Notes under the pieces: model-generated
Told to the model about the DNA's origin: nothing
The model's input: only the letters and a program-made list of their open reading frames with translations
The model's database searches: none
Program-made: the position numbers and the translations under genes
Shown here: positions 1 through 64,000 of the stretch, piece by piece
Numbering within the stretch: the stretch's first letter is position 1
How the letters are laid out: every line of letters begins with the position of its first letter
NCBI GenBank assembly: GCA_026986005.1
Contig: JALSPK010000186.1
Span: 1-64,000 of the forward strand
DNA from: Saprospiraceae bacterium
GTDB lineage: Bacteria > Bacteroidota > Bacteroidia > Chitinophagales > Saprospiraceae
Reading direction: 5' to 3'
Length of the DNA: 64,000 nt

Positions 1-181
1 CGCAAATTTATTTGCGACAAAAACAAGTCCCGTAGGAGCTTGCCCCAATCTTGCCTTGGGGACGACATAATATATCTCTGTATGTGTAAACTAACAACTT
101 CGGGCTGAAAGCCCAAACCAATTCAGACCCGGCAGAAAGCCGGGGATAATGACAATAAAAATATCAACGCCCTGAAAGGGC
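1..181. repeat. Cluster of short palindromes, REP-like, in a gene-free stretch
   Basis: Bases 1-396 hold no gene. The first 181 bases contain five short inverted repeats: CGCAAAT/ATTTGCG at 1-16, CCCCAA/TTGGGG at 43-61, GGGCT-GAA-AGCCC at 102-114, CCCGGC/GCCGGG at 128-144 with an AGAAA loop, and GCCCT-GAA-AGGGC at 169-181. Three share a GAA or AGAAA loop, which suggests one family of small hairpins. Closely spaced hairpins of this kind resemble the REP-type elements common between genes in Bacteroidota. The first palindrome recurs at 22311-22330. Bases 182-396 show nothing recognisable. Confidence 0.6.
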
Positions 182-396
182 AAATCAATTGAATGCAAAA
201 ATATACTTATACAAAAAGAATATACCACGAGCGCATCTCTCTTATTTTATCTCGGGGAAGACATTATGATAGTTGGGTACTTTTTTTATCTGTGTCGGTA
301 TACATTTAATGATTATTAATGGTATACTTTTGATGTATAGTAGCACTCTATCGATATCTGTAATGATTAAGTAAGATTATTGGAAGTAAATATTGT

Positions 397-984
397 TTAT
401 TGTATAGTTTTTTTTACTCCGAATACTGCAGTATATAAGAATGGATAACCAGGTAAAATATTTGTTGAGAATGAATAACCTTGAAGTAGATTATAGTTGT
501 ATTCAATAGTGCCGCCATACCAAATAAATTTTCTCTCCCATAGTTTATTTTTTAATAATATGATGAAATTAGGATCGTTTTGATATTCCGGTTCTTGTGT
601 CCAGTTCTTGCGATAATACCATAGTGGACCAAAGCTTAAACTGAATTCATGACTTGGGTTATTCCAGCCGATTACATCATCATAAAGGTTTATACCGATA
701 TGTGTGACTCCTGCTTTTTTCCCTGCACAATCATGAAATATTTTTGTATGAGTTACTTTGAATCCAAAATATTGACTGCACCTGTAATTTGTGATTATAC
801 TAATGCTTGAGTATCCTACAAACTTACCTTTTTTATCAATTTTCCATTTATAAAATTTAGAGTTTTTATCTGTTTTTGGATGATAGCCAATACCACCAAT
901 TACAAAACCAATTGAGAATTGAGAGAAAGCAATATTACTTAATAATAATGTAGAAATAAAGAACAATTGAATTTTTAATTTCAC
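397..984 (-). CDS. Hypothetical secreted or outer-membrane protein
   Basis: A 195-residue protein with a clear signal peptide (hydrophobic residues 7-18, ending near SNIAFSQ). The mature part is rich in aromatic residues and short alternating hydrophobic/polar stretches (ISIITNY, FSLSFGPLWYY, FIWYGGTIEYNYN), compatible with a small beta-barrel or beta-rich envelope protein. It contains two cysteines. I do not recognise a family. It starts 16 bases after the stop of the FKBP lipoprotein gene on the same strand, so the two are probably cotranscribed. Function unknown. Confidence 0.7.
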   Translation of the reverse strand: MKLKIQLFFISTLLLSNIAFSQFSIGFVIGGIGYHPKTDKNSKFYKWKIDKKGKFVGYSSISIITNYRCSQYFGFKVTHTKIFHDCAGKKAGVTHIGINLYDDVIGWNNPSHEFSLSFGPLWYYRKNWTQEPEYQNDPNFIILLKNKLWERKFIWYGGTIEYNYNLLQGYSFSTNILPGYPFLYTAVFGVKKTIQ

Positions 985-1000
985 TTCCTGCTCTTGTTTT

Positions 1001-1435
1001 TTATTTAAAATCTATAAGCTCAATGTCAAATATTAATACTGCATCTGATCTTATTCCATTTGAGGGATTGCTTCCGTAACCAAAATTTGGAGGGATAATT
1101 AGTTTGCCTTTTCCTCCTTTTCCAAATAATGGAACACCAATTTGCCACCCTCTGATTAGTTGGTTTAAAGGATATACTAAGGGTTTTCCTCGGTCATACG
1201 ATGAATCAAATTTTTCATCATCCAAATAGTAACCTTTATAATTCATAGTCACTATATTTGATACTTCAGGATGTTCAATTGAGCCTTCTGTCTCAATTAT
1301 ATAATATATTCCAGATTCATGTTTTTTAGCTTCTAAATTGTGAGATTTTATATATTCTTGGATAGAATCATTATAGTCTTTGTTGCAAGAAAGAGTAATG
1401 GTGGATATAAAAAAGAGCATTATTATGTATTTCAT
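1001..1435 (-). CDS. FKBP-type peptidyl-prolyl cis-trans isomerase lipoprotein
   Basis: A 144-residue protein: lipoprotein signal with the lipid-attachment cysteine at residue 17 (ITLSC), then one FKBP domain over about residues 45-144. Family landmarks are visible in order: VTMNYKGYYLDDEKFDSS, the LIRGWQIGVPLFGKGGKGKL segment, the IPPNFGYGS loop and the closing VLIFDIELI strand. FKBP enzymes speed proline isomerisation during folding; this copy would work in the periplasm or be anchored in a membrane. The length suits a single-domain enzyme without a long dimerisation arm. It is the first gene of a two-gene minus-strand unit with the hypothetical protein at 397-984. Confidence 0.9.
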   Translation of the reverse strand: MKYIIMLFFISTITLSCNKDYNDSIQEYIKSHNLEAKKHESGIYYIIETEGSIEHPEVSNIVTMNYKGYYLDDEKFDSSYDRGKPLVYPLNQLIRGWQIGVPLFGKGGKGKLIIPPNFGYGSNPSNGIRSDAVLIFDIELIDFK

Positions 1436-1535
1436 TATGATAAGTTTTAATTTTTACCGAAATTACAACTTTTTATTGAAAAAAACTTTGTTAAATAGTA
1501 TTTATTTATTTTGTGTGTAATTTTATAATGTACTT

Positions 1536-2654
1536 ATGAAAAATTATTTTAGTTATTTGTCCTTTTTTATCGCATTTCTGATTGTGAATGGTTGTAATAT
1601 TAATAAAAAACTTATTAAGCCTGTTGAATCCGGGTCTATTACTTCATTGAAGTTTATTGGAGAAATCGTTATTCCTGACAATACAATGTATAAAAAAACT
1701 ATTGTAGGTGGATTATCCGGAATTGATTTTGCTAATGGTAAGTATTACGTTATTTCAGATGATAAGAAAAAACCGGTTAGAATCTATGAATTTGATTTAA
1801 GATTTGATCTGTTAAATAATAAAAAATTTAATATTACTGATATGATATCTATTGATGTAGATGATCAGTTTGTTGATCCTGAGTCTGTAAGATATGATAA
1901 ATTTTACGATAATTTTTTATGGACGAGTGAAGGTGCTATTAGAAAGGGAGTCAATCCTGCTGTTTTTAAAATCAATAGGATGGGGAAGGTATTAAAAAAA
2001 TACGCAACACCTGGTATTTTTAGAGTCGATGATAACAAAAATACCGGTCCAAGACAAAATGGAACATTTGAATGTTTGTCAATGAGCCTGAATAAAAATA
2101 TTTATTGGTTAGGTATGGAGTTACCGTTAAAAGAAGATGGAGAAGAACCCAAATTGTATCATACTAACTCACCAACAAGAATTTCAAAAATAAACAAAGA
2201 AACAGGGATAGTAGAATTTCAATTTGCCTATTATCTTGATCCTATCCCTAAAGACTCAAAACCAAAAGGAAAGTTTAGAGTAAACGGCTTGCCTGAAATA
2301 CTATCTGTTAATGATACCATATTTCTTTTTGTTGAGAGAGCTTATGCTTCCGGATATGATGATGGAGGTAATACTGTAAAAATATATAAGGTAAATGCAA
2401 AAAATGCTACAGATATAAAAAATATTAGTTCTTTGAAAAAAAGTAGATTTATGGCTGCAAAAAAAGAACTGTTATTTGATTTTGAATCAATTCGAAATAA
2501 ACTTACTAACGGTATAGTTGACAATATTGAAGGTATTACTTTTGGGCCTACTTTGCCCAATGGTCACAAAACCCTTGTATTGGTATCTGACAATAATTTT
2601 AGTATGTTTAATCCTCAATTAAATCAAATAATAATGTTGGAAGTTATTCCGTAA
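1536..2654 (+). CDS. Esterase-like activity of phytase family protein
   Basis: A 372-residue exported protein with a lipoprotein-like signal (FLIVNGC, cysteine 20). The body matches the phytase-like family (PF13449) as I know it: GGLSGIDF near the start, repeated strands ending in YYVISDD, a DPESVRYD segment, NGTFECLSMS, GLPEILSV and a final NIEGITFGP...LVLVSDNNF. The fold is expected to be a beta-propeller. Members are annotated as phytase-like esterases, but the true substrate is generally not known. It is a single gene, divergent from the FKBP gene, with about 100 AT-rich bases between the starts. No terminator is obvious before the convergent M3 peptidase gene. Confidence 0.85.
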   Translation: MKNYFSYLSFFIAFLIVNGCNINKKLIKPVESGSITSLKFIGEIVIPDNTMYKKTIVGGLSGIDFANGKYYVISDDKKKPVRIYEFDLRFDLLNNKKFNITDMISIDVDDQFVDPESVRYDKFYDNFLWTSEGAIRKGVNPAVFKINRMGKVLKKYATPGIFRVDDNKNTGPRQNGTFECLSMSLNKNIYWLGMELPLKEDGEEPKLYHTNSPTRISKINKETGIVEFQFAYYLDPIPKDSKPKGKFRVNGLPEILSVNDTIFLFVERAYASGYDDGGNTVKIYKVNAKNATDIKNISSLKKSRFMAAKKELLFDFESIRNKLTNGIVDNIEGITFGPTLPNGHKTLVLVSDNNFSMFNPQLNQIIMLEVIP

Positions 2655-2733
2655 GTTGTCTTAGTGCTTGATTTTTGAATTTTAATGACTTTATGAACAG
2701 ACAGTAATAAGAGTGTTTCGGAAAATACAGCAC

Positions 2734-4863
2734 TCAATACTTAAACCCTTTTCTCTTTAATAGGGCTTCGATTTTGGGCTCTCTTCCTCTAAATTCTTTA
2801 TAGAGTTCCATTCCGGATTTTGTTCCACCCGAACTAATCAGTTTCTTGTATCTTTTTGCAACTTCTGGATTTAGTACATCGCCCGTTTCTTTGAAAGCTT
2901 CAAAAGCATCTGCATCTAGTATCTCTGACCAAAGATAGCTGTAATATCCTGCCGAATACCCTCCTGAAAAAATATGTGCAAAATACGTACTTCGGTATCT
3001 TGGTATTATTTCATCTATAAGTCCTATTTTTTTCATTGAACTATTTTCAAATTCTATTGTCTTTTCCTTAGGGGCTTCATATAGACTATGCCAATCCATA
3101 TCTAAAAATGAAGCGGCTAGGTATTCTACGGTCCTAAAACCTACATCAAAACCATTGGCGGCATTCATCTTCTTCACCATTTCAGAAGGAATGACTTCAC
3201 CTGTCTTATAATGCTTTGCATACAGTTTCAGTACTTGCGGTTCACTCATCCAATTTTCTATTACCTGTGATGGAAATTCAACAAAGTCTCTAGGTACATT
3301 TGTACCTGAGAGTGATGCATATTTAACATTTGACAATAATCCGTGCAAACCATGACCAAACTCATGAAATACTGTTTGAGCCTGAGAGAAACTCAATAAT
3401 GAGGGATTATTTTTTGTAGGTGCAGGAAAGTTAAAATTGTTTGTTACAATCGGAGTGATGAATTTATCGATGTTTGATTGCATTCTCAATTCATTCATCC
3501 AAGCGCCTCCTTTTTTGCTTGGTCTGGCAAAAAAGTCCATATAAATTATCCCTACATGTTTACCTGTATCATCTAATACTTCAAATACTTCTTGGTCTTT
3601 GTGCCAGATAGCAATATCTTTACGCTCCTTAAAAGTCAGTCCAAATAATTTATTCGCAAGGGTAAAAGCCCCATTTCTTACTGCATTTACTTCAAAATAC
3701 GGTCTTGTTTGATCTTCATTAAAGCTATATTTTTTACTTCGTATTTGTCTTACGTAATACCTCCAATCACTAGCTCTGAATTTATCTGAAATTCCATCTT
3801 CTTTCATCATTTTTACAAGAAGTTCCCTGTCGTATTTTGCTGTTTTTAATGCCGGTTTCCATACTTTCATTAACAGTTTGTACACTTTATCAGGAGTTTG
3901 TGCCATATTATCTGATAATATAAAGTCAGAATATGTGTCATAGCCGAGAATATGTGCTTTCTCTATTCTTAGAGTGACCATTTCCTCCAAAACCTTTTTG
4001 TTGTCAAATTTATTACCATTATTAGCTCGATTAGTATAGCCTTTATATATTTTTTCTCTTAGATTCCTATTGGTCGAATAGTCTAAAAACGGATAAATAC
4101 TAGGTCGTTGTAAAGTAAAAGACCAACCTGTTTTATGCCCTCTTTTTTTAGATTCGATTGCAGCTGCTTCTATAAAATTATCAGGCATTTCACCTAGATC
4201 ATTTTTATTTGTAACATGAAGTTCAAAATTATTGGTCTCTTCTAGAAGATTGTCCCCAAATTGTTGAGAAAGTTCTGAAAGCCTCTTGTTTATTTTCTTG
4301 AGGCGCTCTTGTTTTTTATCGGCTAGATTGATACCTGACCTAATAAATATTTTATAAGTTTCTTCTAAGAGTTTTTTATCTTCTGACGAAAGCCCAAGTT
4401 TATCTTTTTGCTTATAAATTTTATCAATACGCTCAAACAATTTCTTGTTCATTTTAATTTTGTCGTAATGAGAAGATAATTCCGGTCTTATCTTTTTTGA
4501 AGTTGCTTTCAATACGTCATTTGTGTTTGCAGATTCTACTGCATCAAAAAGCAATGATGCTCTTTTTAAGAGTTTTCCACTTGTTTCAAAAGCGATAATT
4601 GTATTTGAGAATGTTGGTTTGTCCTTATTATTAACTATGTTTTTTATTTCTAAATCATGCTCTTTCATTCCGGATTCAATAGCCGGTAAATAATCTTCAC
4701 TTTTTATTTTATCAAAAGGAGCTGTGCCGAAAGGTGTATCCCAATCAGTAAGTATCGGATTGATTTCTGGCTTGGATTTAGTTTCGGTTTTCATTGTATC
4801 TTTTTTATGAGTGCATTGAAAAGAAAATATTATTGCACTAAATATTATAAAAGCTTTTTTCAT
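2734..4863 (-). CDS. M3 family metallopeptidase (peptidyl-dipeptidase Dcp/oligopeptidase type), lipoprotein
   Basis: The zinc motif HEFGH lies near residue 500 (TVFHEFGHGLHGLLS), and the family ending RYRSTYFAHIFSGGYSAGYYSY is present in pieces, so this is a full-length M3 peptidase of about 709 residues. M3 enzymes cut short peptides, typically releasing dipeptides. I place the start at an internal ATG at 4863: the reading frame extends 9 codons upstream, but only the internal start gives a signal peptide with a lipoprotein cysteine (IIFSFQC) and avoids overlap with the preceding gene, which stops at 4880. It is the last gene of an operon with the TonB receptor, GWxTD protein and a small lipoprotein. 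A peptide-uptake role is an inference from that context. Confidence 0.92.
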   Translation of the reverse strand: MKKAFIIFSAIIFSFQCTHKKDTMKTETKSKPEINPILTDWDTPFGTAPFDKIKSEDYLPAIESGMKEHDLEIKNIVNNKDKPTFSNTIIAFETSGKLLKRASLLFDAVESANTNDVLKATSKKIRPELSSHYDKIKMNKKLFERIDKIYKQKDKLGLSSEDKKLLEETYKIFIRSGINLADKKQERLKKINKRLSELSQQFGDNLLEETNNFELHVTNKNDLGEMPDNFIEAAAIESKKRGHKTGWSFTLQRPSIYPFLDYSTNRNLREKIYKGYTNRANNGNKFDNKKVLEEMVTLRIEKAHILGYDTYSDFILSDNMAQTPDKVYKLLMKVWKPALKTAKYDRELLVKMMKEDGISDKFRASDWRYYVRQIRSKKYSFNEDQTRPYFEVNAVRNGAFTLANKLFGLTFKERKDIAIWHKDQEVFEVLDDTGKHVGIIYMDFFARPSKKGGAWMNELRMQSNIDKFITPIVTNNFNFPAPTKNNPSLLSFSQAQTVFHEFGHGLHGLLSNVKYASLSGTNVPRDFVEFPSQVIENWMSEPQVLKLYAKHYKTGEVIPSEMVKKMNAANGFDVGFRTVEYLAASFLDMDWHSLYEAPKEKTIEFENSSMKKIGLIDEIIPRYRSTYFAHIFSGGYSAGYYSYLWSEILDADAFEAFKETGDVLNPEVAKRYKKLISSGGTKSGMELYKEFRGREPKIEALLKRKGFKY

Positions 4864-4879
4864 TTTCATTTTTTTAATT

Positions 4880-7171
4880 CTAGAAACCAAATTTGATTCC
4901 TAGTGCAGGTAATATTGGTAGTTGATTGACTCTTTTATAGTTAATTCTATCAAAATAGAAAATGTTTTTTCGGTTGTAAACATTGATTATACTTGCGGAG
5001 ATCTCTGCATTCAGATGCTTGGAGAATTTCACTGTTTTTTGCAATGATAAATCTAAACGGTGAAAGTAGGGAAGCCTTCCTCCATTTCTAAGAGAAGAAT
5101 ATACTATCCCAATATTGTCGGGATTTTCAGTTTTGTAATCCGAATCTACACCATTCTTGAAAAACAGTTGGTTGTAAAACCCTTGTGTTTTTGTAAATGG
5201 AAATCCGGAACCAAAATTCCATCTTACTCCGAGTTGCCAAGAATAATCTTTGCCAAAATTATAATTTGCAAGTACATTTATATTGTGTCTCCTGTCAAAT
5301 ACTGTGGGGTAAATCTGTTGGCCATCATTTCTATCAACAAAACCTAAGGAATATGTTAACCATAGATAAAGATTTTTTAATTCATATTTTGTAGAAAAAT
5401 CAAATCCATACGCTTTTCCTGTTTCTACTACATAATTGGGATCTTCCAGTTTTCTTTTGTTCCTGTTAATAACAATCAATTGTGTAAAATCCTTGAAATA
5501 TGTTTCAAAATTGAACTGTAGATTATCCAATATATCATATTCCACACCAAATATTCCATGTATCGCACTTTGCAGTTTGTTTTTTGTATTCTTTTTGTCT
5601 ACGTATGAGTATACGTCTTCCTCAGGACTAGAAATAAACCCAATAAAGTAATTTACAACATCTTTATCATTTGATGTGCTAATTATATTTTGTGTGTACA
5701 TACCCGCCGAACCTTTTAATCTCAAATCATTATTGATATTGTATTTGAAACTAAATCTAGGTTCAAATTTCATGTCTCCTAACGATGCGTAGTAATTGAT
5801 TCGGGCCCCGGGTTCTACGATTAAGTTTCCCCAGTTTTTCCTGAATTTAAGGAAAGAACTGATGTTTGTTGTGTTTTGGAATTCCTTTATTGTCTGGTCA
5901 AAGATATTGTCAAAAACGAAATTTGTATGAATTGTATTCACTTCAAAACCATATTCCACCTTGTAAGTGTCACCAAAGTAGGAAAAATTAAAAACAGTAG
6001 TAAAATCCTTCAATTGGCTAAATCGTCTTTTTTTATCCAGGCCAATTGTTTCTGTAGAATATTTTGAATATCCAAAAATAGCAGCTATGATAAGGCTGCT
6101 GGATCCTGGGATTATTTTAAAATTCATTCCTCCCCCCGTGTTTTTCCAACCTAAAGATGTAATTTTAGGGTTGTTGTAATTATCTTTGAAGTTAAATCCA
6201 AATAAATTTATTTTACTTCCGTTTCCCAGATTTAATGATAATTTGCCATATAAATCTTCAAAATCATAAGGTAAACCCACAGAGTCCTTACTTGACACAT
6301 AAGGATAGAGTATAGAAGCTGATTTTTCTATAATAGATTTTTTACCGGTGATCATAAATGAAGCGTTGAAGTCATTTTTCTCCGAAAGTTTTACAATTGG
6401 ACCTTCAATCATTGATTTTACCAAAAATGGATTGGCAGCGATAAAGCCTCCTAATCTCTTCTTATTGCCATCTTTTGTTTTAATATTAACGATAGCTGAA
6501 ATACGACCACCATTTTCAGCATTAAATCCACCGGTAAGAACATCGACGTTTTTTACAGCTTCTGTTTCAAATACTGAAAATGAACCAATCGAATGGAATG
6601 GATTAATGATGGTCAAGCCATCCAATGTGATTTTGTTTTGGACAGGTGAACCTCCTCTAATATATAATTGTCCGCCTTGATCTCCTGTTGATATAATCCC
6701 CGGTACTACCTGTAAATATTGTATTATATCGGCTTCACCTCCAATGGAAGGCATAGCTTTTAACTGTTTTTGGGATATTTCTAATTTAGATATTCTCGTC
6801 TCGGATTTTCTTCTGCTTTTTTGGGCTGTAATATCGACGGATTTGAGCTTGACTCCTTCCGTGACTATAAATATTTTTTTGTAGACAATACTGCCGTTAC
6901 TCTTTATTTCAAAAGAAACTTCACTTGGTTTGTATCCGATATAAGATATTTTTATTGTATGTTTACCTAAAGGAATCTTATTGAGAATAAAAAATCCGTC
7001 TAAATCGGTAGTCGTATTATTTTTACCGTCTTCTAAAAAGACATTACCGTAAATAATTGGTTCTCCCGTTTCTTTATCGAAGATATTTCCCCTGATAGTT
7101 CCCGTTTGAGCCTGTACTTTAACTATAATTATTAAAAAAAGCACTAAAAAAAATATAAATCTCTTTAACAT
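4880..7171 (-). CDS. TonB-dependent receptor with carboxypeptidase-like regulatory domain
   Basis: About 763 residues from the internal ATG at 7171, which starts directly with a signal peptide (KRFIFFLVLFLIIIVKVQAQ); the frame runs 12 codons further upstream. Domain order: CarboxypepD_reg-like beta-sandwich (about 25-110, with GTIRGNIFDKETGEPI and the ISYIGYKP motif), a plug domain (QLYIRGGSPVQNKITLDG, then GGFNAENGGRISAIVNIKT), and a C-terminal barrel ending in phenylalanine (GIKFGF). The substrate cannot be told from sequence. It sits 56 bases after the GWxTD gene and 16 bases before the M3 peptidase gene, so import of peptides or another ligand handled by that enzyme is possible. Confidence 0.92.
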   Translation of the reverse strand: MLKRFIFFLVLFLIIIVKVQAQTGTIRGNIFDKETGEPIIYGNVFLEDGKNNTTTDLDGFFILNKIPLGKHTIKISYIGYKPSEVSFEIKSNGSIVYKKIFIVTEGVKLKSVDITAQKSRRKSETRISKLEISQKQLKAMPSIGGEADIIQYLQVVPGIISTGDQGGQLYIRGGSPVQNKITLDGLTIINPFHSIGSFSVFETEAVKNVDVLTGGFNAENGGRISAIVNIKTKDGNKKRLGGFIAANPFLVKSMIEGPIVKLSEKNDFNASFMITGKKSIIEKSASILYPYVSSKDSVGLPYDFEDLYGKLSLNLGNGSKINLFGFNFKDNYNNPKITSLGWKNTGGGMNFKIIPGSSSLIIAAIFGYSKYSTETIGLDKKRRFSQLKDFTTVFNFSYFGDTYKVEYGFEVNTIHTNFVFDNIFDQTIKEFQNTTNISSFLKFRKNWGNLIVEPGARINYYASLGDMKFEPRFSFKYNINNDLRLKGSAGMYTQNIISTSNDKDVVNYFIGFISSPEEDVYSYVDKKNTKNKLQSAIHGIFGVEYDILDNLQFNFETYFKDFTQLIVINRNKRKLEDPNYVVETGKAYGFDFSTKYELKNLYLWLTYSLGFVDRNDGQQIYPTVFDRRHNINVLANYNFGKDYSWQLGVRWNFGSGFPFTKTQGFYNQLFFKNGVDSDYKTENPDNIGIVYSSLRNGGRLPYFHRLDLSLQKTVKFSKHLNAEISASIINVYNRKNIFYFDRINYKRVNQLPILPALGIKFGF

Positions 7172-7226
7172 AATCTTTGTTTTAAATCGCTTCAATCTCA
7201 ATCTCAATCTTGATTTTATTCTCTAT

Positions 7227-8708
7227 TTACTTTAATTCTTCCCATATTCTAACAGCATTATTGTCATAACTGTTTTTCAACATTTGGTAATATTGCGACA
7301 GTTGCCCCTGTTTGTTATTTTTTTCATTGGCGTCTGTTCTCTTACTATATAGTTTATATATCCATGTAGGATTATTTTTTTCTCCTCTACAATTCGAATG
7401 CAATAATTCATAATCATTGTGCGCCAGAGAAGGCATGTAGAATAAAAACTTAATATTTCTTTGTTGTCCTTGTTCAATTGCATCATAAAACCAAATCTCA
7501 TAGGGAGGGGCATTGGGTTCGCTCGTTTGTGATATGACCTGTGAAGGCTTACCGTATCTGAGATAAATTATGCCTCGATCTGTTTCGAACCCATAGCCTA
7601 GTTGTGACCTAAATGTGATGTCTACAGCTCTGGCGTATTTCATATATTCCTTATATTCCATTTCAGGATGTGCATTGTTTTTATCAACCCAAAAATTCCA
7701 TAAGAAAAATCTTGATTTCCTGTCAATTTTATCTGAGAGTACTTTATTCAATGAAATGGATTGTTCTCCGGTCACTATAGGTAAAAGTGCGCGCAATGAA
7801 TAGTATAAACTGTCCTTTGGTATTTTTTTTACAAATGAATTTTTGTAAGTTTTCTTTTTTATTTTGGTTATGGATTCGGATATTGGGTTGCTCCTCTGAA
7901 AATTGACAAATCTACTATAAATTATCTTGTTATTGGAATCAATAATATTTGCTTGCAAATGATAATTTCCAGAGGGTAGGCCATTTATATCAATGCTAGT
8001 CAAAGCCGGCAATAGTTCAATCTTTTTAACATTGATCTTATTGGTGAAAATAATATTTGATTGAGAACCTTTATATCCTTTCTTTAGCTGGATATTCACT
8101 TTATAATTATCCAAATATTTATCTAGATTGTATACTTCAAAATATATTCCTAACGAATGAACCTTTTGGGGTAAAAAATACGATAATGCAGGCTCCATAT
8201 AAAAACCGTTTTTTACAAAAGGATTATTAATATCTTCACTTTTCTTTACATCAGCTAAAAGCCGAATACCTGAGATACATACTTTCCTAGAATCTAAATC
8301 AATATCTAAATCATTTTTATATCTAAATTTATTTTCTTGGTTATTTGCATCAATCGCATTAATCTCAATTGAATATGTACCCGTATCTACTTTGAATCTT
8401 CTCAAGCCTATAAAGTCTTTCTTGAAATACGATATAGGACTTTGAAGCGAAAATTTATCAAAGTTGACTATTTTACCATTCTTTTTAAGTAGAAAGGTAA
8501 AATCAATTGTAGCTTTCATTGAATTTGTATCAACATCTATAAATGTAGCAGTTTTGCCAATTACCTGAATATAGAACTCGATATACTTACTGTCGTTGTA
8601 CTGAAACTGAGCACTCGTTATGCTGATGCTTAAGGCATTGATAGATGGGGGATAAATAATAAATATAAAAAAAAGTAATCCTATTGATAAATTTACTAAA
8701 GCTTTCAT
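7227..8708 (-). CDS. GWxTD domain-containing protein
   Basis: A 493-residue protein with an N-terminal signal or membrane segment (LSIGLLFFIFIIYPPSINA). The C-terminal part carries the GWxTD landmark in variant form, GFETDRGIIYLRYGKPSQV around residue 375, with F in place of W, followed by PPYEIWFYD and KFLFYMP as in the family. The N-terminal 300 residues are beta-rich, with segments such as SLGIYFEVYNLD. The biochemical role of GWxTD proteins is not established; they are envelope proteins common in Bacteroidota. Its ATG overlaps the stop of the preceding lipoprotein gene (ATGA), which shows tight translational coupling. Confidence 0.85.
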   Translation of the reverse strand: MKALVNLSIGLLFFIFIIYPPSINALSISITSAQFQYNDSKYIEFYIQVIGKTATFIDVDTNSMKATIDFTFLLKKNGKIVNFDKFSLQSPISYFKKDFIGLRRFKVDTGTYSIEINAIDANNQENKFRYKNDLDIDLDSRKVCISGIRLLADVKKSEDINNPFVKNGFYMEPALSYFLPQKVHSLGIYFEVYNLDKYLDNYKVNIQLKKGYKGSQSNIIFTNKINVKKIELLPALTSIDINGLPSGNYHLQANIIDSNNKIIYSRFVNFQRSNPISESITKIKKKTYKNSFVKKIPKDSLYYSLRALLPIVTGEQSISLNKVLSDKIDRKSRFFLWNFWVDKNNAHPEMEYKEYMKYARAVDITFRSQLGYGFETDRGIIYLRYGKPSQVISQTSEPNAPPYEIWFYDAIEQGQQRNIKFLFYMPSLAHNDYELLHSNCRGEKNNPTWIYKLYSKRTDANEKNNKQGQLSQYYQMLKNSYDNNAVRIWEELK

Positions 8709-9070
8709 TTTTTATGACTTTTTATTAAAGTGAAAGAAAAATGATACTCGCTTATTTTTGTTTTTAAGACTAAAGTATCCGCGCCTGCTTTATCAACGGT
8801 AAATTGTGGTAATTCGCTGCTGCAAATAATTATATTTTTATCTAAATGATAATGAGCTTTGATTTTTTCTCCCAAAATATTTGTCTCTAGGGAATCAAGA
8901 TGCCAAAATTTAAAGAATCCATTTTCCATTGTCGAAGTCAATCTACCATTTCTCATTGCTTTATCAACGATCCATTTGGATTGTATTTGTTCATTTATCT
9001 GAACATTAGAAGTACATGAAAAAGTTATTGTAACTAATATAGAGATTATTAAAAAATAATTTTTATGCAT
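8705..9070 (-). CDS. Small lipoprotein, lipocalin-like size
   Basis: A 121-residue protein with a lipoprotein signal (LVTITFSC, cysteine 19). The mature part reads like a small beta-sheet protein: a KWIVDKAMRNGRLTSTMENG start, then strands separated by short turns. Size and opening resemble lipocalin-like domain lipoproteins of Bacteroidota, but I cannot assign a family firmly. It is the first gene of the four-gene minus-strand operon; its TGA overlaps the ATG of the GWxTD gene by one base pattern (ATGA). Confidence 0.75.
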   Translation of the reverse strand: MHKNYFLIISILVTITFSCTSNVQINEQIQSKWIVDKAMRNGRLTSTMENGFFKFWHLDSLETNILGEKIKAHYHLDKNIIICSSELPQFTVDKAGADTLVLKTKISEYHFSFTLIKSHKK

Positions 9071-9105
9071 TTATCATTTAATTTGAAAATAAAACCCAAA
9101 ATTAA

Positions 9106-9144
9106 TAAAAAAGAGCTTACTTTTCAGCAAGCTCTTGTTTTTTA
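9106..9144 (-). terminator. Rho-independent terminator of the BON-LysM gene
   Basis: On the minus strand an AAGAGCTT/AAGCTCTT stem with a ten-base loop is followed by a run of Ts. The opposite strand also has Ts after the stem, so it may act in both directions. It lies just downstream of the LysM gene stop at 9159 and separates it from the lipoprotein-GWxTD operon. Confidence 0.75.
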
Positions 9145-9158
9145 TACATATATTTTGT

Positions 9159-9623
9159 TTAATCTTCTTTTAACGGAGGTATTCTTAATACTTGTCCGGG
9201 ATAAATTAGATTAACATCTTTTAGCATAGGTTTGTTTGCTTCGAAAATCTCATTGTATTTCATAGCATTTCCATAATGAGCTTTTGCAATTTTGGAAAGA
9301 GAATCTCCGCTTTTTACCTCATAAAAGACAGCTTCTGGCTCAGGTGTGATAACTTCGATCTCGTCAACTACAGTTGCTACCCCATTTACATTACCTAAAG
9401 CAAGAATAACTTTTTCTCTGATTTCTTGAGAATCTACAACACCTTTAACGTTTACGGTGTCTCCATCTACATCAATTTCAAAATCATTAATGCTCAATTC
9501 AAGACCTAATACTGCTTCTTTTAGAGCAATCACTTTGTCTACCTTTGCAGATTCATCATTTGCTTCAGCTTTGCTTCCAAATAATTTAGTCCCTGCATTT
9601 TTTAAGAAAGAAAATAATCCCAT
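9159..9623 (-). CDS. lysM: BON and LysM domain protein, Kbp/YgaU-like
   Basis: A 154-residue protein without signal peptide. Domain order: a short N-terminal segment (MGLFSFLKNAGTKLFG), a BON domain at about 45-92 (INDFEIDVDGDTVNVKGVVD, then VNGVATVVDEI), and one LysM domain at about 99-150 (FYEVKSGDSLSKIAKAHYG, ending LIYPGQVLRIP). Length and order match E. coli YgaU/Kbp, a cytoplasmic potassium-binding protein of 149 residues. Whether the potassium role holds here is inference. Single gene, with its own terminator downstream and about 200 bases of AT-rich sequence without a feature upstream. Confidence 0.9.
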   Translation of the reverse strand: MGLFSFLKNAGTKLFGSKAEANDESAKVDKVIALKEAVLGLELSINDFEIDVDGDTVNVKGVVDSQEIREKVILALGNVNGVATVVDEIEVITPEPEAVFYEVKSGDSLSKIAKAHYGNAMKYNEIFEANKPMLKDVNLIYPGQVLRIPPLKED

Positions 9624-9829
9624 AATAAATTTAGTTTTTTATTTTATTAAAATACAAAGTAGTTTAAACAGTATCTCATCAAATTTATATTTTGAATCCC
9701 AATAAATGCTTTTGAATTTATAAATCTAAACTTCTTCGTTATTGTCAATTACCAAACATCAATTTTAAACTAAAAGTTCAATTAATATGTAAAATATGGA
9801 ATAATTAACAATATATCACGGATGTTATT

Positions 9830-10537
9830 TTAAAAAGAGAAAAAATGATGCCTTCCTCCACAAGCTGTCTTGGCAAAATACCCAAGACCCCAATTAATCT
9901 CAAATGATAATTGAGCTATTAACGGATTGGTGGTAGTGTATTTGTCGTAAGGCTGTGTCTTGTATGGATTGACAGGGTAACCGTTTTCTTTTCCGGTTTT
10001 GCTCAATATGTCATTGAATGCATATTCAAACCTTAAACCTAATGTTCCCGTAAATGATTTATTACCGAATATATACCATCCAAATCCTAAAACAGCAGAA
10101 GGATAATTTGGCACATAATTTTCAGTAGAAATAACATCATTATTTTGAAAACTGGCAACTTTGGAGAATTTAGCGCCTAGTTCAAGGTAGTTTATAGTTC
10201 GATACATCCTGTACAATACGTATAAGTCATACGTTTTCCATTTAACATCAACTGATTTATAATCTATGTTTGTTGCTTCGTACGATTGATGTGCAGTATT
10301 GTACATAAAATCAAAAGTGAAGCCGTGAATATATCCAAAATTCACTGCAAATTTTCCTCCAAATCCAAACCCTGTTGATACTTTTTGGTTTAAATAACTC
10401 TCGTTCATTACATTTTTATTAATAATTAATGTAGGACCCCATGCTCCTTTTATACCGGCATCAAACCACAATTCCTGAGCTGATAAACTTAAATTTATTG
10501 ATAAAAATATCGAGAATAGTAAAATAATTTTTTTCAT
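9830..10537 (-). CDS. Hypothetical outer-membrane beta-barrel protein
   Basis: A 235-residue protein with a standard signal peptide (KKIILLFSIFLSINLSLSAQ). The mature sequence alternates hydrophobic and polar residues with aromatic girdles typical of eight-stranded barrels (GFTFDFMYNTAHQSY, YLELGAKFSKVASF, LGLRFEYAFND, LIAQLSFEINWGLGY) and ends in a terminal phenylalanine after an unusual TACGGRHHFFSF tail. I do not recognise a named family. It appears to be monocistronic. Confidence 0.7.
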   Translation of the reverse strand: MKKIILLFSIFLSINLSLSAQELWFDAGIKGAWGPTLIINKNVMNESYLNQKVSTGFGFGGKFAVNFGYIHGFTFDFMYNTAHQSYEATNIDYKSVDVKWKTYDLYVLYRMYRTINYLELGAKFSKVASFQNNDVISTENYVPNYPSAVLGFGWYIFGNKSFTGTLGLRFEYAFNDILSKTGKENGYPVNPYKTQPYDKYTTTNPLIAQLSFEINWGLGYFAKTACGGRHHFFSF

Positions 10538-10729
10538 AAGTACTAGTTTTAATTTATTAATATACAGATTGAATATAACTCTACCAAAAAACTTATAATA
10601 GATATAAGGTAGAGACCAAATAGTAAATGAGATAGTAAAATTATAAAAAATATTTATTTGTGAGTAATAAATCCATAGTTTATTTAAGTTTCATCAATTA
10701 TTTTTACTTATTTTAGCATTGAAGCGATA

Positions 10730-11908
10730 CTAATCTTTCGGAAATTGATATTTTTTCTCATCGTATTGCTCAATAATTTGAATTGTCTTTTTTACTTCAT
10801 CGGTTAAGTGAAGCAGTTCATCATAGACTTGTCCATTGGCGACAGATTTTATCAAATCCCATACCGGCTTTTCTTTTTTCCATCTTTTTTTACCAAATAA
10901 AATCATAGGAGAAACCTGTTTTTTGTTCCCTTTCTTGTCATTGTAAGGTGCATAGTGATTTTGAGTGGCATCTTGAAAAATTTCTTGGATAGTTCCTGTA
11001 CTACCGGGAGCAAAGATTACTCCGTTTTTTGCAATTGTCAATAATCCATCCTCTCTTACACTATTGGCAAAATACTTTGCAATATGTGTAGCAAAAAGTG
11101 TAGGTGGTTCATGCCCATAAAGATATGTAGGTATACCTATACTTGTTGATTTTTTCTTATATCCCTTTGGTATGGGATATTTTTCTTTCACAATCCATGC
11201 TCTTTTCAACCAATCATAATCTGCATATTCTTTGTTTGGTTTTGCTCCGGTAGGTCTTATTTTTAAAATGTCAATTGCATTATTTAATTCGTTTTTTGTT
11301 CTGTATGCAAAAAAAGCACCTAAATGAGCTGCTTCCATCGCACCGGGGCCTCCTCCACTTACTATTAAATATCCTTTTTTAGTGAGAGATCTTGATATTA
11401 GTGCAATCTTTTTATAGAAGGGATTTCTTCTTTCCATAGAATGGCCTCCCATTATGGCAACTACTTTTCTGCCCTCAATGAGTTCGTAAAGCGCATCTGT
11501 GATACTGTGATCATGCAGTCTTCTTGATAAACTAACTGCTATTGAATCAGGTGTTTCCATCCCTGTTTGGATATATTCTTTGTATATTTTGTAATCTACT
11601 GTTTGAAGATATCCATTTTTTGAATTAAAATCAAAACCCTGAAATAACTCTTTGGGAGTATATAGAAATGCCCTGTGAATTTTAAAAAGGAATTCTTGGC
11701 GATTGGGGATGACTATTCCTCCGGTGTTACTTATCCTTCCAGCTGCAATATCGGATACCTTGCATCCTAAAAACAAACAAGATTTGAATGAATTTTTTAA
11801 TATTTCTGCATCAAATGTTTTTAGATTCAGTTCTTGTATCGCTGCCTTGTGAGGAATTCCTCTTTTAATCCATTTTTTAAAGTCCTTTAACGAATCTATC
11901 TCTTTCAT
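10730..11908 (-). CDS. LOG family protein (nucleotide 5'-monophosphate nucleosidase type)
   Basis: A 392-residue protein with the Rossmann-like LOG fold. Key segments: IMGGHSMERR near residue 152, LIVSGGGPGAMEAAHLGAF near 185, and the family's catalytic loop as PGSTGTIQEIFQDATQNHY near 300 (the usual form is PGGxGTxxE; here the second G is S). LOG proteins split nucleoside monophosphates into base and ribose 5-phosphate. The length is larger than plant LOG (about 200) and closer to the bacterial PpnN class. Cytoplasmic, monocistronic. The older label lysine decarboxylase is not supported. Confidence 0.88.
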   Translation of the reverse strand: MKEIDSLKDFKKWIKRGIPHKAAIQELNLKTFDAEILKNSFKSCLFLGCKVSDIAAGRISNTGGIVIPNRQEFLFKIHRAFLYTPKELFQGFDFNSKNGYLQTVDYKIYKEYIQTGMETPDSIAVSLSRRLHDHSITDALYELIEGRKVVAIMGGHSMERRNPFYKKIALISRSLTKKGYLIVSGGGPGAMEAAHLGAFFAYRTKNELNNAIDILKIRPTGAKPNKEYADYDWLKRAWIVKEKYPIPKGYKKKSTSIGIPTYLYGHEPPTLFATHIAKYFANSVREDGLLTIAKNGVIFAPGSTGTIQEIFQDATQNHYAPYNDKKGNKKQVSPMILFGKKRWKKEKPVWDLIKSVANGQVYDELLHLTDEVKKTIQIIEQYDEKKYQFPKD

Positions 11909-12035
11909 CAGTTGCTATTTTGATATTTACCAATTATCAATTGCTTATTTGCATAACGGTTTTCTCCTATCTTTGTTTTTGTCTCATTGGTTAATAATAT
12001 GATGCTTATAAATCAATAATATAAAAATCAGTATA

Positions 12036-14825
12036 TTATTTTTTCATTATTTTTTTAATAATGCTTGATTTATTATTAGAAAATTTCAATATATATAGCC
12101 CGGACGGTATCAAATTCAAGTTAATAGTTAATATTTTATTCTTAAACCTACTTCCTTTTTTGTTAATAAAGTATTTCTGTCCATCTATGCTAAATAATTC
12201 AACATTAAAATGCGAAGTTGTATTTTTATAATCAATATTGATAACATCAGATGTTGGATTTGGATATATGCTTATATTATCATCAATTTTCGTGACGCTG
12301 TTATAACCAATGTACTTTAATTTTTTATCAGAAAATACATGATATTCTCCTGCTAAAAAGTTTATTTTCTCTGTTGTATTGGTTATAAAAAGACTATCGC
12401 CTCTGAAGTAATCATACCACCAACCTGTATGCTGAAACTGTGGATTTATTGAGGCATTTTTTACATCAAAATTGCCTAAAATCACTACATTGGTTTGGTC
12501 ACTATTCAGGTGTATTGATTTTTGATATGTGTTTAGTTTGTAAGTGAAGTCAGTTGTGTTGAAAATATCATTTTTCTTTTTTAAATTGATTAATTTGCTC
12601 CATCTATTGTACAATTTCTTTCGCTCCTTATTTGTTTGGTAGTCCCAACGAATTGGCTTAGGGGATAATCTGCAATTATTATTTATACTACCGTCTTCAC
12701 ATCTGTTTATCGAATAATCATAACCCAATTCTCCAAACTCCCAAATCATTTTTGGTCCCGGAAGCAAGAAGAAAAATGTCCCTGTCAACTCTTGACGCAT
12801 CAATGCTGTCCTAAGGTTTTTTACTGAATATGAGCCATTGGAATTCCCCCATTTAATATTTTTGTACATTGCCCTCTCTTCATCATGGCTTTCCATATAT
12901 CCCACCAGATTGGGCTTGCTCCATCCTCTTTGTTTGTGCATAACCCAAGATAGGTTGGACGAATATCCCATACCCGCTTCAAGATATTCGTGATTCATAT
13001 TGCCCCAAAGCATCATTCCGTAATTTGCTAATTCTTTTTCTTCGCTATTTGTTGCAAAATGCTCTAAAATTACATAGGCATTGTTGTCTATACTCCAGAT
13101 AAAATCTGCATAATCTTTTAATATTGCTATTCTTGATGCGTCATATGCAGCCATTTGACCGTCACTTGCACTTTTCTTTTGAGTAAATCCCTTGCTTAGG
13201 TCAAATCGAAATCCATCAACATGATATTCTTGTATCCAATGTTGCAATCCGCGTTTTACATAGTATTTGGTAGCCTGTGATTCGTGGTTGAAGTCGTATC
13301 CTACATTATAAGGGTGTTTTGGTTCTTGGTTTAGCCATGGATTGTCTGCAGAAGGTCTGAATTTAGCATCATCCCAATATAACTGTGCCAGAGGACATTG
13401 ACTAAATGCGTGGTTATATACCACGTCCAATATCACAGCGATACCTTTGCGATGTGCCGCTTGTACAAGACTTTTGAATGAATTAGGATCACCATAATAT
13501 TTGTCAAGTGCATAGTGAAATGAAGGGTTGTAGCCCCAGCTGTTATTGCCTTCAAATTCATTTACCGGCATCAATTCAATTGCGTTTATACCCAATCTGT
13601 CAAGATAATCCAAGGTGTCTTCCAAGGATTGAAAACTGTGGTCTTTTAAGAAATCCCTAAGCAATAGTTCATATATTATAAGTTTATCCTTATCCGGTTT
13701 TTTATAGTTAGGATTTTCCCAACTAAAACCGTCCATTCTTGTGGTAAATACCGAAATAATGCCTTCTGTTTTATTAAAAGGGTAGGGCTTTAAGTCAGGA
13801 AAAACATCATCTGGAATATATTTGTCATTCCAAGGGTCGAGGACGATATTGCTGTAAGGGTCAGCAATTTTCAATTTTCCATCTACTAAATATTGAAATC
13901 CATATTCTTTTTCTTTATTTAAACCGGTAATTTCTATCCACCATCTTTTTCCATCAGGGGTCAAGTTTAATTGATATTCAGTATTTATTTTCCAATTATT
14001 GAAATCGCCTATAACAAATACATGTTTTTTTTGTGGAGCATATAATGTGAATATTATGGTACTGTCATTTTTTATTGTTATACCATCTTCTATTTCTGAG
14101 TTTAGATTTTTAATCAAATTGTTTTTAGGTACGGTATAATTAAATGAAGTGCTCAAAGTATCTGTATCTTTTATTGCTGATATGTCTATTGTATGTGTAC
14201 CAACATTTGATGCATCAATAGTAAGATTTATTTCTGTCGAGAACTCACTTGAAAGTAATACCCCATCTTGAAAAACTGAAACTACTGCTTGTTCAGAGAG
14301 AGCAATATTTATAGGAAAATGTAAATATTGTTCTACTATAAAATCCCTTTCAGTAGGTTTGAGAAGTGACATGGAGAAACCTGCATCGTCAGGATAAACA
14401 TCGATAAAAATATCCTTGCCTCCATCATCTTTTCCTTCTTTGCTGCCATCGGCATTACGAAATACAAAAGCCATTTGTTTTATGGTCTCATTGTTGCCTA
14501 CACTATAATAAGATTTGATAGAGGGATTTATTTTATATGTAAAGAGATTGCTTTCTCCCATAACTTTTTGCATTTTCCAGGCAGCATTAGTTTGTCCCCA
14601 GGTGGTAACTACATGTTTCCAATCGCTTCCTCCCGAACTTTTGTCAGTAATGACACCGGTATGTAAATAAATGTCACAATTACAGTCTTTAAGCCCCTGA
14701 GTTCCTTTGGTAGCATCAAAAGTAATGGTGACTTCATCAGTAGCTTTGGGGAAAGCAGGTAATACCGTAACTATCTGAGCAGTTATGAATAAAGGAAAAA
14801 AAAGTAAGATAATGAAATGTTTCAT
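12036..14825 (-). CDS. Secreted GH13 alpha-amylase family protein with CBM48 and T9SS tail
   Basis: About 929 residues from the ATG at 14825, which opens with a signal peptide (KHFIILLFFPLFITAQ); the frame extends 14 codons upstream into a hairpin. Order: N-terminal beta modules (about 20-245), a CBM48-like module (VFVIGDFNNWKIN, about 265-345), then a GH13 barrel with all four conserved regions: DVVYNH (468), DGFRFDLS (540, nucleophile Asp), ILEHF (586, acid/base Glu) and MESHDEER (647, transition-state Asp). The C-terminus is a T9SS sorting domain (SIYPNPTSDVINIDY). It would hydrolyse alpha-1,4-glucans outside the cell or at its surface. Third gene of the susC-susD unit. Confidence 0.95.
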   Translation of the reverse strand: MKHFIILLFFPLFITAQIVTVLPAFPKATDEVTITFDATKGTQGLKDCNCDIYLHTGVITDKSSGGSDWKHVVTTWGQTNAAWKMQKVMGESNLFTYKINPSIKSYYSVGNNETIKQMAFVFRNADGSKEGKDDGGKDIFIDVYPDDAGFSMSLLKPTERDFIVEQYLHFPINIALSEQAVVSVFQDGVLLSSEFSTEINLTIDASNVGTHTIDISAIKDTDTLSTSFNYTVPKNNLIKNLNSEIEDGITIKNDSTIIFTLYAPQKKHVFVIGDFNNWKINTEYQLNLTPDGKRWWIEITGLNKEKEYGFQYLVDGKLKIADPYSNIVLDPWNDKYIPDDVFPDLKPYPFNKTEGIISVFTTRMDGFSWENPNYKKPDKDKLIIYELLLRDFLKDHSFQSLEDTLDYLDRLGINAIELMPVNEFEGNNSWGYNPSFHYALDKYYGDPNSFKSLVQAAHRKGIAVILDVVYNHAFSQCPLAQLYWDDAKFRPSADNPWLNQEPKHPYNVGYDFNHESQATKYYVKRGLQHWIQEYHVDGFRFDLSKGFTQKKSASDGQMAAYDASRIAILKDYADFIWSIDNNAYVILEHFATNSEEKELANYGMMLWGNMNHEYLEAGMGYSSNLSWVMHKQRGWSKPNLVGYMESHDEERAMYKNIKWGNSNGSYSVKNLRTALMRQELTGTFFFLLPGPKMIWEFGELGYDYSINRCEDGSINNNCRLSPKPIRWDYQTNKERKKLYNRWSKLINLKKKNDIFNTTDFTYKLNTYQKSIHLNSDQTNVVILGNFDVKNASINPQFQHTGWWYDYFRGDSLFITNTTEKINFLAGEYHVFSDKKLKYIGYNSVTKIDDNISIYPNPTSDVINIDYKNTTSHFNVELFSIDGQKYFINKKGSRFKNKILTINLNLIPSGLYILKFSNNKSSIIKKIMKK

Positions 14826-14856
14826 GTTCACTTGTTTGTGTAGAGTATAAATTAAT

Positions 14857-14899
14857 AAACCCTGCATACTGTATAGCTTTATTAAAATATGCAGGGTTT
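14857..14899 (-). promoter_or_regulatory. Hairpin between susD and the amylase gene
   Basis: A 12-base-pair perfect stem (AAACCCTGCATA with TATGCAGGGTTT) lies in the 95-base gap between the susD stop and the amylase start. In the direction of transcription the Ts after the stem are few (TTTATTAATTTAT), so it may act as a weak terminator, an attenuator or a mRNA-stabilising hairpin that sets the expression ratio of susCD and amylase. Confidence 0.55.
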
Positions 14900-14920
14900 T
14901 TTTAATAATGTTTACATTTA

Positions 14921-17095
14921 TTAATAACCCGGATTTTGAATCAAGTTTGAGTTATTGTTTACGTCTTTAGAAGGAATTGGAAATATATTTCTATATTCAC
15001 CAACAGACTGACCTTCCTTAATACCTCCTTTCCATTGCCATAAATACTTATCAGTTGTAAATTGTCCAAACCGAACCAAATCAGTACGTCTATGGCATTC
15101 CCACATAAATTCTCTTGCTCTTTCATCCAATATTTCTTGTAAATTCAAATCATTTTCACTTAAATTTGCTAATGTGCTTTTGTATGCACGTGCTCTTACT
15201 TTATTAAAATATTCAACGGCATCAGCCTTTGTGCCTCCGGTTGCCCCTCTCAATATGGCTTCACTTGCCATCAAATACGCATCTGCCAGTCTGAATAAGG
15301 GAAAATCCGTATCAGGAAATTCTGTATTTGAGCCTGGTTCACCTGTCGAAGTAATGTTTTTGAATTTTAAGACAGCATAGCCTTGATTGAAATCTGATAT
15401 GTCATCAATATCCAAAGACTGCCCTGTTGTGCCAAAGATACCTCTTCTGTCATAAGATGTTGATGATATTTTGTAAATAAATTCTTCTTTTCTTAAGTCT
15501 AAAAAGATATCGACAGGACCTGCATCAGTTATCGTAATATTTTCTCCTGATTCTTCTAATACACCATCTCCGTCAGTATCTCCCAATTTTATAGCGTCAG
15601 TACCGGTGGTTGTAAAATATAAATCTCCTGCGTATAAATTTGCTGACAGTTTTAAATAACCGGTTTCGACATCGTATTCAAAACCAATGTCATTTGATAA
15701 GGCACTACCTGATGCAACCCATTCTCTTTTTTCGATTTTGTATGTTTTATCGTTATCATTAAATTCAATATAATAGAATCCTGAGTCTCCTATCGGGATT
15801 GCATTACCTCCAAATTCACATACTCCGTCAGTGTCACTATCACCATAAGCAGGGTCGATGGAGGGGTAGGGGGCGATTTTTATTGTTGCATTACTATCTT
15901 CAAAGTATTGATATCCCTTATATATTCTATCCCCGTTGGAGTCTGTCAAAGCAAAGTTTTCATCAATTTTATTTTCTTGAAAATCACCAAAAATATATAC
16001 CTGTGGTTTACTAGTCCTATGAAAAAAGTCAACGATCACTCCCCCAATCTCACCAAATTTTTCTACTATTTGTTTTGTCGTTCTTGTTCCTTGCCAACCA
16101 TTTTTCACTCCTGAGCCTTCTAGAGGGTTAAGGTTTCCACCCAAACCTGCCCTTATGATAAATGTTGTTCCTCCCCATGTTTGAGTGCTAAGTCCATCAA
16201 AAGCGATGGGGAAAATGATTTCATTGTTGTGGTCATTATCTGCTAAAAATAGTTTAGCGAACTCCGGCTCTAAAGTGTAACCTCCATTTATGACTTTTTT
16301 GGAATATGTTAAGCATTCGGTAAATTTTTCTTCACCGGTATATTGTTTTGCATTTAAGTATAATTTTGCCAAAAGCATCCAAACGGCACCTTGGTCAGCT
16401 CTGGCATATTCATTGGTTCTAACAGTTGCTATTTTATTTTCAATATCCAATAATTCTGATTCTATGTATTTGAATAGCTGATTTGCTTCTATACGTCTTG
16501 GGTTAAAAGCACCGACCTCATCCTCTTCAGTGATAAAAGGTACATTTCTGAATTCATCTAATGCATGCCAATAGCTTAAAGCTCTCATAAACCTTACTTC
16601 GTATTTATATGCTTGGATTTCTTTTTTTAATTGACTCGAAGTGTTTCTCCTGTTTAATGCTTCATCAGATGTTTGTCTTAAAAACTCATTACAAATACCT
16701 ATCTGATAGAAAATTCTATTATAAAAAGCATTGATAAATACATCTGCAGGAGTCCAATCCATATCGTGAAAATCTTTAATTGTAGCATCAGCCCAACCTA
16801 CAACAGCTTCGTCTGTGGTTAATTCTTGTTGATACCAGTACTGTCTAAGATAAGAGCTAAATCCTTCGTCAATACCCCCGAGGTCACCTTGACCTGCAGG
16901 GCCTTCTTGTCCGGTTGTGGCCAAACCTGCATAAATTTTAGCGAGAACCGCCTTGTACGCTCCATCTTGTTTGTAAAAGTTTTCTGAAGTTAGAATGTCC
17001 TTATCAATAGGGGAAGTGTCCAAGTCTTTGAAACAACTATTTGTTGTTGTCAAAACGAGAGCGAAAACAATTGTTTTTAATACTATATTTTTCAT
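14921..17095 (-). CDS. susD: SusD/RagB family starch-binding lipoprotein with an inserted beta-module segment
   Basis: A 724-residue lipoprotein (TTTNSC, cysteine 21). The SusD scaffold is clear at both ends: TPR-like helices to about 350 (YNRIFYQIGICNEFLR, FMRALSYWHALDEF, AVWMLLAKLYLNAKQY), and the usual ending LFRLADAYLMASEA, FNKVRARAY, ILDERAREFMWECHRRTDLVRFG, FPIPSKDVNNN. Between about residues 363 and 547 there is roughly 185 residues of extra beta-rich sequence, including VYIFGDFQ, DTDGVCEFGGNAIPIGDSG and DTDGDGVLEESGENITITDAG, which reads like SusE/SusF-type carbohydrate-binding modules. Usual SusD length is about 500-550, so this is an internal insertion. It lies 18 bases after susC. 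Role: glycan binding at the SusC lid. Confidence 0.93.
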   Translation of the reverse strand: MKNIVLKTIVFALVLTTTNSCFKDLDTSPIDKDILTSENFYKQDGAYKAVLAKIYAGLATTGQEGPAGQGDLGGIDEGFSSYLRQYWYQQELTTDEAVVGWADATIKDFHDMDWTPADVFINAFYNRIFYQIGICNEFLRQTSDEALNRRNTSSQLKKEIQAYKYEVRFMRALSYWHALDEFRNVPFITEEDEVGAFNPRRIEANQLFKYIESELLDIENKIATVRTNEYARADQGAVWMLLAKLYLNAKQYTGEEKFTECLTYSKKVINGGYTLEPEFAKLFLADNDHNNEIIFPIAFDGLSTQTWGGTTFIIRAGLGGNLNPLEGSGVKNGWQGTRTTKQIVEKFGEIGGVIVDFFHRTSKPQVYIFGDFQENKIDENFALTDSNGDRIYKGYQYFEDSNATIKIAPYPSIDPAYGDSDTDGVCEFGGNAIPIGDSGFYYIEFNDNDKTYKIEKREWVASGSALSNDIGFEYDVETGYLKLSANLYAGDLYFTTTGTDAIKLGDTDGDGVLEESGENITITDAGPVDIFLDLRKEEFIYKISSTSYDRRGIFGTTGQSLDIDDISDFNQGYAVLKFKNITSTGEPGSNTEFPDTDFPLFRLADAYLMASEAILRGATGGTKADAVEYFNKVRARAYKSTLANLSENDLNLQEILDERAREFMWECHRRTDLVRFGQFTTDKYLWQWKGGIKEGQSVGEYRNIFPIPSKDVNNNSNLIQNPGY

Positions 17096-17113
17096 TATAA
17101 TTGATTTTGTTTT

Positions 17114-20044
17114 TTAGAAATCTACACTTAATCCGACTACATATACTTTTGGCCTAGGGTATAGATTATTGTCAATCCCCCCAAATACTTCGGGATCTAT
17201 GCCCTCGTATTTTGTTATAGTAACAGCATTTTGTAAAGTTGTATATACTCTTATATTTTTACCTATTAATTTATCAAAATTATAACTCAATGTTATGTGA
17301 TCCAACTTGAAAAAAGATGCATCATAAATATAAGCATCACTATAAGTGGCTTGATCTTGTTCTTTTATGTTGTTGTCTATTGCTTTGTGGTGTATATTAT
17401 TTAAAACGCCAAGGTTATCTAACCTGTCCAAAAAGCCAATATCTGTTTCAACATTGTTGTAAACTTGATTTCCTAAGTGAACTCTTCCGGCAAAAGAAAG
17501 AGAGAGCTTGCCAAAATTAAAATTATTTGATAATCCCAAGATTAATTTTGGTCTTGAAGTCTCAATCCGGTACTTATCCTTATCATTTACCACACCATCA
17601 TTATTCCTATCCTCAAATTCACCCGGTATTAATTTGCCTGATTCGTCATATTTCTGTTGATAGACATAAAAAGAAGATGGCTCATACCCCACGGAATGGA
17701 TTTGTATAGTATTACCGACTCCTCCTGATATACCCCCTACTTCTTGACCGGGAGATGTTGCATCCTCGGAGTTTAGCTTTGTTATTTCACTTCTGTTTAT
17801 CGACGCATTAGCATTGATATCCCAAGTGAATTTTTTATTTGAAAATGGAGTTGCAGCTATAGAAAATTCTATTCCTTTTGAGGTCATACTCCCTATATTG
17901 GTTGCAATGATATTTGTGAGATTTGATCCAACAGGGACTTGTACGGTGTAATTCAAAAGGTCTCGGGTGTCTTTTTTGTAGATATCAACAGAGCCACTAA
18001 ATTTTTTCTTGATAATTGAAATATCAACTCCAAAGTTATAAGTAGTTGTTGTCTCCCATTTTATGCCTTCGTCGTATCCGTTGGGTCTGTATGTGGTGAT
18101 AAACTCTTCTCCAAACTGATATCGGGCAGTATTAAAACTTTTTTGGTATAAGCCTTGGTAAAGATAATACCCTCCTATGTCTTGCTGTCCTGTAATTCCC
18201 CATCCAATTCTTGCTTTTATATTATTTAAGAATTTATTGTTGTTATCAATTATCTTAAATGCCATTCCTACAGCAGGAAAAAGTCCTACTCTGTTTTTTG
18301 GAGCGAAACGCGAAGTGTGATCTTGACGCAATGTAGCTGTTAAAAACGCAACATCATATAAATTGTAATTTAATCTTCCAAATAGCGACAACATATATAG
18401 TTCAGAAGCGTCGGAGCCTTCTTTCACTTCTGTCTTTCTTATATCTGAATTGTAAAAGTCTGATGAGCGGTAAAAATGCTGCCAAGAATACCCCAACATA
18501 ATATCAAAATCATTGCCCAAAAGTTTTTGCTTATAATTTAAATAAAATTCTAAAAGTTTATTGTTTAGAGTTTGATTATACTTGTTGTCAACACCTCCTC
18601 CTGTTTTTGCATTATAGGCAAAAGCGGCTGTAGTATCAATATAAATAGTACCATTACTTGAGGAATGATCGTATCCAAGATTCAAATTTGCTCTCAATGC
18701 AGGTAAAAATGGGAATCTATAATCAATAGATGCATTGGTTACATACCTTGTCAATTGAGAATTGTCCTCTTTCTGCTCCAACAAAGCAATGGGATTTGAT
18801 GGTGAAAGCCCTATTATGGCTCCTTTTTCATCTACCCATGCATAATAACCACCAAACTTATTTGTGCCTGATTTGATGGCTTGCGTAGGGTCAAAACCTA
18901 CAGCACTGCCAATTGCTCCTTTGTCGGCAAAATGATTTTTTGATTTGGAAACTTTCAACCCTAGTTTTAGTTGTATCGTGTTGTTGATAAAACCGGGCGT
19001 AATATTAATACTACCCGAAAGCCTATTGAATTTGTCCGTTTTCAATAGACCATTGCTATTGGTATATCCTAATGATGCTCTGAAAGGAATGCTCTTGATG
19101 CCACCTGAAAAATTTAAATTGTGGTCTTGTCCAATTGCATTTTGATATATTTCTTTTTGCCAATCCGTAGAAGCCTCTCCCATCCAAGATCTCTGTTTAC
19201 TTCCTTTTTCAAATGTGTTATTTATTATTGTTTTAAATTCATCAGCATTAAGAACATTTACATAATTTGTAATCTTTCCGAGCGAAAACTTAGAACTATA
19301 TCCAACCTTTAAACCTCCATTTAATTTCCCCTTTTTTGTTGTTATGAGTATTACTCCGGCAGATGCTCTGTTTCCATAAATTGCAGTCGCAGAAGCATCT
19401 TTTAGTACCGTCATTGATTCTATGTCAGCAGGATTGATAAAATTCAAATTATTTCTGCCTCCTGATATTTGGGTATTGTCCAGCGGTATCCCATCAACAA
19501 CAATCAGAGGGTCGTTTGTAGCACTTAGAGAGGATTCACCTCTGATTCTAATTGCCGAACCACCCCCTGGACTACCATCTGTAGTGATGCTAACTCCAGG
19601 TATCTTTCCTGCCAATAACTGTTGAGGTCCTGTGACTGCTCCTTTGTTGAAATCTTTAGAACTAACGGATTTTAATGAGCCGGTTACATCTTTTCTCTTT
19701 ACTGTTCCATAACCGATTACCACGACTTCATCCAAAAGTTTACCCTCTGTCATAAATATTTTTAATGGTTTTAAATCGTCGAAATCTGTTTCAACAGGAT
19801 CATAACCGACATAAGTAAATTTAAGAGTATTATATCCTTTTGGTACTATAATTTTGAAGCTGCCATCAAAATCAGTTACTGTTCCTATTGTAGTGTCTTT
19901 TACAATAACATATACACCGATCATCGGCTCATTTGTAAGCTTGTCTACTACCGTTCCGGTGATAGTTTTTTGTCCTGATACCATAAGAGGAATCATAACA
20001 AAGATATAAAAAACCCTTTTTAAAAAAATAGTAAATTTTGTCAT
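17114..20044 (-). CDS. susC: SusC/RagA family TonB-linked outer-membrane transporter
   Basis: A 976-residue protein: signal sequence, CarboxypepD_reg-like domain (ITGTVVDKLTNEPMIGVYV, about 25-105), the SusC signature segment VVVIGYGTVKRKDVTGS, plug domain (GKIPGVSITTDGSPGGGSAI, then ATAIYGNRASAGVILITTKKG) and a large barrel ending in VVGLSVDF. SusC forms the channel through which SusD-captured oligosaccharides enter the periplasm. First gene of the susC-susD-amylase unit, so alpha-glucan fragments are the likely substrate. No separate regulator such as SusR is in the window. A divergent gene for a SusE/F-like protein starts 134 bases away. Confidence 0.96.
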   Translation of the reverse strand: MTKFTIFLKRVFYIFVMIPLMVSGQKTITGTVVDKLTNEPMIGVYVIVKDTTIGTVTDFDGSFKIIVPKGYNTLKFTYVGYDPVETDFDDLKPLKIFMTEGKLLDEVVVIGYGTVKRKDVTGSLKSVSSKDFNKGAVTGPQQLLAGKIPGVSITTDGSPGGGSAIRIRGESSLSATNDPLIVVDGIPLDNTQISGGRNNLNFINPADIESMTVLKDASATAIYGNRASAGVILITTKKGKLNGGLKVGYSSKFSLGKITNYVNVLNADEFKTIINNTFEKGSKQRSWMGEASTDWQKEIYQNAIGQDHNLNFSGGIKSIPFRASLGYTNSNGLLKTDKFNRLSGSINITPGFINNTIQLKLGLKVSKSKNHFADKGAIGSAVGFDPTQAIKSGTNKFGGYYAWVDEKGAIIGLSPSNPIALLEQKEDNSQLTRYVTNASIDYRFPFLPALRANLNLGYDHSSSNGTIYIDTTAAFAYNAKTGGGVDNKYNQTLNNKLLEFYLNYKQKLLGNDFDIMLGYSWQHFYRSSDFYNSDIRKTEVKEGSDASELYMLSLFGRLNYNLYDVAFLTATLRQDHTSRFAPKNRVGLFPAVGMAFKIIDNNNKFLNNIKARIGWGITGQQDIGGYYLYQGLYQKSFNTARYQFGEEFITTYRPNGYDEGIKWETTTTYNFGVDISIIKKKFSGSVDIYKKDTRDLLNYTVQVPVGSNLTNIIATNIGSMTSKGIEFSIAATPFSNKKFTWDINANASINRSEITKLNSEDATSPGQEVGGISGGVGNTIQIHSVGYEPSSFYVYQQKYDESGKLIPGEFEDRNNDGVVNDKDKYRIETSRPKLILGLSNNFNFGKLSLSFAGRVHLGNQVYNNVETDIGFLDRLDNLGVLNNIHHKAIDNNIKEQDQATYSDAYIYDASFFKLDHITLSYNFDKLIGKNIRVYTTLQNAVTITKYEGIDPEVFGGIDNNLYPRPKVYVVGLSVDF

Positions 20045-20178
20045 TTTATACTGTTTTGTTCAATTTTAATTTATTTTAAGACATAAAATTATAAAAAAAT
20101 ATTAACTTTGGGTTGATTTTACATTAAAATTGCTAAAAATGTTATACGAATCTAAATTATTAATTTAAAAAACACATT

Positions 20179-21978
20179 ATGAAAAAACAATTACTTTTTA
20201 TGTTACTTTTTATGTTCATTGGATCATTTTCTTTTGGACAGATTACTACGGTTGGACTTATTGGATCAGCTACTCCTGACGGATGGGATGCCGATACTAC
20301 AATGATTCAAGACGCTACCGACACTTGTATTTGGACACTGGATATCACATTGACTGCAGGTGAAGTTAAGTTTAGGGCAAATGATGCATGGGATATAAAT
20401 TGGGGGTCTTCGGATTTTCCAACAGGAATAGGTACACAAGGAGGGGCAAATATACCTGTATTTGCCGGAGATTATTCGATTACCTTTAATTCATGTACAG
20501 GAGAATACACTTTTGAAGTGCATTCACCTATTGGTATCATCGGTGATGCTACTCCTAAAGGTTGGGATGAGGATACCAATATGTTTGAAGATAGTTCAGG
20601 AGTTTTCTTTGTTGATATTGAATTAACAGTTGGAGGGGCAAAATTCAGAAAAGACGATGATTGGGATGTGAACTGGGGAAGTGAAGATTTTCCTTCAGGA
20701 ACAGGTACACAAGGTGGAGCTAATATTCCTGTTGCTAAAGCAGGTAAATATCATGTTACTTTTGATACTTTAACAGGTGCTTATAATTTTGAAGAGAAGG
20801 TTGAGTTTGAATTTATTAGTTTGATTGGAGATGCAATTGGGGGCTGGGGAGACACTGATGATGTAGATCTTACACAGGATGCTAACAATCCTGATTTGTG
20901 GCAAGCAGATGTCACGTTGGTTGATGGAGGATTCAAGTTTAGAGCCAATCATGCATGGGCACTTAATTGGGGAGGAGGCACATTCCCTGAAGATACAGCC
21001 GAAGTAAATGGAGGTAATATCACAGCAACTGCCGGTGATTACAGAGTTACATTCAATACTAATACTCTTGAGTATAAATTTACGGAGTTGGTAAAGTATA
21101 GTGCTATTGGTCTAGTTGGTGATGCAACTCCTGGAGAATGGAATACAGATACAGATTTGATCCCAAATGATGACTCTACTATCTGGAAAGTAGATGTTTC
21201 TTTAGTTGATGGATTTGCCAAGTTTAGAGCCAATCATGATTGGGTGGTTAATTGGGGAAGTCCTGATTTTCCAAGCGGTATCGGTGTTCAGGGTGGAGCA
21301 AATATCCCTGTAGTGGCAGGTGATTATCACGTTAGTCTGAATACTCTTACAGGTGAATACAATTTTGAAGTGTTTGTTGTTTATGATCAAATATCAATAG
21401 TAGGTAAAGATGGTCCTTTTGGTGCTTGGCCGGATGATACACCTGATTTTGATACATACATGACGGTCTCTTCGGACAATAACCAACTCTGGACGGCAAC
21501 AGGTGTTACTTTGACAACAGCTGATACTACAGCAGATGATAGCGGTGTCAAATTTAGAGCTAATACAGACTGGACAGTAAATTGGGGCGCAAGAGATTTC
21601 CCAAGCGGTACAGGGACTCAAGGCGGACCAAATATCTGGTGTGTTGCAGGTACGTATGATGTGACTTTAAATTCATTGACGGGAGAATATTCTTTTGCAA
21701 TCTCGAATAATACAAATGAAGTTTTAGACCCAAGTTCAATCAATGTTTATCCAAATCCAACTTCAAAACTTTTGAATATTGATATTTCAAATCTTTATTT
21801 TGGAAAAGAAATTGAAATTAGAGTGTACAATATGAATGGGAAAATGATTCTTTTAGAAAAAACTAATGCAGAGACAATCATAAAGCTTAATACCTCATCT
21901 CTAAATAATGGCAATTATTTTATGAATATAATAGGGAACGGTTATATCATAGGTAAGAAATTTAGTATTCTAAAATAA
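20179..21978 (+). CDS. Secreted five-module SusE/SusF-like starch-binding protein with T9SS tail
   Basis: A 599-residue protein: signal peptide (FMFIGSFSFGQ), five tandem modules of about 92-105 residues (about 24-116, 117-208, 213-305, 310-400, 405-510), and a T9SS sorting domain (SINVYPNPTSKLLNIDIS). Each module shows the same core: IGxxGDATPxGW, KFRAN..W..NWG, FPSGTGTQGGANI, AGDY.VTFN..TGEY.F. This is the pattern of SusE/SusF outer starch-binding modules. Module 3 lacks the GTQGG form and module 5 has a longer middle. Classical SusE/SusF are lipoproteins; this one has no lipobox. A TAACTTTG box at 20103-20110 is a candidate promoter element. It is divergent from susC. Confidence 0.9.
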   Translation: MKKQLLFMLLFMFIGSFSFGQITTVGLIGSATPDGWDADTTMIQDATDTCIWTLDITLTAGEVKFRANDAWDINWGSSDFPTGIGTQGGANIPVFAGDYSITFNSCTGEYTFEVHSPIGIIGDATPKGWDEDTNMFEDSSGVFFVDIELTVGGAKFRKDDDWDVNWGSEDFPSGTGTQGGANIPVAKAGKYHVTFDTLTGAYNFEEKVEFEFISLIGDAIGGWGDTDDVDLTQDANNPDLWQADVTLVDGGFKFRANHAWALNWGGGTFPEDTAEVNGGNITATAGDYRVTFNTNTLEYKFTELVKYSAIGLVGDATPGEWNTDTDLIPNDDSTIWKVDVSLVDGFAKFRANHDWVVNWGSPDFPSGIGVQGGANIPVVAGDYHVSLNTLTGEYNFEVFVVYDQISIVGKDGPFGAWPDDTPDFDTYMTVSSDNNQLWTATGVTLTTADTTADDSGVKFRANTDWTVNWGARDFPSGTGTQGGPNIWCVAGTYDVTLNSLTGEYSFAISNNTNEVLDPSSINVYPNPTSKLLNIDISNLYFGKEIEIRVYNMNGKMILLEKTNAETIIKLNTSSLNNGNYFMNIIGNGYIIGKKFSILK

Positions 21979-22005
21979 GTATTAATTTAAAATATTAAAG
22001 ATATG

Positions 22006-22035
22006 AAAGGTGACTTCATTTGAAGTCACCTTTTT
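22006..22035 (+). terminator. Rho-independent terminator of the SusE/F-like gene
   Basis: A 13-base stem (AAAGGTGACTTCA with TGAAGTCACCTTT) with a two-base loop, followed by Ts. It starts 27 bases after the stop codon at 21978. Confidence 0.88.
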
Positions 22036-22149
22036 CTATTTCACCATCTTGACAACGGTTTGGTATCAGCCTCCTAAAGAAGGTGCATCACCCTACGCTT
22101 TTTCAGTACTTTTTTTCAAGTTCTTTGAGGTTTGTAACAATAATCAATA

Positions 22150-22330
22150 AACTTACCAATACTTCTAGACCTGGCAAGTTGAGTGGCATAAAAACACCGA
22201 CTTGCTAAGTTTGCGCCTAAGCAAATGCGGGTGAGCAAAACTTAGTAAGTCTAAAGCATTGTGAAAAATATAAGGAGGAGTTGTTTTATAGTTAGCAGTC
22301 TTTAAATGGCGTCGCAAATTCATTTGCGAC
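22150..22330. repeat. Gene-free stretch with three inverted repeats
   Basis: Bases 22036-22387 have no gene. Three inverted repeats are visible: AACTTACCA/TGGCAAGTT at 22150-22180, a 14-base arm pair (GACTTGCTAAGTTT with AAACTTAGTAAGTC, one mismatch) at 22199-22251 around a 25-base loop, and the near-perfect palindrome GTCGCAAAT-TC-ATTTGCGAC at 22311-22330. The last also stands at window position 1-18. The first two share an AACTT core. These look like small dispersed repeats rather than regulatory sites of the neighbouring genes. Confidence 0.6.
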
Positions 22331-22387
22331 AAGCAAAAGCAAGAGTGTCATAGGCATAATGTTATATTAGCACATTATAGACAGGCA

Positions 22388-23365
22388 CTATTTATCATTG
22401 CCCTGAAGTCTCTCCATGAAAAAAACGATTGCAAATCCTAATACCATAGCTACCACTACTGTGGCAATCCTCGGATCGGAGATTAAATAGTCGCTTGGTA
22501 AAACCAATTTTTCTGTAATCACTTTGTTGTGTTCACCTGTTATTTTAGCGATACTTTCCAGTCCGGTTTCTATTTTATTAGTATTTTTATTTAGCCATGA
22601 GAGAGCTATCCTCCACGGCCAAATTTTGTACAATGAACCAATCATAAAGCCAGTTAAAATAATGAGTGTTTTTTGTTCATGTTGCTTGAATGCCCAGCTC
22701 ATCACTCTTGCAAAAGTAAATAAACCAACAATCATTCCCGTTCCAAAGACGGCTAAAATTAGAAAACTATCCAAAGATCTATCGGTTAGCAAGATTTTTA
22801 CTTCAGGTATTATTATAGTGTACATTCCAAGTATCAAAAGCATAAAACTCCCTGAGATACCAGGCATAATGAGTGCAGAAATGGCTATCAGGCCGGAAAA
22901 GAAGACGTACCAATACGCTCTGTTTCCTTCCATTGGATGCATCGCAACTAAGAAATAGGCAAATACAATACCTAGCAACAAAATCAGGAAAGAGTAAAAA
23001 TTCCATTTTTTAACTTGTTTCCCTATATAAATCACTGACGCAATAATCAATCCAAAGAAAAAGCCCCATAGGGGTTCAATATGGTTTTTCAGAAGGTAAC
23101 TAATCACAAAGACACCGGAGAGAAGGCCTATTGCCATACCTCCAAATATAGTGATGAGAAATTCTCCATCAACTCTTTTCCAGAATTCTCTGACTTCACC
23201 TTTAAAAAGAAGTTTAATTGCTTTGTAATTTATATTTTTAATTGAATCTAGAAGCCTTTTGTAAATACCAGTTATAAATGCGATAGTGCCACCCGAAACT
23301 CCTGGTATGACTTCGGCAATTCCCATCGCCATACCTTTTAATATAAGAAGAAATCGATTATTCAT
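22388..23365 (-). CDS. DUF368 family membrane protein
   Basis: About 325 residues with eight or more hydrophobic segments. It opens with the family signature GMAMGIAEVIPGVSGGTIAFI and repeats a related motif in the middle (ISALIMPGISGSFMLLILG), consistent with the internal duplication of this family. The frame extends 9 codons upstream, but the first ATG would overlap the promoter boxes at 23390-23418, so the start at 23365 is preferred. DUF368 proteins have been linked to undecaprenyl-phosphate (C55-P) transport in bacteria; assignment here rests on family membership only. Monocistronic. Confidence 0.9.
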   Translation of the reverse strand: MNNRFLLILKGMAMGIAEVIPGVSGGTIAFITGIYKRLLDSIKNINYKAIKLLFKGEVREFWKRVDGEFLITIFGGMAIGLLSGVFVISYLLKNHIEPLWGFFFGLIIASVIYIGKQVKKWNFYSFLILLLGIVFAYFLVAMHPMEGNRAYWYVFFSGLIAISALIMPGISGSFMLLILGMYTIIIPEVKILLTDRSLDSFLILAVFGTGMIVGLFTFARVMSWAFKQHEQKTLIILTGFMIGSLYKIWPWRIALSWLNKNTNKIETGLESIAKITGEHNKVITEKLVLPSDYLISDPRIATVVVAMVLGFAIVFFMERLQGNDK

Positions 23366-23389
23366 ATTTTGTATTTTATCAATATTTTG

Positions 23390-23418
23390 CAAATGTAAGT
23401 AAAAAAAAACTTGTCAAA
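23390..23418 (-). promoter_or_regulatory. Bacteroidota-type promoter of the DUF368 gene
   Basis: On the minus strand a TTTG box (CAAA on plus, 23415-23418) is followed after 17 bases by TACATTTG (CAAATGTA on plus, 23390-23397), matching the TTTG/TAnnTTTG pattern of the main sigma factor of this phylum. It predicts transcription from about 23383 and supports the downstream ATG at 23365. Confidence 0.65.
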
Positions 23419-23548
23419 GGGTTACTAATTACTATTATTTGCGATAAATGGTAAATCTAGTAATTATAATTTCGTTGAACAATAGTGGAGCGGTCTGATA
23501 GTGATTGATGGCTGTTCCATTCTGTTATTTTGTGTATCCTTGGGGATA

Positions 23549-23974
23549 TTATTTACCAATAATCATTGTCGTTAATCTTGAAATACATATGAGGTTGTTT
23601 TTAGTATCAAAAATATCAATATTCCAAACATGCAATTTACGACCTATTTTAATTGGCGTAACCTTACCTGTGACATGGCCATTTCCTTCTAGGGCAGATT
23701 TTAGATGATTAGCATTTATTTCTATGCCTACAACATTGTATTTATTTATATCAATACACGCTGCAGATGCAATACTACCAAGAGTCTCTGCAAGGGCTAC
23801 AGATGCTCCTCCGTGCAATATACGCATGGGCTGGACAGTACGGTAATCCACCGGCATGGTTGCAGTCATATAATTATCACCGATATCTGTTATTTTTATA
23901 CCCAAATGTTGAACCATTGTATTTAGTCCGATGTTATTAATGGAGTCTGTATCAAATTTATTTTTCCAAATCAT
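23549..23974 (-). CDS. Hotdog-fold thioesterase, MenI/PaaI-like
   Basis: A 141-residue single hotdog domain. The helix motif MRILHGGASVALAETLGSIAS (about residues 50-70) matches the DHNA-CoA/acyl-CoA thioesterases of the MenI (YdiI) type, including HGG and the conserved glutamate. The end LHVWNIDIFDTKNNLICISRLT is typical. It would hydrolyse an aromatic or other acyl-CoA in the cytoplasm. MenI activity in menaquinone synthesis is plausible, but no other men gene is nearby. Its start codon is only 14 bases from the divergent arsC start. Confidence 0.88.
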   Translation of the reverse strand: MIWKNKFDTDSINNIGLNTMVQHLGIKITDIGDNYMTATMPVDYRTVQPMRILHGGASVALAETLGSIASAACIDINKYNVVGIEINANHLKSALEGNGHVTGKVTPIKIGRKLHVWNIDIFDTKNNLICISRLTTMIIGK

Positions 23975-23988
23975 AAATTAAATATTAT

Positions 23989-24336
23989 ATGCATTTTAAA
24001 TATTATCACAATCCAAGGTGTGGCAAAAGTAGACAATGTTTAGCGTTTTTGCAAGAAAAAGGAATAGAACCGGAATTGATTCTTTATTTGAAAACTCCTC
24101 CTAATTTTGAAGAGCTTAAAGATGTAATTGAGAAATTAAAGATTAAACCGCTAGAATTGATAAGACAAAAAGAAAATATATTCAAAGAAAACTTTAAAGG
24201 AAAAGTTTTAAGTGATGATGAGTGGATTCAAGCTATGGTCGATTACCCTAAATTGATAGAGAGACCTATAATTATATCCAAAAATGATGCTGTTATAGGT
24301 CGCCCAAAGGAGAATGTTTTGAAGTTGTTGAGCTAA
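23989..24336 (+). CDS. arsC: ArsC family reductase (thioredoxin-fold)
   Basis: A 115-residue protein of the glutaredoxin-coupled ArsC/YffB family. Seen: the catalytic CGKSR motif (Cys 11) after YYHNPR, then ELIRQKE, LIERPII and IGRPKEN, which carry the arginines used for oxyanion binding in ArsC. Length is normal for the family. No other arsenic gene is nearby, so an ArsC-like thiol reductase with another role cannot be excluded. The start lies 14 bases from the divergent thioesterase gene. Confidence 0.85.
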   Translation: MHFKYYHNPRCGKSRQCLAFLQEKGIEPELILYLKTPPNFEELKDVIEKLKIKPLELIRQKENIFKENFKGKVLSDDEWIQAMVDYPKLIERPIIISKNDAVIGRPKENVLKLLS

Positions 24337-24405
24337 AAAAAGTAATAGAAAACTGTAAAACATAATAAAAAGCCAATATTTTTTAAAAATATGTTAAAAA
24401 GGGTA

Positions 24406-24434
24406 TTGTAATTAAAAATAAAATTATATCTTTG
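24406..24434 (+). promoter_or_regulatory. Promoter of tRNA-Arg and the rpmB cluster
   Basis: TTG at 24406-24408, an 18-base spacer, then TATCTTTG at 24427-24434, a good TAnnTTTG box. The tRNA starts 20 bases after the box, consistent with initiation near 24440. Confidence 0.7.
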
Positions 24435-24454
24435 CAGCTCGAAAAAATTCGACT

Positions 24455-24528
24455 GGCTCCGTAGCTTAACTGGATAGAGTACCTGACTACGGATCAGGAG
24501 GTTGAAGGTTCGAACCCTTCCGGAGTCA
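24455..24528 (+). tRNA. tRNA-Arg (anticodon ACG)
   Basis: A 74-base cloverleaf. Acceptor stem GGCTCCG pairs with CGGAGTC (one G-T pair); anticodon stem CCTGA/TCAGG holds the loop CTACGGA, anticodon ACG; the T arm contains GGTTCGAACCC. CCA is not encoded. It precedes rpmB by about 80 bases and may share its promoter. Confidence 0.97.
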
Positions 24529-24611
24529 CTTAGAGTTTAAATGAACTCCAATTGGAAGGAGTAAAAGTGAGGAGATTATTGCTCTTCATTATAAAATAAA
24601 AAAGAAAGGAA

Positions 24612-24860
24612 ATGGCAAGAATAGATCAATTAACAGGAAAAAGACCTATCACCGGAAATAATGTTTCTCACTCTAATGCTAAAACTAAAAGGAGATTCAT
24701 TCCTAATATTCAGAAAAAGAGATTTTTTATTCCGGAATTGGATAAATGGGTTACATTGAAGGTAGCTGCTAGCACCATACGTACAATTAATAAAATTGGT
24801 GTGTACGAATTTCTTAAAAGGCAAGAGAAAAAAGGTGTTAATATCGGCATTAAATTATAA
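24612..24860 (+). CDS. rpmB: 50S ribosomal protein L28
   Basis: An 82-residue basic protein. It opens with MARIDQLTGKRPITGNNVSH and contains KTKRRFIPNIQKKRF, both typical of L28, and ends in GVNIGIKL. First of three small ribosome-related genes (rpmB, rpmG, DUF4295) that stand in front of ftsY, an order common in Bacteroidota. Spacing to rpmG is 18 bases. Confidence 0.96.
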   Translation: MARIDQLTGKRPITGNNVSHSNAKTKRRFIPNIQKKRFFIPELDKWVTLKVAASTIRTINKIGVYEFLKRQEKKGVNIGIKL

Positions 24861-24878
24861 CTGTAAATACAAAAGAAA

Positions 24879-25067
24879 ATGGCAAAGAAACAAAAAGGAA
24901 ATAGAATTCAGGTTATTCTAGAGTGTACCGAGCATAAAGCAACCGGTATGCCGGGAACTTCAAGATATGTTACTCAAAAGAATAGAAAAAATACTCCTGA
25001 AAGGATGGAATTGAAAAAATACAATCCTATTTTAAGAAAATATACAATTCACAAAGAAATTAAATAA
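24879..25067 (+). CDS. rpmG: 50S ribosomal protein L33
   Basis: A 62-residue basic protein with the L33 pattern: [40 protein letters not shown], and LRKYTIHKE at the end. Only one cysteine is left of the two CxxC pairs of the zinc-binding form, so this is the zinc-independent type. It sits between rpmB and the DUF4295 gene (two bases apart from the latter). Confidence 0.96.
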
Positions 25068-25069
25068 TC

Positions 25070-25240
25070 ATGGGTAAAGTAAGTAAAAACGCGAGAATCG
25101 CACAGAGAGCCGGTAATACAGGAGGAAAAGATTTTGTGAAGGTAGTAAAAAGTGTAAAGAATCCTGAGACAGGTAAGTATTCTTATAAAGAAGTTATGAT
25201 ACATAAGGATAAAGTCAAAGAATTTTTTGCTAATAAGTAA
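25070..25240 (+). CDS. DUF4295 family protein
   Basis: A 56-residue protein that starts MGKVSKNARIAQRAG and ends DKVKEFFANK. It is lysine-rich, without membrane segment. The start lies two bases after the rpmG stop. A short basic protein directly after rpmB-rpmG is characteristic of Bacteroidota, where it is annotated as DUF4295; a ribosome-associated role is likely from context but not shown. A terminator follows at 25272. Confidence 0.9.
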   Translation: MGKVSKNARIAQRAGNTGGKDFVKVVKSVKNPETGKYSYKEVMIHKDKVKEFFANK

Positions 25241-25271
25241 TTGATTTTTTCTTGTTCTTATAAAGTTATAT

Positions 25272-25298
25272 GGCTTTTCTTTTCAGAAAAGCCTTTTG
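25272..25298 (+). terminator. Rho-independent terminator after DUF4295
   Basis: A nine-base stem (GGCTTTTCT with AGAAAAGCC), loop TTTC, then TTTT. It separates the ribosomal cluster from ftsY, which may also be reached by read-through. Confidence 0.75.
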
Positions 25299-25332
25299 TA
25301 TATACGATAAATTGTAATTTAATATAAACGAA

Positions 25333-26298
25333 ATGAGTTTTTTTTCAAAATATTTTAATAAAAGCAAAAAAGAAGATTTGGATAAGGGATTGGAAAAAAC
25401 CAAAACCGGAATCTTCAATAAAATAACTAAAGCCGTTGCTGGAAAATCTACTGTTGATATTGATTTTTTAGATCAGCTGGAAGAAATTTTAATTGAGGCA
25501 GATGTTGGATTAGACACGACAGTCAAAATAATTGAAATGTTAGAAGAAAAGGTTTCTAAAGATAAATATCTGAATGTTTCGGAGCTGAATTCTATCCTCA
25601 AAACTGTAATCATCAATCTTCTGGACGAAAATAATACTAAAGATATCGAAGATTTTAGTTCGACACTAGAGCAAAAGCTTCATATTATGTTGGTAGTAGG
25701 AGTAAATGGTGTCGGGAAAACCACGACAATCGGTAAATTGGCATATCAGTATAAAAAAATGGGAAAGAAAGTAGTTTTAGGTGCTGGCGATACTTTTCGT
25801 GCAGCTGCTTTGGATCAGCTGAAGATATGGGCTGATAGGGCAGAAGTGGATTTGTATGAGAAAGGTATGGATGCTGACCCTGCAGCTGTTGCTTACGAAA
25901 CGGTACAATATGCTTTGAATAATGATTATGATGTTGCAATTATTGATACAGCAGGAAGGTTGCACACCAAAAAATATTTAATGCAAGAACTGACAAAAAT
26001 AAAAAAATCAATTGCAAAGAAACTGGAAGGTGCTCCCCATGAAATATTATTGGTTTTGGATGCCACCACAGGACAAAATGCGATAGAACAAGCAAAGCAT
26101 TTTACAGCAGCAACTGATGTGACTGCATTGGCTCTTACAAAACTAGATGGTACTGCAAAAGGTGGTGTAGTATTGGGGATTTCTGATATTTTTAAAATTC
26201 CAATAAAGTATATTGGAGTAGGAGAGGGAATGGAACAATTGCAAGTTTTTAATAAATCTGCTTTTGTGAATTCCATTTTTGGTGATGATGATTTATAG
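25333..26298 (+). CDS. ftsY: Signal recognition particle receptor FtsY
   Basis: A 321-residue SRP-type GTPase. N domain about 1-105, then the G domain: VVGVNGVGKTTTIGKLA (about residue 120, P loop), GDTFRAAALDQLKIWADR (G2 region), VAIIDTAGRLHTK (G3), LTKLDGTAKGG (G4), and GVGEGMEQLQVFN at the end. It docks ribosome-nascent chain complexes with SRP at the membrane. The acidic A domain of E. coli FtsY is missing, which is usual for this phylum. Confidence 0.96.
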   Translation: MSFFSKYFNKSKKEDLDKGLEKTKTGIFNKITKAVAGKSTVDIDFLDQLEEILIEADVGLDTTVKIIEMLEEKVSKDKYLNVSELNSILKTVIINLLDENNTKDIEDFSSTLEQKLHIMLVVGVNGVGKTTTIGKLAYQYKKMGKKVVLGAGDTFRAAALDQLKIWADRAEVDLYEKGMDADPAAVAYETVQYALNNDYDVAIIDTAGRLHTKKYLMQELTKIKKSIAKKLEGAPHEILLVLDATTGQNAIEQAKHFTAATDVTALALTKLDGTAKGGVVLGISDIFKIPIKYIGVGEGMEQLQVFNKSAFVNSIFGDDDL

Positions 26299-26397
26299 TG
26301 GATGCAAGAAAATACTGCAATTTCCACAAATTGCCTGTTTTCATAAAGACACTAAATAAAATATTATTTTTAACTTTGTGGCTAGAAATAAGAATTT

Positions 26398-27564
26398 GTG
26401 AAAATAGTAGTAATATCCCCGAGACTTCCTTATCCCTTAGAGAAAGGAGACAAATTGCGTTTGTATCATCAATTAAAAGTGCTGGCAAAAAAACATGAAA
26501 TTGTTCTGATAAGCCTATCTGATGTTGATGTGAATACAATGGATATAGAACATTTAAAATCCTTTGTTTCTGATATTCATGTATTCAAATTGTCAAGGTT
26601 AAAGATTGCTTTACGGCTTATGTTTGGTGTGTTTAGTGATTTGCCCTTTCAAGTATTATACTTTTTTAATCGTAAAATTAAAAAAGAGATACATTCTATT
26701 ATTAAGAGCGTGAAACCTGATTTTATTTACAATCAATTATTGCGTACTGCAGAGTACACAAAGGATATTGAGTCTTTTAAAATAATTGATTACATGGATT
26801 CCTTTTCACAAGGGATGAAAAAAAGATTGGGTAATAGTTCTTTTCCGTTTAGCTTTATATACAATCTAGAGTATAAAAGATTAAAAGCCTATGAAACAAA
26901 AGTATTCTCATACTTTGATAAACATTTGATTATTTCCGAACAAGACAGAAATTCATTTGCCCCAAGCATCAAGGATAGAATAAATGTGATGCCTAATGGC
27001 GTAGATATCGACTTCTTTAGTCCAGGAGAATACGCTAAGGTGTACGATATTGGTTTTGTTGGAAATATGGGGTATAGACCAAATATAATTGCATCTGAGT
27101 TTTTGATAAAAGAGGTTTACCCTTTGTTAAAAAATTATTATAATAATATTCGAATAGTGTTAGCCGGAGCCAGACCTCATAACAGAGTGAAGTCTTTGGA
27201 GAGTGGTGATGTGATAGTAACGGGTTGGGTTGAAGATATTAGGAAACCGTATGGTGAAACCAAGATATTTGTAGCACCTATTTTTACCGGTATTGGACAA
27301 CAAAATAAAATACTGGAAGCGATGTCGATGCAAATTCCCGTTATCACCACCTCAGGTGTTAATAATGCGATTGGAGCAAAATCCGGTTCTGAGCTTTTGA
27401 TTGCTGACAATGCAAAAAGCTTTGCAGATCATATTATTTTCCTTCTGGAGAATAATCAATTTGCCCATGATTTGGGCATAAAAGGCAGAGATTTTGTGAA
27501 AAAAAATTATAGTTGGGACTATCAAGGGAAAAAAGTTTTAGAGCTTTTTAGTAAAAAGATTTGA
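26398..27564 (+). CDS. Glycosyltransferase, GT4-like
   Basis: A 388-residue GT-B fold enzyme that starts at a GTG codon. The N-terminal half begins ISPRLPYPLEKGDKLRLYHQ, as in the TIGR03087-like sugar transferases; the C-terminal half has MPNGVDIDFFSP, IGFVGNMGYRPN, VTGWVEDIR and the nucleotide-sugar site IGQQNKILEAMSMQIPVITT. It would transfer a sugar from an activated donor to a glycan or lipid at the cytoplasmic side. TAACTTTG at 26371-26378 may be its -7 box, so it may not depend on ftsY transcription. No other polysaccharide gene is nearby. Confidence 0.9.
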   Translation: MKIVVISPRLPYPLEKGDKLRLYHQLKVLAKKHEIVLISLSDVDVNTMDIEHLKSFVSDIHVFKLSRLKIALRLMFGVFSDLPFQVLYFFNRKIKKEIHSIIKSVKPDFIYNQLLRTAEYTKDIESFKIIDYMDSFSQGMKKRLGNSSFPFSFIYNLEYKRLKAYETKVFSYFDKHLIISEQDRNSFAPSIKDRINVMPNGVDIDFFSPGEYAKVYDIGFVGNMGYRPNIIASEFLIKEVYPLLKNYYNNIRIVLAGARPHNRVKSLESGDVIVTGWVEDIRKPYGETKIFVAPIFTGIGQQNKILEAMSMQIPVITTSGVNNAIGAKSGSELLIADNAKSFADHIIFLLENNQFAHDLGIKGRDFVKKNYSWDYQGKKVLELFSKKI

Positions 27565-27628
27565 TATTTCTTTCTGTTTTAATAAATATATCTTACATTA
27601 GTACATTATTTGAAGTAAAACTTTAACA

Positions 27629-27766
27629 ATGGCTAAAACAAAGAGAAAATCAGTAAGAGCGCAAAGAAGAAAAGCTAATGAGAAAAAATTTTTTATTTAT
27701 GCAATTGCAATAACATTTATCATTTTAGTATTGATGTTCTTCTTCTTTAGATCGGCTCTAGGATAA
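27629..27766 (+). CDS. Small basic single-pass membrane protein
   Basis: An open frame of 45 codons. The first 20 residues are strongly basic (AKTKRKSVRAQRRKANEKK) and are followed by one hydrophobic segment (FFIYAIAITFIILVLMFFFF) and RSALG. This is the layout of a small inner-membrane protein with the N-terminus inside. I know no family for it. It is located between the glycosyltransferase and the LolD-type ATPase gene, 82 bases before the latter. The sharp basic/hydrophobic split and lack of internal rare features argue that it is real, but it is short. Confidence 0.6.
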   Translation: MAKTKRKSVRAQRRKANEKKFFIYAIAITFIILVLMFFFFRSALG

Positions 27767-27854
27767 GAAGTTATTGATCATTTTTTTAGTTTTTTTGTTG
27801 CACATTAGCGATGCAAAATGATTAATTGCAAACTCATATTACATTATATTGAAT

Positions 27855-28508
27855 ATGATAATAGAAGCGGACGATATATTTAAAAAATTTGGGACACTTG
27901 AAGTTCTGAAAGGTGTTGGATTACAACTGGAAAGAGGGAAGATTCTTTCAATAATTGGTAAATCCGGTTCCGGTAAAAGTACACTTTTGCATATATTAGG
28001 AACTTTGGATACTTGTGACAGGGGAAGATTGTTAATAGATAATCAAGATACATCACAATTGAGCAAAAATGCTATTTCTGACTTCAGAAATAATAAAATC
28101 GGATTTATTTTTCAATTTCATCATCTTCTTGATGAGTTTAATGCTATGGAAAATGTCATGATTCCTGCGCTTATAGGAAAAAAACCTGTTGCTGAAGCGC
28201 GTGAAAATGCATTGGAATTGCTAAATTTATTAGGATTGGGGGATAGAATTGATCATAAGCCAAATCAAATGTCTGGGGGTGAGCAGCAAAGAGTAGCTGT
28301 CGCTAGAGCATTAATAAACAAGCCTGATTTGATTCTAGCAGATGAGCCTACCGGTAATCTTGATTCAGAATCATCTCAGCAATTACATAATTTGCTGTTT
28401 GACCTTAGAGATAGATTTAATCTGAGTTTTGTCATAGTAACTCACAATGAAGAGTTGGCGAGAATGAGTGATAGGTATCTTACAATGGTTGATGGTGTGT
28501 TGGTATAG
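27855..28508 (+). CDS. lolD: ABC transporter ATP-binding protein, LolD type
   Basis: About 217 residues. Walker [10 protein letters not shown] (about residue 37), Q loop [21 protein letters not shown], signature [15 protein letters not shown], Walker [13 protein letters not shown] and the H loop VIVTHNEE are all present. The H-L-L-x-E-F-x-A-x-E-N-V-x-x-P stretch is typical of LolD/MacB-type ATPases, which power lipoprotein release or related membrane extraction. The start is the ATG at 27855 rather than a TTG two codons earlier. The permease partner is not adjacent. Confidence 0.88.
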
Positions 28509-28517
28509 AAGTATGAT

Positions 28518-28550
28518 AAAAAAAGCTGTCAAATCAGACAGCTTTTTTTA
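28518..28550 (+). terminator. Rho-independent terminator after lolD
   Basis: A stem of AAAAAAAGCTGTC with GACAGCTTTTTTT, loop AAATCA, and seven Ts. It ends the lolD transcript just before the convergent tRNA-His gene and could serve both strands. Confidence 0.9.
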
Positions 28551-28556
28551 TTTTGG

Positions 28557-28631
28557 GGCGACCAAACGGAGTTGAACCGTCGACCTCCGGAACCACAATC
28601 CGGCGCTCTAACCAACTGAGCTATGATCGCC
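28557..28631 (-). tRNA. tRNA-His (anticodon GTG)
   Basis: Read on the minus strand: encoded G at position -1 that pairs with C73, acceptor GCGATCA with TGGTCGC, D arm GCTC...GAGC, anticodon stem CCGGA/TCCGG around TTGTGGT, and T arm with GGTTCAACTCC. The extra 5' G and C73 are the identity marks of tRNA-His. CCA is not encoded. Confidence 0.97.
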
Positions 28632-28705
28632 ATTTTAAAACGAGGTGCAAAATTAGTGTTTTTTTATTTTGCAAACAAGATTATTACGTATTTTATTTAT
28701 AAAAA

Positions 28706-30379
28706 TCATCTCCAATCTTTTTTTCTAACAATGGATATCGGCATATTTTTGTCGTAATCTCCTGAGATAATGGGGTTTTGTAGATTGTGTGTGTGTTTTC
28801 TTACATTAATATGAGTGTAATCATAAATTTCACTTACTGTCACAATTCCGTCGTTGTCGTAATCAGCTTTTCCTGACAACCCTTCTATCAAATAATAGCT
28901 GAATACACCTTGTCTCATTCCGGAATATTCTAGCGAGTTTTCTTGTTCTTTTGATGACATAATCAATGCAGTACCGCCTTTTGTCTTTTCAAAATCAGTA
29001 TAATACTCTGCCAACATTGTTTTAAACGGAGATCTTTGTGCCATCATTGATCCTGAATGGCAAGCATCTGCAATCAGTACTTTGTGTTTTGCTACGCTTT
29101 TATCCAACATATCTAGAATGTCATGATGTTGATATAGATTATTGAATCCGTCAAAGTCGTAAGGGACAAAAGCCCCTTCAACACCGTGGCCTGCGTAATA
29201 AATAAATATGACATCATTTTTATCTGCGCTAGAGACGATTGATTTTAATGCTTTATCTATGTTATCTTTGGTAGCATTTTCGTCTATGAGTAGTTTTATT
29301 TGTTTGTCTTCAACTGCTCCTCCTTCAGGGCTTTTTAAGAAAGCATATACTTGATATGCATCATCATCAGTATATTTAAGTACAGGCATATGATTGTAGC
29401 TTCCTATCCCAATGATGAGAGCCCATATGTTTACTTCAGGAGTGGATTTTATATCCCGGATTGGGGTGTTATTCTCTTGGATTGTGTTTTCAGCTACTTC
29501 CTTTCTTATCAATGTGCCGGCATTCCATTCACCACCATATATTTCACCATTTTTCATGTACATTACTCCTTCACCTTGTGGAACGTTATTTTTCCAATAG
29601 CCTTCATATTTTCTGCCGTCAGCATACTTACATATACCCTTGCCAAAAGCTTTTCCGTTTTTAAACTCGCCTTTCCATACTGAGCCATCTTTATATGTGT
29701 AAACCCCTATTCCTGTTTTGCAGTATATTTTATTGCAATTTCTGTTTTTATCTGTTGTAATCTTTATTTCTTTACCTTTTTTATTTTCAAAAGCAATGCC
29801 TTCTTTTTTTATCAAGTTATCATTTTTCCATTCTCCGTATTGAACTTGACCATTGGAATCTATCATTTTTCCCTTGCCATCCCTTCTATTATTCTTCCAG
29901 TTTCCTTCAAACCTAGTACCATTTTTATAGTAATAGATACCTTTCCCTTCAAATTTACCATCTTGAAAATTGCCTTTGTATTTTTCTCCATTTGAAAAAA
30001 CATAAACACCATCACCTGAGGCTATGTCATTGTACCAATCCCCTATATATTTATCACCGGAGGCAAATTTATACATCCCATTACCCCAAAATTTGTTTGC
30101 TTTAAAATCACCTGTGTAGATATCTCCGGTAGCCATTTTCAGTTTACCTTTTCCTTCTCTGTAGTTTTTCTTCCATTGTCCGGTATATATATTACCATTT
30201 GTAAAATAAAAAGTGCCTTTGCCCGTGAGAAAGAAATTTTTAAAATGGCCTTTGTATTTTCCACCGCTTTTAAATAAATAAACGCCATTACCATTTTTAC
30301 AATTGCCGCTAATGCATTGACTGTCCATATTACCCAAATTGAATAATATTGTAAATAAAACTAAAAAAAATATTCGCAT
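28706..30379 (-). CDS. Exported MORN-repeat and caspase (peptidase C14) protein
   Basis: About 557 residues from the ATG at 30379, which starts a signal peptide (RIFFLVLFTILFNLGNMDSQ); the open frame runs 37 codons upstream without one. After it come about ten MORN repeats in two blocks (for example GDIYTGDFKANKFWGNGMY, SVWKGEFKNGKAFGKG), then a caspase-like domain from about residue 305 (VNIWALIIGIGSYNHMPVL). The catalytic pair is intact: His in YYAGHGVEG near 397 and Cys in IADACHSGS near 440. Near 508 DYDNDGIVTVSEIYDY has the form of an EF-hand loop. Metacaspase-type peptidases cut after basic residues and are often calcium dependent; substrate and role here are unknown. Confidence 0.9.
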   Translation of the reverse strand: MRIFFLVLFTILFNLGNMDSQCISGNCKNGNGVYLFKSGGKYKGHFKNFFLTGKGTFYFTNGNIYTGQWKKNYREGKGKLKMATGDIYTGDFKANKFWGNGMYKFASGDKYIGDWYNDIASGDGVYVFSNGEKYKGNFQDGKFEGKGIYYYKNGTRFEGNWKNNRRDGKGKMIDSNGQVQYGEWKNDNLIKKEGIAFENKKGKEIKITTDKNRNCNKIYCKTGIGVYTYKDGSVWKGEFKNGKAFGKGICKYADGRKYEGYWKNNVPQGEGVMYMKNGEIYGGEWNAGTLIRKEVAENTIQENNTPIRDIKSTPEVNIWALIIGIGSYNHMPVLKYTDDDAYQVYAFLKSPEGGAVEDKQIKLLIDENATKDNIDKALKSIVSSADKNDVIFIYYAGHGVEGAFVPYDFDGFNNLYQHHDILDMLDKSVAKHKVLIADACHSGSMMAQRSPFKTMLAEYYTDFEKTKGGTALIMSSKEQENSLEYSGMRQGVFSYYLIEGLSGKADYDNDGIVTVSEIYDYTHINVRKHTHNLQNPIISGDYDKNMPISIVRKKDWR

Positions 30380-30607
30380 TTTAATGAGGTTTAAAGAGGT
30401 TAACAAAAAAATGATAAGATTGTTAAAAAAAAGATTGAATTCTTCTTTAAATAATTCAATCTTTAACTTCCATAGTTGTTTTACCAACAAGTTTTTTAGT
30501 ATATGACTCTTTTTCTATATATCAGATTTTATTAAATGTTGAATTAATAACTATGTTTTATTTGGAATTATTATAATTTATATTACAATTTTCATGTTTT
30601 TAATTTG

Positions 30608-30615
30608 TATATTTG
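30608..30615 (+). promoter_or_regulatory. Candidate -7 box in the gap between the caspase gene and dnaE
   Basis: The divergent gap 30380-30733 holds no gene. TATATTTG at 30608-30615 fits the TAnnTTTG pattern and would give dnaE a leader of about 110 bases. No clear TTTG box stands at the right distance upstream, so support is partial. Confidence 0.35.
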
Positions 30616-30733
30616 TAAAACATTGATTAAGATTAATTATATGGATTTGAGAACCAATACATAATGATTTTTGTTAATGTTTTCGTAATATTCAGTATTA
30701 TTTTTGAATTTAAAATTAACTAAACCTGATAGA

Positions 30734-33700
30734 ATGCCTGATTTTATTCATTTGCACAACCATACTCAATATTCACTTCTAGATGGTGCTTCTGACATTG
30801 GTGCATTGCTCCGTAAAGCCAAAAATGACGGGCAAATAGCAGCAGCCATTACAGATCATGGCAATATGTTTGGCGCTTTTAAATTTGTAGCAGAAGCTAA
30901 GAAACACGATGTCAAGCCAATTGTAGGATGTGAATTTTATTTAGTAGAAGACAGGCATAAGCAAAAATTTGAAAGATCTAAGGGAGAGAAGGATAAGAGA
31001 TTTCACCAGCTTCTGATAGCAAAAAATGAAATTGGCTATAAAAACCTAACAAAACTTGCTTCTTTGGGATATATAGAAGGCCAATATGGCAAATATCCTA
31101 GGATTGATAAAGAATTGCTCGATAAATACCACGAGGGTGTGATAGCTACAAGTTGCTGTATCGCAGGAGAAATTCCACAAGCTATTTTGGAAGGTGATAT
31201 GGACAAGGCAGAAGAGAAATTGCAATGGTGGATTGAAAGGTTTGGTGAAGATTATTATATTGAGGTACAGAGACATGGGGGGTTAGAAAATATCAATGAT
31301 TCGTCAATTTCACAAGAAGATATCAATAATAAACTGTTGGAGCTGGCTAAAAAGTATAATTTAAAGACTATTGCTACTGCTGATTCGCATTATGTTGATC
31401 AAGAGGACTGGGAAGCACATGATGTATTGCTTAGTATAAATACAGGTGCGAAGTTGACGGATACTTCGAGATTTAGATTTCCAAGTCAAGATTATCATTT
31501 TATGACTAAAAATGAAATGAGGAATTTGTTTAATGATATCCCACATGTATTGGACAATACAATTGAAATTCAGGATAAAGTTGATAGTCTCAATCTTGCC
31601 CACGATGTGATGCTACCTGTATTTCCTTTACCTAAAGGATTTAATACTCAGGAGGAATACTTAAGATATATTACATATGAGGGAGCTAAATGGAGATATG
31701 GAGATTTGTCGGATTTGGTAAAAGAAAGAATTGATTTCGAGTTGGGGGTAATTAAAAAATCAGGCTATCCGGGTTATTTTTTAATAGTTTGGGATTTTAT
31801 AGCGGCTGCGAGAAAAATGGGAGTTACAGTTGGTCCCGGTAGAGGGTCAGCAGCAGGATCTGCGGTAGCCTACTGTTTGGCTATCACAGCAATAGACCCT
31901 ATCAAATACGATCTTCTATTTGAGAGGTTCTTGAACCCTGAAAGGGTATCAATGCCGGATATTGATATTGATTTTGATGATGAAGGACGTTCAAAGGTGA
32001 TAGATTATGTCAAGCAGAAATACGGTAATGATCATGTTGCGCAGATAATAACTTATGGTACTATGAAGGCCAGAATGGCAATCAGAGATGTAGGGAGAGT
32101 GCTTGATATACCATTGAATGTAGTCGATGGCGTAGCGAAGACATTTCCCACTCACTTGAAGGCAACTCTAAATGCTGTCTTGGGAGAAAATGGTATTGAC
32201 CCAAAGCTTAAGGCTGATCTTAATTCTGAAGATATAGAGAGGGCAAATAAAATAAGGAAGATGGCAAATGGTGGTGATAGTGTTGCTCAATTGCTAAAAA
32301 CTGCTAAAAAACTTGAAGGATCTGTCAGGAACATGGGAGTCCATGCCTGTGGTGTCGTTATTACTCCTGAGCCTGTGTCCAATGTGGTACCTGTAGCTAA
32401 TGCCAAAGGAACAGATAGTATGATAACCCAGTTTGATAATAGTGTTGCAGAGCTTGCCGGGTTATTGAAAATGGATTTCTTGGGACTTAAGACGCTATCT
32501 ATCATAAAAGATGCGATTGAACTTATAAAACAAACAAAAGATATTGATGTTGATATTGATAATGTAGATTTAGAAGATTCTAAAACCTATGAGTTATTTC
32601 AAAAAGGTGAGACGATAGGTGTATTTCAATATGAATCACCCGGCATGCAAAAGCATTTGATAGATTTAGAACCTAATAAATTTGAGGATCTAATTGCCAT
32701 GAATGCCTTGTACCGGCCGGGGCCAATGCAATATATTCCGGATTTTATTGCAAGAAAGCATGGTAGGCAAAAGATCAGCTACGATTTAGATGCTGCTGAA
32801 GAATATTTGTCAGAGACTTATGGTATTACTGTGTACCAAGAGCAGGTGATGTTGTTATCTCAAAAATTAGCCGGATTTACAAAAGGACAAGCTGATGGAC
32901 TTCGAAAAGCAATGGGTAAGAAGAAGAAGGATATTATCGATGAGATGAAGCCTTTATTTAAGGAAGGTTGTGAAAAAAATGGTCACGATCTTAACGTAGC
33001 TGACAAAATATGGAATGATTGGGAGGCTTTTGCTTCATATGCATTTAATAAATCTCACTCAACTTGCTATGCATATATTGCTTTTCAGACTGCTTATTTG
33101 AAAGCAAATCACCCGGCGGAGTTTATGGCAGCAGTTCTCAACCACAATAAAAAAGATATAACAAAAATGAATTTCTTTTTGCGTGAATGCAAAAGGATGG
33201 ATATTGATGTATTGGGACCTGATGTGAACGAAAGTAACATGAAGTTCAATGTCAATAAAAAAGGACAAATTCGATTTGGACTTTCAGCTTTGAAAGGGGT
33301 AGGAGAGGGACCTGTTCTCGAGATTATGAATGAAAGAAAAGCTAAAGGGTACTTTAAGGATATCTACGATATGACTAAAAGACTAGCTACCGCTGCCGTT
33401 AACAAAAAAAGCTATGAAAGCATGGCAATCGCCGGTGCATTTGACCAGATGGGTACAGATAATAGAGCAGCATATTTTGCTCCTTCGGGTAAGTACGATA
33501 CATTTTTGGAAGATGCTATAAGGTATGGACAGATGATAAGTAAGCATATGAATAGTGCACAGCAGACTTTATTTGGAGATATCTCCAATGTTATGATTCA
33601 AGAGCCACCTTTTCCGGATGTTGAGCCCTGGTCATTTTTAGAACTGCTGGAAAAAGAAAAGGAAGTGACAGGGATTTATTTAATAGGTCACCCACTAGAT

Positions 33701-34264
33701 GAATTCCAGTTTGAGATAGAAAATTTTACTACTTCTGATTTAGATTCTATTAAATTGACAAGGGATACAAAGGTAAAAGTTGCGGGTATGGTTACGGAAG
33801 AAAAGCATGGGGAAAACAGAAGAGGGTTGCCCTATGGTCGATTTACTATCCAAGATTATGACGGCACACTTGAATTCATTTTAAATAATGAAGAGTATCA
33901 CAAATTTGGTAGCATATTAAAAAAAGGTCAGGTTGTTTATATTGAAGGGATGAATCGAAGAGGGTATAATTCCGATAGTTACTTTTTTAAAATATTTGAT
34001 ATAAAGTTATTGGATACCGTTGGGAAATTATTGACAAAATCAATTACTTTGTATTTGCCTTCATTTAAATTGACTGAACAGTTTATTAAAGATTTATATT
34101 CTTACGTTAAAATGAAAAAAGGGACACACAGAATGAGAATAGTCATAACTGATGATTCGGGAACAAACAAAATTAAAACTGTTTCAAAATCACTACGAGT
34201 GGAAATAGACAATGACTTCGTACAAGAGATGAAAAAACGAGGTATTCTGTATAAAATCAATTAA
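30734..34264 (+). CDS. dnaE: DNA polymerase III alpha subunit
   Basis: About 1176 residues from the ATG at 30734; the frame reaches a TTG ten codons upstream but the ATG gives the usual N-terminus FIHLHNHTQYSLLDGASDI of the PHP domain. The polymerase active site shows VGPGRGSAAGSAVAYCL and MPDIDIDFDDEGR; further on come YRPGPMQYIPDFIARKHG, YQEQVMLLSQKLAGFTKGQAD and the OB fold near residue 1000 (KVKVAGMVTEEKHG). This is the replicative polymerase of the DnaE1 class. Transcribed alone, convergent with pyk. Confidence 0.97.
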   Translation: MPDFIHLHNHTQYSLLDGASDIGALLRKAKNDGQIAAAITDHGNMFGAFKFVAEAKKHDVKPIVGCEFYLVEDRHKQKFERSKGEKDKRFHQLLIAKNEIGYKNLTKLASLGYIEGQYGKYPRIDKELLDKYHEGVIATSCCIAGEIPQAILEGDMDKAEEKLQWWIERFGEDYYIEVQRHGGLENINDSSISQEDINNKLLELAKKYNLKTIATADSHYVDQEDWEAHDVLLSINTGAKLTDTSRFRFPSQDYHFMTKNEMRNLFNDIPHVLDNTIEIQDKVDSLNLAHDVMLPVFPLPKGFNTQEEYLRYITYEGAKWRYGDLSDLVKERIDFELGVIKKSGYPGYFLIVWDFIAAARKMGVTVGPGRGSAAGSAVAYCLAITAIDPIKYDLLFERFLNPERVSMPDIDIDFDDEGRSKVIDYVKQKYGNDHVAQIITYGTMKARMAIRDVGRVLDIPLNVVDGVAKTFPTHLKATLNAVLGENGIDPKLKADLNSEDIERANKIRKMANGGDSVAQLLKTAKKLEGSVRNMGVHACGVVITPEPVSNVVPVANAKGTDSMITQFDNSVAELAGLLKMDFLGLKTLSIIKDAIELIKQTKDIDVDIDNVDLEDSKTYELFQKGETIGVFQYESPGMQKHLIDLEPNKFEDLIAMNALYRPGPMQYIPDFIARKHGRQKISYDLDAAEEYLSETYGITVYQEQVMLLSQKLAGFTKGQADGLRKAMGKKKKDIIDEMKPLFKEGCEKNGHDLNVADKIWNDWEAFASYAFNKSHSTCYAYIAFQTAYLKANHPAEFMAAVLNHNKKDITKMNFFLRECKRMDIDVLGPDVNESNMKFNVNKKGQIRFGLSALKGVGEGPVLEIMNERKAKGYFKDIYDMTKRLATAAVNKKSYESMAIAGAFDQMGTDNRAAYFAPSGKYDTFLEDAIRYGQMISKHMNSAQQTLFGDISNVMIQEPPFPDVEPWSFLELLEKEKEVTGIYLIGHPLDEFQFEIENFTTSDLDSIKLTRDTKVKVAGMVTEEKHGENRRGLPYGRFTIQDYDGTLEFILNNEEYHKFGSILKKGQVVYIEGMNRRGYNSDSYFFKIFDIKLLDTVGKLLTKSITLYLPSFKLTEQFIKDLYSYVKMKKGTHRMRIVITDDSGTNKIKTVSKSLRVEIDNDFVQEMKKRGILYKIN

Positions 34265-34297
34265 TGACTTGAGAGACAAACACTAATTTTAGAAGAA

Positions 34298-35725
34298 TCA
34301 ATCAACTGTTGCTACCCTGATTAAATTGGTTCTTTGTTTTTGAAAAACAGGCATCGATCCGGTGTGAACGATTATATCACCCTCTGAGACCAGTCCTTTA
34401 TCTTTTAATATTTTCACAAGATTTGCATGAGTCTCTTCTGTGTTGGTATTTTTATTGTAATAAAAACCAGTCACGCCTCTGACAAGATTTAGTGTGCATA
34501 AAATAGACCTTACTTTAGAGAATATATAGATTCTTGCATTGGGTCTGTAACTAGATACTTTGAAAGCGGTAAAACCTGAAATTGTAAGACCTATTATTGC
34601 TTTTGCATTGACTTCATTTGATATTTTTGCGGCATTAAAACATATAATATCGCTTGTGAATGTTGCACATTTTGCTTCCGGCTTCGATCTGTCCTTTGAT
34701 GGTTTAAATGATTTTTCTGCTCCTTGTAGTATTTTGCTCATTGTTTTTACTACTTCAATTGGATATTCTCCCATTGCTGTCTCTCCACTCAACATTACGG
34801 CATCTGCTCCCTGCAAGACTGCATTGGAGACATCTATCACTTCTGCTCGTGTTGGAGTAGAGTTGTGAATCATGGATTCCATCATTTGAGTTGCTACAAT
34901 CACGACTTTTGATTTTTTTACACTTATTTCTATTAGATATTTTTGAACACCCGGGAGTTCTTCAATTGGTATTTCAACACCCAAATCACCTCTTGCTACC
35001 ATAATCGCATCGCAATATTTTAAAATCTTTTTGATATTGGTAACTGCCTCCGGTTTTTCTATTTTTGCTATAATCTTTGCAGTATGCTTTGACTTTTTAA
35101 TAATTTTTCTAAGATCTTTTAAATTCTGCGCAGTACGTACAAAAGAAAGTGCTATCCAATTAACAGGTTTATCAAGAATAAAGTGGAGATCATTGTAGTC
35201 TTTTTCAGTAAGGGAAGGTAGATTCATCTTAGTATTTGGAAAATTAACTCCTTTTCTTGCTGTTACAATACCACCCTTCAATACTTTAGCTTGAACGAAA
35301 CCATGCTTGTTTTTCCCTGTAACTTCGAGTTTGATTTTGCCGTCATCAATATAAATGTTTTCTCCTATCTCGACATCATTTTCCATTCCATCATATGAAA
35401 TATATATGTTTTTGGAAGTGCTTATTTTTTTGTCACTGCTCAAATTAACAATAGCTCCGTCAATTAAATCAAAGCCATTGGTAGCAACTTCGCCAATTCT
35501 GATTTTAGGGCCTTGTAGATCTGCAAGAATTCCAATAGTAAGATCATTTTCATTATTTATCTCAATAATATAGTTGATTAATTTAGTATAAAGTTCATAG
35601 TTACTATGCGAAAAATTTAATCTAAAAACATCTACACCGGATTGTGCCAACTTCAATATTTTTTCTTTAGTGTTAGTGGCGGGGCCGAGAGTCGCTATTA
35701 TTTTGGTATTTTTCAATTCGTTCAT
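34298..35725 (-). CDS. pyk: Pyruvate kinase
   Basis: A 475-residue enzyme that makes pyruvate and ATP from phosphoenolpyruvate and ADP. Landmarks: KIIATLGPAT at the start, DVFRLNFSHS, GILADLQGPKIRIGEV, AKIEKPEAVTN, the signature DAIMVARGDLGVEIP, ATQMMESMIHNSTPTRAEV and DAVMLSGETAMGEYP. Normal length, with the C-terminal allosteric domain. Monocistronic; 33 bases separate its stop from the convergent dnaE stop. Confidence 0.97.
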   Translation of the reverse strand: MNELKNTKIIATLGPATNTKEKILKLAQSGVDVFRLNFSHSNYELYTKLINYIIEINNENDLTIGILADLQGPKIRIGEVATNGFDLIDGAIVNLSSDKKISTSKNIYISYDGMENDVEIGENIYIDDGKIKLEVTGKNKHGFVQAKVLKGGIVTARKGVNFPNTKMNLPSLTEKDYNDLHFILDKPVNWIALSFVRTAQNLKDLRKIIKKSKHTAKIIAKIEKPEAVTNIKKILKYCDAIMVARGDLGVEIPIEELPGVQKYLIEISVKKSKVVIVATQMMESMIHNSTPTRAEVIDVSNAVLQGADAVMLSGETAMGEYPIEVVKTMSKILQGAEKSFKPSKDRSKPEAKCATFTSDIICFNAAKISNEVNAKAIIGLTISGFTAFKVSSYRPNARIYIFSKVRSILCTLNLVRGVTGFYYNKNTNTEETHANLVKILKDKGLVSEGDIIVHTGSMPVFQKQRTNLIRVATVD

Positions 35726-35795
35726 AAGTTTTTAATTATATATTTGCTTTGCATAGATTGGGATGTGCTTTCTTTTATAAACAAACAGTTATGAT

Positions 35796-37157
35796 TTAGT
35801 ATCCGGCTAGTGAAATTCCATTTAGCTGTCGATATAATTCAACGGCATGTTTATCTGTCATACCAGATATGTACATGCTGATATTTAATAAATTTTCATA
35901 ATCATTGGCAAATGGTTTTCGTCCCTTATCCAGATATATGTTGGGGACTAGCTTCAATAGTCTTCTGTTTTGTTCATTATCTTGGTTGAAAATTGCCTCA
36001 ATATATATATCCAAAAGTTCGGGCAATACTTTATAACCAGCAGCCTCTATTTTCAAAACGGTTTCGGAGCTGTAAATCCTCTCAAAGCTATCTTTTTTTA
36101 TAAATTTAATTGTCTCAGTGGCTTGTATATTGTCAAGTAAGGAAGAATTGTATTTTCCCTGCATAATACTACTTTCATTGTTTTTGAATTCTTCTGAAGA
36201 TTGATAAATTAGAGTATTAATAGAACGACTTCTTAGGTAATTGATCTTACTTATCTTATCATAAATAGTATTGTACTTTGATTTAAGACCATTCCATTCA
36301 TCTTCTAATATTTTAGCAAAAACCTCTTCCACTTCTTCAAAACTCAATAATCCTTCTTGGAATCCATCTTCATAATCAATAATAGTATAACAGATGTCGT
36401 CTGCGGCTTCTACTAAAAAAGCTAAGGGGTATCTCATATGATATTCTCCTTTTTCGATTGTGAATTTATCTATTTGGAGCTCATCTGCGATTTTGTTATA
36501 TATAGGTTTTTCTGTTTCGAAATAATTAAATTTTTTCAGACTTGCAATTTTAGTGTTTTTTAAGTCGGGGTATGATCCTTTTGGGTATTTGACAAAACTT
36601 GCATAAGTAGAATATGTGAGTCCTAAGCCTCCCGGCACATCGGATTGAGCATTTGGAGTATTGGATATTATTCTAAAACCTGCAGCATTGCCTTCAAAAT
36701 TTTGTAAATCGGTAATCTGTGTTCTTGAGAGATTTGTAAAATACTTTTTTGAGCTTTGTTTTTTAAAAAAACTTGAAATGGCATTTTCACCTGAATGACC
36801 AAAAGGTGGATTGCCTATATCATGTGCAAGGCAAGCAGCACTAACAATAGCACCAAAATCAGAAAAATCATATGATTCAGCAAGCCTTTTATGTTTTTTT
36901 ATAATATAGTCACCAACTAAATTACCTAAAGACCTTCCAACACTTGCCGTTTCCAAGCTGTGAGTGAGCCTGTTTCTGACATAATCAGATTTAGGCATTG
37001 GAAAAACCTGGGTTTTATTTTGCAATCTTCTGAATGCAGAAGAGAAAACTATTCTGTCATAATCTTTTTGAAAGACAGTTCTCGCTTTGGTTCTAATGTT
37101 CTCCTCTGCAAAATCCTTCCCAAGTCTTTTTTGACTTAATAATTTTTCCCACTTCAT
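35796..37157 (-). CDS. dgt: dGTP triphosphohydrolase, HD superfamily
   Basis: A 453-residue protein. The HD metal site is intact: RNRLTHSLETASVGRSLG, then CLAHDIGNPPFGHSGENAI (HD), and VEAADDICYTIIDYEDG for the distal aspartate. The opening IRTKARTVFQKDYDRIVFSSAFRRLQNKTQVFP is typical of Dgt. It cleaves dGTP to deoxyguanosine and triphosphate and so tunes dNTP pools; such enzymes can also limit phage growth. It follows the BT_3928 gene by four bases, the third gene of that operon. Confidence 0.93.
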   Translation of the reverse strand: MKWEKLLSQKRLGKDFAEENIRTKARTVFQKDYDRIVFSSAFRRLQNKTQVFPMPKSDYVRNRLTHSLETASVGRSLGNLVGDYIIKKHKRLAESYDFSDFGAIVSAACLAHDIGNPPFGHSGENAISSFFKKQSSKKYFTNLSRTQITDLQNFEGNAAGFRIISNTPNAQSDVPGGLGLTYSTYASFVKYPKGSYPDLKNTKIASLKKFNYFETEKPIYNKIADELQIDKFTIEKGEYHMRYPLAFLVEAADDICYTIIDYEDGFQEGLLSFEEVEEVFAKILEDEWNGLKSKYNTIYDKISKINYLRSRSINTLIYQSSEEFKNNESSIMQGKYNSSLLDNIQATETIKFIKKDSFERIYSSETVLKIEAAGYKVLPELLDIYIEAIFNQDNEQNRRLLKLVPNIYLDKGRKPFANDYENLLNISMYISGMTDKHAVELYRQLNGISLAGY

Positions 37158-37161
37158 TTAT

Positions 37162-38682
37162 TTAATTCTTTATATAATTGTGTTGAATTTCATCAAATGA
37201 AGGCAATTTCTTGTAATGCCATTTTTTTACAATAACACCATCGTGCATAAGCACCACTCCGGGATTTGACCTTATTATTGTCTTCAAAGTAATATCATCG
37301 GAATTGTAGTATTTGACATTTGGACCTCCGTCTTTTACAAAATCATCAACCATTTCTTGAGTGCCCGAAACTACTGCAAAAATATTTACATTATTCTTTT
37401 TTGCTGCTTCTACTAGTGGATTAATATACTTTATAAAGGATTTTAAATATTTTCCATCCCATATATAATTGTACCCTGTCATCTCAATATCATTTATCTG
37501 CTGTATGTTTTTTTCGATTTTAAAACTATCCTTATTCACATATGGAGTATCCTCTACAAATATTGTATCTGCCAAAAATATTGTGTCTATTGAGAAAACA
37601 GTATCTTTTTTAGTGTATTTGTATTCTTCGGGGTCTCCATTCATTTTCCATGATACTATCATAAGAGAGTAATTTGAATTGTTAAGAATTTCTTCAGTAA
37701 AATCATTGCCATCAAAATCCTCAAATGCCATATCACTAATTTCTGTAGTAGGAATACTTGGTTCTTCAAAAATTCTGTCTTTAATTGTCCATTTTTCAGT
37801 AGGGTATTGTTCAGCAGTTTTATAATACTGTTCACTAGGTATATCTATAATCCGTTTGTCTTCTTTGTTTTGTAAAACGATTGATTTTTCTTTGACATTT
37901 AATGCAGCATCAGTTTCCAATTTTAATTGTTCTCTTATGTTAGCCCCTTCTTTAAAAGGTCTGAAGTCTACCATTGGAACATCCCAGCTATAGTTTGCCA
38001 AATTGAAAATATAAATCAAAACAATACTTGCAAAAACAATTATATGCCTCAATGTTTTATTAAATAATTGATGCATGTCTTTGTATCTAAAAAGCATGTA
38101 GATAATCGGAATGATAAAAAAGATATTCTTTAAAAAAGTATGATATGCTGTTATCTTAATAAAATCTCCAAAACAACCACAGTCTGTAACTTTCATATTG
38201 CTCTCAGCAAACTCGCCCCATTGACTAAAATTGAAGAAATTTACGCCTTGTGGGACATAGCCGGTCAGATATGTATACCCTGTAAGAACTGTAAAAAACA
38301 GCATCAACCAAAAATATAGCCAAGCAGTAAGTTTAGGTCTAAAGCCAATAATAAGCATTATTCCCAATATCATTTCGGCTATTATCATGACTATTCCTAT
38401 GCCTAAAGCATAATTTTCTAGCAAGTGAAAGAACGGTGTCAAAAAAGAAAGCCATGTAGAGTCAAAAAGACTTTGAAATTCTTGAAAATACTCTTCCATT
38501 TTGTACGATGTACCTAATGGATCAATCGCTTTTACAGTTCCTGATACGATAAACAAATATCCCAGAAAAAATTGAATAAAAGACATTGTCTTATTTCTCC
38601 ATGATTCGATATTTCTTCTAAAAATCAATGTTGAAACTACTGCTAAAATTAAAAGTATAATTAAAAAGACGGTAAGACTCAT
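37162..38682 (-). CDS. BT_3928 family membrane protein (DoxX-like with C-terminal soluble domain)
   Basis: A 506-residue protein. About five to six membrane segments occupy residues 1-235 (LTVFLIILLILAVVSTLIF, MSFIQFFLGYLFIVSGTVKA, a 4-helix DoxX/MauE-like bundle and IIVFASIVLIYIFNL). The loop VTDCGCFGDFIKI carries a cysteine pair as in MauE-like oxidoreductase partners. The C-terminal 270 residues are soluble; the tail NVNIFAVVSGTQEMVDDF and VVLMHDGVIVKKWHY looks thioredoxin-like but lacks CxxC. Function unknown. Two bases after the DUF1599 gene and four before dgt. Confidence 0.85.
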   Translation of the reverse strand: MSLTVFLIILLILAVVSTLIFRRNIESWRNKTMSFIQFFLGYLFIVSGTVKAIDPLGTSYKMEEYFQEFQSLFDSTWLSFLTPFFHLLENYALGIGIVMIIAEMILGIMLIIGFRPKLTAWLYFWLMLFFTVLTGYTYLTGYVPQGVNFFNFSQWGEFAESNMKVTDCGCFGDFIKITAYHTFLKNIFFIIPIIYMLFRYKDMHQLFNKTLRHIIVFASIVLIYIFNLANYSWDVPMVDFRPFKEGANIREQLKLETDAALNVKEKSIVLQNKEDKRIIDIPSEQYYKTAEQYPTEKWTIKDRIFEEPSIPTTEISDMAFEDFDGNDFTEEILNNSNYSLMIVSWKMNGDPEEYKYTKKDTVFSIDTIFLADTIFVEDTPYVNKDSFKIEKNIQQINDIEMTGYNYIWDGKYLKSFIKYINPLVEAAKKNNVNIFAVVSGTQEMVDDFVKDGGPNVKYYNSDDITLKTIIRSNPGVVLMHDGVIVKKWHYKKLPSFDEIQHNYIKN

Positions 38683-38684
38683 AG

Positions 38685-39227
38685 TTATTTTTTTTGATTA
38701 ATTAATATCAGTGCAAATATTGCATAATTAGCGATATCCATCAGATTTGAATCAATCCCTTCTGATATTTTTGTTTTGCCATTATTGTTGATAATTTGTT
38801 TTATTCGATATAGCTTTACAAGGATGAAATCGACCATACTGCTTATTTGCATGTCTCTCCACGCTTCACCATAATCATGATTTTTTGCTTCCATAAGTTC
38901 TTTGATAAGCAATGATTTTTCTATATAAAGATTAGTAGCTTCATTTGTACTGAGATCGGGTTCATCTGTAAGTTTAAGATCGAGTTGGATAAGAGCCATT
39001 ATGCTATAGTTATAGATAGCTGCAAATTCGCCGTCAATGGATTCATTAACTTTGTTCTGCCCTGTTATTTGGATACTCCTAATCCTTTTTGCTTTGATAA
39101 ATAGCTGGTCAATTATTGATTGAATTCTCAATATTCTCCATGTGGTGCCATAATCAAGAGCTTTTTTCTTGAATGTATCTCTAGTTGAGTCTACTATTTT
39201 ATCGTATTGTTCCAATGTTTTTTTCAC
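38685..39227 (-). CDS. DUF1599 family protein
   Basis: A 180-residue cytoplasmic protein with a visible internal duplication: DYGTTWRILRIQSIIDQLFI near residue 26 and DYGEAWRDMQISSMVDFILV near 118, each followed by a K(A/L)xRI(R/K) helix and an acidic ANYA/IYNYS segment. This is the DUF1599 pattern; the role is unknown. First gene of a three-gene operon with BT_3928 and dgt. A 16-base palindrome lies 45 bases upstream of its start. Confidence 0.87.
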   Translation of the reverse strand: MKKTLEQYDKIVDSTRDTFKKKALDYGTTWRILRIQSIIDQLFIKAKRIRSIQITGQNKVNESIDGEFAAIYNYSIMALIQLDLKLTDEPDLSTNEATNLYIEKSLLIKELMEAKNHDYGEAWRDMQISSMVDFILVKLYRIKQIINNNGKTKISEGIDSNLMDIANYAIFALILINQKK

Positions 39228-39271
39228 AATAATTTAATGATTTATGCAAATATCTAAATATTATCACAAAT

Positions 39272-39287
39272 ATTAGATATATCTAAT
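39272..39287. promoter_or_regulatory. Perfect 16-base palindrome upstream of DUF1599
   Basis: ATTAGATATATCTAAT is a perfect palindrome 45 bases upstream of the DUF1599 start, in a promoter-like position. It could be an operator, but AT-rich palindromes arise easily by chance in this genome and no matching regulator is nearby. Confidence 0.3.
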
Positions 39288-39447
39288 GTAATATAACTAA
39301 TAATAATGAATCTTAACGTTAAATTAACGAAAAGCGTGCATGTTGGATAAGTAATTTTTTAAAAATCTCAAAAGTTGATCAAAACTAAAAATGGATTACA
39401 TCTCTTCCGAATTATGTATGATTTAATTTCAAATCAAAGCAGATTTG

Positions 39448-40140
39448 CTATAGCTTTTCAGCAGTCACTATATATTGATAATCTAGCATTGTGTCATCCG
39501 ATTTGATGTTTGTAAAACCGGCATCTTTAATCATTTCTTCAAGTTTGTACATCGGCAATCTTTCTGATTTATCCGGTGCATCAATGGGGATGTTTTTCAT
39601 CTTAAAATCTACGATAAAAATTTCACCTTTTGGTTTTAGATCTTTTAAAATAGTTTTAAGATATTCTTCCTTGTTTTGAATAAAGCTGAATGTATTAATT
39701 ATTACGGCAATATCTACTTCTCCATTTTTCAAAAGAGGATTGTTTGGATATCCTTTTCGAGTTTCAATTTTATCTCTAAATTCAGGAGGTAATTTTTGTT
39801 TTAGGTTTTCAAGTATTTTTAAATAATCATCAACTATATCAATTGCTATTACTTTTTTTGCTTTAAGTGCAATCCGAAAAGTAAAATAACCTGTTCCAGA
39901 ACCGATATCTGCAACACTTTTGTCATGCAAATCTCCCAATAGAGCTACTACTTTTTCAGGTTTTTGCCATACATGCCTATCTTTGTTTTCATCTATATTT
40001 ATCGTGAGGACCTTATCTTTTACAGTCTTATTATTTAACTTTTTGTCTTTTTTGCAGGAGTATAGTCCTATTATAAAAATAATAGGTAGGAGCAGAAATA
40101 AAAAAGAATTGATGTTTACTATAGTGACTTTCACGCACAA
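39448..40140 (-). CDS. Class I SAM-dependent methyltransferase with lipoprotein-type N-terminus
   Basis: A 230-residue protein. The methyltransferase fold is clear: motif I VADIGSGTGYFTFRIA near residue 75, AIDIVDDYLKIL after it, VDIAVIINTFSFI and the LKPKGEIFIVDFKMK strand. Ahead of it stands a hydrophobic segment (FLFLLLPIIFIIGLYSC, Cys 29) followed by KKDKK, which is a lipoprotein signal. Exported location would be odd because SAM is cytoplasmic, yet the start is the only ATG available upstream of the fold. Substrate unknown. It lies 84 bases downstream of the beta-barrel protein gene. Confidence 0.85.
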   Translation of the reverse strand: MCVKVTIVNINSFLFLLLPIIFIIGLYSCKKDKKLNNKTVKDKVLTINIDENKDRHVWQKPEKVVALLGDLHDKSVADIGSGTGYFTFRIALKAKKVIAIDIVDDYLKILENLKQKLPPEFRDKIETRKGYPNNPLLKNGEVDIAVIINTFSFIQNKEEYLKTILKDLKPKGEIFIVDFKMKNIPIDAPDKSERLPMYKLEEMIKDAGFTNIKSDDTMLDYQYIVTAEKL

Positions 40141-40224
40141 AAATAAGAATAAAAAATAAAATACAAGCTAAATAATAAAATAAATCACAAAAACAACCTC
40201 AAGGAAAACGATTTCAGCTAAGTA

Positions 40225-40899
40225 CTATTTATGTATAAAATTATACATAACCCCAATTTTATAGATGTAAGTAACTGAAAATTCATTATTTCTATTTGGA
40301 GCACTTCCTACTACCGCATATCCATCCAAATCCTTGTTGATTCTTGATACGTTTAAAAATATACCTATTCTATCTTTTAATTCGTAGCTAGCCCTTGCGG
40401 AAAACCCTATTCCTGGTTTTATTGAATTGTTGTTTACACCTGAGCCTTCAGATCTTTTCCTTGTAGGAAATATTGCGATGAAACCAAGAGAAAAATCCAA
40501 TCGTCTGACATCCTTGAGATATTTAATGATTTTTCCTGGGTTTTTCGATGTTTTAGAGTTTTTTTCCAAAGGTATGCTGATACCCGGATAAAATGTAAAA
40601 TCAATAAATACATCTCTTGTTCTTCGTCCATATTTGTCAGAACCACTAAAAGCAAAAAATGAGCCTAGTTCCCCCCCGAAAAATAAATTATTTCTTATAT
40701 CGGGATAATAGTTGTATTGCAAAAGAACACCAATGTTCAAAGGGTAATTTCCGGCGTGATTGCTATCGAAAATACCTGAATGAATGCCTCCTGATAATTT
40801 GTATGATTCACCGATAATATCATGAACAGAGCTTTGAGCAGACATGTTCGTGAATGACATAATAAAAACTATGGGGATTAATAAAATTGAATTTTTCAC
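40225..40899 (-). CDS. Hypothetical outer-membrane beta-barrel protein
   Basis: A 224-residue protein with signal peptide (SILLIPIVFIMSFTNMSAQ). The mature part shows alternating strands typical of small barrels (NIGVLLQYNYYP, LFFGGELGSFFAFSG, VFIDFTFYPGISIP, GIGFSARASYELKDR, FSVTYIYKIGVMYNF). No family recognised. It stands after dacB with a gap of about 108 bases and before the methyltransferase gene. Confidence 0.7.
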   Translation of the reverse strand: MKNSILLIPIVFIMSFTNMSAQSSVHDIIGESYKLSGGIHSGIFDSNHAGNYPLNIGVLLQYNYYPDIRNNLFFGGELGSFFAFSGSDKYGRRTRDVFIDFTFYPGISIPLEKNSKTSKNPGKIIKYLKDVRRLDFSLGFIAIFPTRKRSEGSGVNNNSIKPGIGFSARASYELKDRIGIFLNVSRINKDLDGYAVVGSAPNRNNEFSVTYIYKIGVMYNFIHK

Positions 40900-41007
40900 G
40901 AATTAAAATATTTGATTGATTATTATAATTAAAGTCAGCAAAGGTATGTCTATTATAAATATAAAACAAGAATTTTAAAATCTATTTTACTTTAAGAATA
41001 GTTAAAA

Positions 41008-42429
41008 TTATAAATAACTATTTGAGGTTATTGATTTAATCAGTTTTAATATATTTTTTTTAATATCCTTATTCATATTATTATTATTGCTCATTATGGA
41101 AAAAGCATAATATTTTCCATTTATATTTTTAAATATACCACTATAATTAAGTACTCCTTGTATCGATCCGCTTTTTATCCAAAGATTTTGTATGTTTATT
41201 TTTTTTGCATATCCTTCTACACCAGCTTTTGGCAATACATCGAGCACTATAGATAAGCCTAGTTTATCCACCATAATTTCTATGAATAAATTAATTGTCT
41301 TGGGGCTAACATGATTTTCCGAAGAAAGACCACATCCATCTACTATTTGTGTACTAGTGAAATCAATATTGTATTTTTTAAGGAAATATTGAATCTCTTT
41401 TTCATAGAGGTAATCGTTTGGGTGATTTGTTTTCAAACACAGTAATTTTGCAATTGATTCACTATAAAGGTTTATACTCCAATTGTTGCAGGTTTTAGCA
41501 ATTTCACCTAGAGTAGGGGACTCAATATCAAACAAATGCTTTTTTGATTTGTGATTGAACTCAGTGTACTTGAAACTGTTAAAATAAAAATCGGTATTAT
41601 CTAAATAGTTGGCTAAAAGTCTAAGAAAAACCAGGGGAGGATTTGGCATAGAGCCTTTGATAGTGTACGTGTCATTATCTATTGGCAGAGTACCTTTGAC
41701 TTCTCTGTAGAAGCTAAAAGGTAAGCCATAAATATATGAGTTGTCGCCTGTTCCTTTTTTTGCAGTAGTGACTTGATTCTTGATTTTTAAATAGGGTATT
41801 TCTGGAAATACACTTATAATCTTAGTTTTATCACCTATTGTTTTACCCAGTTTGAATTTAATTTTATACTGATTTTCATTGAAATTAATCCCCCATGTTC
41901 CACCTGCATAATAATTGCCTATATCTTCGGTAGTCCAACTTCCATGAATTGGGTATGAGTTTTTTGCTGATTCGATAATGATATCTCCTTCAATGCAGGT
42001 AATTTTGTTTTCAGTTAGGGATTTAGTAATACGTTTAAAAATTGATTCGACACCTTTTTTGTAGAATCTCGAAGAACCTAGCGTAGGATCTCCTGATGCT
42101 GAAATTATTAAATCACCTTCAAGTGTGCCGTCGAACAGAATATTACCTGTATATGATACTTCTGTTTTGAATTTAAAATCTTTTCCTTTTGTATCAATAG
42201 CCGCTAAAGTATAAAATAATTTTAGTACGGAAGCAGGAATAAAATTTTTATCAGCATTGTAATTCAAAACTGTTTTTTTATTTGTCAAATCAAGTACAGA
42301 GACTCCAATAAAAGAACCTGCTAAAGAAGAATTGTTTTCTATATATGATTTTAATTTGTGATTGTTTGATTCTTGCCCAAAAATATTGGCAGATAAAACT
42401 ATAAATATGATATAGAGATATTTAATCAT
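41008..42429 (-). CDS. dacB: D-alanyl-D-alanine carboxypeptidase/endopeptidase, PBP4 type
   Basis: A 473-residue S13 family enzyme with signal peptide. Serine SxxK at residues 67-70 (IPASVLKLFYT), an SxN element as NNWSINLYSESIAK near 320, the DGCGLSSENHVSP segment (usual DGSGLS, here Cys for Ser) and the KTG-type box as IKSGSIQGV near 425. It trims or cuts peptidoglycan cross-links in the periplasm. The gene starts ten bases after the stop of the T9SS protein gene, so it is probably part of the accC-ABC run. Confidence 0.92.
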   Translation of the reverse strand: MIKYLYIIFIVLSANIFGQESNNHKLKSYIENNSSLAGSFIGVSVLDLTNKKTVLNYNADKNFIPASVLKLFYTLAAIDTKGKDFKFKTEVSYTGNILFDGTLEGDLIISASGDPTLGSSRFYKKGVESIFKRITKSLTENKITCIEGDIIIESAKNSYPIHGSWTTEDIGNYYAGGTWGINFNENQYKIKFKLGKTIGDKTKIISVFPEIPYLKIKNQVTTAKKGTGDNSYIYGLPFSFYREVKGTLPIDNDTYTIKGSMPNPPLVFLRLLANYLDNTDFYFNSFKYTEFNHKSKKHLFDIESPTLGEIAKTCNNWSINLYSESIAKLLCLKTNHPNDYLYEKEIQYFLKKYNIDFTSTQIVDGCGLSSENHVSPKTINLFIEIMVDKLGLSIVLDVLPKAGVEGYAKKINIQNLWIKSGSIQGVLNYSGIFKNINGKYYAFSIMSNNNNMNKDIKKNILKLIKSITSNSYL

Positions 42430-42438
42430 GAGTCAAAA

Positions 42439-43548
42439 TTAAATGGAAATAATAACCAATTTTCTGGTTGTTATTAACTTACCGTATTTGTCTTTCAAAG
42501 CGATAATGTAAGTGCCTTTTCTTAAAAATGAAAAGTCAAAACGCAGTAAATTGCTTTTGGTAAGAAACAATTCATGTTCCCATATCTTCTTCCCTATTAT
42601 ATTGTACAATTCAAGTTTGTAATCTCCTTTGCCAAAGTTAGAAATAAGCATTTTAGCTACGTTATAAGTAGGGTTTGGGTATATCAAAAAGGTTTTTTTA
42701 GTAGTATTGATTTCATATTCATCATTGTCAATTTGATCTGTTTGGTACTTGATAACATAATTGTCTGTCTCTTTGTTATAACTGACTTTAGCAAAATAGT
42801 ATTTGTAAGAGTTAGAAAAGAAGAGATAGTATTTATTACGCCCTACTTTGCTGTATATCTTTTGCAAAATACCGGAATCAATAAAAGGAATCTCATTTCC
42901 ACTTGAGATATCATAGAGTTTAAGTTCGATATGCTCATCGACTTTAAGTCTCAAAACTGATATTTTTTCTCCTCTTAAACCGAAACGACCCGCAGCATCG
43001 CAATGATATTTTCTAATTATTTTACCCACAAGTTTTATCGCTTTTACTTTCTCAGGTAATTTTGAAATTAGATCCAGAGGTAAGTCTTCTCTCAAAAGCT
43101 GAATGCTAAATGAACTATTATTGGAGAAAGTTGCGCCGTATTTCAGGTTTTTAGTAGAAAAGTATAGAGGTTTATCATACAAAATAGTATAAGAATTAAG
43201 TCTAGTGTTAAGCCTAAATCCTACTTCATCAAAATTTCTTCCTTTTTTTGAAAAAAAAAATGAGTTTTTAAGTGTGGATGCTTCATATACCGGCTGTCTG
43301 AAATGATCTATTTTACTTTTTTTCTTTATAATTATTTCTTCATAGAGAGGAGATTCATTGTTTCTTAGATCCCAAAATAAGTGAGCTCCTGTTTTTTGAA
43401 TAGCAGATTTTGCAAAATAGTCTATTGAATATCTTAGTGTTGTGACTTTATCAAGCGCAAAGGGGTATGTTCTTACCTCTATTTGAGAGAAGCCAAGAGT
43501 CTGTAAAAACAAAAACAAAACAACAACTATTTTTTTTTCAAAATTCAT
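42439..43548 (-). CDS. Secreted protein with T9SS sorting domain
   Basis: A 369-residue protein: signal peptide (KKIVVVLFLFLQTLGFSQ), a middle part of about 250 residues that I do not recognise, and a C-terminal T9SS sorting domain from about residue 290 (FLIYPNPTYNVAKMLIS, LELYNIIGKKIWEHEL, GTYIIALKDKYGKLITTRKL). It should cross the outer membrane by T9SS and be attached or released. The middle has a basic, beta-rich look, with no catalytic motif seen. Stands between the ABC exporter and dacB. Confidence 0.82.
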   Translation of the reverse strand: MNFEKKIVVVLFLFLQTLGFSQIEVRTYPFALDKVTTLRYSIDYFAKSAIQKTGAHLFWDLRNNESPLYEEIIIKKKSKIDHFRQPVYEASTLKNSFFFSKKGRNFDEVGFRLNTRLNSYTILYDKPLYFSTKNLKYGATFSNNSSFSIQLLREDLPLDLISKLPEKVKAIKLVGKIIRKYHCDAAGRFGLRGEKISVLRLKVDEHIELKLYDISSGNEIPFIDSGILQKIYSKVGRNKYYLFFSNSYKYYFAKVSYNKETDNYVIKYQTDQIDNDEYEINTTKKTFLIYPNPTYNVAKMLISNFGKGDYKLELYNIIGKKIWEHELFLTKSNLLRFDFSFLRKGTYIIALKDKYGKLITTRKLVIISI

Positions 43549-43606
43549 TAATACTGATTGTGATTACAAAGCTAAATATAAACTTATAAAAAAAGAAAAA
43601 TCTCAA

Positions 43607-45418
43607 TTAAATTTGTTGAAGTTGTACGTAATTAAAATAAGTGCCTTTGTTTTTTAATAGCTCAACGGGACTTCCGCTTTCAATTATTTTTCCGTTTTCC
43701 AAAACTATAATTTTATCTACTTCTTGGATTGTTGCGAGTCTGTGAGCTATTATAATTGAAGTTTTATGTTGCATCATTTTGTGTAAAGCGATTTGCACTT
43801 TTTTTTCTGATGTAGAATCAAGAGAGGATGTGGCTTCATCAAGCACTAAAATAGGTGCGTTTTTGTATATGGCTCTTGCAATTGCAATTCTTTGTTTTTG
43901 ACCTCCACTAAGTTTTGTGCCCTGATCGCCTATTATTGTTGATTTTGCTTTAGATAAATCCGGAATAAATTCATCTACAAGTGCTGTTTTTATTGCGAAA
44001 TCAAGATTCTTTTTTATCACATCATCAGTAAAAGCGATGTTTTTCAAAACATTATCATTAAATAAAAGAGCATCTTGTGAGACGATGCCAACTAGATTTC
44101 TTAGACTTTTTAAAGAGAGTTTTTGTATATTGATTCCATCAATTAATATTTCTCCTTTTTGAATATCATACAACCTTGACAATAGATCTGCAAGAGTGGT
44201 TTTTCCTGCTCCCGAAGCTCCGATTAAAGCAATTTTTTCTCCTCTTTTTATTTTAATGCTTACATTTTTCAACACGTAATCTTCTGCATCAGGATATTTG
44301 AACCAGATATTTTTGAATTCTATTAAATCCGTAAAACTATCCTTTTCTATCGGGGTTTCCGTTTCTGTAATGTTATTAATTTCATGTAGAATTTCTTCAA
44401 CTCTTTCTAGAGCAGCTGCTCCTTTTTGAAAGCTATAGTAAGCTGTTGAAAATGATTTGGCCGGCTCGATAATGCTAAAAAACGCATAGATAAAAGCAAA
44501 GAAGACTGTTGCTTTAAGTTCACCTTCAAAAACCAAAGTAGCAGAATACCACATAAGCAATGATAATACGATAACCCCCAAAACTTCTGCCAAAGGAGAA
44601 CCTATATTTTTTCTCCATAAAAGCCTTGTGAGTGTTGAACTATATTTGTCATTTAAGTAATTAAATTTGGATTTGAATAGTGAAGTGGCATTAAAGCTTT
44701 TAATGACTTTTATACTTCCAAGCGTTTCCTCCATAATAGAAAGGATCTTTCCAAGAAAATCTTGAGCTTCAGAAGACTGTTGTTTCATTTTTCGAGATAC
44801 TCCGCCTATTAGAAAAACGGTAACAGGTAAAAGAATCATTACAAAAATAGTGAGTTTAGGGCTCATAATTATCATCAATATTATTGAACCAATTATGATG
44901 AGTGGAGCTTTTATCAATGCATCAACCCCGTTCATGATACTATTTTCAATTTCTTGCATGTCCATACTCATCCTTGAAAGTAAATCGCCTTTTTTCCTTT
45001 CTTTAAAATACAGTACTGGCAAATCAATTAAATGCTCATAAAGCTCTTTTCTCAAATCTCTAATAAAGCCATTTCTAGGAGGCGTAATGAAAAACATTCC
45101 AAGATATCTGAAAATGTTTTTCAAGAAGAAAACTAAGAAGAATGCTAAAATAACAAAAGTTAAAGCTTCTTGAGGACTCCTGCCCTCAATCAAACTGGAA
45201 ACCTGATAGCTGAAATACTCCTTGAGATTGTAATCTTCAGATAGAATAGGTTTTGTGTTACTGATTTTTTCAGGGTTGAAAAGCAAATCAAAAAATGGAA
45301 TAAAAATCGGAATGCTTATAACAGTAAATATTGACATCAAAATATTGGACAAAACACTAGCTGCCAACCATGATTTATATGGTTTTAATCTTTTGATAAT
45401 ATACCAAAAGCGCCTCAT
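43607..45418 (-). CDS. ABC exporter with fused membrane and ATPase domains, MsbA-like
   Basis: A 603-residue half-transporter. Six membrane helices lie in residues 1-330, with the coupling segment LYEHLIDLPVLYFKERKKGD. The ATPase follows: Walker A IGASGAGKTTLADLL near 400, IVSQDALLFNDNVLKNIAF, signature LSGGQKQRIAIARAIY, Walker B ILVLDEATSSLD, and IIIAHRLATI. This is the MsbA/lipid or drug exporter class and would work as a dimer in the inner membrane. Starts 12 bases after the accC stop, so it is likely cotranscribed. Confidence 0.92.
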   Translation of the reverse strand: MRRFWYIIKRLKPYKSWLAASVLSNILMSIFTVISIPIFIPFFDLLFNPEKISNTKPILSEDYNLKEYFSYQVSSLIEGRSPQEALTFVILAFFLVFFLKNIFRYLGMFFITPPRNGFIRDLRKELYEHLIDLPVLYFKERKKGDLLSRMSMDMQEIENSIMNGVDALIKAPLIIIGSIILMIIMSPKLTIFVMILLPVTVFLIGGVSRKMKQQSSEAQDFLGKILSIMEETLGSIKVIKSFNATSLFKSKFNYLNDKYSSTLTRLLWRKNIGSPLAEVLGVIVLSLLMWYSATLVFEGELKATVFFAFIYAFFSIIEPAKSFSTAYYSFQKGAAALERVEEILHEINNITETETPIEKDSFTDLIEFKNIWFKYPDAEDYVLKNVSIKIKRGEKIALIGASGAGKTTLADLLSRLYDIQKGEILIDGINIQKLSLKSLRNLVGIVSQDALLFNDNVLKNIAFTDDVIKKNLDFAIKTALVDEFIPDLSKAKSTIIGDQGTKLSGGQKQRIAIARAIYKNAPILVLDEATSSLDSTSEKKVQIALHKMMQHKTSIIIAHRLATIQEVDKIIVLENGKIIESGSPVELLKNKGTYFNYVQLQQI

Positions 45419-45430
45419 CTTTCAAATATT

Positions 45431-46777
45431 TTATTTCTCTTCACCTAAATCAAAATCTTCCATAAAACCTGTATCAAACTTGCCGGAATTGAACCTTTCA
45501 TCATTCATAAGTTTTTTATGAAAAGGAATTGTCGTTTTTACTCCTTCGATAATATATTCTCCCAAAGCTCTTTTCATTTTAGTAATGGCCTCTTCTCTTG
45601 TTCTTGCTGTACAAATCAATTTGGATATCATTGAATCATAATATGGGGGTATCATATATCCTGCATAAGCATGTGAATCCACCCTTACTCCTTGCCCACT
45701 AGGAGCGTGATATGCCGTTATTTTCCCCGGACTTGGAGCGAAATCTTTATATGGATTCTCTGCGTTAATCCTACATTCTATTGAGTGCAGCTTAGGTAAA
45801 TGGTTTTGTCCTGTGATAGGTATTCCCGCAGCAATTTTGATTTGCTCTTTTATTAAATCATATTCAATTACTTGTTCTGTAACTGTATGTTCCACCTGAA
45901 CTCTAGTGTTCATCTCCATAAAATAGAAATCCCTGTGTTTGTCTACCAAAAATTCTACTGTACCCAGCCCTTCGTATTTAATAGATTTTCCTGCTTTTAC
46001 AGCAGCTTCTCCCATCTCTTTTCTCAGTTTTTTTGTAAGGAAAGGTGATGGACTTTCTTCAACTAATTTTTGATGCCTTCTCTGTATTGAACAATCTCTC
46101 TCCGATAAATGCGCTACATTACCAAATTGATCACCGATAATTTGAAATTCTATGTGCCTTGGATTTTCGATAAATTTTTCAATATACATACCATCATTTG
46201 AAAATGCAGCTTTAGCCTCTTGTTTTGCCAAAGACCATTGCTCTTCAAACTCATCCGGTTTAGTGACAACTCTCATCCCTCTTCCTCCTCCTCCGGCTGT
46301 AGCTTTAAGAATAATAGGATAACCTATTTTTTTAGCTATATCCAAACCTTTTTTAAGATCTTTAAGTAGTCCCTCTGAACCCGGTACGACCGGAACTCCT
46401 GCTTTGATCATTGTCTCTTTAGCAGTTATTTTGTCTCCCATCTTCCTTATCATATTAGGGGTAGGACCGATAAACTTTATGTTGTGTTGTTCACAGACTT
46501 CAGCAAAGTCAGCATTTTCTGCCATAAATCCATATCCTGGATGTATGGCATCAGCATTTGTTATCTCAGCGGCAGCCATAATTCTAGCAGGGTCTAAGTA
46601 AGATTGCGCAGCACTCGGTGGGCCAATACATACAGCTTCGTCTGCAAATCTAACATGAAGGCTGTCCTTATCTGCAGTAGAATAAACAGCAACCGTTTTA
46701 ATACCAATTTCTTTGCATGTTCTGATTATTCGCAATGCTATTTCCCCTCTATTAGCGATAAGAATTTTTTTAAACAT
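45431..46777 (-). CDS. accC: Acetyl-CoA carboxylase biotin carboxylase subunit
   Basis: A 448-residue ATP-grasp enzyme. Seen: [20 protein letters not shown] at the start, [31 protein letters not shown] (glycine-rich ATP loop), [16 protein letters not shown] and the active site [14 protein letters not shown]. It carboxylates biotin on AccB, the first half of acetyl-CoA carboxylase in fatty-acid synthesis. Follows accB by 60 bases. A carboxyltransferase gene is not in the window. Confidence 0.97.
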
Positions 46778-46837
46778 ATGATTATTGCTTTTAGTAAAAT
46801 TAATGCAATCTAGATTCTAATTATGATTTAAAACTAA

Positions 46838-47356
46838 TTATCCCTTAGGATCAACAAGGTATATAACTTGGTCATATTCAACAGGTGAAGCGTCATCAAC
46901 AAGAACATCAACGATTTTGCCGCTCACTTCTGCTTCGATTTCATTGAATAGTTTCATAGCTTCAACGATACAAACAACTGTATCCGGATTTACTTTATCT
47001 CCTACTTTTACAAAAGGATCTTTGTCCGGACTAGGTGAACGATAAAATGTTCCTACTATAGGAGATTTAATCTCCAATAATCCTTTGTTGGGGTCTTCAT
47101 CATTTTGATTCGTAGTATTTACAATATTGTTTTGTGCTTTACCGGTTTCTTGTTGGACTACCGGAGATGTAGTTACAGGGTTGGCCGCTGGTGCAGATAT
47201 GACTACAGGTGCTTGGGATTGAGAAGAACCCTTTATGTATTTATGATACTCTTTTGTCCTAATAGTTAGTCTAAAATCACCATCTTTCAATTTAAACTCT
47301 GAAAGGTTAGATTCATTTATTAATTTTATCAGATTTTGAATTTCCTTAGTATTCAT
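46838..47356 (-). CDS. accB: Acetyl-CoA carboxylase biotin carboxyl carrier protein
   Basis: A 172-residue protein. N-terminal helix region ([20 protein letters not shown]), a flexible stretch rich in Ala, Pro, Val and Thr at about 50-85, then the biotinyl domain with [19 protein letters not shown] and the biotin site [16 protein letters not shown] (lysine of the MKL). It carries the biotin that AccC carboxylates. Second gene of the efp-accB-accC run. Confidence 0.97.
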
Positions 47357-47394
47357 AGCATGAATTTATTTATTTTTAAATATTTAGTTGATTT

Positions 47395-47958
47395 TTATTT
47401 AACTCTTTCCATATATTCTCCCGTCTCTGTCAATATCTTTACTTTGTCGCCGATATTGATGAAAAGAGGTACCCTTATTTCAGCTCCGGTTTCTACTGTT
47501 GCCGGTTTGAAAGCATTAGTTGCAGTATTCCCCTTTTGTCCGGGTTCTGTATATGTGATTTCTAAAACTATATGCTGTGGCATTTCTGCAAGAAGAGCCA
47601 ATTCCTTTTCTGCATGAAATAAAATATCAACATTGTCGCCTTCTTTTAAAAATTCAGGTCTTGAAAGCATATCCTCATTTAGCCAGGTTTGCTCATATGT
47701 TTCATTGTTCATGAAATGATATCCTGTGTCATCTTTGTACAAATATTGATATTGTCTTCTCTCAACTCTGACCACGTCGATTTTATGTCCGGCAGAGAAC
47801 GTTACATCAATAACTTTTCCATTTGTTATACTCTTTAGTTTGGTTCGTACAAATGCAGCGCCTTTACCCGGTTTTACGTGTTGAAACTTTGTTACGACAT
47901 AAATGTCATTGTTGTAGTTCATGCATAATCCATTACGGATATCTGAAGTATTTGCCAT
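47395..47958 (-). CDS. efp: Translation elongation factor P
   Basis: About 187 residues from the ATG at 47958 (ANTSDIRNGLCM); the frame extends eight codons upstream, but these are not part of the family. The tip loop VKPGKGAAFVRTKLKS keeps the lysine that in other bacteria is modified. Domains II and III (YQYLYKDDTGYHFMNNETYEQ; LEITYTEPGQKGNTATNAFKP; ETGAEIRVPLFINIGDKVKI) are complete. EF-P relieves ribosome stalling at polyproline. No epmA/epmB gene nearby. Confidence 0.96.
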   Translation of the reverse strand: MANTSDIRNGLCMNYNNDIYVVTKFQHVKPGKGAAFVRTKLKSITNGKVIDVTFSAGHKIDVVRVERRQYQYLYKDDTGYHFMNNETYEQTWLNEDMLSRPEFLKEGDNVDILFHAEKELALLAEMPQHIVLEITYTEPGQKGNTATNAFKPATVETGAEIRVPLFINIGDKVKILTETGEYMERVK

Positions 47959-47979
47959 AATTACTTTTTTATTTGGGCG

Positions 47980-47987
47980 CAAAAATA
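47980..47987 (-). promoter_or_regulatory. Candidate -7 box for the efp-accB-accC transcript
   Basis: TATTTTTG on the minus strand, 22 bases before the efp ATG, fits TAnnTTTG. A matching TTTG box upstream is not clear. The gene-free gap 47959-48390 otherwise holds only AT-rich sequence in which I see nothing further. Confidence 0.35.
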
Positions 47988-48390
47988 CGCAACTATTACG
48001 GATTGTGATAATTTAATGGTAGAAAGTTTTTGAAAAATAAAACATATAGTGAAAAAATATGTACAAATACGACCAAAAGATTCAAGTCAAAATACTCTTC
48101 GATGTGTTGTCCTTTGTTTATATATCATAAAAAATCAAATTAAATTCGTTTTGCTCAAAAATGTACTCAATTTGATATAAATTTACATTACACTACGATT
48201 ATTTTATATGTCCTCAATATATATTAAATAAAATTGCAAGATAAAATAAACTGAAACCCAGGTTAAAATAAATAATTATTATTTATATGTGTTTAGTGCA
48301 AGAGTTTTTGGCATACCTTTTGCTATGTATATAAACAGATAACTCAAATTATTACAAATTACTAATTTATTTAATATTAAAATATAAAAA

Positions 48391-49191
48391 ATGAAATTAT
48401 TAAATTATAGTTCAAATGTTCTAATTGTACTCATATTGTTCAGTACAAGTTTAATAGCTAATGTTTACGACAGTCCTTTTGAGTCAATATCACTAACGAC
48501 GGCGAAAGAAATGGCTAGGGCTGAAGGAAAATTTGTTTTTATAGACTTTTATGCTGATTGGTGTGTGCCATGTAAATGGATGGATGAAACCACTTATGCA
48601 GATCCAAAAGTGATAAATACTTTAAAGAGCAATTTTGTTTCAGTAAAAGTAAATATTGATGATTTTGACGGATATACTCTTAAAGAGGAATACGATGTCA
48701 GAATTTTGCCGACTGTAATTGTTTTAGATCAAAGTGGAAAAGTGATTCAAAGATATGAGGAGTCAATGTCACCGACAAAATTAAAAGACATATTAGTTGG
48801 TATAGCGGGAGAAGTACAGAATCCTGTACTAAATCACAAGACTAATGTGTCACCAAAAGAAATAAAGAAAAATGATAATAGAAACTTTAATAATGGAAGT
48901 ACTCTAAAGAATGATAATAGACCTTTAGAAAATACTGTAATTGTTAAAACCAACAGATCGTATCGCGTACAAGTCGGTGTTTACACCGACTACGCGAATA
49001 CGTTAAATCTAGTGGACAATATCAATGCTAAACTAGATGAACCGGTAGTAGTCTTAAATAGCTATCTCAATGATAAGATCGTTTATAAAGTTTATGTAGG
49101 TGATTTTGATAATATTGACGATGCTCGAAAATTAAAAGAAATAATCTCGGATAAATTTGGACTTTTGGGATTTATTAAATCATTTGAATAA
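48391..49191 (+). CDS. Exported thioredoxin-domain and SPOR-domain fusion protein
   Basis: A 266-residue protein: signal peptide (VLIVLILFSTSLIAN), a thioredoxin-like domain at about 25-145 (FVFIDFYADWCVPCKWMDET, active CxxC at 58-61, then YDVRILPTVIVLDQSG with the cis-proline), an Asn/Lys-rich linker at about 150-188, and a SPOR domain at about 190-266 (YRVQVGVYTDYANTLNLVDN, YKVYVGDFDNIDDARKL). SPOR binds denuded peptidoglycan at division sites, so a thiol-disulfide function may be held at the septum. That is inference. A terminator follows at 49216. Confidence 0.87.
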   Translation: MKLLNYSSNVLIVLILFSTSLIANVYDSPFESISLTTAKEMARAEGKFVFIDFYADWCVPCKWMDETTYADPKVINTLKSNFVSVKVNIDDFDGYTLKEEYDVRILPTVIVLDQSGKVIQRYEESMSPTKLKDILVGIAGEVQNPVLNHKTNVSPKEIKKNDNRNFNNGSTLKNDNRPLENTVIVKTNRSYRVQVGVYTDYANTLNLVDNINAKLDEPVVVLNSYLNDKIVYKVYVGDFDNIDDARKLKEIISDKFGLLGFIKSFE

Positions 49192-49215
49192 GATGTGTTT
49201 TGCGTAATAATAGAA

Positions 49216-49250
49216 CCCCGGAAAATCAGCTGTTTTTCCGGGGCTTTTTT
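49216..49250 (+). terminator. Rho-independent terminator after the thioredoxin-SPOR gene
   Basis: Stem CCCCGGAAAA with TTTTCCGGGG (loop TCAGCTGT), followed by CTTTTTT. Its position directly before the stop of the convergent TonB receptor gene suggests it may serve both. Confidence 0.9.
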
Positions 49251-49251
49251 A

Positions 49252-51486
49252 TTAATATAAATGATTATTCAATATTAATTTTATTCCAAAATTTATATTT
49301 CTTCCTATTTCATAGTACCCCAATCCCTTCAGGGTAGAGAGATGGTCAATGTATTTTGCGTCAAAAATATTGTTGATTTTAAAATTGAATTTTATCTCTT
49401 GGCTTTTTATTTTTATAGATTGAACAAAGCTAAGATTATATATGTTATATGCTGCTGTGTTTGATTCAGCAGGATGATGCATGTTTTGCTCAAAAGCGTA
49501 TATGCTTTCTACATCAAAGGAAAAATCCTTGAAGAGCTTTTTGTTAAGATTTTTTGAAAATGATATATTTCCTCTCAATTTGTTTTGTGGAATCAAAGGC
49601 AAATATTCACCGTTCTCTTTTTTAGCAATTAAATAATTGTATGCAGCGCTAAAATTGATCCATTTGGCCGGGAAATATCCTGCATTTAGCTCAATTCCAT
49701 AGATTGTAGCATTTGTTTGGAGATATTTATAAATAGGGAATCCTGAAGTAGTGGTATCAGCTGTAGGTGATAAGAATATATAATTGTTAATTTTATTGTA
49801 AAACCCAGATGCCTCCATGATATATTTTGGGCTATGAAAATGGACACTCATATCTCCTTCTAGATTTCGTTGTGGTATAAGATCCAAATTTCCTTTTTCA
49901 TATCTTGCTCCGTGTGCGCCATCCTGTGATAGTTCTGCAATGCTTGGTGTCCTATATCCCGATGCAAAATTTGTTCTCAAGAGGAAATGTCTTGTTAGAT
50001 TAATAGTTGATCCTATAGAATAACTTATATTATGATATCGTTTTTCAATAGGAACTTTGACTGTTTCCTGTTTGTTGATACTTATATCTCTCAAATCATA
50101 TCTCAAACCTATTTGTGCATGTATTTTATTCTTAAAGTTTAACTGTACCAAACCCATTCCAGATAAATCGTGCAGTTTAAAATCAGGCAAGACATGTTCG
50201 GGAGCATGATTATTCTTATTGCTTTGGTTAAGTCCTTGAAAAGCAAAGATGATATTGTGCTTTTTAATGGGAATTGTGCTTTTCGCTTCATAAGTCAAAG
50301 TGTTTAACAGCATATTGACAGTATTGAAATTCTCCTTATTGTCTGGATTTTCAAAGAGTTTTCTGTTGTTTGTTTGGTAGTTGATGTTGATTTCATTTCT
50401 GAATTTACCTGTATATAAGACATTTTTTGAAGAAACTAATATATTTGACAAGTCTTGAAACCAATATGAGTTTTTTCTTTTGTTTTCCTTAAATAATTTC
50501 ATAGCAGGAGGGACGGTTAACCCCAATTTCATCAAGTTATAATCCAAAAATAATTTTGAAACAAAGTTCTTTTTACTTATACCTGTGAATAGCTTAAAAC
50601 TCTTATCATTGAATCTGGAATTGGGAACTATCTTGTCATTTCCATCAATATAATCTTTGTGACTTTTTATTCCTGCTCTGATTCCATAGAATATATCACC
50701 CGGTGTGGCTTTTATACCGACATTGCTAACTATTCCTTTTGTATTGGAATTGAGACTAAGGTTAATATCACTTTTTATGGTTCCTTTAGGAGCAGGACTT
50801 TCTTTTATCATATTCAATGCCCCTCCAACAGCATTGGAGCCAAATAGCAACGAGGCAGGACCTTTTACAACTTCTATTTTTTCTACCCCGAATTCATCAA
50901 TCAAGTAAGGATGGTTAACTGAAAATTGGAAGTTTTGCATTTTAACTCCATTATTCAAGACTAGTATATTGTTTGTAGACAGTCCTCTGATAATCGGTGT
51001 GGCAATTCCGTTTCCTTTGCTCACAGCATCTATGCCCGGGATGCGGGACAAATCCTTTATTAATGAAACTCCGCCATATCCTTCAATATCTTTTTTATTT
51101 ATGGTTTCTATTTTTATTGCTGTTTCATCTTGGGTAGAATATGTACCTCCGGTAATTACAACTTGATGTAAGCAGACATTAGATTCCGGATTCAACTGTA
51201 TGTTAACTGTTAGTGTTTTATTTTCACCTCTAATGCTTTTTATTAAGTCTGAATAGCTAAGATATGAAAAATTCACTTTGTATTCTCCTTGAGGTATATT
51301 TTTGATAGTGTATTTTCCATTGAGATCAGTTACTGTTCCCCTGTTTATAGCAGGAATGAATACTGATGCGTTTGGTAAAATTTCATTAGTTTTTGAATCT
51401 TTTATTGTGCCTGTTATGTCAAATTGTGATTTTACATAGGTTACAGACAAAAGAAAAATTAGTAGTAATATAATATTTTTTTTCAT
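49252..51486 (-). CDS. TonB-dependent receptor, possibly for metal ions (ZnuD-like)
   Basis: A 744-residue receptor: signal peptide, CarboxypepD_reg-like domain (FDITGTIKDSKTNEILPNAS), plug (VSLIKDLSRIPGIDAVSKGN, PIIRGLSTNNILVLNNGVKM, GPASLLFGSNAVGGALNMI) and barrel. The segment ELSQDGAHGARYEKGNLDL has the form seen in ZnuD-like zinc/copper receptors, and histidines are frequent in nearby loops (NNHAPEHVLPDFKLHDL; MHHPAES). Metal uptake is an inference. A small membrane protein is encoded 381 bases upstream on the same strand. Confidence 0.9.
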   Translation of the reverse strand: MKKNIILLLIFLLSVTYVKSQFDITGTIKDSKTNEILPNASVFIPAINRGTVTDLNGKYTIKNIPQGEYKVNFSYLSYSDLIKSIRGENKTLTVNIQLNPESNVCLHQVVITGGTYSTQDETAIKIETINKKDIEGYGGVSLIKDLSRIPGIDAVSKGNGIATPIIRGLSTNNILVLNNGVKMQNFQFSVNHPYLIDEFGVEKIEVVKGPASLLFGSNAVGGALNMIKESPAPKGTIKSDINLSLNSNTKGIVSNVGIKATPGDIFYGIRAGIKSHKDYIDGNDKIVPNSRFNDKSFKLFTGISKKNFVSKLFLDYNLMKLGLTVPPAMKLFKENKRKNSYWFQDLSNILVSSKNVLYTGKFRNEININYQTNNRKLFENPDNKENFNTVNMLLNTLTYEAKSTIPIKKHNIIFAFQGLNQSNKNNHAPEHVLPDFKLHDLSGMGLVQLNFKNKIHAQIGLRYDLRDISINKQETVKVPIEKRYHNISYSIGSTINLTRHFLLRTNFASGYRTPSIAELSQDGAHGARYEKGNLDLIPQRNLEGDMSVHFHSPKYIMEASGFYNKINNYIFLSPTADTTTSGFPIYKYLQTNATIYGIELNAGYFPAKWINFSAAYNYLIAKKENGEYLPLIPQNKLRGNISFSKNLNKKLFKDFSFDVESIYAFEQNMHHPAESNTAAYNIYNLSFVQSIKIKSQEIKFNFKINNIFDAKYIDHLSTLKGLGYYEIGRNINFGIKLILNNHLY

Positions 51487-51640
51487 TTTAAAATTATTTT
51501 TAATATCGGTCTATTTCATTATCTTATTTGCTTTTTGTAAAGACATATTGAAATCTGTTGTCTGCACGAAAAGAGAAGAAATTTTGAAAATAGCATAATA
51601 ATGAAATACACCTTTGTTATTGGATGTCTCAAAACAAATT

Positions 51641-51760
51641 TCTATCGAGTATTTGATACCATATGAATTTCAAAAAATGCGAAATAAATAATAATAAATT
51701 TACAGCATTTCCTTATTTTTAAATCGGTACTAGTATCAAATAGTCTCGATAGGATTTTGT
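51641..51760. repeat. Imperfect inverted repeat in the gap upstream of the TonB receptor
   Basis: The gap 51487-51867 has no credible gene. Arms TATCGAGTATTTGATACC (51643-51660) and GGTACTAGTATCAAATAGTCTCGATA (51726-51751) are complementary with small insertions, and the match weakly continues outward (ACAAATTT/ATTTTGT). The enclosed sequence is AT-rich. It could be a remnant of a small non-autonomous element or a large mRNA hairpin in the leader of the receptor gene. Confidence 0.4.
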
Positions 51761-51867
51761 AAAGAGAAAACCTAAGAATAATAAGGTTTAGTAACAACCT
51801 AGAATATTGAAGTGTTATTGAAAATGAAATCAATATTTGCTGGATTGATATTCAATTGGCAATAAAC

Positions 51868-52221
51868 TCAAATCTCTAAATTCTCTATAATATATCCAAT
51901 AGAGTAGGGGGGGGCTCTTAGTAAATAAAAGAATATTTGGTTTTGCTTTATAAAAAATAGTTCAGCAATATTTAGTTCGCCCTCCCAAATAGTGGGTGAA
52001 TACAAAGAAGGTGTAGCTTCGTTATATTCAAATGAAAAATATTTGAAATTGTGAATTAGACACAAATAATCATCATGCTTTTTGAACGCTAAAGAAGCAT
52101 CTTTATCAGGGGTGTTATAGTGATGGTAAAAAACATCGTGGATATCAATAACAATCAAGGGTATCATAAATACCAGTAATAAAAAAACACTTAATATTTT
52201 TCGATCCCTTTTTTCCATCAA
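51868..52221 (-). CDS. Small membrane-anchored protein with C-terminal RAPP motif
   Basis: A 117-residue protein. One hydrophobic segment (ILSVFLLLVFMIPLIVIDI) near the N-terminus, then a soluble part with several histidines (DIHDVFYHHYN, FKKHDDYLCLIHNF) and the ending FFYLLRAPPYSI. From memory, small envelope proteins encoded next to metal-related TonB receptors in Bacteroidota often end in RxPP, as in the HYC_CC_PP group; here the cysteine pattern is degenerate (one Cys). I treat this as a possible distant relative only. Same strand as the TonB receptor gene downstream. Confidence 0.6.
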   Translation of the reverse strand: MMEKRDRKILSVFLLLVFMIPLIVIDIHDVFYHHYNTPDKDASLAFKKHDDYLCLIHNFKYFSFEYNEATPSLYSPTIWEGELNIAELFFIKQNQIFFYLLRAPPYSIGYIIENLEI

Positions 52222-52306
52222 ATAATTAACGAACTACAAAGTAAATTGTTTTAATATAAGACTTTCTTTAATTATCAAAAACCAACACTAAACCAATATA
52301 AAGTTA

Positions 52307-54364
52307 TCAGGCGTTGAATTTATTGACAGCTTCATCACTTCCCACTATTAAAAGTCTGTCGCCATAAGCAAATTTATATTCTGGGTTTGGAACAAATACT
52401 TTTTCTGATTCATTTGTTTCCTGATTAAAATTCTGTTTGATCAAAATCACCTCTATGCCGTATTTGTGTCTTAAGTCAAGTTGACTCAGATCTTTACCTA
52501 CATATCTGCCGGGCACTTCAACTTCGCACAATATCTCGCCATCCATCATTTTCAACTGTTTGAATTTACTAGACGAATTGATGTATCCTGAAACAGATCT
52601 AAGCATATCTTTTTTCATCATTTCTCTGTTATAGGCGTATATTATTTGCGTTTTAGAGATATATCCAATTACTTTTTTATCATTCTCGTTATTTACAATT
52701 GGAATTTCATCCAAAATCAAATCGTTTAATATTACTCCCACAATATCAAGAGTTTCATCTGGAGTAAAAAAGGTTTTGTCATCAATAATCAAGTTTTCAG
52801 CTATAGCTCCTTTTAAATCTTTTCCTTGAGTTCTAGCCATTGTTCTTATCTTATATGGAGAAAGGATTCCCAAGAGTTTGTCATTTTCATTTACTACAAA
52901 ATAATTTAAGTGGAATGTCTTTTTTGTTAATTTGAACAGTTTTTTGAATGATGTATCAGGTAATACCTTGATGCAATCTGTTTTTAAAATCTTCTCGATT
53001 TTTATATTGCTCAATACATTTGGCTCATATTCTTTTTTTAGTTTTAATCCTTTTCTGATTAATTTCAATGTATATATAGATTCTTTTTTAATCTGCATTT
53101 TTATGACTACACTTAATATAATAGCTGTCATCAACGGAAGAATGATTCTATAGTCGTTTGTTAATTCAAATAATATCAATATTGAAGTAATCGGTGCATG
53201 CATAGTAGCAGCTGCTACAGCTCCCATGCCTACAAGTGCATAAGCTCCGGGGTTAGCAGTTAATTCCGGGTAAGCCATATTTGTAACGGTACCGACAAAT
53301 CCGCCCAGAGACGCTCCTAAAAATAGGGATGGTGCAAATATTCCTCCTGAGCCACCTGAACCGATAGTGACAGATGTTGCAAATATCTTAAGGAATATTA
53401 AAAGTAAAAGGAATGACCAGCTTAATTTGCTTGCTAATGCTAGATCCATGGTTTCATATCCAACACCAAAAATATGAGGGAAATATATGCCAACACCACC
53501 GATGATCAATCCCCCAATTGCCGGTTTAATCCACTCAGGTATTGAAATAGCATCAAATAAATCCTCTGCTTTATATACGATATTGGTAAAAGAAAGGGCT
53601 ACGATTGCAGCTAAAATCCCTAAAATAGTGTAGGGGATAAATTCGTAAACACTGACTAATTCATATTTGGGGACGATGAAAGCAGGAAAATTTCCTAAAT
53701 AATATCTTGAAATAACTGTAGATGTAACCGAAGCGATTACTATTGGACTAAATTGGGTGATGGCAAAATCTCCAAGTAAGATTTCTAAAGCGAAAATCGA
53801 TCCCGCAATTGGTGCATTGAAAGTCCCGGCTATTCCGGCAGCAGCACCACAGGCAACAAGGGTTCTTAACTGCGAACCTCTCACTTTGATTATTTGACCT
53901 AAAGAAGAGCCCGCAGCAGAACCTATTTGTACAATCGGGCCTTCACGACCTACTGAACCTCCGGTTCCAATAGAAATGGCAGAAGCTATTATTTTCGCTA
54001 TCACAACTCGTGGTCTGATTGCACCTCCCTTCAAAATAATAGCTTCCATCACTTCCGGTACCCCGTGTCCTTTTGCTTCACGAGCAAAGAAATAGATGAT
54101 TGGTCCAACAAATAACCCTCCTATTGCAGGTACCAACAGCTTTACATACCAAGGTAACCCCTCAATATAAGCAAGATTTATAGCTCCGGAACCAAAAAAT
54201 ATAGATTCAAATAGTTTAATCAAGTTTCTGAAAACTATCGCACCATAACCGCCTATAATTCCAATGATGATTGCCATAATAATCATGAATGTATGTTCAG
54301 TATGTTTAAATTTAACTAAGAGCTTTAGTGTTTTTCTGAAATATCTTGTGCCTAAATTGTTCAT
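52307..54364 (-). CDS. ClC-type chloride channel/antiporter with CBS and TrkA-C domains
   Basis: A 685-residue protein. The ClC pore spans about residues 20-430: GHGVPEVMEAI, GGSVGREGPIVQIGSAAGS (gating glutamate of GREGP present), and GGIFAPSLFLGASLGGF. Two CBS domains follow (about 450-575; IKTDCIKVLPDTSF and VGVILNDLILDEIPIVNNEN), then a TrkA-C-like domain (GEILCEVEVPGRYVGKDLSQ to YGDRLLIVGSDE). CBS and TrkA-C parts usually sense nucleotides. It would move chloride or another anion across the inner membrane. Monocistronic. Confidence 0.93.
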   Translation of the reverse strand: MNNLGTRYFRKTLKLLVKFKHTEHTFMIIMAIIIGIIGGYGAIVFRNLIKLFESIFFGSGAINLAYIEGLPWYVKLLVPAIGGLFVGPIIYFFAREAKGHGVPEVMEAIILKGGAIRPRVVIAKIIASAISIGTGGSVGREGPIVQIGSAAGSSLGQIIKVRGSQLRTLVACGAAAGIAGTFNAPIAGSIFALEILLGDFAITQFSPIVIASVTSTVISRYYLGNFPAFIVPKYELVSVYEFIPYTILGILAAIVALSFTNIVYKAEDLFDAISIPEWIKPAIGGLIIGGVGIYFPHIFGVGYETMDLALASKLSWSFLLLLIFLKIFATSVTIGSGGSGGIFAPSLFLGASLGGFVGTVTNMAYPELTANPGAYALVGMGAVAAATMHAPITSILILFELTNDYRIILPLMTAIILSVVIKMQIKKESIYTLKLIRKGLKLKKEYEPNVLSNIKIEKILKTDCIKVLPDTSFKKLFKLTKKTFHLNYFVVNENDKLLGILSPYKIRTMARTQGKDLKGAIAENLIIDDKTFFTPDETLDIVGVILNDLILDEIPIVNNENDKKVIGYISKTQIIYAYNREMMKKDMLRSVSGYINSSSKFKQLKMMDGEILCEVEVPGRYVGKDLSQLDLRHKYGIEVILIKQNFNQETNESEKVFVPNPEYKFAYGDRLLIVGSDEAVNKFNA

Positions 54365-54431
54365 TTTTCTTATTTAAATACTTTAAATAAAATGTTGTTT
54401 ATAGAGATTAAAATTAAAAAAAACTTAATTT

Positions 54432-55121
54432 CTATGATGAATTGCGTAAGAAGAACAAAGATATAATAATATAAATGACAAATGCCAAAGGCAAAAATGG
54501 CAATTGGGTTATTACCCACAAGACTAATGCTATAATCATAATCAATATTACAATTGCCTGAAGTAATTTTATTTTTTTATTATTTTTCACCTTTTTATTT
54601 GCAAGAAAATTGAATGGTGATACCATCAAAAAAGCGAATATGATAGGCAATACAATCCAAATATATTGATTGTGCGTGAAGTCTAAAACCGTATTGGCGT
54701 GTTTCTCATATACCAAAAACGCAAAAAACAAGCCTACCGAAGGAATGGGCATGCCTTTGAAATTGCTTTTAGTTTCAGTATCAATATTGAATTTAGCTAA
54801 CCGTAGAGCTCCAAATATAGCTAAAATACTTGTTGCTATTATACTTAACAGTCTTGGTGAAGCAAATAGTACATGGTGGTAATACAAAAATGCGGGAGCT
54901 ACACCAAATGTGACAACATCAGATAATGAATCCAGCTCAGCTCCAAAACTAGATGTAGCTTTGAGTTTTCGTGCTACTGCACCATCAAATACATCCAACA
55001 GAGAACCAAATAAAATAAATAGTGGGCTAATAAATGGGTCATTAAGTAAAATTGCAATAAAACCTGATGCAAGATTTACTGCTGTAATAGAAGAAGGTAT
55101 GTATTTGTTGATATTCATCAT
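54432..55121 (-). CDS. pssA: CDP-diacylglycerol--serine O-phosphatidyltransferase
   Basis: A 229-residue CDP-alcohol phosphotransferase. The family motif D-G-x2-A-R-x8-G-x3-D-x3-D is complete: LLDVFDGAVARKLKATSS followed by FGAELDSLSDVVTFGVAP. Seven to eight hydrophobic segments. The opening YIPSSITAVNLASGFIAI and the SDVVTFGVAPAF ending of the motif favour PssA over PgsA. It makes phosphatidylserine, the precursor of phosphatidylethanolamine; psd is not in the window. The start could also be the second Met. Confidence 0.92.
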   Translation of the reverse strand: MMNINKYIPSSITAVNLASGFIAILLNDPFISPLFILFGSLLDVFDGAVARKLKATSSFGAELDSLSDVVTFGVAPAFLYYHHVLFASPRLLSIIATSILAIFGALRLAKFNIDTETKSNFKGMPIPSVGLFFAFLVYEKHANTVLDFTHNQYIWIVLPIIFAFLMVSPFNFLANKKVKNNKKIKLLQAIVILIMIIALVLWVITQLPFLPLAFVIYIIISLFFLRNSS

Positions 55122-55186
55122 GCAAATATACCAAAGGATTTTTGTTTTTTGTAATTGTTAAGACTTATTTTTTAAATAATAAATGA

Positions 55187-55792
55187 CTATTCAAGCCATT
55201 TGAATGTACTGATTAGATGTTTTACGTCTTTTTCAATAAACTCTTGAATTATTTTCATCGAATCTACATTCACCTTATTGTTAAAATACAATGCGCCCCT
55301 TATAAAATTTGCTGTAGTATCAGTCAGAAAAAATTGAGTTTGCGATGCTACATTTCCTTTTACATTAAATAAGATGCCACTAGAATTGTATCTGTTTTTG
55401 ATACGTATTTCTTGGCGACCGGTTGCTTTAATATTATGGGCTGACGTTAGTTCAAAGGAATTAACAATATACTTATCAAACTCTTTTTGGTTGTTGATAG
55501 GGTAGTAAGTCAAGTATATTTGACCATGGAATTTAGGTATTATGACATTGAACCAGCAGTCGTTTGGTGTTTCTCCTTTCAAAAACTTCGTTTCTTTTAC
55601 CACTTTGGCGTATATAGGGTAATCAAATTGGAAATTGCAAGTTTTTGAAGTGAATGTTTTGTATGTTTTTTTTGGAAATACCACTTTGGGGTAAGTTCTT
55701 GGTTTTGGTATCATCGTTTTGTCATCATCAAAACATGAAATTATGTTTAGCAATAAAAACATTAAAATTAAAAATCTAGAGATCGTTTTCAT
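55187..55792 (-). CDS. gldD: Gliding motility lipoprotein GldD
   Basis: A 201-residue lipoprotein (LLLNIISC, Cys 20). The family stretch CNFQFDYPIYAKV, then PNDCWFNVIIPKFHGQIYLT and YYPI, and QTQFFLTDTTANFIRGALYF, identify GldD, needed for gliding and T9SS function in Flavobacterium. Its start overlaps the 3' end of gldE by 17 bases, so the two are translationally coupled. The order ssb-gldE-gldD is conserved in the phylum. Confidence 0.93.
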   Translation of the reverse strand: MKTISRFLILMFLLLNIISCFDDDKTMIPKPRTYPKVVFPKKTYKTFTSKTCNFQFDYPIYAKVVKETKFLKGETPNDCWFNVIIPKFHGQIYLTYYPINNQKEFDKYIVNSFELTSAHNIKATGRQEIRIKNRYNSSGILFNVKGNVASQTQFFLTDTTANFIRGALYFNNKVNVDSMKIIQEFIEKDVKHLISTFKWLE

Positions 55793-57197
55793 TGTTTTCC
55801 ATTATTTTTACAATTATTTTTTCTATTCTTCTGTTAGTAACACTATCAACTATAAATAAAAATCTACCCAACTTAAATTCAAAACCTTTTTTTGGGATTT
55901 CACCGGCAACTTCAAGCATTAATCCGGCTAAAGAATCTGAATCTCCTTTGATATCATTAAAAATCTCTATATTTTCATGAAATAATTTTGCAAAATCAAT
56001 CAAGGAAGTCTTTCCTTCAAAAATAAATTCTTTATCATTTATCTTTTTCGATTCGTTTTCATATTCTTCATCGAATTCATCAAAAATTTCGCCTAGAATT
56101 TCTTCCATAATGTCTTCCATGGTGATTAGTCCTGCATTTCCTCCGTATTCATCTACGACGATTGCCATATGCAGTTTTAAACTTTGAAACTCTTTTAATA
56201 GTTCATTTATTTTTTTTGATTCAGGAATATAGTGAATAGTCTTTCTTATTAGGTTTTGCCACTTGAAACTTGTATCTTTATCCAGATGTGAGATTAAATC
56301 TTTCGCATATAGAATTCCTTCCAAATCATCAAATTCTTCTTTGAAAATCGGTATTCTGGAGAACCCTGATTCTTTTATTTTTTGAATTACTAAATCATAA
56401 CTCGTGTCAATATCAATTGCAAAGACATCATTTCTAGGTTTCATTATTTGCTTAACAGAGACATCGCTGAATTTTATTATACTTTTTAATAGATCAAACT
56501 CTTGCTCCTCCGGTTTCATAGTATAATCCAAAGCATCCTCAATATCGTCTTTGCTGGAGTTGTTCGATTGTTTTTTTGTCTTTCCAAGTTTGTCTTCAAA
56601 CAAATTTGTCCATTTTACTAGTACATTGCTAAATGGATTAAAAATCATCATTAATAGATTTAATGGCGTAGACATTATTCGGGCTAATTTTAAATTATTG
56701 ACATTTGCATATATTTTCGGCATTATTTCACCAAGTAACACCAAAATAGTGGTAACTCCAATCACCGCGATGGTGAAATTAATAGCATGAGAGATTGTCT
56801 CAGTTTTAAATGTGTTTATAATATATAATTTTTTCAAGGATTTAGCCCAATTGATTAAAATATCCTGATTTAATGTATTATTTAATATAAAATCTGATAA
56901 TAATACTATAGCAATGTTAACAAAGTTGTTACTTATCAGTATTGTTGCTAACAACTTCCTGGGTTTATTTTTTAGAGAAAGTATTTTTTTACTTACTGCT
57001 GTCGAATCATTTTCAAGATTATGTAACTGCTCTGGAGATAACGAAAAATACGCAATTTCCGATCCGGAAATCATGGCTGATAGGGTGATCAGTATAATCA
57101 AAACCATTAAAGCAGATACTAAACCCATATCTATCGATACAGCTAATACTATACAAGAGAATAAAAAGGCACTAGGAGGCTCTAAGTCTGTTTCCAT
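55776..57197 (-). CDS. gldE: Gliding motility-associated protein GldE (CNNM/CBS/CorC_HlyC)
   Basis: A 473-residue protein: CNNM membrane domain at about 25-215 (four hydrophobic segments, ISGSEIAYFSLSPEQLHNLE), CBS pair at about 240-365 (VSVKQIMKPRNDVFAIDIDT, SGFSRIPIFKEEFDDLEGIL, MAIVVDEYGGNAGLITMEDI), and a CorC_HlyC domain at the end. GldE partially replaces or supports GldD in Flavobacterium. The related CNNM proteins export Mg or Co, but this is not shown for GldE. Starts 12 bases after the ssb stop. Confidence 0.94.
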   Translation of the reverse strand: METDLEPPSAFLFSCIVLAVSIDMGLVSALMVLIILITLSAMISGSEIAYFSLSPEQLHNLENDSTAVSKKILSLKNKPRKLLATILISNNFVNIAIVLLSDFILNNTLNQDILINWAKSLKKLYIINTFKTETISHAINFTIAVIGVTTILVLLGEIMPKIYANVNNLKLARIMSTPLNLLMMIFNPFSNVLVKWTNLFEDKLGKTKKQSNNSSKDDIEDALDYTMKPEEQEFDLLKSIIKFSDVSVKQIMKPRNDVFAIDIDTSYDLVIQKIKESGFSRIPIFKEEFDDLEGILYAKDLISHLDKDTSFKWQNLIRKTIHYIPESKKINELLKEFQSLKLHMAIVVDEYGGNAGLITMEDIMEEILGEIFDEFDEEYENESKKINDKEFIFEGKTSLIDFAKLFHENIEIFNDIKGDSDSLAGLMLEVAGEIPKKGFEFKLGRFLFIVDSVTNRRIEKIIVKIMENNENDL

Positions 57198-57209
57198 TAG
57201 AGGATGTTT

Positions 57210-57632
57210 TTAAAAAGGTAGATCGTCAACAGAATTGTCTTTTTTTGTTTCTACACTATTTTCAGTAGAAGTGTCCGAATTTGATGAAGAAGTTTCTTCA
57301 TGGTCTCTCCTATTGCCAATAGATCTGTATGACATCGCAATTATTTCAGTTGTATAATGATCATTACCATTAGCATCTTGCCACTTTCTGGTTCTTATTT
57401 TACCTTCTATAAATATAGTGTTCCCTTTATGAAGATACTTTTCTGCTCGTTCTGCTGTTTTTCCTCGCAATACTATATTGTGCCAATCTGTTATGGTTTG
57501 CCACTCTCCGGTTTTGTCCAAATAATTTTCATTAGTGGCTAACGGAAATCTTGCGATTATACCACCATTGTCAAAACGTTTTATTTCAGGGTCTTTTCCA
57601 AGATTACCTATGAGGATTACTTTATTAACCAT
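57210..57632 (-). CDS. ssb: Single-stranded DNA-binding protein
   Basis: A 140-residue SSB: OB fold from the start (NKVILIGNLGKDPEIKRFDN, GEWQTITDWHNIVLRGKTAE, YLHKGNTIFIEGKIRTRKWQ, TEIIAMSYRSIG), an acidic Ser/Thr-rich linker, and the protein-binding tip DDLPF at the C-terminus. It coats single-stranded DNA in replication and repair. First gene of ssb-gldE-gldD. mutY, which often stands ahead of ssb in this phylum, is absent; the next gene upstream is divergent. Confidence 0.96.
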   Translation of the reverse strand: MVNKVILIGNLGKDPEIKRFDNGGIIARFPLATNENYLDKTGEWQTITDWHNIVLRGKTAERAEKYLHKGNTIFIEGKIRTRKWQDANGNDHYTTEIIAMSYRSIGNRRDHEETSSSNSDTSTENSVETKKDNSVDDLPF

Positions 57633-57778
57633 ATATGTGTTTTATTTTAGCAACAAAATTGCGCAAGATTTTGCTATTTTCCAAATATTTGAACTTTATT
57701 TATTGCACAAAGAATAAATTTTTTTTAAGTTTTTTGAAAAAATATTGTTAAAAATTTTCATATTATAAAAAAGTATAA

Positions 57779-57786
57779 TATATTTG
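57779..57786 (+). promoter_or_regulatory. Candidate promoter box of the giant repeat protein
   Basis: TATATTTG at 57779-57786 fits TAnnTTTG; a TTTT tract about 21 bases upstream may act as the weak -33 element. It would give a leader of about 180 bases. The rest of the gap 57633-57969 shows only AT-rich sequence. Confidence 0.4.
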
Positions 57787-57969
57787 CCCTTAAGTTTGGG
57801 TTCTTTTTGAAGGATTCGACGTTTTTAACATCCCTCATTATCGGTAAACAAAAATGCAATAAGTTGATTTAATGCAATTTATTTGATAGTACTTGTCACA
57901 AAGTATTAGGTTTACTTTTGCGTCTTATTTTGAAATTCTTATTTTTTAACTTTAATAAAATTGTCTCAA

Positions 57970-60900
57970 ATGAAAACTACAATTTACAATTTTAAGAAAG
58001 TTGGTATTGTTTTACTATTTTTAATAATGGGATTACAATATGGATTTTCACAAATTGATGCTGATATTAGTTTATTGTCGGTATCACCTGCAACCGGACC
58101 ATATTCTTATGGGCAGAAAATTACTTATAATTTTAGGGTAACAAACAATAGTATTGCACCTTATGATATTGACAGGGTAGTTTTGCGTGATTATTTACCG
58201 GCTGGACTAAAGTTTTATCAAGCTGATAATTCTCTAACTTGGATTGACCTTGGTGGTGGGGTATTGGAAGCCTCTTCCAATGATTTTATTCCTGTTTCAG
58301 GAGGAACAAAAGATTATAGTATTGTTCTTACTATTGTTGGGAACTCAGGAGGTGTTGATGCTTGGAAAAATAAAATTGAACTTTTTCAATTTTTTAATGG
58401 GATTAATGAATTATCCCTAAATGACCCTGATAATCATACAAATAATGATACGGATTGGGTGACTTACCGTTTTGATATTTTCGATTTAGCATTAAAAAGT
58501 GTGACAGGAAATGTCTATCCTGATTATGGAACGAATGTTAATTTTGATATTACTGTATACAATCAAGGTAGTATGGATGCAACAAATGTCGTTGTAGCAA
58601 ATTATACACTTCCCGGTTATACTTTTGATTCTGCTAATAATCCGGGATGGGTTTTTGATGCAGTTTCAGGAAATTGGAAATTTACATTTGCCGGGCCAAT
58701 TGCTCCCGGTGCTCATGAGACAAAAAGCATTGTACTTAAGTTGAATCCTGCTCAAACCCAAAGTGAATGGGCAAATTATGCAGAGATTGTAAGTGCTGAA
58801 GATAATTCAAATAATCCTATGGCTGATGTTGACGGTACTTTTGATGAGGATTATTCCAATGATGCCGGCGGTAAGCCCGGTAGTGCAGCAGATGACGCAA
58901 TCGACGGTGATGGAACCGGTTCAGTCGGAGGAAGTGACCCTAATACTGATGAAGATAATCAAGATCCGGGTTACGCTAGAATTTTTGATTTAGCTTTAGT
59001 CAAAACAACCGATGTTGGAGCTCTTGTAAATTATGGTGATTTGTTTGCTTTTCATTTTACAATATATAATCAAGGAACAGTACCGGTGAAAGATATTCTG
59101 ATTAAGGATTATTTACCTTCAGGTTATCAGTATAGTGCAGGGGACAATGTGGGCTTGGGATGGAATGTTGTAGGTAGTAATGTTGAAAATACAATCCCAC
59201 TATTATTGGCTCCGGGAGCTAGTACAACAATTGATCTTAATCTTAAGATGGTGGATGTAGTGTCTGACCATACAGAATATGTAAATTATGGAGAAATAGC
59301 TGCTGCTAATGATGAGGGAGGTAATGCTCTTAATGATTTTGATGATTCTGATAGTGAGATGAATTCTAATTCTACTTCCGAAAGGGAAGTGTTACCAGGT
59401 TCTATGTTTGATGATGATGAATGGAGGACTGGTGCAAATGGTTATCAAGATGACCATGATCCGGGAATTGCTAATTTTTTGGATTTAGCAGTAAAACATA
59501 CCGTTATAACACCCGGACCTTATCATGCAGGAGATGATATACAGTTTTCAATTAAAGTATACAATCAAGGGGGTATCAGTACAAGGGATATTGAATTAGT
59601 AGATTTTATTCCTTCGGGATATGCATTTTCTACGACTAGTTTTCCTGATTGGGTGTATGACCCGACCCACAGTAAAGCTGCGATGACTATTTCAGATATA
59701 TTGAATACAGGAGATTCAATAGAAAAATTTATTTATTTGAAAATATTGCCTGTTGACAATAAATTTGATTCTTATGTAAATGTGGTTGAAATTAAAAGCA
59801 CTAAAGATTTGAGTTTGAATTATATTATTTCTGATGTTGATAGTGAAATGGATGAAGATAATACAAATGATGCAGGGGGCAAATACAGATCAGCTAGTGA
59901 CGATAGTGTTTTAGGAAATGGAACGGGAAATCCGGGAGACACCAATGCATTAACAGACGAAGATGATAGTGATCCTGCTCTACCTGATGTGTATGATTTG
60001 GCAATCAAAAATATTTTGACAACAGCAGGACCGTTTATGTATGGGCAAGATCTAACATTTAAATTTATTGTGTACAATCAAGGAAATATGGCTGTGAGTG
60101 GTGTTAAAATTGCAGATTATCTTCCGGCTGGTTATGACGTTACTACTGCTACGGGATGGAATGTAGTAGGTAATACACTAACTTATGATTTTGGCAATTT
60201 GGTTTTTAATCCAGGAGATACAGCATTTGTGGAAGCAACATTTAAAACAAAAATGACTTCCGGTGGCGAAAAAGATTGGGTGCACTACGCAGAGGTGACT
60301 AATATGAGTTCGACTACGGGAGGCGATAGATCAGGATGGGATTTGGATTCAGATCTGGGTTCAAATAATCCTTCTGAGTTAGCGATTGAATTGGGTAGTA
60401 CTGATGATGATGCAATTTGGGTTAAAGGTCCATATTTGAATGAAGATGAAGATGATCATGATCCGGCGGGGATAGAGCTATTTGATTTAGCTTTGCGAAA
60501 AACAATAAATTCCATTTATTATCCATTTGAGTATGGTGATATTATACCGTTTAAAATGACGGTGTTTAATCAGGGAAGCATAGAAGCTAAAAATATAAAG
60601 ATTACAGATAAAATTAAATGCGGATATGATTTTATTTTAGCGAATAACCCCGGTTGGGTAGAAAATGCCTTAACTAATACAGTAGAATATACACTAACCC
60701 AAGCTTTGGCTCCGGGTGCTTCAGTAGATGTTATATTGAACTTAGTAGTGAAACAATGTATTGAGCCAGGCGATTCATGGAATAATGTTGCTGAAATATC
60801 TTATGCTGAAGATATAAATGGCACTGACATGAGCAATGATGATTTTGATAGTACTTATGATGATGACTTCTCTAATGATGCTGGTGGTACACCTGATACA

Positions 60901-63900
60901 GTGGAAGATGATATGTTGACAGGTGATGGTAAAAACGGACCCGGTAATGGATATGTACAAGAGGAAGATGATGAAGACCCTGCGAGAATGCATGTTTTTG
61001 ATTTAGCTTTAAAAAAGACATTGCTGGATACTGATCCACATTACGGTGACACATTAACTTTCAATATAACTATTTATAATCAAGGTAATGATGATGCTAC
61101 AAATGTTGATATTAAAGATTATGAACCCATAGGATTTTATTTTGATCCTTCATTGAATCCTGGTTGGAATGGTAATATATTTACTAATTTGAATTATACA
61201 TATGGTGGAACAATTGCCGCTAAAGATAGTGCTGTTGTTGCCCTAAAACTTGTTATGGTTGGTACTCATGGTGGTGATGATCATTGGATTAATTATGCAG
61301 AGATATCAGATGCTGATAATGCTACAGATCCCAATTTTGTCTATCTTGATCCTGATAGTACTCCTGATTCAAATACGCCTACTGAGCAATCTGTGAAACC
61401 CGGAGATATGGATGACGATAATATTTTTGCTATTGATAAAGGTGGGAAAGAGGATGATCATGATCCTGCCGGTATATGGGTATATGATTTGGCTTTGAAA
61501 AAAGAAATTGTTACCCCTGGACCTTATTTCCACGGAGATACGGTTGAATTTAAGGTTACTGTTTTCAATCAAGGTAATAAATTGGCGAGAGAGATTCAAG
61601 TCGTAGATTACAATCCTGCCGGTCTTTTGTATTCTTCAACAAATTTCCCTTTATGGCATAGTGATAGTAATACGGGTAATTCACATGCTACAATTTCGCA
61701 AGCTTTGAATCCTGGTGATTCTGTCGTTTTGTCTCTTTATTATGTAGTACAACTTGTGGATAATAAATGTGGTGATGCTTACACTAATAACTCTGAGATT
61801 TTTGAATTTAGAGATGAAAATCTTTATGTTGTACCTACTGATTTTGATAGTACGCCGGATTATATTGAAGATAATGATATCGGTGGCACTCCTAATACAC
61901 CTGAAGATAATCATGTTGATGATGACGGTCATGATTACAATCATGATGGTATTACAGATGAGGATGATAGTGACCCCGCAAAACTTGAAATAATTGATGT
62001 TGCTGTCAAGGCGGAATTGACAACGTCAGCTCCATATTTTTATGGACAGGATCAACAGTTTAGAATTAGAGTTTATAATCAAGGAAACGATACTATTACT
62101 CAACCGGAAATTCAAGGCTATATACCTGCCGGGTATCAAATTGATTGGGCTTTAAACCCTGGTTGGAATAGTGCAGATACCACTTACACAATAATGGATT
62201 CTATTCCTCAATGTGATAGTTTTGATATTTTTATGACTTTGAAGATGGTAATGACTTCCGGTGGTGAAAAGGATTGGGTTAATTATTTTGAAGTGAATCA
62301 TGTTTTGAATAAATTTTTGCAAGACAGAACAGGGTGGGATATGGACTCACAGTTGGGATCAGATACTCCGGCAGAAAGATCTGTTGAATTAGGAGACTCT
62401 AACGATAATAACGTCTTGACACGTGGTGTAGGTTTTGGAGAAGATCAAGATGATCACGATCCTGCAGGACTTGAGATTTTTGATTTAGCTCTGACAAAGT
62501 CATATGACGATTTGTACCCACATTACTATGGTGATACTATTCATTTTGAGATTAAATTATACAATCAAGGTAGTATTGTCACTTCAAATCAAGAAGTTAC
62601 AGATTATATCCCATCTGGTTATATATTTAAAGCTGATATAAACCCTGACTGGACTTATGATTCAAATACAGGAGTGGCAAAAACTGTTGTTTCTAATATG
62701 TTAAATCCGGGTGATACAATTAGCAAATTTATTAACCTGATACTAACTGATAGTTATGAAAATGGTGATGATTGGGAGAATGGAGCAGAAATTTCAAAAT
62801 TTGCTGACGCCACAGGTAATGATCAAACAGGTAATGATTTTGATTCGACCAATGATGATATTAAAAACAATGATCCAGGTTTGGATAATCCTGATTTTGT
62901 TGGTGGTGATGGTAAAAATGGGCCAACTCACGGATATCCTCAAGTAGAAGATGATGCTGATTTGGCTACACCTAAAGTATTTGATCTTGCCTTGAAGAAA
63001 ACAGTAGTTACTGGTGGTCCATATAGTTATGGCGATAATATAACCTTTAAAATTGAGGTGTTTAATCAAGGAAATCAAATTGCGAACCAAATAGTATTGA
63101 ATGACTATATCGCTTTGGGATATTCATTTAATGCTGGTCTGAATCCAGGCTGGTCTTATGCTGCAGGATTGGCAACTTACAATTTGCCGGGGCAGTTGAA
63201 TCCTGACAATTCTACTTCTGTAAATATAGTGCTTACATTGGAGAGAACAGACGGTGGTCTTGATAATTGGATTAATTATGCTGAAATAGCTTCTGCTGAC
63301 AATCCTGACGGATTGCACAATATTGATGCTGATAGTAACCCAGGATCGGATGCTCAACATGAAAGAGATGTCAAGCCCGGCGATGCTAATGACGATAAAC
63401 TTGATGGTCAATTTATAAGTGAAGCGGAGGATGAAGATGATCATGATCCAGCAGGAATTGAGATTTTTGATCTAGCTCTGAGAAAGAAAATAGCTACAGT
63501 TGGGCCTAAATTTGATTACGGTCAGACTGTTGATTTTGAAATAGAAATATTTAACCAAGGTAATACTGATGCAAAGACAATTAAAATAGAAGAAGAGGCC
63601 ATCCCATGCGGTTTTGATTTTGATGTTGCTGCTAATCCAGATTGGACATACAATTCAGGAAGTAGGACAGCAACTTATACTTATTCTAATACTATTACAC
63701 CTGGTTCAAGTGCGATATTACATGTGTTTATGACTGTTTGGGATTGTCACAATGACAATTGGGAACTTTCATGGAAAAATTATGCTGAAATTACTTATGC
63801 TGAAGACGGAACAGGAGCTAACAGAAGTAATGATGATATTGATAGTCATTTTGATACAGATCCTTACAATGATTTGGTAGTTGATGATGCTATTCAATCT

Positions 63901-64000
63901 CCTGAATCTTTGGACGATGATGATCATGATATTGCTATTGTGACCGTTGCTGATCTTGCATTGAAAATAATTGCCGATGATAGAGGGCCTTTTGCTCCCG
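57970..64000 (+). CDS. Giant secreted DUF11-repeat protein, 5' part, cut by the window edge
   Basis: The frame opens at ATG 57970 with a signal peptide (GIVLLFLIMGLQYGFSQ) and stays open for 2010 codons to the end of the window. After a divergent first module (about 28-160) come eleven complete modules of about 161-171 residues and the start of a twelfth. Each opens with a FDLALK-like motif (near 172, 340, 504, 675, 838, 1009, 1172, 1342, 1504, 1671, 1832, 1994), continues with YGD..F.I.VYNQGN and DYIPAGY, a GWxY strand, then (N/H)YAEI, and ends in an acidic linker such as DEDDHDPAGIE. This is the DUF11/CARDB-like beta-sandwich type. The acidic linkers could bind calcium. Expected role: surface adhesin or fibre, probably a T9SS client, but the C-terminus lies outside. 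Confidence 0.93.
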   Translation, partial: MKTTIYNFKKVGIVLLFLIMGLQYGFSQIDADISLLSVSPATGPYSYGQKITYNFRVTNNSIAPYDIDRVVLRDYLPAGLKFYQADNSLTWIDLGGGVLEASSNDFIPVSGGTKDYSIVLTIVGNSGGVDAWKNKIELFQFFNGINELSLNDPDNHTNNDTDWVTYRFDIFDLALKSVTGNVYPDYGTNVNFDITVYNQGSMDATNVVVANYTLPGYTFDSANNPGWVFDAVSGNWKFTFAGPIAPGAHETKSIVLKLNPAQTQSEWANYAEIVSAEDNSNNPMADVDGTFDEDYSNDAGGKPGSAADDAIDGDGTGSVGGSDPNTDEDNQDPGYARIFDLALVKTTDVGALVNYGDLFAFHFTIYNQGTVPVKDILIKDYLPSGYQYSAGDNVGLGWNVVGSNVENTIPLLLAPGASTTIDLNLKMVDVVSDHTEYVNYGEIAAANDEGGNALNDFDDSDSEMNSNSTSEREVLPGSMFDDDEWRTGANGYQDDHDPGIANFLDLAVKHTVITPGPYHAGDDIQFSIKVYNQGGISTRDIELVDFIPSGYAFSTTSFPDWVYDPTHSKAAMTISDILNTGDSIEKFIYLKILPVDNKFDSYVNVVEIKSTKDLSLNYIISDVDSEMDEDNTNDAGGKYRSASDDSVLGNGTGNPGDTNALTDEDDSDPALPDVYDLAIKNILTTAGPFMYGQDLTFKFIVYNQGNMAVSGVKIADYLPAGYDVTTATGWNVVGNTLTYDFGNLVFNPGDTAFVEATFKTKMTSGGEKDWVHYAEVTNMSSTTGGDRSGWDLDSDLGSNNPSELAIELGSTDDDAIWVKGPYLNEDEDDHDPAGIELFDLALRKTINSIYYPFEYGDIIPFKMTVFNQGSIEAKNIKITDKIKCGYDFILANNPGWVENALTNTVEYTLTQALAPGASVDVILNLVVKQCIEPGDSWNNVAEISYAEDINGTDMSNDDFDSTYDDDFSNDAGGTPDTVEDDMLTGDGKNGPGNGYVQEEDDEDPARMHVFDLALKKTLLDTDPHYGDTLTFNITIYNQGNDDATNVDIKDYEPIGFYFDPSLNPGWNGNIFTNLNYTYGGTIAAKDSAVVALKLVMVGTHGGDDHWINYAEISDADNATDPNFVYLDPDSTPDSNTPTEQSVKPGDMDDDNIFAIDKGGKEDDHDPAGIWVYDLALKKEIVTPGPYFHGDTVEFKVTVFNQGNKLAREIQVVDYNPAGLLYSSTNFPLWHSDSNTGNSHATISQALNPGDSVVLSLYYVVQLVDNKCGDAYTNNSEIFEFRDENLYVVPTDFDSTPDYIEDNDIGGTPNTPEDNHVDDDGHDYNHDGITDEDDSDPAKLEIIDVAVKAELTTSAPYFYGQDQQFRIRVYNQGNDTITQPEIQGYIPAGYQIDWALNPGWNSADTTYTIMDSIPQCDSFDIFMTLKMVMTSGGEKDWVNYFEVNHVLNKFLQDRTGWDMDSQLGSDTPAERSVELGDSNDNNVLTRGVGFGEDQDDHDPAGLEIFDLALTKSYDDLYPHYYGDTIHFEIKLYNQGSIVTSNQEVTDYIPSGYIFKADINPDWTYDSNTGVAKTVVSNMLNPGDTISKFINLILTDSYENGDDWENGAEISKFADATGNDQTGNDFDSTNDDIKNNDPGLDNPDFVGGDGKNGPTHGYPQVEDDADLATPKVFDLALKKTVVTGGPYSYGDNITFKIEVFNQGNQIANQIVLNDYIALGYSFNAGLNPGWSYAAGLATYNLPGQLNPDNSTSVNIVLTLERTDGGLDNWINYAEIASADNPDGLHNIDADSNPGSDAQHERDVKPGDANDDKLDGQFISEAEDEDDHDPAGIEIFDLALRKKIATVGPKFDYGQTVDFEIEIFNQGNTDAKTIKIEEEAIPCGFDFDVAANPDWTYNSGSRTATYTYSNTITPGSSAILHVFMTVWDCHNDNWELSWKNYAEITYAEDGTGANRSNDDIDSHFDTDPYNDLVVDDAIQSPESLDDDDHDIAIVTVADLALKIIADDRGPFAP

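Follow-up and report, generated by a model that had tools for sequence, protein, structure and literature searches.

A giant Saprospiraceae repeat protein with two alternating classes of DUF11 modules

At the end of the window (the whole 64,000-nucleotide stretch of Saprospiraceae DNA that was analysed), we found a gene for a giant protein in which twelve DUF11 modules of two classes, A and B, alternate. The odd/even alternation is confirmed in this protein, and the two classes are common to six proteins, namely the window protein and five relatives. We consider it probable that the protein is a surface stalk of A and B modules that is exported by the type IX secretion system (T9SS) and that has grown by the copying of even numbers of modules. 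A pattern that was first noticed by eye can now serve to test ideas on the growth of giant repeat proteins.

A giant protein with an export signal and a T9SS tail

The open reading frame begins either at TTG 57961, which is the mechanical start, or at ATG 57970, which is likelier and which an earlier note on this DNA had also named. It crosses the end of the window and stops at position 66123 of the same contig, and the protein has about 2,720 amino acids. From the N-terminus to the C-terminus, it consists of a signal peptide, a degenerate DUF11 cap (M0), the DUF11 modules M1 to M12, three SdrD_B domains, and a T9SS type A sorting tail; the remainder of M12, the SdrD_B domains, and the sorting tail lie beyond the window on the same contig (Table 1). 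The DUF11 profile (PF01345) matches the whole protein in 12 stretches (E = 5e-111). When modules M1 to M10 were scored singly, they reached 24.8 to 53.8 bits against a cut-off of 24.6, and M11, M12, and M0 are also above the cut-off. The three SdrD_B domains were identified by profile search (E = 3e-69).

The earlier note had located its DLAL-type modules correctly, but because the reading frame extends to contig position 66123, there are 12 modules rather than 11. The orthologues L007 and L008 have 12 modules each as well. Successive module starts are 168, 165, 171, 163, 172, 162, 170, 162, 167, 162, and 161 residues apart, and the proposed period of about 330 residues is supported.

Table 1. 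Features of the giant repeat protein within the window
Feature	Coordinates	Strand	Evidence or remark
Signal peptide-like N-terminus (MKTTIYNFKKVGIVLLFLIMGLQYGFSQ), ATG start	57970..58053	+	sequence
Cap M0, degenerate DUF11, triad S-D-N, short 33-residue loop	58054..58482	+	DUF11 match 58093-58461, E 5.4e-7
M1, type A, triad S-N-N (lost)	58483..58986	+	
M2, type B, triad K-D-N	58987..59481	+	
M3, type A, triad H-D-N (K-D-N in orthologues L007 and L008)	59482..59994	+	
M4, type B, triad N-D-H (lost)	59995..60483	+	
M5, type A, triad K-D-N (N-N-S in orthologues)	60484..60999	+	in A-B-A model
M6, type B, triad K-D-N	61000..61485	+	in A-B-A model
M7, type A, triad K-D-N, closest to M3	61486..61995	+	
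M8, type B, triad A-G-N (lost), closest to M4	61996..62481	+	
M9, type A, triad K-D-N, closest to M5	62482..62982	+	
M10, type B, triad K-D-N, closest to M6 by identity	62983..63468	+	
M11, type A, loop shortened and without NDxGG, triad K-E-N	63469..63951	+	
M12 (start), type B, triad I-D-H	63952..64000, continuing outside the window	+	

The C-terminal tail matches both PF18962 and TIGR04183 above their cut-offs (48.8 bits against a cut-off of 23 for TIGR04183). The same genome encodes a full-length SprA (the outer-membrane channel of the T9SS; 2023 bits) and about 150 T9SS sorting tails. The protein thus combines a C-terminal sorting domain with a T9SS in its genome, as a T9SS cargo should. 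The signal peptide would direct passage through Sec and the tail would anchor the protein at the outer surface. The three SdrD_B domains and the thirteen Ig-like DUF11 domains would then form an extended chain with the DUF11 cap outermost; that is, M0 would be the outer tip of the fibre, provided that the C-terminus is anchored. The mature protein is strongly acidic (predicted pI of about 4.05 and charge of about -306). A domain scan recognised no ligand-binding head in the protein, and at the N-terminus it recognised only the degenerate DUF11 domain, so we suggest a role in adhesion by analogy only. With that understanding, the protein is likely to be a partly cross-linked, T9SS-exported adhesin stalk. 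We found no literature that joins DUF11 with the T9SS, nor any that links adhesin repeats of Saprospiraceae to type IX secretion.

The flanking genes (ssb, gldE, a small predicted lipoprotein gene, pssA, and a chloride-channel gene) are housekeeping-like and look like bystanders. Across the loci that we compared, the upstream genes are conserved only beside the orthologue L007. We therefore do not read a function from the gene neighbourhood, as the flanks are kept at L007 and at none of the other loci.

Alternation and growth by copying

The earlier note described two kinds of linker that alternate without exception. This holds when the linkers are classified by profile but not when they are classified by motif, as the shortened linker of M11 (type A) has lost the NDxGG motif. 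Modules of the same parity are on average 36.7% identical, versus 31.7% for modules of different parity. Among all 462 ways to divide the modules six and six, odd/even ranks first for the linkers. If only the cores are considered, the alternation is weak, with 7 of the 462 splits equalling the odd/even split. The A and B classes differ in the core and chiefly in the acidic loop. In a maximum-likelihood tree of the modules of the window protein and its two orthologues, a single branch separates A from B, as had been predicted; its support is modest (89/83) and it is present in 88% of bootstraps. A wider quick tree has a deep A|B branch with a support of 84. A few end modules land on the wrong side of the A|B branch in the trees. 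We count these support values, the misplaced end modules, and the weak alternation of the cores against our proposal.

The earlier note would have been contradicted had neighbouring modules always been the closest pairs; they are instead the least similar ones. Within the window protein, identity is lowest at lag 1 (31.6%) and rises to 36.6% at lag 2 and 39.6% at lag 4, while lag 3 is as low as lag 1.

Because the alternation was first noticed in the window sequence itself, a test in other proteins is more telling. We built hidden Markov models (HMMs) for class A from the linkers of M1, M3, M5, M7, and M9 and for class B from those of M2, M4, M6, M8, M10, and M12. We applied them to five distant Saprospiraceae proteins with 11 to 23 modules each (L009 to L013), for which the expected class was given by the position counted backward from the SdrD_B end. 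The HMM class agreed with the expectation for 81 of 85 modules, with three undecided and one wrong (L013_8). When 98 modules of the six proteins were placed in one tree, class labels that were assigned by position only needed 2 changes, versus 33 on average after the labels were shuffled, and the exceptions are end modules. The motifs tell the same story: NDxGG is carried by 39 of the 48 A loops but by just 1 of the 49 B loops, and ED[EQ]DDHD(P/V)(A/S) by 29 of the 49 B loops but by just 1 of the 48 A loops. An A-B-A profile matches 31 of 61 sampled genomes of the same bacterial family (E ≤ 1e-40).

These five relatives also illustrate how the arrays grow. Their closest module pairs are mostly two modules apart, and the lag-2 copies reach 97-98% identity in protein and 94-96% in DNA (modules 6 and 8 of L009; 3 and 5, and 14 and 16, of L013). 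Together with the sharing of the A and B classes by six proteins, these copies bear out the earlier suggestion of growth by multi-module copying. We propose that modules are copied in even numbers, two at a time in the relatives and apparently four on one occasion in the window protein. Recombination in register would keep A beside B. Furthermore, the A-to-B and B-to-A junctions appear to be distinct, as A loops end in ..DEDDxDP(E/x)R.. and B loops in ..EDEDDHDPAG.., and out-of-phase joins may be disfavoured. Two observations count against this proposal: L016 contains a block copy at an odd lag of 9, and there are monotypic arrays in the same bacterial family.

For the four-module unit, the evidence is more mixed. 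The earlier note suspected that a four-module block had been duplicated. By identity, the nearest neighbour of every module from M1 to M10 of the window protein does lie four modules away, but the trees resolve only part of this pattern. The pairs M3/M7 and M4/M8 are strongly supported (starred in the orthologue tree) and M5/M9 moderately so (93 in the wider tree), while the likeness of M6 to M10, which had also been remarked upon, stands by identity but does not appear as a pairing in the trees. It is conceivable, though we doubt it, that the likeness of modules i and i+4 is just scatter on top of the A/B parity, with no duplication behind it. The missing M6/M10 pairing would fit with scatter, and so would the permutation tests within parity, in which the lag-4 excess has p = 0.014 in the window protein, p = 0.035 when averaged over the three orthologues, and p = 0.09 in L007 alone. 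The tree support for the other three pairs argues for duplication instead, as does the comparison of block M3-6 with block M7-10 (p = 0.002, for a block that was picked after seeing the data). We conclude that a four-module duplication is probable for part of the window array. It must be old, as the i/i+4 pairs are only 54-59% identical in DNA.

More remote DUF11 arrays do not all follow the A/B pattern. Strong dyads of a separate kind are seen in two proteins, L056 and L062 (65% identity for the same parity and 42% for different parity in L056, and 67% and 47% in L062). In the tree, these dyads fall outside A/B, and the odd and even modules are sisters within each protein (support of 80 and 96). 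These dyads look to be of independent origin, although homogenisation within each protein could imitate this. Five others (L052, L055, L060, L061, and L064) have no parity signal, and their neighbours are 44-69% identical; three of them (L052, L060, and L064) are monotypic DUF11 arrays with neighbours 62-69% identical. We therefore rejected alternation as a universal rule for DUF11 arrays in the Saprospiraceae: the A/B profiles of the window protein fail to order most of the remoter arrays, and several arrays are monotypic. Because the monotypic arrays are in the same family, alternation must be dispensable for such stalks.

These arrays also bear on whether the alternation was itself selected. 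Unlike neighbours might avoid domain-swapped misfolding, as has been proposed for titin, so that only even-numbered copies survive; the rule is stated in PMC4660218. This would account for neighbours being the least similar modules, both in the window protein and in L009 to L013 (32-38% identical versus 52-69%), and for the seemingly independent dyads in L056 and L062. However, the low identity at lag 3 is predicted equally by plain inheritance by twos, the independent dyads could be mimicked by homogenisation, the monotypic arrays have highly similar neighbours, and surface stalks that break the rule are described in PMC8201768. We consider selection against misfolding to be unlikely, and we prefer even-number copying as the explanation for the alternation. 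As one bacterial family provides strictly alternating, seemingly independent dyadic, and monotypic arrays of one fold, the idea that neighbours must differ in order to fold can be tested.

More tentatively, strict two-class alternation might be a rule of construction that one family of giant Saprospiraceae stalks has conserved through repeated turnover of the modules and that arose separately in other arrays, because the A-to-B and B-to-A junctions, or the loops, differ in their mechanical or binding roles; it might also set which domains are cross-linked in some arrays, such as L013. We would not bet on this reading.

Acidic loops and the isopeptide triad

The A-B-A stretch at 60466-61806 of the window was modelled with AlphaFold2 from an alignment of 55 rows (pLDDT 90.5, pTM 0.84). 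The model has the CnaA-like Ig fold, and it matches the DUF11 crystal structure 9ifr with Z = 10.1 and an rmsd of 3.0 (114 residues aligned over model residues 175-340). Other matches are to TRAP-beta (110 residues over 177-338) and alpha-1-macroglobulin (119 residues over 5-177). About 50 model residues per module are left unaligned inside these single-domain spans, which is the length of the acidic stretch. Because the single-domain matches span the acidic segment, it would be a loop of about 46-53 residues in the model and not a spacer. The earlier note had placed its linkers between modules, and this has to be revised: the linker looks like an acidic loop of about 45-65 residues that is inserted before the last strand of the domain. 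Judging from the alignment ranges, the loop appears to sit between the strand ending in NYAEI and a final strand near DPAG/DPAR, after which the next domain starts directly.

The note had also raised the question of whether the two linker types differ in structure, and they do so in the prediction. B blocks are well ordered (pLDDT of about 81-95) with a short helix, while A blocks range from 63 to 88, with one stretch below 50. Do the A and B loops then have different jobs, such as alternating binding of metals or partners, so that the fibre would have a ligand site at every second domain? One version of this would have A loops as calcium staples and B loops as rigid junction caps. The loops are 28-32% Asp plus Glu and these acids are strongly conserved, which, along with the difference in predicted order, is consistent with distinct roles. 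An EF-hand-like motif, D.[DN].[DN]G..[DE], is enriched in the A loops of relatives: 14 of the 48 A loops have it, against a mean of 2.0 and a maximum of 6 after shuffling, and 2 of the 49 B loops. On the other hand, M7 is the only module of the window protein with such a motif in its loop (DxNxDGxxD), and in L014 and L016 some loops have shrunk to about 30-40 residues. On balance, we are sceptical that the loops divide such labour.

The modules also point to a chemistry that the earlier note missed. DUF11 was renamed CLIPPER on the basis of a crystal structure (9IFR) with an isopeptide bond between Lys715 and Asn806 and with Asp748 as the likely catalyst (PMC12617251); some DUF11 domains lack the triad (PMC12617251). 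Six columns of our core alignment are invariant, K6, D40, and N98 among them. The Asp-Asn spacing is 58, as it is for Asp748 and Asn806, and the Lys-Asp spacing is 34, versus 33 in 9IFR. In a profile search, the Lys and the Asp align to the 9ifr chain (E = 4e-6). Judging from these residues, domains with K-D-N would be capable of forming an internal isopeptide cross-link.

Across all loci, K-D-N is kept in 176 of 221 modules, including every module of L010 (23), L011 (19), L012 (17), and L016 (14). The window protein is unusual in how far the triad has been lost, as compared to relatives in which nearly all modules are intact: it is complete in half of the modules (M2, M5, M6, M7, M9, and M10), partly or wholly lost in M1, M3, M4, M8, and M12, and altered to K-E-N in M11. 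About half of its modules would thus go without the cross-link. The triad residues tend to be lost together: the Asp or the Asn is missing as well from 26 of the 35 modules that have no Lys, versus 10 of the 186 that have one. These counts are not independent events, as they include five L013 copies and losses shared by the two orthologues. For this reason, we do not give a Fisher probability. In L013, the loss follows the alternation: five A modules at alternate positions from 10 to 18 carry I-V-V, and K-D-N is intact in the intervening B modules. Across the modules, the triad can be seen being lost residue by residue.

Comparison with known systems

The super-repeats of the titin A-band are made of Ig-like domains with a higher-order arrangement that recurs every several domains. 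Titin is an unrelated protein, and the window array is bacterial with a two-class alternation, so this is an analogy only.

GhpA, the grappling hook protein of Aureispira (9FLP), is another giant surface protein and has weak DUF11-like stretches. The profile match is weak (E = 0.015 overall, with no single stretch significant). This match is too weak for us to propose a direct relation or a shared role.

The window protein resembles the MSCRAMMs SdrD and SdrC in having B repeats (SdrD_B, PF17210), three of which lie beside its presumably anchored end, and in having matches to structures of SdrD and UafA. It differs in having a T9SS tail in place of LPXTG, and no MSCRAMM ligand-binding region was recognised in it.

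Periscope proteins (SasG, Rib, and Sgo_0707; PMC8201768) are also rod-like stalks that grow by the copying of repeats, and SasG alternates two domains, G5 and E. Periscope proteins have near-identical DNA repeats, whereas the closest pairs in the window protein reach just the 54-59% noted above, which speaks against a young, length-variable array. Its relatives L009 and L013 come closer.

The nearest counterparts are the CLIPPER stalks of fibrillar adhesins (DUF11, PF01345; PMC12617251; 9IFR), which belong to the same Pfam family, have the same CnaA-like Ig fold, and likewise form tandem arrays in a long secreted protein, with a matching spacing of the Lys-Asp-Asn triad. An alternation of DUF11 with DUF7507 (CLIPPER with CLIPPER_2) is mentioned in PMC12617251, but this is not the A/B alternation: each of the ten scanned modules has DUF11 as its top match, and weak DUF7507 matches occur in both classes. 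The earlier note was right about copying and incomplete about the linkers. With the isopeptide chemistry added, the window protein would place CLIPPER cross-linking in T9SS-exported stalks of Bacteroidota. As compared to the known CLIPPER stalks, about half of its domains lack the triad, and each domain has a long acidic loop, of two types that alternate.

Loss of the isopeptide triad

The Lys-Asp-Asn (K-D-N) isopeptide triad of module M3 reads H-D-N in the window protein but is K-D-N in its orthologues, L007 and L008; conversely, M5 has K-D-N in the window protein and N-N-S in both orthologues. Because the state of the triad in M3 and M5 differs between orthologues, we infer that triad loss is recent and still under way. 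We also found that in L013, a more distant Saprospiraceae relative with the same A/B alternation, the whole triad is replaced by I-V-V in five alternate A modules (within modules 10-18), and the B modules lying between them keep K-D-N intact.

Other long DUF11 arrays in the Saprospiraceae

Two other giant DUF11 arrays from this family have strict two-module periods, of 154/150 residues (L056) and 163/152 residues (L062). Their dyads seem to have originated separately from the A/B pair. A third array, L060, has at least 30 DUF11 modules. Its mixed spacings (158-174) and the location of each module's closest copy, 4, 7, 8 or 9 modules away, suggest copying in larger blocks.

Further genes of similar make-up and a grappling hook protein

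The L006 product is secreted; in it, an A-type DUF11 module comes after an SdrD-like region. L049 encodes DUF11 modules, whose two loops are almost the same in sequence, along with several SdrD-like repeats; its tail is of the T9SS type.

Genes similar in make-up to the window gene
Gene	Contig	Position	Description
L006	C47 (end)	3591-6266	second such gene in the window's genome; interrupted by contig end
L049	C69 (start)	3-2843	5'-truncated

Aureispira is a Saprospiraceae bacterium with a predatory lifestyle. Its giant grappling hook protein, GhpA (PDB 9FLP), contains weak DUF11-like stretches.
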